From assembly GCA_016208915.1 (NCBI GenBank), contig JACQXE010000069.1, positions 1 through 33,092 on the forward strand: a DNA stretch of 33,092 nucleotides, read 5' to 3'. Of the stretch, positions 1-33,092 are shown piece by piece. The DNA comes from Nitrospirota bacterium. Lineage in GTDB: Bacteria; Nitrospirota; Thermodesulfovibrionia; Thermodesulfovibrionales; UBA1546. The first letter of the stretch is position 1. Each line of letters starts with the position of its first letter. Under the pieces are notes generated by a model. It was not told where the DNA came from. It searched no databases and saw nothing but the letters and a program-made list of their open reading frames with translations. The position numbers were made by a program, and so were the translations under genes.

Positions 1-79
1 ATTTGAGTCGACCTCATTTATAGTGCTTCCACCTCTTCGAGCAGACTGGAGCCATCCCTGAAGCTCCGGCTCTGCTGCT
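1..79 (-). repeat. 79-bp exact repeat, copy at window edge
   Basis: Bases 1-79 are identical to 619-697. Both lie in the pilin alpha-spine coding region. The repeat touches the left edge, so its true length is unknown. Confidence 0.95.
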
Positions 80-234
80 ACTGCAGCCCTTCTTACAGCT
101 CCAACTCTCCCTCTCTCCTGCATACCAATATAACCGGGAATCGCTATTGCGGCCAATATTCCGATGATTGCCACAACTATCAGGAGCTCGATGAGGGTAA
201 AGCCTTTCGATTTCCATAAACTAAAATTGTCCAC
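1..234 (-). CDS. Type IV pilin / pseudopilin, copy 1 (partial, runs off window)
   Basis: Major-pilin-like subunit of a type IV pilus or type II secretion pseudopilus. Translating from a GTG at 234 gives a short leader ending in Lys-Gly followed by FTLIELLIVVAIIGILAAIA, the classic class-III signal cleaved by PilD after Gly and methylated on Phe. The hydrophobic helix is the membrane anchor and filament core. It continues with an IPGYIGMQERGRV stretch and an alanine-rich alpha-spine. An AGGAG lies ten bases upstream of the GTG, which decided the start. The gene is open for 78 codons and leaves the window without a stop. A neighbouring gene on the same strand is its paralogue. The ATG-initiated frame overlapping this one (14-217) is a shadow in the wrong frame. 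Seen: signal and frame. Known: pilin family. Unknown: full length and exact pilus type. Confidence 0.85.
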   Translation of the reverse strand, partial: MDNFSLWKSKGFTLIELLIVVAIIGILAAIAIPGYIGMQERGRVGAVRRAAVAAEPELQGWLQSARRGGSTINEVDSN

Positions 235-264
235 TGCCTTTTTGCTCCTGGTGTAGTTCTTATC

Positions 265-295
265 AAAAAGGGCTGTGCATTATGCACAGCCCTTT
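265..295 (-). terminator. Rho-independent terminator of pilin copy 2
   Basis: A near-perfect palindrome, AAAGGGCTGTGCAT followed by ATGCACAGCCCTTT, ends in a run of five T on the minus strand (CCCTTTTTGATA). It lies 27 bases after the pilin stop at 322. It separates the two pilin genes transcriptionally. Confidence 0.8.
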
Positions 296-321
296 CCCTG
301 CTCTATTCAACACTTAACTTC

Positions 322-807
322 TTAGTCTGCAGAAATAGTTTTCTGATATAATTGAGTTCCATTTCTATCGAATGCGCTAATAATAATCTGCGCTGAACCG
401 GCGCCATGATCACATTGAATTCCTCCTCTGGCTGCTACTCCGCTAAGAGCAGAGGTTGACCATAGCGTCGCTATCCCATTCCATGGAGAGGCTTCACTAT
501 TCGATAGCCTTCTTGATTCGATATAACGCGAACATAATTGATCTGCTGCAGTTAAATCATTAGCAAGCGTTGAATTATTTGCATCTGTAGCATTCGTAGT
601 ATCAAGAGAGCCGTCGCCATTTGAGTCGACCTCATTTATAGTGCTTCCACCTCTTCGAGCAGACTGGAGCCATCCCTGAAGCTCCGGCTCTGCTGCTTAA
701 CCGGGAATTGCGATTGCCGCCAGAATACCGATGATTGCCACAACTATGAGGAGCTCGATAAGGGTAAAACCTTTTTGTTCTCTCAGGTTATTCACTGCCT
801 TAAACAT
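322..807 (-). pseudogene. Type IV pilin, copy 2, with in-frame stop at codon 37
   Basis: ATG at 807 has an ideal AAAAGGAGGT three bases upstream. The first 36 codons encode leader plus FTLIELLIVVAIIGILAAIA and IPG, as in copy 1. Codon 37 (697-699) is TAA. After it the same frame stays open for 124 more codons, a pilin-like C-terminus rich in small residues, with two cysteines, ending at a normal TAA (322-324). Compared with copy 1, exactly 51 bases (17 codons) are missing at the point where TAA appears: copy 1 reads GGTTATATT..., copy 2 reads GGTTAAGCAGCA. The deletion is in frame but its junction creates the stop. The segment after the junction is the exact 79-bp repeat. The product would be a 36-residue stub unless the junction is wrong. 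Either a real pseudogene or recombination product, or a short-read repeat collapse. Confidence 0.75.
619..697 (-). repeat. 79-bp exact repeat, internal copy
   Basis: Identical to bases 1-79. It begins at the 51-bp deletion junction of pilin copy 2. The N-terminal coding parts of the two copies differ at many synonymous sites, whereas this block has no difference. Confidence 0.95.
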
Positions 808-922
808 GTTACCTCCTTTTCTATGGGTTTATAACCATTACTAAACTTTATTGCTCTAACCAGAAAATTTTATGCATCACCTCCTCTGACAATAAAATTC
901 AGGTTAAATCCAACACCTATAA

Positions 923-938
923 AGCATTTTCTATGCCA
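923..938 (-). promoter_or_regulatory. Candidate sigma-54 promoter for pilin copy 2
   Basis: The minus strand reads TGGCATAGAAAATGCT, with GG and GC exactly ten bases apart as in the -24/-12 consensus TGGCAC-N5-TTGCW. Mismatches are at the last C of TGGCAC and one T of TTGC. Transcription would start near 912, giving a leader of about 105 bases. Pilin genes in many bacteria are RpoN/PilR-controlled, which makes the match more believable; it remains a motif call. Confidence 0.4.
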
Positions 939-1093
939 TGCCCTGACCTTAAAAAATCATGAAAAATCAAAATGAATATATCGCCTCTGGATTTGCTGCA
1001 TCTGCCTCCCTGACGAATTTTGTCATGTTCACGCATTTCCTGTCATTTTCCCTTTAAAAATAATAACCTATCATATGTTGGAATATAATCTAC

Positions 1094-1122
1094 TTGAAAA
1101 ATATTTAAAAGTCAATTAATAT
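1094..1122 (+). promoter_or_regulatory. Weak sigma-70-like promoter upstream of HAMP protein
   Basis: TTGAAA and TAATAT are separated by 17 bases in very AT-rich DNA. A TATAAC nearer the gene is an alternative -10. Chance matches are likely in such sequence. Confidence 0.25.
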
Positions 1123-1173
1123 GCATAAAAAAAATTTGGTATAACACCTCATCTAAATGGTAAAATAATCTCT

Positions 1174-1701
1174 ATGGATAAAAGGAATAAAAAAACCGCT
1201 AAGCAAAAATTTTTCATAGCAAAGGAACTGCGGCTATCAGTTTCGCTGATAGTCATATGGTCGCTTCTTGCAGGAATCCTGTTTACTTATCTGACCAAAG
1301 AACTCGGCGCTAAGATAGAGCATGGCATATTTTCATTTATCGCAGTATTTCTGGGTTATGTCATCATTGTGATTATTCTGGCGCTATTCTTCACACACCG
1401 CTTTATAGGTCCGTTCGAAAGGTTAAAGATGGAAATGAAACTTATTCTCGCAGGCAATTTTAACAGACGTTTATGTGTGAGGACCAATGATGATTTCTAC
1501 ATAAGATCATTCATAACAGACGTCAACAAAATACTTGACAGCTTTGAGAATAAATGCATAGAAAAAGATAATTTCCGCAAAAATATTAATTCTGAACTCC
1601 TGAATATAATGTCTCTTATCGAAAAACAAGAAACACCCAGAGAAAAACTCAGGGAAGCTGTCCTCGCCTTTCATGAAAAAGTCGAGTCTCTGCTAAAATA
1701 G
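1174..1701 (+). CDS. Small membrane protein with HAMP-like domain
   Basis: 175 residues. Two hydrophobic helices (about 22-42 and 52-73) are followed by a HAMP-like linker (about 73-125: IGPFERLKMEMKLILAGNF...) and a charged, probably coiled-coil tail. There is no extracellular sensor domain, no kinase and no methyl-accepting domain, so it resembles a stripped-down HAMP module such as those found beside pilus or chemosensory genes. No strong ribosome site is seen (ATCTCT before ATG). It is divergent from the pilin gene and its 3' end converges on the lipid-kinase gene 18 bases away. Function unknown; a signalling or pilus-associated accessory role is a guess from position. Confidence 0.65.
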   Translation: MDKRNKKTAKQKFFIAKELRLSVSLIVIWSLLAGILFTYLTKELGAKIEHGIFSFIAVFLGYVIIVIILALFFTHRFIGPFERLKMEMKLILAGNFNRRLCVRTNDDFYIRSFITDVNKILDSFENKCIEKDNFRKNINSELLNIMSLIEKQETPREKLREAVLAFHEKVESLLK

Positions 1702-1719
1702 TAAATATTTACGGGTTAC

Positions 1720-2697
1720 CTAATAAACCATTCTCAATGCACTTGGAACAATCTCTATAATCGCAGGAGTTTTACCAAGATAATCACCGTCTGTCTGTAT
1801 ATTGGCATTTCCCTTTATCTGAATCTGCTCTGCCTGCAGATAACTTACATCCGCAAATTTTAAATGCCTTTTTGTCATTATCCCGTAAATATACTTGATT
1901 ACATCCAGTCTCTTTTTACCATGCATGATAAATACATTTAGATACGGGCTGCTTATATCTGCATCAGGCGCAATCCTGAAGTTTCCTGCATACCTTGATG
2001 CATTACAGATTATTGCAGAATATCCCTCATAAACTCTGCCGCCTATATCAAAAGTCAACTTTTCAGGGTTCCACTTCATTAAGGTCGTTAAACCGCTCCA
2101 TACATATGCGCCTCTGCCTGAGAATCTCTTAATCTTACTGGTTATACCGTAAACTACCTCTCCGTCATACCCAATACCAGCCATCAGACAAAAATAGCGC
2201 GTCTGTATTTCAGAGCTCCCATCCTCTACAAAGGTTATTTTCCCCAGGGAAACATTGCGTATCCGGTTACTTAGAGCAATATCCAGCGCATCCTCAATAT
2301 TATTCTCCGGTATATTGAGTTCTTTCGCTAAGACATTTGTTGTTCCAAACGGAAGTATTGCAAGTGGCACATCAGTGTATGCAATCCCATTAATTACCTC
2401 ATTGAATGTTCCGTCACCTCCGGCAGCGATAATTAATAGTTTTGAGTTTTGTCGCCTCGGACGACTCGCTGAGGCGAGAGTTTTGAGTTTTAAGTCTTTA
2501 TTGTTCAACTCCGAACTCTGACCTTCGAACTCTAAACCAATTCGTTTTGCAAATATTTCAGCGTCACCTTTTTTTTCTGTCAACATTAACTCAACATCAA
2601 GCCCCCTGTCCTTTATAATCTTTTCTGCCCTTTCTATAGACCTAAGAGCGCCACTGCCTGCTGTCGGATTTCCTATCAAAATAATCTTTTGTTTCAT
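1720..2697 (-). CDS. Diacylglycerol kinase catalytic-domain (YegS/DagK-like) lipid kinase
   Basis: 325 residues. Family hallmarks are present: N-terminal NPTAGSG (10-16), nucleotide loop GGDGTFNEVINGIA (93-106), PFGTTNVLA (about 117-125), and GNFRIAPDA in the C-terminal beta domain. Members phosphorylate diacylglycerol, sphingoid bases or related lipids at the inner membrane face. Residues about 59-86, just before the GGDGT strand, are an insertion relative to the family and are encoded by a palindromic repeat flanked by a direct repeat (2439-2491); the frame is kept. The substrate cannot be told from sequence. It stands alone; the next gene on this strand is bioW 250 bases upstream. Confidence 0.88.
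   Translation of the reverse strand: MKQKIILIGNPTAGSGALRSIERAEKIIKDRGLDVELMLTEKKGDAEIFAKRIGLEFEGQSSELNNKDLKLKTLASASRPRRQNSKLLIIAAGGDGTFNEVINGIAYTDVPLAILPFGTTNVLAKELNIPENNIEDALDIALSNRIRNVSLGKITFVEDGSSEIQTRYFCLMAGIGYDGEVVYGITSKIKRFSGRGAYVWSGLTTLMKWNPEKLTFDIGGRVYEGYSAIICNASRYAGNFRIAPDADISSPYLNVFIMHGKKRLDVIKYIYGIMTKRHLKFADVSYLQAEQIQIKGNANIQTDGDYLGKTPAIIEIVPSALRMVY
2439..2491. repeat. Palindromic repeat inserted in frame in the lipid-kinase gene
   Basis: Two exact GTTTTGAGTTTT copies (2439-2450, 2480-2491) flank an inverted repeat TCGCCTC...GAGGCGA (2452-2458, 2471-2477). The same GTTTTGA unit occurs as a tandem array inside bioW (3789-3813). Confidence 0.8.
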
Positions 2698-2753
2698 TTT
2701 GACTTTATTATAGAAGATTCATCAACTCTGCACCAGATAGCATTTTCCTATAA

Positions 2754-2903
2754 GACATTATAACCACGAAATCTATTCTTATAAATAATAAAGCGCTTAA
2801 ACCCATTGGATTAACACCAGATGAAAAAAGATATCTAAAAACATTTCTTACAGAAGCCCTCACAGGAGAGCTGATAAATATAAAATATCCTCAAGTACCG
2901 TAA
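2754..2903 (+). pseudogene. C-terminal remnant resembling di-haem cytochrome c peroxidase (MauG/CcpA type)
   Basis: A plus-strand frame with no start encodes ALKPIGLTPDEKRYLKTFL, followed by TEALTGELI and IKYPQVP and a TAA at 2901. This matches the usual end of bacterial di-haem peroxidases (LxLTxEEKxxLxxFLxxLTG). No haem motif is present because only about 45 residues survive. It lies in the 249-base gap between the lipid kinase and bioW. Recognised by eye only. Confidence 0.45.
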
Positions 2904-2946
2904 GATATTATACAAATCAGGGAAGATTGTCTTTGGAGCGAAAAGA

Positions 2947-3870
2947 TTATTTCCCCTGAATATTTATTAATATAGGCCTTTTCTCTAAATAACCGATTAG
3001 ATCTTCAATCTCTGTATTTTCCTTAATAAACATAACCCTTCCTCCATGCATCTCTCCGTATTTTTTGATGTTTGGAATTCTCAAATAGCCAAATCTCTTT
3101 GACGCAATATATCCTGTAGTGTAATCCGGGTCATCAGAGATGCAAACTTCGGCAATAACAGACTGGCATGAAGCAACTTTTGAAGCGAGGATTACCGCTT
3201 CTTTAATGGTCGTTATTTTATTCTTTATCATCTCATCGTGAGTGCCTGTTATTCCGGGCTTGCCTGCCCTCGAAGTTAGTAATCGGGGGATCCGGAATCC
3301 AGTTTCTCTACTCTGGATTCCCGCCCTATGGGTCGGGTCATAGACCTTCGCGGGAATGACTATTTTATAAAGTATCTGCAAAAGTTTTCTCTCAGCAGTC
3401 TTTGTTATTCCCATCCTTGATACCCTTATGCCTCGTTCCTTATCAGGCTCAACCCTCTTCCCTGACCTCATTACTATCAGAGATGCGCCACGCATTGTCT
3501 TTTTTGAGGTAAGAACCTTAAATGCATTTACGACAGCTTTCTTTGAAATATTCAGTTCTGATAATCTCTGTGAAATGGTTTCTCTTGCTTCATCAGGAGA
3601 ACTGCATTGCGAAGTAGTTATAGGCAATATTGAGGCTATATCAGGGTTTTGTTTTATTTTTTCTATTGTAATTACTATCTCGTCAGGTTCTCCTCTCGGG
3701 TGAGTCAAGGCACGCTGGATATATTTATTGCAGATTTTGTGAACATCCTTTTCATCGTATATACCTTCTGCACCGGAAATGTGTTCTAAGTTTTGAGTTT
3801 TGAGTTTTGAGTTATTTTTATTCTTAATTTTGCAACTTGTCTTTGCTGCCCTCATTCGTACGCTCCACAT
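2947..3870 (-). CDS. bioW: 6-carboxyhexanoate-CoA ligase (pimeloyl-CoA synthetase)
   Basis: Activates pimelate to pimeloyl-CoA with ATP, feeding BioF in biotin synthesis. Family signatures: SVRMRA at the N-terminus, HISGAEGIY (30-38), GIRVSRMGI (147-155), SDDPDYTTGYIASKRFGYLRI region (245-265) and the terminal RPILIN. The ATG at 3870 is preferred because homologues begin just before SVRMRA and because GGAGAGAGG lies ten bases upstream; a GTG at 3891 would add seven residues. At 307 residues it is longer than the usual 230-260. The extra length is two repeat-derived insertions: residues about 13-28 (from a tandem GTTTTGA array) and about 170-209 (from an inverted-repeat element whose translation includes VIPAKVYDPTHRAGIQ). 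Both keep the frame. It follows bioB on the same strand with 345 bases between. Confidence 0.9.
   Translation of the reverse strand: MWSVRMRAAKTSCKIKNKNNSKLKTQNLEHISGAEGIYDEKDVHKICNKYIQRALTHPRGEPDEIVITIEKIKQNPDIASILPITTSQCSSPDEARETISQRLSELNISKKAVVNAFKVLTSKKTMRGASLIVMRSGKRVEPDKERGIRVSRMGITKTAERKLLQILYKIVIPAKVYDPTHRAGIQSRETGFRIPRLLTSRAGKPGITGTHDEMIKNKITTIKEAVILASKVASCQSVIAEVCISDDPDYTTGYIASKRFGYLRIPNIKKYGEMHGGRVMFIKENTEIEDLIGYLEKRPILINIQGK
3248..3360. repeat. Inverted-repeat element inside bioW
   Basis: About 113 bases of the widespread GTCATTCCCGC / GGATTCC type, with several nested inverted repeats (for example GGAATCCAG...CTGGATTCC). It lies wholly in the bioW frame. Related elements occur at 3976-4053 and 5314-5374. 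Confidence 0.8.
3789..3813. repeat. Tandem 7-bp repeat (AGTTTTG, about 3.5 copies) in bioW
   Basis: Three full AGTTTTG units and a partial fourth near the 5' end of bioW. A seven-base unit would shift the frame with every copy gained or lost. Confidence 0.85.
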
Positions 3871-4215
3871 TTCAATTAAACCTCTCTCCACATGTTAAGA
3901 ACCCTGCGCCAAGAGCGCAGGGCGTAAACGTCAAAGTCTATTCCAAACAGTTTACAAATATTTCCTCTCCTCGTCGTCATTCCGACTTGCCTGCCTGTCC
4001 GGTAGGCAGGTTCGGAATCCTTCTGAAAGATTCTGGGCAAGCCAGAATGACAGAAAATATGGTAATCCTGTGGCAAGACCACAGGGAGTTCTAATTCATT
4101 AAAGCTGCTTATCAAAACGAGGTTGCACATCTTAATATCCTGTCGATTCATTGTATTTATGAAGCGTTCAGCCTTTCATAATTCTTATTCTTATTTTGTT
4201 TTACCTTCTAATCTT
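3871..4215. other. bioB-bioW intergenic spacer with repeat element
   Basis: 345 bases without a supported gene. Contains the bioW ribosome site and one repeat element (3976-4053). The open frames here are only translations of the repeat. Confidence 0.7.
3976..4053. repeat. Palindromic intergenic repeat (GTCATTCC...GAATGACAG)
   Basis: Opens with GTCATTCC and closes with GCCAGAATGACAG, with an inner palindrome GCCTGCCTGTCCGGTAGGCAGG. The second half is nearly identical to 5341-5374. Confidence 0.85.
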
Positions 4216-5175
4216 TTAAATCTGCAATCCGTATTGTTTTATTAACCTCAGATCATCCTCATAACTTCTTCCTGTTGTTGTTAAATAATTTCCAGTAAGA
4301 ATTGAATCTGCTCCTGCCATGAATACCATTGAATTGAACTCTCCGAGCACCTGCATCCTTCCGCCGCATACCCGAATCTCTTTTTCAGGAAGAATAAACC
4401 TGTAAAGGCTTATTATCTTTAATGCCTCGAATGGATGAAGCATTTCCAATTCACCCAGCCTTGTTCCCTTTACAGGTATCAAAAAATTAACCGGCACAGA
4501 ATCAATATTTAATTCTTTTAAAGCAAGCGCCATATCTATCCTGTCTTCCCATGTCTCTCCCATACCGAATATCCCTCCTGAACAGATGGAAAGTCCGGCC
4601 TGTTTTGCCGCCTCAATTGTCTTCAGCTTGTCATGATAGGTGTGTGTTCTGCATATCTCAGGAAAAAATCGTTCGGAAGTCTCGATATTGTGATGGTATC
4701 TCTCAAGGCCGTGGTCTTTTAAATATAGAAGTTCATCCTTATCCATAATACCGAGAGTCGAACACGGCAAAAGACCTATTTTCCTTAAATCCTCTATCAT
4801 CGAGCCTATTTCGACCAGTTCTTTTTCTCCAACCTTCCTTCCGCTTGTGACAATACAGAATCGCCTGACGCCTGCATCCTTAGCCTCTTTTGCCTTCTCA
4901 AAAACCGCATCCTTCTTAATTAAAGGATACACGCTCATACCCGCCCTGCTGACTGCTGACTGGGCACAATACGAACAATCTTCAGGACACATGCCTGATT
5001 TTGCATTAACTATGGAGCACAGATCTACAGAATCTCCTTTGAATCTCTCACGTATCCTGTTAGCTGATTCAAACAGCCTAAAGATTTCAGCCCTTTCAAT
5101 AAGAGAAACCTTAATGGCTTCATCCTTAGTTATTGGGTTGCCACCTATGATTCTATCTGTAAGAGAATCAAGCAT
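4216..5175 (-). CDS. bioB: Biotin synthase
   Basis: Radical-SAM enzyme that inserts sulfur into dethiobiotin. The 319 residues match the normal family length. The SAM-cluster motif CPEDCSYC (63-70) supplies the C-x3-C-x2-C cysteines. Other conserved stretches are NIETSERFFPEICRTHTYHD (with the [2Fe-2S]-cluster region), GGIFGMGETWEDR, VPVNFLIPVKGTRL and the GGRMQVLG near the end. ATG at 5175 gives a full N-terminus. A BirA-type operator at 5203-5235 lies directly upstream, so biotin-responsive repression is likely. bioW follows downstream on the same strand; bioF, bioA and bioD are not in the window. Confidence 0.97.
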   Translation of the reverse strand: MLDSLTDRIIGGNPITKDEAIKVSLIERAEIFRLFESANRIRERFKGDSVDLCSIVNAKSGMCPEDCSYCAQSAVSRAGMSVYPLIKKDAVFEKAKEAKDAGVRRFCIVTSGRKVGEKELVEIGSMIEDLRKIGLLPCSTLGIMDKDELLYLKDHGLERYHHNIETSERFFPEICRTHTYHDKLKTIEAAKQAGLSICSGGIFGMGETWEDRIDMALALKELNIDSVPVNFLIPVKGTRLGELEMLHPFEALKIISLYRFILPEKEIRVCGGRMQVLGEFNSMVFMAGADSILTGNYLTTTGRSYEDDLRLIKQYGLQI

Positions 5176-5202
5176 ATTCTATTTTCAAGAAAAAATCTTT
5201 GG

Positions 5203-5235
5203 TTGTCAACTAAATAGGGCTTAATTGGTTTACAT
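5203..5235. promoter_or_regulatory. Candidate BirA (biotin repressor) operator
   Basis: TTGTCAACT, 15 bases, GGTTTACAT. The published BirA signal is TTGTAAACC-N14-16-GGTTTACAA; here 7 of 9 and 8 of 9 bases match with a fitting spacer. It lies 28 bases before the bioB start, where a repressor site is expected. Confidence 0.7.
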
Positions 5236-5313
5236 TTCTGTTTTCATCTGCATAAGAAAAATAATGTATACTAATACAAACGCATTAAGTAAGTTGACAT
5301 AATCCTTTGTATT

Positions 5314-5374
5314 GTCATTCCCGCTTGTCGGGAATCCTTCCTAAAGAAAGATTCAGGACAAGCCAGAATGACAG
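5314..5374. repeat. Palindromic intergenic repeat, second copy
   Basis: Same family as 3976-4053: starts GTCATTCCCGC, contains CTTGTCGGGAATCC, ends GCCAGAATGACAG. It occupies the leader upstream of yqeY and creates a false N-terminal extension (ATG at 5368) to that gene. Confidence 0.85.
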
Positions 5375-5430
5375 AAAATGTAACATTATTTATTTCGTTT
5401 ACTATAAAAACAAAAAAAGGAGATGAGGGT

Positions 5431-5892
5431 ATGGATATCCTGAAAAAGATAAATGAGGACCTTGTGACAAGCATGAAGAAAAGAACTGATGAGCTTAGGA
5501 CATCCACTCTGAGGATGATCAAATCATCAATAAAAAATGCGGAGATCGCAAAGCGAGGAAAGGGTGATTTGAACGAGGATGATATCATCGGAGTCATGTC
5601 CGCCATGGTAAAGCAGAGGAAGGAGTCTGTTGAGCAGTATCTAAAGGCAAACAGAAAGGACCTCGCAGAAAAAGAGAGCAAAGAGATTAGCATCATCCAA
5701 GAATATCTCCCCAAACAGCTTTCTATCGAAGAACTCGATGAAATTATCAAATCAACAATCAAAGAAACAGGGGTCACTGGTGCAAAGGAGATGGGGAAAC
5801 TCATGAAAGAACTCATGCCGAGGGTTAAGGGAAAAGCAGACGGAAAACTTGTCAGCGAACGCGTAAAAGAAATATTAGAAAAGAGCGGTTAA
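5431..5892 (+). CDS. yqeY: YqeY / GatB-like domain protein
   Basis: 153 residues from the ATG at 5431, chosen because AAAAGGAG stands about eight bases upstream and homologues begin MDILKKINEDL. A longer frame from 5368 only reads through the upstream repeat. Members resemble the C-terminal tRNA-binding helical domain of GatB, the amidotransferase subunit that makes Gln-tRNA or Asn-tRNA. Visible signatures: TLRMIKSSIKNAEI, EYLPKQLSIEEL, GAKEMGKLMKELMPRVKGKADGK and VSERVKEIL. The stand-alone protein's biological role is not settled; a tRNA or aminoacylation accessory role is inferred from the domain. It converges on livF, with a large inverted repeat between. Confidence 0.9.
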   Translation: MDILKKINEDLVTSMKKRTDELRTSTLRMIKSSIKNAEIAKRGKGDLNEDDIIGVMSAMVKQRKESVEQYLKANRKDLAEKESKEISIIQEYLPKQLSIEELDEIIKSTIKETGVTGAKEMGKLMKELMPRVKGKADGKLVSERVKEILEKSG

Positions 5893-5895
5893 GAA

Positions 5896-6027
5896 AAATG
5901 AGCAGGATATGGAATTTTCACTCATTCTCGGCCTATAGCCTCCGAGGATTTTGCCTCTCGATATTTAAAAACATACTGTCTGAATATCGGCAAAATAAAC
6001 CGTTCAAATCCCATATCCTGCTCATTT
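5896..6027. repeat. 132-bp inverted-repeat structure between yqeY and livF
   Basis: Outer arms AAATGAGCAGGATATGG (5896-5912) and its exact complement (6011-6027) extend to 22 bp with one mismatch that is a G-U pair in the minus-strand RNA. Inside lie two smaller hairpins: CTCGG...CCGAG (about 5928-5946) and CGATATT...AATATCG with a 17-base loop. The whole folds as a multi-branched structure between convergent genes. It may be a non-autonomous mobile element or a bidirectional terminator. Confidence 0.75.
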
Positions 6028-6058
6028 ATAGTCTGCTTAATCTAATAATAGGTAAAAC

Positions 6059-6436
6059 TCACTCCCCAAGATATGCCTTCTTGACCTGCTCATTATTAAG
6101 AAGCTCCTCTCCCAAACCGTGGATCACTATTCTTCCATTCTCAAGCACATAGCCCCTATTTGAAAGGTTGAGAGCTGCATGCGCATTCTGCTCTACGAGA
6201 AGGACAGTAACGCCATCCTGATTGATTTCTCTTATCGCCTTGAATATCTTACTGACAACAATTGGCGCAAGTCCAAGAGACGGTTCATCAAGGAGAAGGA
6301 GCCTTGGCTGGGACATCAATGCCCTTGATATGGCAAGCATCTGCTGCTCTCCTCCGCTTAAAGTACCGCCCATCTGTTTCTCGCGTTCTTTAAGTACAGG
6401 AAACATCTCATACGCTTTTTCAAATTGATTTTTCAC
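6059..6436 (-). pseudogene. livF: Branched-chain amino-acid ABC transporter ATPase LivF, C-terminal part
   Basis: Second half of LivF in a frame one base off from the first half. It contains the ABC signature LSGGEQQ, Walker B LLLLDEPSLGLAP, the H-loop region and the LivF ending NNEQVKKAYLGE. Sequence resembling LivF starts at FEKAYEMFPVLKERE. The join with the N-terminal part (6420-6809) is interrupted by a 47-bp palindrome of C7 and G7 runs (6434-6480). The combined span 6059-6809 is 751 bases, so losing one base from any of the four runs would give a single 250-codon gene. As sequenced, no complete ATPase is made unless ribosomal or transcriptional slippage occurs on the homopolymers. Confidence 0.88.
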
Positions 6437-6809
6437 CCCCCCTATACCCCCCCTTGCTAAGGGGGGGTATAGGGGGGGTGGTCTTTAGTCTCCGCGATAT
6501 TATGTATGCTCCCATTTCAAGATTCTCTTTTACAGTGAGCCTTGGAAATATCCTTCTTCCTTCAGGCACATGACTTATCCCCATCTCAACAATTTCGTGT
6601 GGATATGAACTGGAAATCTCTTCACCCTTAAAAAATATATTTCCCCTTCCAGGCCTCAATATCCCTGATATAGTCATAAGAGTTGTGGACTTACCAGCCC
6701 CATTACTGCCAATAAGACAGACTATTTCACCTTGATTGATCTTGAGCGAGACGCCCTTCAGCGCCTCTATCTGGCCGTATGATGTACGTATATCTTTTAA
6801 TTCAAGCAT
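6420..6809 (-). pseudogene. livF: Branched-chain amino-acid ABC transporter ATPase LivF, N-terminal part
   Basis: First half of the ATPase: MLELKDIRTSYGQIEALKGVS, Walker A GSNGAGKST (35-43) and the LivF-typical SHVPEGRRIFPRLTVKENLEMGAY. At about residue 107 the frame enters the C7/G7 palindrome, which it translates as TTPPIPPLSKGGYRGG, and stops soon after. LivF with LivG energises import of branched-chain or related amino acids through LivHM. Last gene of the liv operon, 210 bases after livG, a gap that holds another copy of the same palindrome family. Confidence 0.88.
6434..6480. repeat. Perfect 47-bp palindrome of C7/G7 runs inside livF
   Basis: Two 22-base arms with a 3-base loop (GCT): CA-C7-TATA-C7-TT, GCT, AA-G7-TATA-G7-TG. 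Four seven-base homopolymers make it prone to slippage in cells and in sequencing. Confidence 0.95.
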
Positions 6810-6872
6810 CTCTCACAAAATTATGCAGTAAGGGGATATCTTCAAGCGGATTTATTTTGCCGATATTCAAAC

Positions 6873-6919
6873 ATACCCCCCTTAGTCCCCCCTTGCCAAG
6901 GGGGGATTTGAGGGGGGTG
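6873..6919. repeat. C6/G6 palindromic element between livF and livG
   Basis: Related to 6434-6480 but with six-base runs and imperfect arms (ATACCCCCCTTAGTCCCCCC...). It fills part of the 210-base livF-livG spacer; short open frames there are translations of the repeat. Next to it is another small palindrome, CCTGCCTGCCGGCAGG (6953-6968). Confidence 0.85.
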
Positions 6920-7019
6920 AGGCAAAATACCTCGGAGGTCGGAATCGACCGACCTGCCTGCCGGCAGGGAATGAGTGAGAAGATTGTCCCCTTACTAAGC
7001 ATCTTTATCATAAATTTCT

Positions 7020-7781
7020 TTAGTGTTCCTTGCCAAGATATGCCTCTATGACCAATGAATTTTTTCTTATTTCTTCAGGGTTCCCCTCTGCTATCTTAAC
7101 ACCATGGTCAAGGACAATTATATTTTCTGAAATTCCCATCACGACCTTCATGTCATGCTCGATCAGTATTACAGTCCTACCGAGTTCCTTAAGTTTTTTT
7201 ATCAGCTCCATCATCTCTGATGTCTCCTGAGGATTCATTCCTGCTGTCGGCTCATCAAGCAATATCAGCCTCGGCTCTGTTGCAATCGCCCTCGCTATCT
7301 CAAGCCTCTTCTGACTTCCGTACGGAAGGTTTCCTGCAAGCATATCACCAGAACTCTCCAGTCCTATAAGTTCGAGGTACTCAAGCGCCTTCTCTCTTAT
7401 CGATTTCTCTTCATTTTTAAAAAATCTGCTCCTTGTTATCGCTCCTAAAAAACCAGAATGCGTCCTGCAGTGCTGGGAGACCATCACATTTTCAATAGCA
7501 CTCATTTCCTTAAAAAGCCTTATGTTCTGGAATGTGCGCGAGATTCCAAGTTTTACTATCTTGTCCGGTTTAAGTCGTGTTATCTCTGCATCGAGAAAGC
7601 CAATTGCACCCTTAGTCGGTCTTGTAATTCCTGTAAGACAGTTGAAGATCGTTGTCTTTCCTGCACCATTCGGACCTATTATGCTCGTGATAGACCCATC
7701 CTTAACTCTGAATCTTACCTCTTCCACAGCCCGTATGCCGCCAAAGCGCTTTGTTATGTCTCTAATCTCAAGAAGGTACAT
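7020..7781 (-). CDS. livG: Branched-chain amino-acid ABC transporter ATPase LivG
   Basis: About 253 residues, full family length and intact. Walker A GPNGAGKTT, LivG-specific ISRTFQNIRLFKEMSAIENVMV, signature region LPYGSQKRLEIARAIA, Walker B RLILLDEPTAGMNP, switch histidine in LIEHDMKVVM. Two adjacent ATG codons (7784 and 7781) are possible; AGGAGG is better spaced for the second. It overlaps the end of livM by 14 bases, so translation is probably coupled. Forms the cytoplasmic ATPase dimer with LivF. Confidence 0.96.
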   Translation of the reverse strand: MYLLEIRDITKRFGGIRAVEEVRFRVKDGSITSIIGPNGAGKTTIFNCLTGITRPTKGAIGFLDAEITRLKPDKIVKLGISRTFQNIRLFKEMSAIENVMVSQHCRTHSGFLGAITRSRFFKNEEKSIREKALEYLELIGLESSGDMLAGNLPYGSQKRLEIARAIATEPRLILLDEPTAGMNPQETSEMMELIKKLKELGRTVILIEHDMKVVMGISENIIVLDHGVKIAEGNPEEIRKNSLVIEAYLGKEH

Positions 7782-8346
7782 CATTGCCTCCTGTCAGATG
7801 TCTGCTATGGCGGAAAAATCCCTGAGGTCTGAATACCATAAGCAACACCAAACCGCTCCCGAGAGCAAGCATCCTGTACAACTGTATTCCCCTCAGCATC
7901 TCAGGAAGCATCACAAGTATTATTGCGCCAAGTATCACACCCGAGATGCTCCCGATCCCTCCGAGTATCACCATACAAAGTATTAGCACAGATTCCATAA
8001 AGGTGAAACTCTCAGGTGATACGAATTGCATCTTGGCAGCAAACAGGGTTCCTGCAAGCCCTGCCCAGAATGCGCCAAAGGAAAACGCGTATAATTTATA
8101 TGCCGTGATATTTATTCCGACAGAAGAGGCTGCTATCTCATCCTCTCTTATCGCAACCCATGCCCTTCCGATCCTTGATGAATAAACTCTTCTAACTATG
8201 AAAACTGTCAGTGCAACAAAGATCAAAATAAAATAGTAGTAATAGTTTAATCTTACTACTGGCATCCCGGGCAGATAAGGCGCGGCTATGCCGCCAATAC
8301 CGTTTGGTCCTCTTGTCAAAGAGTCCCAGTGAGTTATTAAGCACAA
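7768..8346 (-). pseudogene. livM: LivM permease, C-terminal part (frameshifted)
   Basis: Continues LivM in another frame, with clear family sequence from HWDSLTRGPNGIGGI onward: YSSRIGRAWVAIREDEIAASSVGIN, the signature EAA-like loop, then several membrane segments and GGIGSISGVILGAII. The N-terminal frame (8192-8911) is in register up to IVRLVLNN. Removing one C (base 8333 or a neighbour) yields LNNHWDSLTRG and a single 381-codon gene; the whole span 7768-8911 is 1144 bases, one over a multiple of three. A real frameshift or a one-base consensus error. Confidence 0.88.
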
Positions 8347-8911
8347 GACGCACTATCTCTCCAAACCCGAGTGTCACTATTGCAAGATAGTCTCCCCTCA
8401 GTCTGAGGGCAGGCACTGCGAGCACAAATCCTGACAGGGCTGTAAACGTCACAGACAACGGCATTGCTGTCCAGAACCCTAACCCAAGACTTGTATTAAG
8501 TAATGCATATGAATACGCCCCTATTGCATAAAATGCCACAAATCCGAGATTCAGCAACCCTGCAAACCCGACAACGACATTAAGCCCCTGCGCCAGTATG
8601 ATATAAATACCAACGAGGATTGCCACATCAATAAAATAGTCAGTAGTGATGAGAGGCAGGATAAAAAGTAATAGTAATAATGCGTAACGAGAAATAGCCA
8701 ATGTCCGGACATATGATTCTGCTGAACTTATCTTTCTGCTCAGGGCATGCAGTTTGTCAATAAACATCTTGATATGTCCGGAAACAATTCTTAGAAGAAA
8801 AAACGAGACTGCAAGAACCGCAAACAGGACAAGAGAAGCCTTGAGTCCTTTGAAAGGCAGGAAAAGCAGTGCAAACCATAATGCAATAAATATGCTATAC
8901 CTTTTCTTCAT
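8192..8911 (-). pseudogene. livM: LivM permease, N-terminal part (frameshifted)
   Basis: Inner-membrane subunit of the amino-acid importer. Begins with ATG at 8911 inside the livH 3' end (17-base overlap), a normal LivH-LivM coupling. Family motifs: YIILAQGLNVVVGFAGLLNLGFVAFYAIGAY and RLRGDYLAIVTLGFGEIVRLVLNN. It has an extra N-terminal hydrophobic and basic segment of about 90 residues before the conserved core, as in longer LivM forms. After residue about 193 the frame runs into unrelated sequence because of the +1 described for the C-terminal part. Confidence 0.88.
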
Positions 8912-9797
8912 TTGCCTTTCCGAAAAGTCCTGCTGGTTTGATGAGCAGTATTATGATAAGGATTACGAACGCATATGCATCCTTGTATTCACTCGATATA
9001 TAACCTGAGCTCAGGCTTTCAAAAAGACCGAGGAAAATCCCGCCAAACATCGCACCGGGAATACTCCCTATGCCGCCGAGGACAGCTGCTGTGAATGCCT
9101 TGATTCCTGCAATATAACCGATGGAATAGTTGACAAGACCATAATACATTGCAACCATCAGTCCTGCAACAGCAGCAAGGCCTGAACCTATGATAAAGGT
9201 GACTGATATAACAGTATCTACGTTTATGCCCACAAGAGATGCCATTACCCTGTCCTGCGCCACTGCCCTCATTGCCTTTCCCATCCTCGTTCTGGTAATG
9301 AACAGTTGGAGTAATAACATCAGAACCGCTGAGACAGCTATAATGAAAAACTGCATATACGTAATAATGGCGCCCTTTATTTCAATACCTGCTGATTCAA
9401 AGAGATGAGGGAAAACCTTATCAGTTGCGCCCTGCGTCAGCATTACATAGTTCTGGAGGAAGATGGAGACGCCTATTGCACTGATAAGGGGACTTAAACG
9501 CGGAGCCTTTCTGAGCGGCTTATAGGCTAGCTTTTCTATTGTCAGGCCGTAAGAAGAACAAAAAAATACAGAAAATATGAATGTTAATATTAGCGCCAGC
9601 GGAAGGCTGTATGATGTAAGTCCTATCGCAGTAAAAAAGGCAAGGAAGATAATCCCGAGATACGCACCCAGCATATATATTTCGCCGTGTGCAAAATTAA
9701 TAAGTTCGAGTATCCCATACACCATTGTATAACCAAGGGCTATGAGGGCATATACACCGCCTACGGTAAGACCATTGATTAACTGTTGCGCAAGCAC
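8895..9797 (-). CDS. livH: Branched-chain amino-acid ABC transporter permease LivH
   Basis: 300 residues, intact. Starts MLAQQLINGLTVGGVYALIALGYTMVYG, then FAHGEIYMLGAY and the permease loop RTRMGKAMRAVAQDRVMASLVGIN, ending in the YKDAYAFVILIIILLIKPAGLFG common to LivH. Start codon is GTG at 9797 with no good ribosome site, suggesting it was originally reached by coupling from an upstream gene. The first 35 bases and 19 upstream bases (9763-9816) recur exactly at 17142-17195 next to folP. A periplasmic binding protein gene (livK or livJ) is not in this window. Confidence 0.95.
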   Translation of the reverse strand: MLAQQLINGLTVGGVYALIALGYTMVYGILELINFAHGEIYMLGAYLGIIFLAFFTAIGLTSYSLPLALILTFIFSVFFCSSYGLTIEKLAYKPLRKAPRLSPLISAIGVSIFLQNYVMLTQGATDKVFPHLFESAGIEIKGAIITYMQFFIIAVSAVLMLLLQLFITRTRMGKAMRAVAQDRVMASLVGINVDTVISVTFIIGSGLAAVAGLMVAMYYGLVNYSIGYIAGIKAFTAAVLGGIGSIPGAMFGGIFLGLFESLSSGYISSEYKDAYAFVILIIILLIKPAGLFGKANEEKV

Positions 9798-9816
9798 AGA
9801 AGATTTTAGCAGAAAA
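9763..9816. repeat. 54-bp direct repeat, left copy (livH start)
   Basis: Identical to 17142-17195. Covers the first 12 codons of livH and its leader. The next bases outward still match in about three of four positions, so an older, longer duplication has a perfectly conserved core. Confidence 0.97.
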
Positions 9817-9872
9817 AGACGTTGTTTTTAAATAACCTCACTTATTGCATGGATTTGGAAAGGAACAAACAA

Positions 9873-9913
9873 AAGAGGGAATCCAGCCTTTCTCAATGGC
9901 TGAATTCCCTCTT
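9873..9913 (-). terminator. Rho-independent terminator after the giant protease gene
   Basis: AAGAGGGAAT..CAGCC pairs with GGCTG.ATTCCCTCTT around a short loop, followed on the minus strand by TTTTGTTTGTT. It lies just beyond the protease stop and would insulate livH from island transcription. Confidence 0.75.
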
Positions 9914-9931
9914 AACTTTGTGTATAACCAA

Positions 9932-12900
9932 TTACGGATTAATCGTTATCGCCTTATACTTGTTATTGTTCGTCTCGCTGGTCTCAACAACAACTCCGTC
10001 AGCATCTGATACCGCAATGATGTACCACGTGCCAGGACTAACGACAGGAAGTGTCACATTTCCGCTCTGTGTATTTGTTTTTCCTGCATCCAATTCAGAC
10101 ACAGACCTCGTCCTCAGAAGGAGATCCCCAGTTTCATAGGTGGTATTTGTAGAAAGATAGAGTTTTGTCGTTGATGCACCTGCCACGCCTCCTCCGCTGT
10201 TCTTTGTCGTGTCACCTATGGTTACGGTTGAACCATTCGTTGCAGAAAGCGGCGCTGTTATTGCAGATACTATAAGGTCAGGCCCTATCTTGATGGATTT
10301 GGATTTGTTATTATTTGTCTCGCTCGTCTCTGTTACAACTCCGGTTGCATCTGCCCTCGCTATGATATACCATGTCCCTGTTGCTGTTCCAGCAGGTATA
10401 GTTACTGTTGTGCTTCCTGTGTCTTCTGCATTTGGTGCAAGAGATCCAAGGGCTCTTTCTCCAAGAGGTGTGTCTAATGCATCCCATGTTGAATTCGCTG
10501 AAAGATAGTACCTTGTTGTTGATGCTCCTGCTGAACATCCACCCTGGTTCTTTGTTGTATCGCCTACAGTTATTGTCTTTCCGTCTCCTGATATCAACGG
10601 CGCTGTAATGGCTGAAACAATGAGATCGGGCCCAGTCTTGATAGATTTATACTTGTTATTGTTCATCTCATTGGTCTCGCTGACCTGATTATTAGCATCT
10701 GCCTTCGCTATGACGTAGAATGTGCCTGAACATGCACTCAAAGGAACTGTTACTACGATATTTGGACCAACACTTGAGTCCCCTGCTGCAAGCTCCGGCA
10801 CTGTCCTCTCGCCAAGGTATGTGTCACCTGCATCCCATGTTGAGTTTGTTGACCAATAATACTTTGTTACACTCCCACCTGATGTGCCTGTTCCCTGGTT
10901 CTTGGTCGTATCACCCACTGTTATGCTTGCACCTGGATTTGCAGTTGTTGGTCCTGTTACGGTTGTAATAATAAGGTCAGCCACTGGTGCATAATTAAAT
11001 GTTGCTGTTACAGTTTTATCTGAACCCATTGTAACTGTGCATGTGCCAGTGCCTGAGCAATCCCCTGACCAGCTTGCAAATGTTGAACCTGTATCCGCTA
11101 TGGCTGTTAAAGTCACTACTGTCCCTGCGCTGTAAGCCTCGATGCAATCATTTCCGCAGTTTATGCCTGCAGGACTGCTCGTTACTGTACCGCTTCCTGA
11201 GCCTCCTTTTGTGACTACTAAAATAGTTCCTCCGACTCCACTCAATGGCATATTGAGTGTAGGAGTGCCGGGATCATTAGAAGGAATATTTAGCATTGCA
11301 GATTTTGTCCCTGTACTCGACGGAGAAAATTTTACATCAATTGCGCATAAACTGTTCGCTGGTAAGGTTGTACAATTGTTTGTTTGACTGAAGTCCCCTG
11401 CATTTGCGCCTGTAATGGTTATTGGATTAATGATAAGGTCTACATTGCCTGTATTCCGAACCCGTACTTTTCGTATTGTGAATTTAGTCGGATTCACATA
11501 GCCAAAATTTAGAGAAGAAGGATAGGCAAAGATTTCAGGGCTGGGCGGGGTGCTGACGCAGACTGCATTTACTGTCGCAGTTGGGGTTGTAACAGTCGCA
11601 TTGCTTATCGCCGGAACAATAGAAGTGTTCGTCACCGATGCAGTTGTGCTGGCTACGGTTGCATTCGTAGTAGTTGCTGCCATATTTAATGGACCTATTA
11701 TTGAACAGGTATTGATATTTCCGTTATTATCAAACTTTAATATTAATGCATCTGTGCCTGTAATACCGGCTGCTACAAACCCGCCATCGGTGGTCTGTTC
11801 GATAGAATAGATATGATCGTTATTGCTTACTCCATAGGTCTTTTGCCATTGAATATTTCCACCTGGATCAAGTTTTAGCGCCCATCCATCATAAAAGCCC
11901 GTACTTAGCTCCGTTTCACCAGCAACTATATAGCCACCATCAGAGGTTTGATGGATGGAGTTAGCATAATCAGTGCTTGTCCCGCCGTAAGTCTTTTGCC
12001 ATTGAATATTTCCACCCTCATCCAGTTTCAATACCCATGCATCATATAAGCCTGCTCCAAAAGATCCTGTATAGCCAGCAATTACGAAACCGCCATCAGA
12101 GGTCTGCTGGATGAAACTGGAGATATCATCACTGTTACCACCATATGTTTTCTGCCATTGGACATTTCCGCTCGCATCCAGTTTCAAAATCCATACATCA
12201 AAATAACTGCCAACTTTTTTATAACCAACAACAATAAACCCAGTATCAGAAGTCTGCTGAATGGAGTATGCCTGTTCGCCTCCACTGGTGCCATATGTTT
12301 TCTGCCATTGAATATTTCCATTAGCGTCGAGCTTCAGCAGCCAGATATCGAAAGATCCTGCACCAAAGGAGTAGGTCTCACCAACTACAATGTATCCTCC
12401 ATCAACAGTTTGTTGGATAGATTCTGCAAAATCAAGATTACTCCCGCCGTAAGTCTTCTGCCATTGAACATTTCCATTAGCATCGAGTTTTAATACCCAT
12501 GCATCATAACTGCCTGCCCCCGACGAACCTGTAGCACCGGAAACTATATAGCCACCATCAGAGGTTTGATGGATGGAGTTAGCATAATCAGCGCTTGTCC
12601 CGCCGTAAGTCTTCTGCCATTGGGTATTCGCGCTTGAATCAAGTTTCAATATCCATAAGTCATTATATCCTGCACCGTAAGAATAAGTCCCTCCTGCTAC
12701 TATATAACCCCAATCAGATGTTTGTTGGGCAGAGCTGAACCATTCAGACGAGGTCCCGCCAAAAGTCTTTGCCCACAGAGATGTGAAATCCAAGTGAACA
12801 TTCATATTGTAAGAATTCCTCGTATCATCCGCCAGAAAGATACGCACGAAATAATCTGTTGGAGCACTGGTGTTGAAGTGCTCCACATGTTCAATATCTC

Positions 12901-13951
12901 CCGTTCCTTTTGAGCTGCTCACAGGTGTGGTATCGGAACCTCTATATAACTCCATATCGATATTGCCATTGCTGTGAATAAAGGAAAGACTAACAGAGAT
13001 AGGGGTATTTTGAGGTACTGTGATCTTGTACCAGTCCTCATCATTTAACTTCACCACGTTGCCCTTATAAGCGCCTGCTGAAACAATTTTTGCCGTAGTA
13101 CGGCTGTCATTTTCTTCCAGCGAATCATCAGTCCCGCCCTGAAGGTAGCTTTGAATGAAGGGATAGGAGACAGAGAACTTTCCATAGTTAGAGATTTTTG
13201 TTGGGTCGCATGGCTCTACAAAAGTACAAATTTGTCCATAAAGTTGTCCAATACATTTATGATCTGAATTCCAAATGCATGAGCCGGATGATCCTTCTTC
13301 TGTAGTTCCTGAATACCAATCAATATCCCAATAATTGATATTGTTACAGGTAGAGGTAATATTTCCAAAGGAAATCCGTCTGTAATCGTCAGTATTACTG
13401 GGGTGATGAATTCCAACAACGCTGTCGCCAATACCGGGTTCAGCCGTTGTCGTACCGGCCCATGTCAGATTCCTGGGTACTGTGCCCAGGAGTTCAAGGA
13501 GGGTGAAGTCGGAAAATTCTTCTTTTGTTTTTCCGTCCAGATAAATTGCATCAAGCGATTTTGGCAAATTGTCCATTATAGGAGGTATTCCATTGCAGGT
13601 AGGAGTCTCATAAAACCAATAGACTTTAATCTCCGAAACAGTGATCTCATCAGGAATACAGTGATTGGCTGTGAGGAAGTATGGTATATGGTCTTGCGAA
13701 AGGCTATCTATCATTGTCCCTGTACAATAAGCAGTTGCTCCATCTACCTGAAATTTTAGTCTGCCCACAGCATCGCCTTCGGTAGCCCAATCTGGATAAC
13801 AGGTTGCATCATTATGGCAGGATGCTGCCGAAGGAACCATACCAGATTCAGACATGCTCTTTCTGCCTATGGGCCGATACAGATGACTTATCTTGTCAAT
13901 TTTGAATAGTAGGGTTGAGCAGTCATATTGAATTGTTTTAGGTATAAACAA
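9932..13951 (-). CDS. Giant secreted lysyl-endopeptidase-like protease: catalytic and repeat part
   Basis: 1339 codons in one frame. Order: end of prodomain; trypsin-fold (S1) protease similar to lysyl endopeptidases, with His in YFLTANHC (97), Asp in SDFTLLEL (148) and Ser in GSSGS (222); a PPC-like beta domain (about 275-390); seven repeats of about 51 residues starting WQKTYGG and ending WVLKLDANGN, probably a seven-bladed propeller (about 392-745); an ASH/choice-of-anchor domain (SLNFGYVNP, about 790-900); an InlB-like Gly/Cys domain (VTKGGSGSGTVTSSPAG); three CARDB domains ending NNNKYKAITINP. The family is exported. Its signal peptide and prodomain lie in 14514-13888 in another frame; an (AT)7 tract at 14045-14058 separates them, and one AT less restores a 1527-codon gene. 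No cell-wall or PEP-CTERM anchor is seen. Confidence 0.9.
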   Translation of the reverse strand: MFIPKTIQYDCSTLLFKIDKISHLYRPIGRKSMSESGMVPSAASCHNDATCYPDWATEGDAVGRLKFQVDGATAYCTGTMIDSLSQDHIPYFLTANHCIPDEITVSEIKVYWFYETPTCNGIPPIMDNLPKSLDAIYLDGKTKEEFSDFTLLELLGTVPRNLTWAGTTTAEPGIGDSVVGIHHPSNTDDYRRISFGNITSTCNNINYWDIDWYSGTTEEGSSGSCIWNSDHKCIGQLYGQICTFVEPCDPTKISNYGKFSVSYPFIQSYLQGGTDDSLEENDSRTTAKIVSAGAYKGNVVKLNDEDWYKITVPQNTPISVSLSFIHSNGNIDMELYRGSDTTPVSSSKGTGDIEHVEHFNTSAPTDYFVRIFLADDTRNSYNMNVHLDFTSLWAKTFGGTSSEWFSSAQQTSDWGYIVAGGTYSYGAGYNDLWILKLDSSANTQWQKTYGGTSADYANSIHQTSDGGYIVSGATGSSGAGSYDAWVLKLDANGNVQWQKTYGGSNLDFAESIQQTVDGGYIVVGETYSFGAGSFDIWLLKLDANGNIQWQKTYGTSGGEQAYSIQQTSDTGFIVVGYKKVGSYFDVWILKLDASGNVQWQKTYGGNSDDISSFIQQTSDGGFVIAGYTGSFGAGLYDAWVLKLDEGGNIQWQKTYGGTSTDYANSIHQTSDGGYIVAGETELSTGFYDGWALKLDPGGNIQWQKTYGVSNNDHIYSIEQTTDGGFVAAGITGTDALILKFDNNGNINTCSIIGPLNMAATTTNATVASTTASVTNTSIVPAISNATVTTPTATVNAVCVSTPPSPEIFAYPSSLNFGYVNPTKFTIRKVRVRNTGNVDLIINPITITGANAGDFSQTNNCTTLPANSLCAIDVKFSPSSTGTKSAMLNIPSNDPGTPTLNMPLSGVGGTILVVTKGGSGSGTVTSSPAGINCGNDCIEAYSAGTVVTLTAIADTGSTFASWSGDCSGTGTCTVTMGSDKTVTATFNYAPVADLIITTVTGPTTANPGASITVGDTTKNQGTGTSGGSVTKYYWSTNSTWDAGDTYLGERTVPELAAGDSSVGPNIVVTVPLSACSGTFYVIAKADANNQVSETNEMNNNKYKSIKTGPDLIVSAITAPLISGDGKTITVGDTTKNQGGCSAGASTTRYYLSANSTWDALDTPLGERALGSLAPNAEDTGSTTVTIPAGTATGTWYIIARADATGVVTETSETNNNKSKSIKIGPDLIVSAITAPLSATNGSTVTIGDTTKNSGGGVAGASTTKLYLSTNTTYETGDLLLRTRSVSELDAGKTNTQSGNVTLPVVSPGTWYIIAVSDADGVVVETSETNNNKYKAITINP
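11924..12004. repeat. Near-identical 81-bp block in propeller repeat 6
   Basis: Differs at two bases from 12542-12622 (propeller repeat 2); the first 50 bases are identical. The other blades are clearly more diverged, so these two were homogenised recently. Confidence 0.9.
12542..12622. repeat. Near-identical 81-bp block in propeller repeat 2
   Basis: Partner of 11924-12004, 618 bases apart. Recombination between the two would delete four blades in frame (206 codons). Confidence 0.9.
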
Positions 13952-14514
13952 TTCAATAATGGCTCTGTCATCCCAAACAGTTCCAGCCCATAATTCAGGG
14001 CCTCCTGTATAAGGGCCTTCATATTTGTCAGGTTTTGCAGGAGAATATATATATATATCTTTGCGCCACCTGGTAGATAGAAATCAGTAAAATGGACATC
14101 AATACCAGATGCTGATGGAGCATGTATCTCAAAGAGCCATATGGTTCCAAAGCCGGGGATATCAAACCATTCTCCATGAGTCAGCGGAGAGGCATTGATT
14201 TCGCGGTGGATTCCTGCGCGGAGCGGTTTTCCAAAGTCGCCTGCTGCCCTATCTTCTGCAATCAATTTATCCATATCGATAGGCGGCAGGTGCAGTACTT
14301 TTGCTGGATCGGGTACAATACCGGCTATCTGGCTCGGAAGCAGCGGTTTTTCCGCAGGCGGTTTTTCCCACTGCTCAGGTGGAATTGTGCTGCCGGGTAT
14401 CGATATCCCATCTGCAAAGAGATTAGCAGTGATAATCAATGTCAAACTCACAAAAAATAAATTAAGCAACAACAAAATCAAAATATTCCCCTGTAACTTT
14501 CTTTTCACTCTCAT
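13888..14514 (-). pseudogene. Giant protease: signal peptide and prodomain (separate frame)
   Basis: ATG at 14514 has AAAGGAGGT six bases upstream. It begins MRVKRKLQGN, then a long hydrophobic stretch ending ANLFADG, a signal peptide. Next come the prodomain motifs VLHLPPIDMDKLIAED, REINASPLTHGEW and GTIWLFEIHAPSA, then FYLPGGAKIYIYI. At the (AT)7 tract the frame departs from the family: after it this frame encodes unrelated sequence, whereas the other frame continues YSPAKPDKYEGPY, as in the paralogue at 14672-15280 (KVYVYSPSKPDKYGGPY). The two frames are offset by two bases, exactly one AT unit. Confidence 0.85.
14045..14058. repeat. (AT)7 microsatellite at the protease frameshift
   Basis: Seven uninterrupted AT units encode IYIYI. 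With six units the reading is KIYIYSPAKP and the 1527-codon protease is continuous. A contingency-locus-like tract, or a consensus error. Confidence 0.85.
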
Positions 14515-14671
14515 CTTTAACCTCCTTTATAAAAGATTTTATCTTCATTCTTAAACTCCTCCTTCATCACCTCCTCTTCTTCTTGTTTTGATTTAAAGCA
14601 AATTATACTATGTCATTCTAAATTCATTCCAGAATCTAATTCGGACTCTGAAACAAGTTCAGAGTAACATC

Positions 14672-15280
14672 CTAAAAAACTAACCTTCCCACAGCATCAC
14701 CTTCAGTCGCCCAATTAGGGGAACATGTCGCATCGTTATGGCAGATAGCCGATAGAGAAGTAATGCTACTCTCAAATAGAGAATTTTGAGTCGAATGACG
14801 ATAAAAATGGCCAACCCCTTTTATATTAAAAGGTGATTTTGAACGGTCAAAAGGAATTGGAATAGCTAATTCTATTATTATTTTGTCGTCACCCCAGATA
14901 ATATCTGAACCAAAATCGGGGCCGTTAGTATTATCATAAGGTCCTCCATATTTATCAGGTTTTGAAGGGGAATAAACATAAACCTTAGACCCCTGGGGCA
15001 AATAAAAATTTGAAAAACTAACACTTATTGCGTATGCTCTTGGAGAATGTATTTCAAAAAGCCAAATACTTCCTTTCCCGTCAAAATCATACCATTCTCC
15101 GTGAGTCAGTGGAGATGCATTGATTTCCCGATGACTCCCTATCCTATGGGGCTTTCCTTTACCTTGTACCGTTTCGTCCTCTTTAATCAATTTATCCACA
15201 TCTATCGGTGGTAGATGTAAAACTTTGTCCGAGCTCGGTTTAAGATTATATTGCTGGGCCGGTGTAGGCCCTTTCTTCAT
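14672..15280 (-). pseudogene. Truncated paralogue of the giant protease (prodomain only)
   Basis: 202 codons from ATG 15280 (MKKGPTPAQQY), which overlaps the stop of the preceding fn3-like gene (ATGA) and has AAAAGGAG upstream. It aligns with the prodomain of the giant protease: VLHLPPIDVDKLIKED, REINASPLTHGEW, GSIWLFEIHSPRA, VYVYSPSKPDKYGGPY, CHNDATC and WATEGDAVGRL. It stops at GRLVF just before the catalytic domain, so no His/Asp/Ser triad exists. It also lacks its own signal peptide: the similarity continues a few residues upstream into another frame (WEKEPP, compare WEKPPAEKP), showing that the true N-terminus was replaced by the fn3-like gene. A repeat-like sequence (about 14600-14670) follows the truncation. 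Confidence 0.8.
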
Positions 15281-15672
15281 AGGCGGCTCCTTTTCCCATT
15301 TACAAAATAGAATGTGGAAGACCAATAGCCGAAACCCTCATAATTCCATGCTATTACATGCCAGTAATATACTGTCCCAACATCGGGAAAACCTATGAGT
15401 TGAACGCTCGTATTTCCTCCTGTCCAATCTCCATAAACAACATTGTTGAACCATGGATCAACTGCAATCTCTAGATAGTAATCATATGCATAATTAGCCG
15501 CCGCCCAACTGAATATTACTGATGTGCCTCCAACATTCTGACCGTAATATGGAGAAACAAGAAAGGGGGTGTCTGGCAGCGTAGCGGAGGCAACGGCCGC
15601 AAATGATAGAATTCCAACCGCTGACAATACAACCACAACACTCCAGAACTTACGGTATATTGATATCTTCAC
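15277..15672 (-). CDS. Secreted protein with a fibronectin-III-like domain
   Basis: 131 residues from a GTG at 15672 with GGAGG ten bases upstream; a longer frame to 15789 reads back into the preceding gene and is not used. A signal peptide (KFWSVVVVLSAVGILSFAAV, ending ASA) is followed by one fn3-like domain: DTPFLVSPYYGQNV, VIFSWAAANYAYDYYLEIA, TVYYWHVIAWNYEG, FGYWSSTFYFVNG. The stop follows at once and overlaps the truncated protease. Similar proteins usually carry more domains, so the C-terminus may have been lost in the same deletion that beheaded the protease paralogue. Probably exported; function unknown. Confidence 0.7.
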   Translation of the reverse strand: MKISIYRKFWSVVVVLSAVGILSFAAVASATLPDTPFLVSPYYGQNVGGTSVIFSWAAANYAYDYYLEIAVDPWFNNVVYGDWTGGNTSVQLIGFPDVGTVYYWHVIAWNYEGFGYWSSTFYFVNGKRSRL

Positions 15673-15719
15673 CTTATTGAATCCTCCCTTAGTTTTCTCT
15701 TTCTTAATGAATACCTGTG

Positions 15720-16571
15720 TCAGTCTATTATCACCATATCCAGTTTCTTCAGTATCTCTCCAGTAAAAGCATCGATGCGATAGAGCCACCTACCCCGACC
15801 CTTCGTTAGCTGAACGAGCGCCTCCCAGATGACATAAGGGGAATCTGGCACGGCTTTTTCTTGAATATTTTCTATCTTGATGCGCTTAGGATCGCTCCCA
15901 GCAGACTTCAGATCGTGCTCTATGATTTTGAGCGCCTTGTCTTTGGTTATCCTCTCCTTTCGCACGGCATCGTAAACTTCAGGAGAGACAGGCACAAGAT
16001 ATGCGTACATCCGAGTTATTGTTCCATCGGGCCATATAGTGAAATCGATATACGCGCCTTCCAGTTCCAGATCGCCGATATAGCGACGATAATAGATATG
16101 AGTGATGCCTTTAACAAATCCATCGAATTTCTTTATTTCGTACTCACGGAGTTCTTCCATATCAGTAATGCCCAATATTACAGCCTCCTCTTCCATAAAG
16201 GCCCTGGCTATTGCTCTTGCCCGGCCAAGCTCACCGGGCAAGGGAGAGACGTTTTTAAATTCAATCTCTACTCCCGTAAGATCTAAATCTCCTTTTGGTC
16301 CGTGCGGCGTCGGCCGAATAGAAGACCTAACATAGCCTGTAGGATGGAATTTGTATTTTCCCCCAAAATAGTCGTTCAGGTTCTCTTTGCCTGTGAAATA
16401 GTCTTCCAGCTTCTTAGCTTTCTTTGTTGCAGTCTGGTCATTTGCATGCTCATTCTGTGCAATGGCCGCTTGGCCGGATAAAAGCAATGCGATCGTTAAA
16501 GAGAACATCATCAAAGTCCAGCGCCTAAACATCCTAACAATTCCTTCCTGAGTAATCTTTTTACCTTTCAT
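15720..16571 (-). CDS. Exported PepSY/FTP-like (peptidase propeptide) protein
   Basis: 283 residues. A signal peptide lies after a second possible start (MFRRWTLMMFSLTIALLLSGQAAIA, Met14). Starting at 16571 is supported by GAGGAGCGGAT before the ATG. The mature protein begins with a polar segment (DYFTGKENLNDYFGGKYKF), then a region like the fungalysin/thermolysin propeptide and PepSY domains: ARAFMEEEAVILGI, HIYYRRYIGDLELEGAYIDF, DGTITRMYAYL, and a second unit KALKIIEHDLK, WLYRIDAFTGEIL. Such domains inhibit or chaperone secreted peptidases, but no metalloprotease domain is attached or adjacent. It is in the same direction as the serine protease, so a trans-acting inhibitor or chaperone is an inference from context. 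Confidence 0.7.
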   Translation of the reverse strand: MKGKKITQEGIVRMFRRWTLMMFSLTIALLLSGQAAIAQNEHANDQTATKKAKKLEDYFTGKENLNDYFGGKYKFHPTGYVRSSIRPTPHGPKGDLDLTGVEIEFKNVSPLPGELGRARAIARAFMEEEAVILGITDMEELREYEIKKFDGFVKGITHIYYRRYIGDLELEGAYIDFTIWPDGTITRMYAYLVPVSPEVYDAVRKERITKDKALKIIEHDLKSAGSDPKRIKIENIQEKAVPDSPYVIWEALVQLTKGRGRWLYRIDAFTGEILKKLDMVIID

Positions 16572-16586
16572 ATCCGCTCCTCTATT

Positions 16587-17018
16587 TCAATTGTTTTGTA
16601 CTGGGACTATTTTCTCGTCAACGATCACATGAGGCCCAGACTTGCCTTTTCTTTTCTTTGATGGATCGATGGTAATGACTCGTGGTGACACGTTTGGACC
16701 GGATGAGGATTTCTTCTGCCTTAAATCTATCACTGCCGGAGATTTTGCAGGCTGCTCCTCTTTAACGGTCACATTTCCGCCTGTCATGGTTTTTTCTTTC
16801 GGCGGAAGTTGAATTGTTCTCGATGGGATATGGCCTTCTGTCGGGGGTGGCGGCGGCGCTGTTGGCGGTTGGCTTTCACGGATAGCCGCATCCGGAGAAA
16901 TTGACGATACAGGTGGAGGCATTGGCGGCATATCCTGAGCTACTACGCCTGAATGAATTAAGACATAAAAAACTAAACTGCCTATCGATACAAAGTTGTT
17001 GCTAATTTGCAATTTCAT
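16587..17018 (-). CDS. Exported proline-rich protein of unknown function
   Basis: 143 residues with an N-terminal hydrophobic signal (FVSIGSLVFYVLIHSGVVA) followed by low-complexity proline-rich sequence (MPPMPPPV, PPTAPPPPPTEG) and a basic C-terminal half (DPSKKRKGKSGPHVIVDEK). GGAGG precedes the ATG at 17018. First gene after a promoter with a G7 spacer (17096-17126) and 15 bases before the PepSY-like gene, so it probably heads the island operon. No family recognised. Confidence 0.6.
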   Translation of the reverse strand: MKLQISNNFVSIGSLVFYVLIHSGVVAQDMPPMPPPVSSISPDAAIRESQPPTAPPPPPTEGHIPSRTIQLPPKEKTMTGGNVTVKEEQPAKSPAVIDLRQKKSSSGPNVSPRVITIDPSKKRKGKSGPHVIVDEKIVPVQNN

Positions 17019-17095
17019 CTCATTACCTCCATTGAAAAGCTATCAAAAAAAACCATGACTGATGCTACTCTCCATTCACCTAAAAACTCCGCATT

Positions 17096-17126
17096 GTTAT
17101 AACCTACCCCCCCTATTTTTTGTCAA
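17096..17126 (-). promoter_or_regulatory. Promoter with G7 tract between -35 and -10, heading the island operon
   Basis: Minus strand: TTGACA (17126-17121), a 19-base spacer containing seven G, then TATAAC (17101-17096). The -35 is perfect and the -10 matches five of six. Loss of one or two G would bring the spacer to 18 or 17, the optimum, so strength should depend on tract length. Confidence 0.6.
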
Positions 17127-17141
17127 GAAAAAATACCTCCG

Positions 17142-17195
17142 ACGGTAAGACCATTGATTAACTGTTGCGCAAGCACAGAAGATTTTAGCAGAAAA
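17142..17195. repeat. 54-bp direct repeat, right copy (livH 5' fragment next to folP)
   Basis: Identical to 9763-9816. Carries a GTG at 17176 and the first 12 codons of livH, then diverges (TVGG, next codons IFS-stop). It begins six bases from the folP stop, showing where livH used to start. Confidence 0.97.
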
Positions 17196-17200
17196 GCAGA

Positions 17201-18049
17201 TTATTTTTGAATACGTTCTCTTTTTATTGCATCTGCTGTCTTTATGACCCTTGCCATCTCTTTCACATCATGAACTCTGACAATGTTAGCGCCGTTAAAT
17301 ACAGAAATGGCAACTGCTGCTGCAGTTCCTTCAAGCCTTTCTGTTACAGGCGCATCACCGAATATCTTTCCTATGAATGCCTTTCTTGAAGGGCCTATGA
17401 GTATCGGCTTTTCAAGAAGTGCAAATTCTCTTAGCCTATTAATTATCTCAAGATTATGTTCAAATGTCTTCCCAAAACCTATTCCAGGGTCAATGATAAT
17501 CCTTTCTTCAGGGATTCCGAATTTTAAAGCAAGCCTTATACTTATTCTCAGATAATCCATTATCTCTGGGATGAGCGCCTCATACACAGGATTCACCTGC
17601 ATATTCTTTGGGGTCCCTTTTATGTGCATTATTACAACAGGAATTTTATACTGCGATATAACCTTCGGCATCTCAGGATCAAATCTGAGTCCACTTATAT
17701 CATTTACAATCAAAGCTCCGGCATCCAGCGCTCTTTTAGCAACCTCTGCCTTGTACGTATCTATTGATATGGGCACTTTAATTTTCTTTGCAATAGTCTC
17801 TATAACTGGAATGGTTCGGTTTATTTCTTCTTCTATTGGGACAGACTCAGAGCCCGGCCTCGTTGATTCTCCTCCAATATCAATGATATCTGCGCCATTT
17901 TCGACCATCTCATATGCCCGTTTAATAGCAAGGGATTTGTCAAAATATCTGCCGCCGTCTGAGAAAGAATCAGGCGTGACATTCAGAATGCCCATTATGT
18001 AGGTTTTTTGAGAGAAATCAAAGCAGAGATTTGACCAAACAAGTTTCAT
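17201..18049 (-). CDS. folP: Dihydropteroate synthase
   Basis: Condenses 6-hydroxymethyl-dihydropterin pyrophosphate with p-aminobenzoate in folate synthesis. 282 residues. Motifs: MGILNVTPDSFSDGG, ADIIDIGGESTRPGS, PISIDTYKAEVA, VNDISGLRFDPEM, VIMHIKGTP, IIIDPGIGFGKTFEHN, LIGPSRKAFIGKI and the terminal IVRVHDVKEMARVIK. The start is taken at 18049 because the longer frame to 18100 reads into the tmRNA 3' end (MLSDAGSIPAAST is translated acceptor and T-arm). The ribosome site is weak. The livH 5' fragment follows directly, so folP was probably the upstream partner of livHMGF. Confidence 0.96.
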   Translation of the reverse strand: MKLVWSNLCFDFSQKTYIMGILNVTPDSFSDGGRYFDKSLAIKRAYEMVENGADIIDIGGESTRPGSESVPIEEEINRTIPVIETIAKKIKVPISIDTYKAEVAKRALDAGALIVNDISGLRFDPEMPKVISQYKIPVVIMHIKGTPKNMQVNPVYEALIPEIMDYLRISIRLALKFGIPEERIIIDPGIGFGKTFEHNLEIINRLREFALLEKPILIGPSRKAFIGKIFGDAPVTERLEGTAAAVAISVFNGANIVRVHDVKEMARVIKTADAIKRERIQK

Positions 18050-18060
18050 ATTGTTTTCAA

Positions 18061-18407
18061 TGGTGGAGGCGGCGGGAATTGAACCCGCGTCCGAAAGCAC
18101 TACTCTCAGGCTTCTACATGTTTATCCTGCCTTTTAAATCTCGGATGATTAATCGCCGGCAGACGGGCTTTTTATCATCCCATCTCCTAAAGTCTCACCC
18201 CGGATTCAGGAGAATAACCCGAGGCCAGCCTGCTGTCCGCCGCTATCCCCAAAACACAGGCAATCTCAGAGTAGCGGGCTGCTTAATTAAGCAGCGAGTG
18301 CCAGTTCGTTATTGGCGTTTGTGTTTTTCTCCACCTTTTTACGTGGTGATGGAGAGCCACGACATGCCACCTGAGCCTCATAACCCCCGTCGAGCCCTTT
18401 CGCCCCC
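18061..18407 (-). ncRNA. ssrA: tmRNA (transfer-messenger RNA)
   Basis: 347 bases. The 5' end GGGGGCG pairs with the 3' CGCCTCC of the acceptor stem; the 3' end carries an encoded CCA. The T-arm reads GGACGCGGGTTCAATTCCCGCCG. The 5' part has the conserved GGGCTCGACGGGGG and a GGTGGCATGTCG segment. The tag frame ends NTNANNELALAA with TAA at 18287-18289, within the palindrome GCTGCTTAATTAAGCAGC; ANNELALAA is the core, and the exact resume codon is unsure. tmRNA with SmpB frees stalled ribosomes and tags the truncated protein for degradation. smpB is directly upstream on the same strand. Confidence 0.95.
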
Positions 18408-18430
18408 GACATAAAGAGTTGTCGGCTGCC

Positions 18431-18456
18431 AGTTCTTAGTTATTAGTCTAAGAACT
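18431..18456. repeat. Hairpin between smpB and tmRNA
   Basis: AGTTCTTAG, 8-base loop, CTAAGAACT: a perfect 9-bp stem, part of an AT-rich element of the AAAACT/GTTTTGAG type seen elsewhere. No T-run follows, so it is not a clear terminator; it may guide processing or be a repeat insertion. Confidence 0.6.
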
Positions 18457-18491
18457 GAAAACCAAAAACTTACAACTCTATTATAGCATAC

Positions 18492-18935
18492 TCAGCGGCT
18501 TTTCATGGCGCGCTCGATCTCCCTTTGCGCCTCTTTCTTCTTGATTGTGTCGCGCTTTTCATACTGCCGCTTCCCTTTTGCAAGCCCGATCTCCACCTTT
18601 GCATAAGAACCTTTGAAATAGATCTTCAGAGGTATCAGAGAATATCCTTTTTGCGCTGCCTTTCCCTGAAGTTTAATTATCTCTTCCTTATGAATGAGGA
18701 GTTTTCTTGTGCGCAATGGCTCATGATTCATTATATTTCCGTGGCTGTAGGGGCTGATATGACAGTTAAGTAGAAACGCCTCAGAATCTTTGATGATTAC
18801 ATAACTGTCTTTCAAATTGGCCTTACCCTCGCGTAATGACTTCACCTCAGTCCCCATGAGAATAAGGCCTGCTTCAATCGTCTCTTCAATATTATAGTCA
18901 TGGTATGCCTTCTTGTTCTGGCAGACTATTTTCAT
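18492..18935 (-). CDS. smpB: SsrA-binding protein SmpB
   Basis: Small basic protein that delivers tmRNA to the A site of stalled ribosomes. 147 residues, normal length. Signatures: [84 protein letters not shown] and the basic tail [19 protein letters not shown]. It sits 84 bases upstream of ssrA on the same strand, a frequent pairing. Confidence 0.97.
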
Positions 18936-18971
18936 TTTGTTATGATACCACGAAACAAAGAGGCATTACAC

Positions 18972-19000
18972 TTTACACTTCTCTTGCCGAGGGCTATAAT
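18972..19000 (+). promoter_or_regulatory. Sigma-70-type promoter
   Basis: TTTACA, 17 bases, TATAAT: eleven of twelve consensus bases with ideal spacing, 33 bases before the ATG of the secreted-protein gene at 19034. Confidence 0.75.
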
Positions 19001-19033
19001 ATCCTTTAAGTTTATCTATGAAGGAGGATTTAT

Positions 19034-19672
19034 ATGCGCATTGTATTTTTGCTCCTTAGTCTGCTGTGTGTATCATGGGTCAGCACTGCTTATGCAGGAT
19101 TCGATCTGGGCATCTCAGTAGGAGACGAAGGCATAAGAGGTTTCCATCTCGCAATAGGCGATTATTACAGGGTTCCTGAGCGTGAGGTTTTGGTAGTGAG
19201 AGAGAGACGCATACCTGATGAGGAGATACCTGTTGTATTTTTCCTTGCAAGCAGGGCGCGTGTTGCACCTTCAACCATAATAGACCTGAGGCTTTCCGGC
19301 AGATCTTGGCTTGATATTACACTTCATTATGGTCTGAGCCCCGAGATCTTTTATATCCCTGTTGATATTAAAAAAATGGGCCCGCCTTATGGCAAGGCAT
19401 ATGGATATTATAAAAACAAGCCCAAAAAAGAATGGAAAAAGATGAAATTCAGCGATGGTGATGTCGTTGATCTTGTGAACCTTAAATTCATCTCAGAGCA
19501 TTATAAATACTCCCCTGAAAAAGTAATTCAGATGAGAGGTGAAGGCAAAAAATTCGTATCTATTAATGATACTGCCTATAAAGAAAAACATGGATCTAAA
19601 GAAAAATCTAAAGAAAAGTTTGATGCAGACAAAGAAAAACATGGAAAAGGCAGGGGCAAAAAAAATCATTAA
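19034..19672 (+). CDS. Secreted basic protein of unknown function
   Basis: 212 residues. Signal peptide MRIVFLLLSLLCVSWVSTAYA with an AYA cleavage site. AAGGAGG precedes the ATG at 19034. Two similar helical segments (ASRARVAPSTIIDLRLSG, about 71-88, and EHYKYSPEKVIQMRGEG, about 155-171) suggest an internal duplication; each pairs a variable helix with a U-I-x-x-R-x-x-G motif. The C-terminus is lysine/histidine-rich low complexity (KEKHGSKEKSKEKF). It overlaps the following Nudix gene by one base (TAATG). No enzyme motif is visible; similar exported proteins occur as hypotheticals in anaerobes. Confidence 0.75.
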   Translation: MRIVFLLLSLLCVSWVSTAYAGFDLGISVGDEGIRGFHLAIGDYYRVPEREVLVVRERRIPDEEIPVVFFLASRARVAPSTIIDLRLSGRSWLDITLHYGLSPEIFYIPVDIKKMGPPYGKAYGYYKNKPKKEWKKMKFSDGDVVDLVNLKFISEHYKYSPEKVIQMRGEGKKFVSINDTAYKEKHGSKEKSKEKFDADKEKHGKGRGKKNH

Positions 19673-20190
19673 TGAACGAATCTGATGAGTTGCTGGAAAT
19701 AGTCAGCAGGGAGGGCAGGATCATTGGTCTCGCCCCGCGTTCTGAGATACATGGGAATCCGTCATTAATCCACCGCGTTGTACATGTGCTTGTCTTTAAC
19801 AAAAAGAATAAACTGTTCCTCCAGAAACGTTCTTTTAAAAAGGATGTGGCTCCGGGCAGATGGGATACATCTGTTGGCGGACATATAAGTCCTGGTGAAA
19901 ACACTATTCAGGCTGCAAAAAGGGAGATGGAAGAAGAACTTGGGATAACAGACTGTACGCCTGAATTTCTTTATACATATATGCATACAAATCCTTATGA
20001 AACAGAACTTGTCTATACATATCGATGTGTTTATGATGGTGATATCTCATTCAATAAAGATGAGATTGATGAGGTCAGGGCGTGGAGTATTGACGAAATT
20101 CAGAATAATATCGGCAAAAATATCTTCAGCGATAATTTCGAGCATGAGATAAACACATATCTGAAATTTAAAGAGGTAAAGCAGAAATAA
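19672..20190 (+). CDS. Nudix hydrolase (isopentenyl-diphosphate-isomerase-like subgroup)
   Basis: 172 residues. The Nudix box is complete: GHISPGENTIQAAKREMEEELGI fits G-x5-E-x7-REUxEExGU (about 65-87) and binds the metal and diphosphate. The preceding VHVLVFNKKNKLFLQKRS and GRWDTSVGGH resemble the YfcD/Idi-like subgroup, which starts with a leader such as MNESDELLEIVSREG. The substrate is a nucleoside diphosphate derivative or another pyrophosphate; it cannot be specified. The start overlaps the upstream stop, so translation is probably coupled. Confidence 0.92.
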   Translation: MNESDELLEIVSREGRIIGLAPRSEIHGNPSLIHRVVHVLVFNKKNKLFLQKRSFKKDVAPGRWDTSVGGHISPGENTIQAAKREMEEELGITDCTPEFLYTYMHTNPYETELVYTYRCVYDGDISFNKDEIDEVRAWSIDEIQNNIGKNIFSDNFEHEINTYLKFKEVKQK

Positions 20191-20273
20191 TAATTGACCA
20201 TTAATAGCAGTGAATAGCTGCTGAAGGATGCGTTTATTGAGAGAAACGAGTAAAACTTGAGAGTTAGTTCCCC

Positions 20274-22217
20274 TTAATGTATGCCTCTAATAATCGGCTT
20301 CTCCGAAAGTGCATTTAATATTTCGATAAGCCGTGGTTTTCTCCGGTTAGTTTCCTTCAGCCCCTGAAGATAAGCGTCCCACTCGTTCACCCTGCCGTTT
20401 TGTTCAAGTATTTTCTGTGCCTTTCGTAGATACCCTGCACCCACACTATATGCAGCCACATTAGTTATGGCAAATTGAGTTTCAGCCAATTCCTTCCAAA
20501 TCCAAATTGCTTTATCGGGATATTCACCCGCAACTGCTGTTGCAACATCGTCTTTAAGACCCTCTCCGCCTCCATACTTTTGTCTCTTTTTATGTATATC
20601 AAACCATTTCAGCACATCATCAATCCTTTTCTCATGAATAGCTATCTCGATCAGAACATCGGTACGTGGTGACTTCTCAACATGTAATTTGTCAGGCTTT
20701 TCAATCCCTGTATCGGGAAGGGACCAGTCCGATGAATTCTTAGCGGGATTTTTTCCAGTCTCAAGAAAATTCAGAATCGCTTCCCTGACAGGAAACCAAA
20801 CCTTTGCCTTCTCAGAGGCTTTCCTGAGTTCTTCAAATGCACTAAGGCTTGGGCGATCCAAAAATTCATCAGCATGAAGGGCGGCAACAAACAGCCAATC
20901 CTTTTTTAGTCTCCGTATATCCAGCAATTCTTTTTTCAGCATGCCGGCAATACCTGGCCATTTATTGCATGTTGCCATTATTCCCTTGTAAATCCATTCC
21001 TCCGCTTCTTCGGTAAGTCCAGCCTTTCGAAGTTTCTTTACCAGCCGCTCATAGCTGCCTGATTTTTCTGCCTCCTGCATGCACAAAGAGAGGACTTCAT
21101 TATGCCGACCTGCATTTTCAAGAGCCCCGATGATTTCATCGGTCAATCTGTCGCGGTGGTAATTCCGGGAAAATGAATCCTCCTGTTTTTCATGCTTTGT
21201 ATCGCCCATGCGACTTAGAAGCCTATCGGCAAGAGAACCCCAGTCTTTCTTGATGAACCTCTGTTTCCAGAAAACCTCAAGACCGTAACAAAGATCGTAT
21301 TCATCACGCAATCTAAAATCCACTGCCATCTCCATCTTATCGACACTATTCAGCGAACACTCTCCCAATGCCTTAAAGACAATCGTTAGTGAATCAGCAA
21401 TTTCTTGAGCGGTTTCTCCTTCATCATGGGACTGTTCAATTTGAGTGATACCGGTGGAAAAGAGTTTCTCACCCAACCTGAACACCTCATCTGCATGCCC
21501 TTCGTCAAGCAGTTTCTGAATACCAGCCCTCACACGCGAATAGTCAGGAGTATAGCCGGTATGTTTCCAGTAGTTCCGCCACCCGGGTTCGCTGCTTGCT
21601 TTTACAATCTCCCTTTCGACTGTCTTTACCAGGGCTGAAGGTTTGCCTCTCTCTATCCGTACCTTATAATCCAATTCCTCTCTAATTTCAGGACGGCGTG
21701 TAATAATTACATTCATAAGACTAAGCATATCCTCTTTTGATTTTTCTCCGAGGTAGTCGTCAAGCCCGGGTATTGTTGATGCTTTTGACTGTCTCGCTAT
21801 TATATCGTCATTATCTTCGCTACCATCATCATAGAGATCGTCATCGTTTTCATAATATTCTGATTTGCCCTCCACCAGCGACAACCGCTCATCATCCTTA
21901 CCTGCATTTAGTACGTTCCTCCCATTTTTAATACAGTCCAGATATTCGAGGATGACTGCCACCGCATGTTTGCATGCATGGGAATACGGACATGTACAGG
22001 CAGAAGAAAGCCCGTCCTTATCGAGTGAGACCTTTGTCGCATAAGTAGTTGATCCTTTAACCCATGCGATGATCTCGCCTGATTCGGTTATCGCCAGATC
22101 CCTGACGTGTTTACTCCTTTGGTATGATTTTCCTCGTGATACGATTCTGGAGCCTGCCCATGATTCGAGGTCAAACCAAGAAATGTCTTGAAAATCTTTT
22201 TGAGTTCGTTTGCTCAT
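20274..22217 (-). CDS. SWIM zinc-finger protein
   Basis: 647 residues. The SWIM motif C-x-C-x(6)-C-x-H is seen as CTCPYSHACKH (about 83-93), a zinc module for DNA or protein binding. Before it is a beta-rich segment (SWFDLESWAGSRIVSRGKSYQRSKHV), typical of these proteins. The remainder is long, helical and repeat-like (many x-W-x-L and E-A-L helices), resembling the TPR-like C-terminus found in bacterial SWIM proteins. A short acidic linker (YENDDDLYDDGSEDNDD) joins the parts. Often encoded near a SNF2-type helicase; here only a helicase remnant is adjacent (22315-22482). Function is not established; a role in DNA processing is an inference. Confidence 0.85.
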   Translation of the reverse strand: MSKRTQKDFQDISWFDLESWAGSRIVSRGKSYQRSKHVRDLAITESGEIIAWVKGSTTYATKVSLDKDGLSSACTCPYSHACKHAVAVILEYLDCIKNGRNVLNAGKDDERLSLVEGKSEYYENDDDLYDDGSEDNDDIIARQSKASTIPGLDDYLGEKSKEDMLSLMNVIITRRPEIREELDYKVRIERGKPSALVKTVEREIVKASSEPGWRNYWKHTGYTPDYSRVRAGIQKLLDEGHADEVFRLGEKLFSTGITQIEQSHDEGETAQEIADSLTIVFKALGECSLNSVDKMEMAVDFRLRDEYDLCYGLEVFWKQRFIKKDWGSLADRLLSRMGDTKHEKQEDSFSRNYHRDRLTDEIIGALENAGRHNEVLSLCMQEAEKSGSYERLVKKLRKAGLTEEAEEWIYKGIMATCNKWPGIAGMLKKELLDIRRLKKDWLFVAALHADEFLDRPSLSAFEELRKASEKAKVWFPVREAILNFLETGKNPAKNSSDWSLPDTGIEKPDKLHVEKSPRTDVLIEIAIHEKRIDDVLKWFDIHKKRQKYGGGEGLKDDVATAVAGEYPDKAIWIWKELAETQFAITNVAAYSVGAGYLRKAQKILEQNGRVNEWDAYLQGLKETNRRKPRLIEILNALSEKPIIRGIH

Positions 22218-22314
22218 CAGGTTTTATCAATCCTATTTCGATTTCTCTGTATTTAAGCGTTTTTGTTCAGCTTTATGCTATATAAAAATACCATTTCCTG
22301 ATTTATGTTTACAA

Positions 22315-22482
22315 GGGGAGAAAAAAGGCAGACTTCATCGCCGGTACAAAGGAAAAACCGAAATAATGATTTATGATTATGTGGATGCAAATATGCTTGT
22401 ACTGCATCGGATGTATAAACGAAGACTCAAGACATATAAGGCATTGGGTTATGCTGAATCGAATATTCTTTCTCTAAGATAA
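22315..22482 (+). pseudogene. C-terminal remnant of a superfamily II helicase
   Basis: About 56 codons with no start: KGRLHRRYKGKTEIMIYDYV, then DANMLVLHRMYKRRLKTYKA and LGY. This resembles the end of DEAD/DEAH helicases of the phage/restriction type (GRLHR, arginine finger; IYDYVD...VLxRMYxxRLxGY). All upstream helicase motifs are gone. It lies between the divergent SWIM gene and the MazEF-like pair. Confidence 0.6.
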
Positions 22483-22500
22483 CAAAATGAATTGCAGTCG

Positions 22501-22845
22501 TCAGTTCAAATTAAATAATTTCCTCAACCTTTTATCTAATTCAGCTTGCATAGGATTAGGCAATTCTCCCAACTCTCGTAGAAAGAAAGTTGTTGTAACT
22601 GTCATCAGACGATGCAAGCGTAATGTTGAGGATACACGCAAGCCGGTTTTTGTGAAATCCTCCTGTGTTGAATCCAAAATCAAATCAGTTTCCAATAAAT
22701 CTGAAGGTATCCGACTGCTGATGAATGAAACAATAACATGGCTGTGAGGCCCGATAGGATTGGTTAAACATACTGCGGGACGAACTTTTGATGCCGAGAA
22801 ATCATCAAACGGAAAGGGGACCAAGACAATTTTACCTTTGATCAT
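22501..22845 (-). CDS. PemK/MazF-family toxin (mRNA interferase)
   Basis: 114 residues from the ATG at 22845; a longer frame to 22866 is possible. Family signatures: KGKIVLVPFPFDDFSASKVRPAVCL at the start, with the VPFPFxD and RPAVxL motifs, then HVIVSFISSR and the C-terminal helix LDKRLRKLF. Members cleave mRNA at short sites. The start lies inside the antitoxin 3' end (14-base overlap), the usual type II arrangement. The predicted catalytic Arg and the Thr/Ser loop are in the expected places. Confidence 0.85.
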   Translation of the reverse strand: MIKGKIVLVPFPFDDFSASKVRPAVCLTNPIGPHSHVIVSFISSRIPSDLLETDLILDSTQEDFTKTGLRVSSTLRLHRLMTVTTTFFLRELGELPNPMQAELDKRLRKLFNLN

Positions 22846-23086
22846 GGAAGGGTTTTCCATCAACAAGAGTATAAATGTCTTCCTCTGGTTCCTTTAAAAA
22901 ATCAAAAGCAGGATTGACACTTGCAGAACGAAGCCACTCCTTTTCATCTATATCGACATCTTCAGGCAATAAAATAATAACACGGACTTTCGTTGGGCCG
23001 ACAACAGGCAATTGTTCATCCAGAACAAGCTGACGCTTAGCGTTAATTGTTGCGGTAGTTTCAATCACCTTCTCTACGATTCCCAT
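22832..23086 (-). CDS. Antitoxin partner of the MazF-like toxin
   Basis: 84 residues. ATG at 23086 with AGGGAGGG six bases upstream; a TATAAT (23104-23109) lies only 18 bases before the ATG. The N-terminal part (VIETTATINAKRQLVLDE) may be a small DNA-binding or beta segment. The C-terminal part is an acidic tail (EDVDIDEKEW...PAFDFLKEPEEDIY), likely to wrap the toxin. The family is of the short antitoxins that precede MazF-like toxins; I cannot name it more precisely. It would neutralise the toxin and repress its own operon. Confidence 0.75.
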   Translation of the reverse strand: MGIVEKVIETTATINAKRQLVLDEQLPVVGPTKVRVIILLPEDVDIDEKEWLRSASVNPAFDFLKEPEEDIYTLVDGKPFHDQR

Positions 23087-23115
23087 ATTCCCTCCCTTTT
23101 TTTATTATACTATAG

Positions 23116-23337
23116 ATTGCAATTTTATTTGTTGTTCATAAATGCATTAGCAAAACATACACAAAAACGTGGGTTGGGCAACAGGTTATAATATTCTGGA
23201 TACTTGAACCTCAGCTTAACGAAAGACTGAGCAAATTTCTTAAGGATGCGTTTGTTGAAAAGGCTTGGACTACTTTCTCACAACCCCAAATAGATTTATT
23301 CCGAGAGACTCTTGGTCAAATGTTACACATTTTTTGA
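23116..23337 (+). other. Unassigned open frame without a start (possible remnant)
   Basis: An open frame of 73 codons with no ATG or good start ends at TGA 23335. It reads NERLSKFLKDAFVEKAW near the middle, like the C-terminus of the GHKL ATPase here (SKLLKDAFINRD). The opposite strand has no gene. It may be a decayed gene end. Confidence 0.3.
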
Positions 23338-23342
23338 GGATT

Positions 23343-24254
23343 TCAGCTTAAGGGTACCTCTCCAATACCCATAATATGAAAACCCAAATCGTCAGTAAAA
23401 GAACCCTTCCAGATAAAACCGGCTTCCTCAAAAATTTCTTTAAGCTCGGATTCATTTTTGTAGCACATGATCCAGTTCACTATGTTGTTCATAATGAAAC
23501 ACGTGAATGGATCATCCTCTACCATCTTTTTTGACACATTAGAGGCGATTATAGTGCCTCCGGGCTTAAGCATAATTTTCACATGTTCAAGAAGGGTTCT
23601 GCAGCCACGGCTATCATAGGGACATAATATCCCTTTTAAAACCAGGACATGAAACTTGTTCCGGTAATAGCCAACAATATTACCTTGCATATCAGATCTT
23701 TTATATTTGATTACATCTGCAACCCCTTCAATCATCGCATTGCACTTCCCTCTCAAAATGGCATTCTCATCAATGTCAAAACAAAAAGCTTTGACCCCTC
23801 CGTTATAGCCTTTTGTTTTGAGTTGCAAAACCGCATTGATTATATACCGTGCTGGCCCAGATCCAAGACTCCCTATAATCACCTCTTCTTTATCTTGCAA
23901 ATATCTTTCCATTATTGGAGGTAAATATTTTTGCATCGCCTCCAGCCTACCCTTGACTGCCATACCACCTTTTGAGTTATAGAAATATTGATCAATAACC
24001 GAAGCCGTCTTTCTCTGGGCATACAAAAGTTCACTAATAACAGAACTTCCGGGGCTGGCCAAAACACATCCTGTAATCGCACTATTCGCGGTAAAAAATG
24101 AGATCGTTTCTTCAAGCTTGGCAGGGTCAATTTTCTCACCGTTGAAGGCATTTCTTAAAAACTTTGCAACATCTGGATTTTCGCCATCAATCCATGTGAG
24201 TAAGTCCTCGGCTAATTTTCCCATTACCTTTCTATTCATTTCTGATAGTTGCAT
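23343..24254 (-). CDS. Class I SAM-dependent methyltransferase
   Basis: 303 residues. SAM-binding motif I is IGSLGSGPARYI (about 128-138), motif II FCFDIDENAI (about 160), a later KGILCPYDS, and post-motif MLKPGGTIIASNVS. An all-helical N-terminal domain of about 120 residues precedes the fold. No DNA-methylase motif (DPPY or PC) is seen. The substrate is unknown. AAAAGGTAAATT precedes the ATG. It is divergent from the XRE regulator with a palindromic operator between (24311-24334), so the regulator probably controls it. Confidence 0.8.
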   Translation of the reverse strand: MQLSEMNRKVMGKLAEDLLTWIDGENPDVAKFLRNAFNGEKIDPAKLEETISFFTANSAITGCVLASPGSSVISELLYAQRKTASVIDQYFYNSKGGMAVKGRLEAMQKYLPPIMERYLQDKEEVIIGSLGSGPARYIINAVLQLKTKGYNGGVKAFCFDIDENAILRGKCNAMIEGVADVIKYKRSDMQGNIVGYYRNKFHVLVLKGILCPYDSRGCRTLLEHVKIMLKPGGTIIASNVSKKMVEDDPFTCFIMNNIVNWIMCYKNESELKEIFEEAGFIWKGSFTDDLGFHIMGIGEVPLS

Positions 24255-24310
24255 AATTTACCTTTTAACATTTATTTCAATGGGTATAGTTTAATGACTC
24301 TAATAATACC

Positions 24311-24334
24311 ATTAGGCATAATAATATACCTAAT
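24311..24334. promoter_or_regulatory. Palindromic operator between methyltransferase and XRE regulator
   Basis: ATTAGGCATA, 4 bases, TATACCTAAT: 10-base arms with one mismatch, in the 161-base divergent spacer. Size and position suit an XRE-dimer site controlling both genes. Confidence 0.5.
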
Positions 24335-24415
24335 AGAAACTAAAAATCAATAAAAAAGTTCTTATCAGAACATTCATATTTCATATCTTAAAACCCAATA
24401 CTAAAGGAGATGAAA

Positions 24416-24733
24416 ATGGATGAAAAACAACTGATAGGACGTAGAATCAAGGAACTAAGGAAAAGCAAAGGATTGTCTCAGGAACAACTCGCAGAGAAGG
24501 CCGAAACAAGCCCGAACTATCTCAGCCGTATGGAACGAGGCACAGAAAACCCTACCCTCGACATGCTCATAAAACTTTCAAACGCCCTTGAAGTTGAGAT
24601 GTGGGAGATGTTTGACTTCGGGCATGTAGCAAATCAGAAAGAATTAAAAGACGCCATCCAAGCATTTTCAAAATTCGCTGACGAGCCCGCCCTCCGTCTT
24701 GCCTTAAAGATAATCCGAGCAGTCAGCAGATAA
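24416..24733 (+). CDS. XRE-family HTH regulator (intact copy)
   Basis: 105 residues from the ATG at 24416, spaced six bases from AAAGGAG; an ATG at 24410 abuts the ribosome site and is unlikely. The HTH is LIGRRIKELRKSKGLSQEQL followed by AEKAETSPNYLSRMERGTENP, a standard Xre/Cro type. The C-terminal tail reads EMWEMFDFGHVANQKELKDAIQAFSK...LALKIIRAVSR. The gene is divergent from the methyltransferase. Downstream come a GATAAAATAA box, an AAAAGGAGG ribosome site and the DUF104/PIN pair. The last part of the gene recurs as truncated copies at 25402, 27991 and 32693. Confidence 0.93.
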   Translation: MDEKQLIGRRIKELRKSKGLSQEQLAEKAETSPNYLSRMERGTENPTLDMLIKLSNALEVEMWEMFDFGHVANQKELKDAIQAFSKFADEPALRLALKIIRAVSR

Positions 24734-24795
24734 TTTTCTTCACCCCTATCTTTCCATCTGTGATAAAATAAATTTACTTGCAAAAGGAGGTAGTT

Positions 24796-25020
24796 ATGCC
24801 TAAGATAGTAGAGGCTATTTATGAAAATGGAGTTCTTCGTCCAGTCAGACCAATTAAAGGGCTGAAAAAGCATCAAAGGGTTTCAATAATAATGGAGAAG
24901 CCTTCAAAGAAAAAACATCCTCTTGCCGGCTTATGCGGAATACTGCCGGATAAAGATGCCGATGAAATGCTAAAAATTATTAATAAGGAATTCGAAAAAG
25001 TAGACATCAATGAATGGTAA
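24796..25020 (+). CDS. Antitoxin, DUF104 (AF2212-like) family
   Basis: 74 residues from the ATG at 24796, with AAAAGGAGG upstream; the longer frame to 24778 has no ribosome site. The DUF104 signature MPKIVEAIYENGVLRPVRPI and GLKKHQRVSIIME is clear. The family usually accompanies a PIN toxin, as here: the toxin ATG lies 11 bases before this stop. The C-terminal helix (DADEMLKIINKEFEKVDINEW) likely binds the toxin. Confidence 0.85.
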   Translation: MPKIVEAIYENGVLRPVRPIKGLKKHQRVSIIMEKPSKKKHPLAGLCGILPDKDADEMLKIINKEFEKVDINEW

Positions 25021-25405
25021 ACTTGCACTCGATACTGATATTGCCATAAAATTCCTGAATGGTGATACGGCAATAGACAGTTTTTTATCAAATTATTCTG
25101 AAATCTACCTGCCTGTAATTGTTGTCGGTGAACTTATTTATGGTGCTTTAAATTCAAAACACGCTGAACAGAATCTTGAAAGGCATAAACGGCTTATTCA
25201 TAGGTCAAAGATTTTAGAGATATCGGAATTCACAGCGACAACCTATGCAAAAACTCGCATGGGCTTAAAAAAGAAAGGGAAGCCGATTCCTGAGAATGAT
25301 TTATGGATTGCATCCGTTTGTATTGAGCACAAAATTCCTCTTTTTAGCAATGACGTTCACTTTGAAGATATCGAACATCTTACCCTCATGTGTCCTGAGG
25401 ACTGA
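25010..25405 (+). CDS. PIN-domain ribonuclease toxin (VapC-like)
   Basis: 131 residues. PIN acidic residues: D8 in LALDTD, E41 in VVGELIYG, D97 in PENDLWIAS and D115 in SNDVHF, all that is needed for a metal-dependent RNase. Overlaps the DUF104 antitoxin by 11 bases. Likely cleaves RNA when the antitoxin is lost. The gene stops (TGA 25403-25405) exactly where an XRE 3' fragment begins, so the two share the CTGATAGAACTTTC border. Confidence 0.9.
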   Translation: MNGKLALDTDIAIKFLNGDTAIDSFLSNYSEIYLPVIVVGELIYGALNSKHAEQNLERHKRLIHRSKILEISEFTATTYAKTRMGLKKKGKPIPENDLWIASVCIEHKIPLFSNDVHFEDIEHLTLMCPED

Positions 25406-25569
25406 TAGAACTTTCCAAAGCCCTTGATGTTGAGATGTGGGAGATGTTTGATTTTGGGCATGTTGCAAGTCAGAAAGAACTTAAAGATACCCTTCAGAAA
25501 TTTTCCAGAACCTCTGACGAACCCACCCTCCGCCTTGCTCTGAAAATCATAGGGGCAGTCAGCAGATAA
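25402..25569 (+). pseudogene. XRE regulator 3' fragment B
   Basis: Starts at LSKALDVEMWEMFDFGHVAS and ends ALKIIGAVSR with a TAA at 25567. The HTH part is absent. It is diverged from the intact copy. The homology continues about 30 bases past the stop (TTTTCCTCACCTCTATC). The remaining bases to 25708 hold no recognised gene. Confidence 0.85.
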
Positions 25570-25708
25570 TTTTCCTCACCTCTATCTTCCCGCTGACATA
25601 GGTAAGCGGTGAGAACCCGAGACTCATAAGGCATACGCATATGGTATAAGAGAGATTCTTCTTATCGGAGCATCCGATTCCGTCCTTTTGGTGTGCTAAA
25701 ATAGCACG

Positions 25709-26377
25709 ATGAACGATAAAGACCATCCGACCGAAGCGGCCCATGATATTCAAAGGATACTCGAAACATTGAGGACTGTCTTTGGGTTTCAATCATTTCG
25801 CCCAAATCAGGAAAGCATCATCAAAAGCATAGTGAACGGACGGAACATCTTTGCGGTGATGCCGACGGGCGGGGGAAAATCACTCTGTTACCAGCTTCCG
25901 GCTAAGATGATGGGAGGCACTGCAGTGGTAATCAGTCCGCTCATCTCCCTCATGAAAGATCAGGTAGACGCTGCACTCGAAAACGGGATACCGGCTGCAT
26001 TTATGAACAGCTCGATGACTGCGCAGGAGATATCTGATGTATACCGCACTTTGAAACGTAAAACCATAAAACTTCTCTATATCGCGCCGGAGCGTTTTGC
26101 AATGCCGCATTTCCTCGAGACGCTGAAGACCTTTACCGTCTCTCTCTTTGCAATAGACGAGGCCCATTGCATATCGGAATGGGGCCACGATTTCCGCCCT
26201 GATTATCTCAGTCTTTCTCTTATTCCAATGGTTTTCCCTGATGTGCCGGTGGCTGCCTTTACCGCAACGGCGACCCAAAAAGTTCAAGAAGATATCATCA
26301 AAAAGATCGGACTCTGTGATCCTTACATCGTACGCGCCTCTTTTAACCGTGAGAACCTTTTCTATCAGGTGAAGTAA
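25709..26377 (+). pseudogene. recQ: RecQ helicase, N-terminal part up to an in-frame TAA
   Basis: ATP-dependent 3'-5' DNA helicase, here the first RecA domain. Motif 0 FGFQSFRPNQ, motif I PTGGGKSLCYQLPA (52-65), motif Ia SPLISLMKDQV, motif II DEAHCISEWGHDFRPDY (about 148) and motif III FTATAT. The frame ends at TAA 26375-26377 (QVK-stop). The same frame continues immediately with KSKVESQILEFLHEH, normal RecQ sequence, so one codon is the only fault. No good ribosome site precedes the ATG at 25709. Confidence 0.9.
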
Positions 26378-26467
26378 AAATCGAAGGTAGAATCTCAGAT
26401 ACTGGAATTCCTCCATGAGCATCAGGGAGAATCAGGCATTATCTACCGAACGACCCGTGATTCGGTA

Positions 26468-27910
26468 ATGGAAACAACAGCCTTCTTGGTATCAAAAGGG
26501 ATCAAGGCGCTTCCCTACCATGCCGGGCTGTCTTCTGAGGAGCGAAATAGAAACCATGAGGCATTCAACAGGGATGAGTCGCCGGTAATCGTGGCGACTA
26601 TTGCCTTCGGTCTCGGAATCGACAAGTCGAACGTGAGGTTCGTTGTCCATGCGGACCTTCCCAAAAATATCGAGAGCTATTACCAGGAAACAGGACGCGG
26701 GGGGCGCGACGGCGAGCCGGCCCATTGCCTGCTTTTTTTCAGCAGGGGGGACATCCCGAAGATCCGTTATTTTATCGACCAGCTAACAGACGAGGGAGAA
26801 CGATTTATTGCAGCGGAAAAGCTGAACCAGGTCGTGGAGTACGCATCCCACAATGTGTGCAGGAGGAGGCGTCTCCTCGAGTTCTTCGGAGAGGACTATA
26901 CCTATGAAAAGTGTAGCGCATGCGATATCTGCACAGGCTCTGTCGAACAGATCGATATTACCGGAGATGTGCAGATAATAATGTCAGCCATATCGAGAAC
27001 ACAGCAGCGGTTCGGGATAGGCCATATTAGCGATATCGTGACAGGCGCCGACACAAAGAGGGTACGAGAACTCAAGCACAATGAGATAAAAACCTATGGT
27101 GCGGGAAAGCACAAGGACAAGAAGCATTGGCGTTTCCTTATTAATGAACTCCTTGCACAGGACATGCTCAGGCATGAGGGCGATCCCTACCCGGTGCTGA
27201 AGATAACTCCGAAGGGGTTTAATGTGCTCTACGGAAAAGAAGATGCGAAGGCTTTAAAGAGAGGAGAACCGGTGACAAAGACACGAACCGGGCATGACCC
27301 CGGACAGTATGATGATGCCTTTTTCGAGAAGCTTCGCTCTCTCAGGAAAAAGATAGCCGATGAACACCAGGTTCCTCCCTATATCATCTTCTCCGACAGA
27401 ACCCTCCACGAGATGTGCAGACATTTTCCCACGACTCTGCCCGACGTGAGAAGGATCAGCGGCGTCGGCGACGCCAAGCTTGAACGGTACGGGGAAGATT
27501 TTGTCCGGGAGATAAAAAAGCATCTCGGTGACAATCCCGGTATTTCGGTTCCGGAAAGACGGCCCTCCGATTTCGATTCTGTTGACCGGCCAAAGACAAA
27601 GAAAAAGGGTGAAACAGTTGAAGAGACCTATGAGCTTTTCAAGCTGGGCCTGTCCCTTGAGGATATCGCCAAACAGCGAAATCTTACCCCCTCCACCATT
27701 GCCGCACATCTTGAGCGGCTCATCCGTAAGGGGCATGATATTGATGTAGACCGTCTTATAAATCCGGGAAAGCGGAAAGAAATCGAGGATGTTTTCCTTT
27801 CTCTCGGACAGTGGAATCTGAACCCCGTTGTAGAGCGTTTCAACAGTGCGGTGAGTTATGAAGAGGCACGGCTGACAAGGGCATGGCTTTTGCGCAAAAC
27901 ATCAGGGTGA
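26468..27910 (+). pseudogene. recQ: RecQ helicase, C-terminal part after the TAA
   Basis: Same frame as the N-terminal part; similarity actually resumes at 26378, the first ATG is 26468. Contains motif V VATIAFGLGIDKSNVRFVVH, motif VI SYYQETGRGGRDG, the zinc site of RQC (C..C..C..C: NVCRRRRLLEFFGE, CSACDIC), a winged-helix RQC, an HRDC-like region (IIFSDRTLHEMCRHFPTT) and a C-terminal helix-turn-helix (GLSLEDIAKQRNLTPSTIAAHLERL). The complete gene would be 734 codons, an ordinary long RecQ. Confidence 0.9.
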
Positions 27911-27990
27911 AATCTCAGATCGCATTGGAATGCATTATTCAACAATAAGTATGGAAATTTTTATTCAAGATAAGATTTACCCTTGCTGTG

Positions 27991-28049
27991 TCTCTGACGA
28001 ACCCACCCTCCGCCTTGCCTTGAAACTAATCAGAGCAGTTGCAAGATAG
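27991..28049 (+). pseudogene. XRE regulator 3' fragment C
   Basis: Encodes SDEPTLRLALKLIRAVAR with a TAG. Twenty-seven bases, from CTCTGACG to GCCTTGC, equal fragment B. A GATAAAAT box and AAAGGAGG follow before the antitoxin at 28154. Confidence 0.85.
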
Positions 28050-28090
28050 CCTCTAAATTCTGCGCGCTATACTTAACATATTTTTATAAT

Positions 28091-28119
28091 TTGTAAACTA
28101 TAACTTACACATTTATGAT
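28091..28119 (+). promoter_or_regulatory. Promoter of the antitoxin-PIN-ATPase operon
   Basis: TTGTAA, 17 bases, TATGAT, followed by AAAATG. The box occurs at a similar distance after XRE copies A and D, so it may have travelled with the XRE tail. Confidence 0.55.
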
Positions 28120-28153
28120 AAAATGAAATCAGAAGTATGAAAGGAGGGATGTT

Positions 28154-28369
28154 ATGAAAGTTGCGGTAACTGAACAAGGGTTAGTAATACCTAAAGAGCT
28201 TTTAGAAGGGGTTAAGGAAGTAGAGATAAAGAAAGAGAACGATAAAATATCTATTATCCCTGTTGTGAAGGATGATCCTATTTTGAGATTAGGAATGCAC
28301 CCTGTTAGGTGCGGGATATCTGATGGATCAGTAAGCCACAACAAGTATATTTACGGGTCTGTCGCTTGA
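28154..28369 (+). CDS. Antitoxin, short AbrB-like
   Basis: 71 residues, with AAAGGAGGG nine bases upstream of the ATG. MKVAVTEQGLVIPKELLEGVKEVEIKKENDKI is like the swapped-hairpin AbrB/VapB start, though short. The C-terminus (GMHPVRCGISDGS) is less typical. The stop overlaps the TTG of the PIN gene (TTGA). Presumed antitoxin by position. Confidence 0.7.
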   Translation: MKVAVTEQGLVIPKELLEGVKEVEIKKENDKISIIPVVKDDPILRLGMHPVRCGISDGSVSHNKYIYGSVA

Positions 28370-28773
28370 TTCCACTTTTTCTCGATACTGGTTATTTAAT
28401 AGCACTGGAGGTTATTGATGACCAATATCATGAAGTGGCATTACAACACTGGACTGATATATCAAAGAACCTTCCTCCTCTAATAACTACTTCTTATGTC
28501 TTTGATGAAGTGGTTACATTTTTCAATGCTAGGAATTACCATTCAAAAGCAGTAGAGATCGGGGACAATATTTTAAATAGTCCTTCTATTCAACTGATTC
28601 AGGTAGATGAGCAATTATTCAAAGAAAGTTGGGGTTACTTTAAAAAACATAATGACAAAGGCTATTCTTTTACAGATTGTGTATCCTTCACCGTAATAAA
28701 CCGTTTCGGAATCAAAACTGCTCTGACTTTTGATAATCATTTTGTTCAAGCGGGTTTTAAAAGGCTTCCCTAA
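28366..28773 (+). CDS. PIN-domain toxin, second type (VapC-like)
   Basis: 135 residues from a TTG at 28366 that overlaps the antitoxin stop. PIN residues: D7 in LFLDTGYLIAL, D47/E48 in VFDEVV, D104 in SFTDCVSF and D123 in TFDNHF. This is the variant with the SFTDCVSF motif, common in VapC-like toxins of thermophiles and anaerobes. The ATG of the GHKL ATPase follows after two bases, an unusual third member. Confidence 0.88.
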   Translation: MIPLFLDTGYLIALEVIDDQYHEVALQHWTDISKNLPPLITTSYVFDEVVTFFNARNYHSKAVEIGDNILNSPSIQLIQVDEQLFKESWGYFKKHNDKGYSFTDCVSFTVINRFGIKTALTFDNHFVQAGFKRLP

Positions 28774-28775
28774 AC

Positions 28776-30239
28776 ATGCAATCCCAAGAGTTCATCCCAG
28801 TAACCATCGACAAAAGCCACATCATTACACTTGGCGAAAGACTCTATGCAGAGAGCATTGAGTTTATAAGAGAGCTTGTTAATAATGCCTATGATGCTGA
28901 TGCGACATTGGTTGAGATTATCGTTTCAGAAGATACAATCGAGATAAGGGATAATGGCAGCGGGATGGATAGGGAAGGACTCAGACAGTATTTCAATATC
29001 GGCTCACAGCAAAAACTTTATTCTCCAAAATCCCCTTTATATCACAGAGACAGGATTGGACAGTTTGGAATAGGCAAATTCGCTACCCTCTCAGCATGCA
29101 AACGTTTTGAGGTTATAACAAAGAAAGATGATTTTGTTGCGAGGGTTATATTTGATAAAGAACAGTGGGGAACAACTAAAGACGCATGGCAGCTTCCATT
29201 GGAAATACTTCCTGTAGACTTCAGGAAACAGAATGGTATAACCGTAATATTAATTGGATTGGACAGAAAGTTTGAACCCAATGATATTGAGGCAAAGATA
29301 ATAGAAGGCGCCCCAATTAAGGCCCCTCATTTCAGAGTGAGGATAAATAATCACGCCGTAACTCCGATAAGCCTGTCAGGCCATAAAATCCCCTTTCTTG
29401 AAGGAACTGCATTCGGCCCTGTCAGCGGAGAGATAGTAATCCTTTCTGAGACAGCTTCTACTACAACGGAACTCGGTATTGAGGTAAAGGTCAAACAGGT
29501 GACTGTCAGGAGAGAATTATTCGGCATGGAGACATGGGGAAAGGCAATGGCAAGAGTAAGAGGCGAGGTTAATGCCGATTTTCTTCCCATAACAAGCGAC
29601 AGAACAGGATTCATAAGAGATTCATCTGAGTATCAGGAATTTCTGAAGATCATGGAAAAGATAATGGAAGGGGTAAAAATATCTCTTCAGAAATTGACTG
29701 TTAAGAAAGAAGGCCGAAAAGTCAGCCGCGCCCTGAAAGAGGCATTGCAAAGGATATATAAATCATTAGCGGCAAATCCAGATTTATCGCCGTTCGGAGC
29801 TTTACCGATTGGAGATGAGGCAAAAGGCATGGGCAGCGCTGCGGAGATTTCCAAAAAGAAAGAAGGCGTTACAGAAGAGGTAAAAACAGAAGAAAAAACA
29901 AAAGTCCCTGAGAAAAAGCGAAAGAAGAAACCAAAGGTAAAGAGACTAACACCAAATGCCATCATAAAAAGGATAAAATTCGGTGAAACTGGGGTATCAT
30001 GCGTTGTGGACAGTTTTGGTGAAGACGGGCCTGAAGTATTTTCTGAGGAGACAACTATCTATTTAAACCGTGACCATCCGTTATACAAACGAGAATCAGC
30101 CAAAGTTGATACTCATACATTAAATCTCGCACGGCTTATCACGCAGGAGATTGCCCTCATGAAAAATCCTCGCAATCCGAGACAGGCATTTGAAAGACAG
30201 AGCAAACTGCTTAAAGACGCCTTTATTAACAGGGATTGA
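28776..30239 (+). CDS. GHKL (Hsp90-like/MORC-like) ATPase
   Basis: 487 residues. Bergerat fold: N box ELVNNAYDADAT (33-44, E33 and N37), G1 DNGSGMD (59-65), G2 GQFGIGKFA (95-103), followed by an S5-like domain (GITVILIGLDR). A long Lys/Glu-rich linker (about 360-400: KKKEGVTEEVKTEEKTKVPE) precedes a compact C-terminal domain (IKRIKFGETGVSCVVDSF) ending SKLLKDAFINRD. MORC/MutL-like ATPases of this class are associated with DNA handling and sometimes with restriction or defence. It starts two bases after the PIN toxin stop, so it is probably co-translated; the link is an inference. Confidence 0.85.
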   Translation: MQSQEFIPVTIDKSHIITLGERLYAESIEFIRELVNNAYDADATLVEIIVSEDTIEIRDNGSGMDREGLRQYFNIGSQQKLYSPKSPLYHRDRIGQFGIGKFATLSACKRFEVITKKDDFVARVIFDKEQWGTTKDAWQLPLEILPVDFRKQNGITVILIGLDRKFEPNDIEAKIIEGAPIKAPHFRVRINNHAVTPISLSGHKIPFLEGTAFGPVSGEIVILSETASTTTELGIEVKVKQVTVRRELFGMETWGKAMARVRGEVNADFLPITSDRTGFIRDSSEYQEFLKIMEKIMEGVKISLQKLTVKKEGRKVSRALKEALQRIYKSLAANPDLSPFGALPIGDEAKGMGSAAEISKKKEGVTEEVKTEEKTKVPEKKRKKKPKVKRLTPNAIIKRIKFGETGVSCVVDSFGEDGPEVFSEETTIYLNRDHPLYKRESAKVDTHTLNLARLITQEIALMKNPRNPRQAFERQSKLLKDAFINRD

Positions 30240-30243
30240 GAAA

Positions 30244-30528
30244 TTGAAAGTTGCTAAACTTTACAGCTTTAATGATATCAGGATTGAGGATATGCCAATT
30301 CCCAAAATTGGTCAGGGAGACGCCCTCATAAAAACACACGCCTGCGGCATATGTTCAGGAGATGTGATGCCCTGGTATATAGAGAAAAAAGCGCCGGTTG
30401 TTATCGGGCATGAACCTGCAGGAGAGATAGTGGAGTTGGGCTCGTCACTCGTCACTTTCTGTTGGCGACAGGGTTTTCACGCATCATCATGCGCCGTGTT
30501 TTACATGCAGGTTCTGCAGGCGCGGTGA
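30244..30528 (+). pseudogene. Zinc-type alcohol dehydrogenase (MDR), N-terminal part
   Basis: Starts at TTG 30244, four bases after the ATPase stop. Encodes MPIPKIGQGDALIKTHACGICSGD with the catalytic zinc Cys and GHEPAGEIVELGSS. After residue about 69 a 7-bp tandem duplication (CTCGTCA, twice, 30441-30454) shifts the frame; the shifted frame ends at 30528. Undoing it gives GSSLSVGDRVFTHHHAPCFTC, a normal MDR sequence. Confidence 0.85.
30441..30454. repeat. 7-bp tandem duplication in the dehydrogenase
   Basis: CTCGTCA occurs twice in a row. Removing one copy restores the reading frame. Confidence 0.95.
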
Positions 30529-31267
30529 TTATGTCCAGTGCGAGACATGGAAAAACACAAGGATAATTCCCGGAGGGATTTCAGAATACATCCTCATACC
30601 CAATATCAATCTTGAAAATGATACCCTGAGCCTTCCCGATACTCTGAGCTATGAGGACGGTACTTTAATAGAGCCGACCGCATGTGTTGTTAAAGCTCTG
30701 AAAAGAGTCGGCATAAGAAGAGGAGACACAGTCCTTGTTATAAGGCTTGGCTTCATGGGACAGTTAAATGTTCTACTTGCAAGGAAATATGGTGCAGACA
30801 GAATCATCGGAGCTGATATGATTGCATTCAGATTAAATAAGGCTAAAGAACTGGGCGCAGACGAGGTGATTGATGTTTCAAAAGATAATCTCACTGATGC
30901 TCTCAGAAACCTGACAGACGGCATAATGGTGGATGTGGTTGTGGTCGGGCCAAACAGCGCTGATGCAATGAAGCAGGGGATAGAGTGTGCAGGCGCCGGA
31001 GGAAAAGTCTTATTTTTTACGCCTGCAAAGCCCGGCGAACGCCTCACAATTGAACCTAATGATTTGTATTTCAAAGATATTAATATAGTCACAAGCTAAT
31101 CATGCGGCCCTACTGATACGGCGGATGCGCTTGAAATAATAGAGAGCGGAATTGTAAGCGCTGAAAATCTTGTTACTCACAGGTTTCCGATAGAAAAAAC
31201 TGCCGAGGCGTTCAGGCTCACATCGGAGGCAAAAGATTCATTGAAGAGTGTTATTGTGTTTGGGTAG
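30455..31267 (+). pseudogene. Zinc-type alcohol dehydrogenase (MDR), remainder, with an in-frame TAA
   Basis: From 30455 the correct frame runs SVGDRVFTHHHAPCFTCRFC, the structural-zinc loop, then GDYVQCETWKNTRIIPGGISEY, YEDGTLIEPTACVVKALKR, and the NAD(P)-fold LGFMGQLNVLLARKYGADRIIGAD. A TAA at 31097 stands in NIVTS-stop-SCGPTDT, where a Tyr codon is expected. It then continues to GVIVFG and TAG at 31265. Without the 7-bp copy the gene is 339 codons, the family norm. Two independent faults indicate real decay, or two consensus errors. Probable substrate class is a polyol or threonine; it cannot be fixed. Confidence 0.88.
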
Positions 31268-31327
31268 AAGGATTTAAACAGCCGCTGACCCCTTCCCCAG
31301 CAGTTTAGACTTCCGCCCTTCCCGCCC

Positions 31328-31387
31328 TTGACAAAATCATCGGTTATAATTACCATATATTATGGTTATTATACCATCTATTATGGT
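31328..31387 (+). promoter_or_regulatory. Promoter and double operator of the winged-helix/NTase pair
   Basis: TTGACA (31328), 17 bases, TACCAT. Two 15-base near-palindromes, ACCATATATTATGGT (31352-31366) and ACCATCTATTATGGT (31373-31387), are centred 21 bases apart (two helical turns). The first overlaps the -10, so the downstream winged-helix protein likely represses itself here. Confidence 0.65.
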
Positions 31388-31400
31388 AAGGGAGGTTTGA

Positions 31401-31730
31401 ATGCTCGAGGGCTTGTTTGGAAACATCACAATAGAAAAGATTCTTTTCTTCCTCTATGTATACGGCGAAGGATATCCGCTCGGCATGGCAAGGACTTTCG
31501 GGGTCTCTGTCAACGGAATTCAGCAGCAACTAAAAAGACTTGAGAACGGCGGGGTTGTCGCAAGCCGCCTCGTTGGCAAGGTAAGGCTGTATACATTTAA
31601 CCCCAGATATCCGTTTCTTAAAGAATTAAAAGAGCTGGTTGCACAGGCCTATGAATTTGTTCCTGAGAAAGAAAAAGATAAATATTTCAGAATGCGCAAA
31701 AGGCCGAGAAGGGCCGGAAAACCATTGTGA
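31401..31730 (+). CDS. Winged-helix transcription regulator / putative antitoxin
   Basis: 109 residues, with AGGGAGG before the ATG. An N-terminal winged helix (ITIEKILFFLYVYGEGYPLG, FGVSVNGIQQQLKRLENGGV, VGKVRLYTFNPRYP) is followed by a helical and basic C-terminus (MRKRPRRAGKP). It overlaps the nucleotidyltransferase gene by four bases (GTGA). It is probably a repressor acting on the double palindrome upstream and the antitoxin of the pair. ArsR/MarR-like; no metal ligands are seen. Confidence 0.8.
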   Translation: MLEGLFGNITIEKILFFLYVYGEGYPLGMARTFGVSVNGIQQQLKRLENGGVVASRLVGKVRLYTFNPRYPFLKELKELVAQAYEFVPEKEKDKYFRMRKRPRRAGKPL

Positions 31731-32266
31731 AAACCGATTGGGAAAATATAGGAATTAAAGAACTCGCTTCTATCATATCCAGCAAGCTCAATGAGAAAGG
31801 GATTGATGCAATTCTTGTAGGCGGCGCCTGCGTTTCTATCTATACAAAGAATAAATACCTTTCTATTGACCTTGATTTTGTATCTTCTGCCTCAATAAAG
31901 GAAATTTCTCCGGCGCTTTCGGAACTGGGATTTGAGAGAAAAAGCTCGCGTCATTTTGAAAGAGAAGGCTGCCCTTTCTTCATAGAATTTGTCTCTCCTC
32001 CCGCAGCCATTGGCAGCGAGCCCATTAAAGGAAAAACCGTTCTACAGACAAGGCGCGGGCGCATTTTCCCGCTCACACCAACCGACAGCGTTAAAGACAG
32101 GCTTGCCGCATATTATCACTGGAATGATCCGCAGGCGCTGGAGCAGGCGCTAATGCTTGCAAAAGCTCAAAAAATTAATCTGCAAGAAGTAAAACGCTGG
32201 ACAGAGAAAGAAGGGCATAAAGAAAAATATGCGGACTTTATCAGTAGGGTTAAAAATAAAAAATAG
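31727..32266 (+). CDS. Nucleotidyltransferase (MNT/AbiEii-like)
   Basis: 179 residues from GTG 31727. The nucleotidyltransferase motif GG-x(n)-S-x(n)-D-x-D is seen as LVGGACVSIYTKNKYLSIDLDFVS; the second acidic part appears later (FIEFVSPP). C-terminal helices include SVKDRLAAYYHWNDPQALEQAL. Such enzymes can be toxins (AbiEii) that transfer nucleotides to tRNA or proteins, with a winged-helix antitoxin upstream (AbiEi, MenA). The substrate here is unknown. Confidence 0.85.
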   Translation: MKTDWENIGIKELASIISSKLNEKGIDAILVGGACVSIYTKNKYLSIDLDFVSSASIKEISPALSELGFERKSSRHFEREGCPFFIEFVSPPAAIGSEPIKGKTVLQTRRGRIFPLTPTDSVKDRLAAYYHWNDPQALEQALMLAKAQKINLQEVKRWTEKEGHKEKYADFISRVKNKK

Positions 32267-32478
32267 TCCTCCGGCACTTCTGTTTTCTGTCCTATGGCAC
32301 TATGGACTTTTTAAATGTTATCATACTGGCAGGGTTTGGGAGAGGGAACTTTTGCAGTTGTAATTGAGAAGTAAGGAAAATATGGGATGTGTCCCCATTT
32401 TCAAGACAAATACCATGCTTGGACTATTTGTACCTGCACTGGTAACACCGCTTGAATTATTGGGAGGTGAAGAAGATT

Positions 32479-32649
32479 ATGAAAGATGACCCTACAATTA
32501 CACGAATAAGAGAAGTACGTCATAGTATTTCTGAGAAATGCGGTCATGATCCCAAAAAGCTTGTAGAATATTACATTCAACTCCAAAAAAAACATGAAGG
32601 ACGTTTTATTATCAAAGAGAGAACGGAGAAAATTTCTATTAAAACATAG
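32479..32649 (+). CDS. Small conserved protein of unknown function
   Basis: 56 residues from the ATG at 32479; GGGAGG lies 11 bases upstream, and a 9-residue longer start (32452) has none. MKDDPTITRIREVRHSISEK, then CGHDPKKLVEYYIQLQKK. A charged two-helix protein; similar small proteins occur widely next to mobile genes or PIN toxins. No toxin follows here; an XRE fragment comes next. The 210-base stretch before it holds no recognised feature. Confidence 0.6.
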   Translation: MKDDPTITRIREVRHSISEKCGHDPKKLVEYYIQLQKKHEGRFIIKERTEKISIKT

Positions 32650-32692
32650 TGCAGTGTCAGGGTTGTTTAGTTACATTGCAGAGAGATATGCG

Positions 32693-32883
32693 ATGGAAAC
32701 CCTACCCTCAACATGCTCATAAAACTCTCCAATGCCCTTGAGGTTGAAATGTGGGAGATATTTGATTTCGGGCATGTTGCAAATCAGAAAGAACTTAAAG
32801 ATGCCCTTCAAGCCTTCTCAAAAACTGCTGGCGAATCTGCCCTCTGTCTTGCCCTTAAAATAATCAGGGCTGTAAACAGATAA
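32693..32883 (+). pseudogene. XRE regulator 3' fragment D
   Basis: Longest truncated copy: NPTLNMLIKLSNALEVEMWE, IFDFGHVANQ, ending LALKIIRAVNR with TAA. Downstream is TTTTCTTTATCCCCTC, a TATGATAAAATA box and AAAGGAG, as after the intact copy; the expected antitoxin start is replaced by the transposase end. Confidence 0.85.
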
Positions 32884-32944
32884 TTTTCTTTATCCCCTCT
32901 TCCCGCTGTCTATGATAAAATAGGTTAATATATAAAGGAGTCAA

Positions 32945-33092
32945 CTATAAGGAATTCTCCTTAACACGGAAATGAGATTTATGAGAAAGCATAGCAAAAA
33001 TAGTTCTAATCAACTTATGAGCAGTAGCCATGACAGCCTTTCTAAAAGGCAGTCCGTCCTGTTTTCTTTTAAGGAAATAGCTCTTAAAGAAG
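32945..33092 (-). CDS. IS110/IS1111-like transposase, C-terminal end (partial)
   Basis: On the minus strand a frame ends at TAG (32945-32947) after SHKSHFRVKENSL. It reads LPFRKAVMATAHKLIRTIFA before that, like the last helix of IS110-family DEDD transposases (KxxxVAxAxKLLRxIxxML). The rest lies beyond the window. The insertion abuts the ribosome site of fragment D. Confidence 0.6.
   Translation of the reverse strand, partial: FFKSYFLKRKQDGLPFRKAVMATAHKLIRTIFAMLSHKSHFRVKENSL

Follow-up and report, generated by a model that had tools for sequence, protein, structure and literature searches.

Is the dinucleotide tract at which a giant protease gene changes frame an evolved on/off switch, or the site of an ordinary frameshift? 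We addressed this question in a window, meaning the whole stretch of DNA analyzed, that is the entire contig C68 (33,092 b) of an 88-contig, 2.51-Mb genome whose contamination is estimated at 1.66%. C68 carries the genome's only SmpB and its tetranucleotide composition is typical, so nothing obvious marks it as a contaminant; on these grounds we rejected a foreign or misbinned contig. The tract and the two reading frames that meet at it are as follows.

14045-14058, inside the minus-strand protease gene: uninterrupted (AT)7 tract, the site of the frame change.
The same tract on the coding (minus) strand: AAG, then ATATATATATATAT, then TCTCC, coding for Ile-Tyr-Ile-Tyr of a propeptide beta-strand.
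13888-14514, minus strand: upstream frame of 208 aa, comprising signal peptide, an N-terminal portion of the propeptide and a tail that is out of frame.
9932-14083, minus strand: downstream frame, with the remainder of the propeptide, a lysyl-endopeptidase-like serine protease domain, PPC, repeat units, ASH/HYDIN Ig, Flg_new_2 and CARDB.

An earlier note on this DNA had proposed that the frame switches at the tract, and our analysis agrees: the prodomain frame enters the tract and the catalytic frame leaves it. The two frames are offset by 2 nt modulo 3, equal to one AT unit as the note had held, and a tblastn search of the window with an intact homologue (L053) returned two collinear pieces, 14421-14047 and 14083-10997, indicating a single frame change confined to 14047-14083. 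Both halves of the gene are otherwise open, and a gain or loss of one AT unit joins or separates them. The junction that the note had derived from a paralogue was confirmed by that paralogue, which reads GSKVYVYSPSKPDKY, and by the homologues in G193 (GAKVYVYSPSYPDKY) and G141 (GAKVYVYSPSSPDKY). The upstream frame runs from an ATG at 14514 to a stop at 13888, lacks the catalytic residues and, up to the tract, is 66% identical to an intact homologue in BMS3Abin06. Read in silico, the (AT)7 allele can yield only a truncated propeptide of 208 aa that lacks the catalytic domain. It is unlikely that the catalytic half is translated on its own from within the gene, as the resulting protein would have neither signal peptide nor propeptide.

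From 14083 to 9935 the downstream frame stays open (1,383 codons), and it keeps the catalytic His, Asp and Ser in the motifs TANHC, SDFTLL and GSSGSC, which are invariant across the aligned homologues. Its domain matches were Trypsin_2, PPC, ASH/HYDIN, Flg_new_2 and CARDB, and phmmer matched it to the structures 1arb_A (E=2.7e-18), 4nsy_A (3e-18) and 9omd, with E-values ranging from about 1e-18 to 1e-15. No Pfam family matched the propeptide. Together with the signal-peptide-like N-terminus of the upstream frame, these features uphold the note's claim of a secreted protease: from its sequence, the product is predicted to be a secreted multidomain lysyl-endopeptidase-like serine protease, with Lys specificity a prediction at most. 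About five 156-nt repeats at 11838-12657 of the protease gene encode beta-propeller-like units (YGGTSADYANSIHQTSDGGYIV...); units of a similar kind are present in further proteins from relatives (L008, L009).

Signal peptide, propeptide and protease are split over two frames here but lie in one frame in homologues. The closest homologue, from bacterium BMS3Abin06 (L018/L053/L156; placed among unclassified Bacteria in NCBI taxonomy), is an intact 1,243-aa protein with 54-66% identity, sharing the protease, the propeptide and similar C-terminal domains; the homologues found also include Thermodesulfovibrionales and a Nitrospirae bacterium, which suggests that the window belongs near Nitrospirae, and none was found in viral contigs. 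The protease and the propeptide region upstream of it share a frame in same-order and same-class relatives and at 80 public-genome loci from many phyla. Of 76 located homologous frames, 75 extend well upstream of the catalytic His and the remaining one is cut by a contig end. About 80 homologues inspected at the tract site have no repeat there, so among them (AT)7 is private to this genome, and we rejected the repeat as a trait of the family. What the homologues keep at this position is a strand of Val, Ile or Leu with Tyr or Phe, written in mixed codons (GTT TAC GTT TAT in G193, GTA TAT GTT TAT in G141). An AlphaFold model of a homologue (mean pLDDT 65.8, with a block value of about 81) places the corresponding VYVY within a strand spanning roughly residues 127-132.

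The paralogue is a fragment next to the protease gene.

14672-15325, minus strand: paralogous fragment, with propeptide and only ~20 residues from the start of the protease domain, truncated at both ends.

It has no AT tract and writes the strand as AAG GTT TAT GTT TAT. An assembly mix-up of the two protease copies is unlikely, as the aligned part is 72% identical. A single-protein search of public genome contigs with the paralogue gave no match, but a profile search did find homologues. Beside its truncated end, at 14590-14685, lies a stretch of ~80 nt with a weak 31-nt match in contig C44, a possible remnant of a repeat element.

How unusual is the tract? It is the sole run of at least six AT units in the 2.51-Mb genome, for which a first-order Markov model predicts 0.018 occurrences of (AT)7. 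A 754-kb sample contained 50 AT/TA runs of four units, five of five units and then the tract itself, with no other dinucleotide tract of at least six units and no tetranucleotide tract of at least four; among other related genomes searched, 11 of 80 had an (AT)7 anywhere. Given this rarity, the overlap of tract and frame break is beyond chance, although a tract at the frame break is predicted both by a switch and by accidental slippage. Codon use in the genome offers a route to such a tract: with ATA used for 0.45 of Ile and TAT for 0.71 of Tyr, the chance that IYIY comes out as a pure AT run is about 10%, nothing out of the ordinary for that peptide. The single IYIY/YIYI peptide in 191,000 residues is the one at the tract.

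The state of the surrounding contig bears on how the frameshift is read. Four other genes in the window are broken.

7768-8911, minus strand: livM, split by a 4-nt ACTC insertion at 8331-8334 that resembles a tandem duplication.
6059-6809: livF, with an inserted palindromic element and a frame change at 6436-6478.
25700-27910, plus strand: recQ, with an in-frame TAA at 26375-26377 where the relative G002 has CAG.
30244-31261, plus strand: alcohol-dehydrogenase-like gene (adh), in which the frame changes at a 7-nt tandem repeat (30441-30456) and a TAA stands in frame at 31097-31099.

Intact versions of livM occur in related genera, and recQ of G002 is a single 738-aa frame with 90% identity, the change from CAG to TAA requiring two substitutions. 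The TAA of the alcohol dehydrogenase gene corresponds to TAT in G006, and contig C23 ends in a partial open copy of this gene. The replaced codons, Gln CAG in recQ and Tyr TAT in the alcohol dehydrogenase gene, gave no common meaning for a possible recoding of TAA. The livF insert, C7-TATA-C7-TTAGCAA-G7-TATA-G7, has 19 matches in the genome, some being the two strands of one place. Short tandem-repeat insertions break two of the four genes. Counting internal stops only, and using reference genes only from stretches not picked for these loci, we found three of six orthologues broken in the window, against 0 of 65 sampled from the rest of the genome (Fisher p=3.5e-4, a value that overstates independence, as the six include linked liv genes). 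The figure of 0 of 65 led us to reject both genome-wide decay and genome-wide sequencing error. Three further observations concern the genome at large: at G000:C47:11959-12615 a LivG-like paralogue contains a single in-frame TAA; poly-G/C runs of at least seven number 55 in the 754-kb sample here, against 11 in a relative over 726 kb; and heptanucleotide tandem repeats of three to five copies are frequent here and in the related G006 (L089:992, L089:3713, L117:13479, L133:17286 and others).

The earlier note had likened the tract to a contingency locus. On this reading, (AT)7 would gain and lose units often, switching the protease on and off, and the assembly would have captured the OFF phase. 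The part of this proposal that stands is the length: seven units exceed the cut-off of at least six dinucleotide units at which screens call a gene potentially phase variable (PMC6321876). A secreted product, an otherwise intact gene and a tract that is the only one of its kind in the genome and lies exactly at the frame change are also what a contingency locus would show. Against it, the repeat is absent at the site from every homologue inspected, the genome sample has no sister tracts, and neighboring housekeeping genes carry unrelated lesions incapable of switching. Tracts near the cut-off may also have mutation rates too low for switching to be of use (PMC6321876); the documented dinucleotide phase variation in H. 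influenzae is in a promoter tract of (TA)9-11, and seven of eight five-unit dinucleotide loci there had no length change between strains (PMC2651432). Tract length is thus what supports a contingency locus, and an evolved on/off switch is not borne out by the evidence; we regard the reading as unlikely. That codon choice in a conserved Ile-Tyr strand has given an uncultured environmental Nitrospirae-related bacterium a live, recently arisen switch that makes a giant secreted protease phase-variable strikes us as rather unlikely too.

An error in the assembly or consensus, with a true tract length in the population that keeps the gene in frame, is another candidate reading. Indel errors do fall in repeats, and the assembly is in 88 contigs with some estimated contamination, perhaps from short reads or a metagenome. 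However, 14 bp fit easily inside one read, the other lesions of the contig (CAG to TAA, TAT to TAA, the 4-nt insertion and repeat-element insertions) are not homopolymer errors, and all 65 orthologues elsewhere in the assembly are intact, leaving an error quite improbable. The (AT)7 allele could instead give some full-length protease by ribosomal frameshifting or transcriptional slippage at the tract: on repeated codons, paired tRNAs or the polymerase could in principle move by two bases and still be paired, and the downstream frame is open. Yet no canonical slippery heptamer was seen by eye around the tract, and no homologue uses a frame change at this site, so that recoding would need to be newly evolved; we give it very little credence.

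The explanation we favor, with a probability of roughly two in three, is that a run of Ile-Tyr codons became a microsatellite and slipped, leaving the gene OFF as one of several recent lesions on the contig and not as a selected switch. In this lineage the alternating Ile/Tyr residues of the strand would have come to be encoded as ATA TAT ATA TAT, and codon choice would thereby have produced a dinucleotide microsatellite by chance. Slippage would then have altered the tract by a number of bases not divisible by three, as the sole frame change lying at the tract suggests, and the OFF allele would most likely have become common or reached fixation, being one among several recent lesions that inactivate genes on this contig. 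With all 1,383 codons of the downstream frame open and its catalytic residues retained, the lesion is a young one. Since the tract is uninterrupted and the rest of the gene open, the allele may be an OFF state that is reversible in principle by occasional slippage. The protease gene is inactivated relative to intact orthologues, and livM, livF, recQ and the alcohol dehydrogenase gene carry independent lesions; with lesions of such different kinds in the neighbors, a slippage frameshift among recent breaks is the simpler account. Three points count against slippage amid local decay: one lesion in an otherwise intact 4.6-kb gene fits the OFF phase of a contingency locus too, the livF insert and the recQ TAA differ in kind from slippage, and the clustering of lesions on one contig is left without an account.

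The locus is a concrete case in which an Ile/Tyr beta-strand motif and the choice of ATA and TAT codons produce a slippage-prone tract within a gene. It also illustrates that homologues and the health of the surrounding contig can separate an OFF-phase contingency locus from an ordinary frameshifted gene, which a scan of the sequence by itself cannot do. Of broader interest, and more surprising, is that broken genes are concentrated on a single contig while the genome is otherwise intact. Were the switch live, it would show a contingency locus just as it arises, in an organism other than the host-adapted pathogens in which these loci are mostly studied.

Three known systems resemble the locus in part. 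Like the simple-sequence-repeat contingency loci of Campylobacter and Haemophilus influenzae, it has an intragenic repeat of at least six units whose unit is not a multiple of three, and a change in length shifts a secreted or surface gene in or out of frame. Unlike them, its tract is not conserved in homologues, has no sister tracts in the genome sample, is not known to vary in length and sits amid irreversibly broken genes. The product resembles lysyl endopeptidase (Achromobacter protease I; 1arb, 4nsy, 9omd) in its aligned protease domain, its His/Asp/Ser motifs and the long propeptide before them, but its multidomain C-terminal part is much longer and its gene is split over two frames. As in single-lesion bacterial pseudogenes that arise in short coding repeats, one frameshift lies in a tandem repeat, the remainder of the gene is intact and other lesions lie nearby; unlike in those pseudogenes, the lesions here cluster on one contig while the sampled remainder of the genome looks intact.
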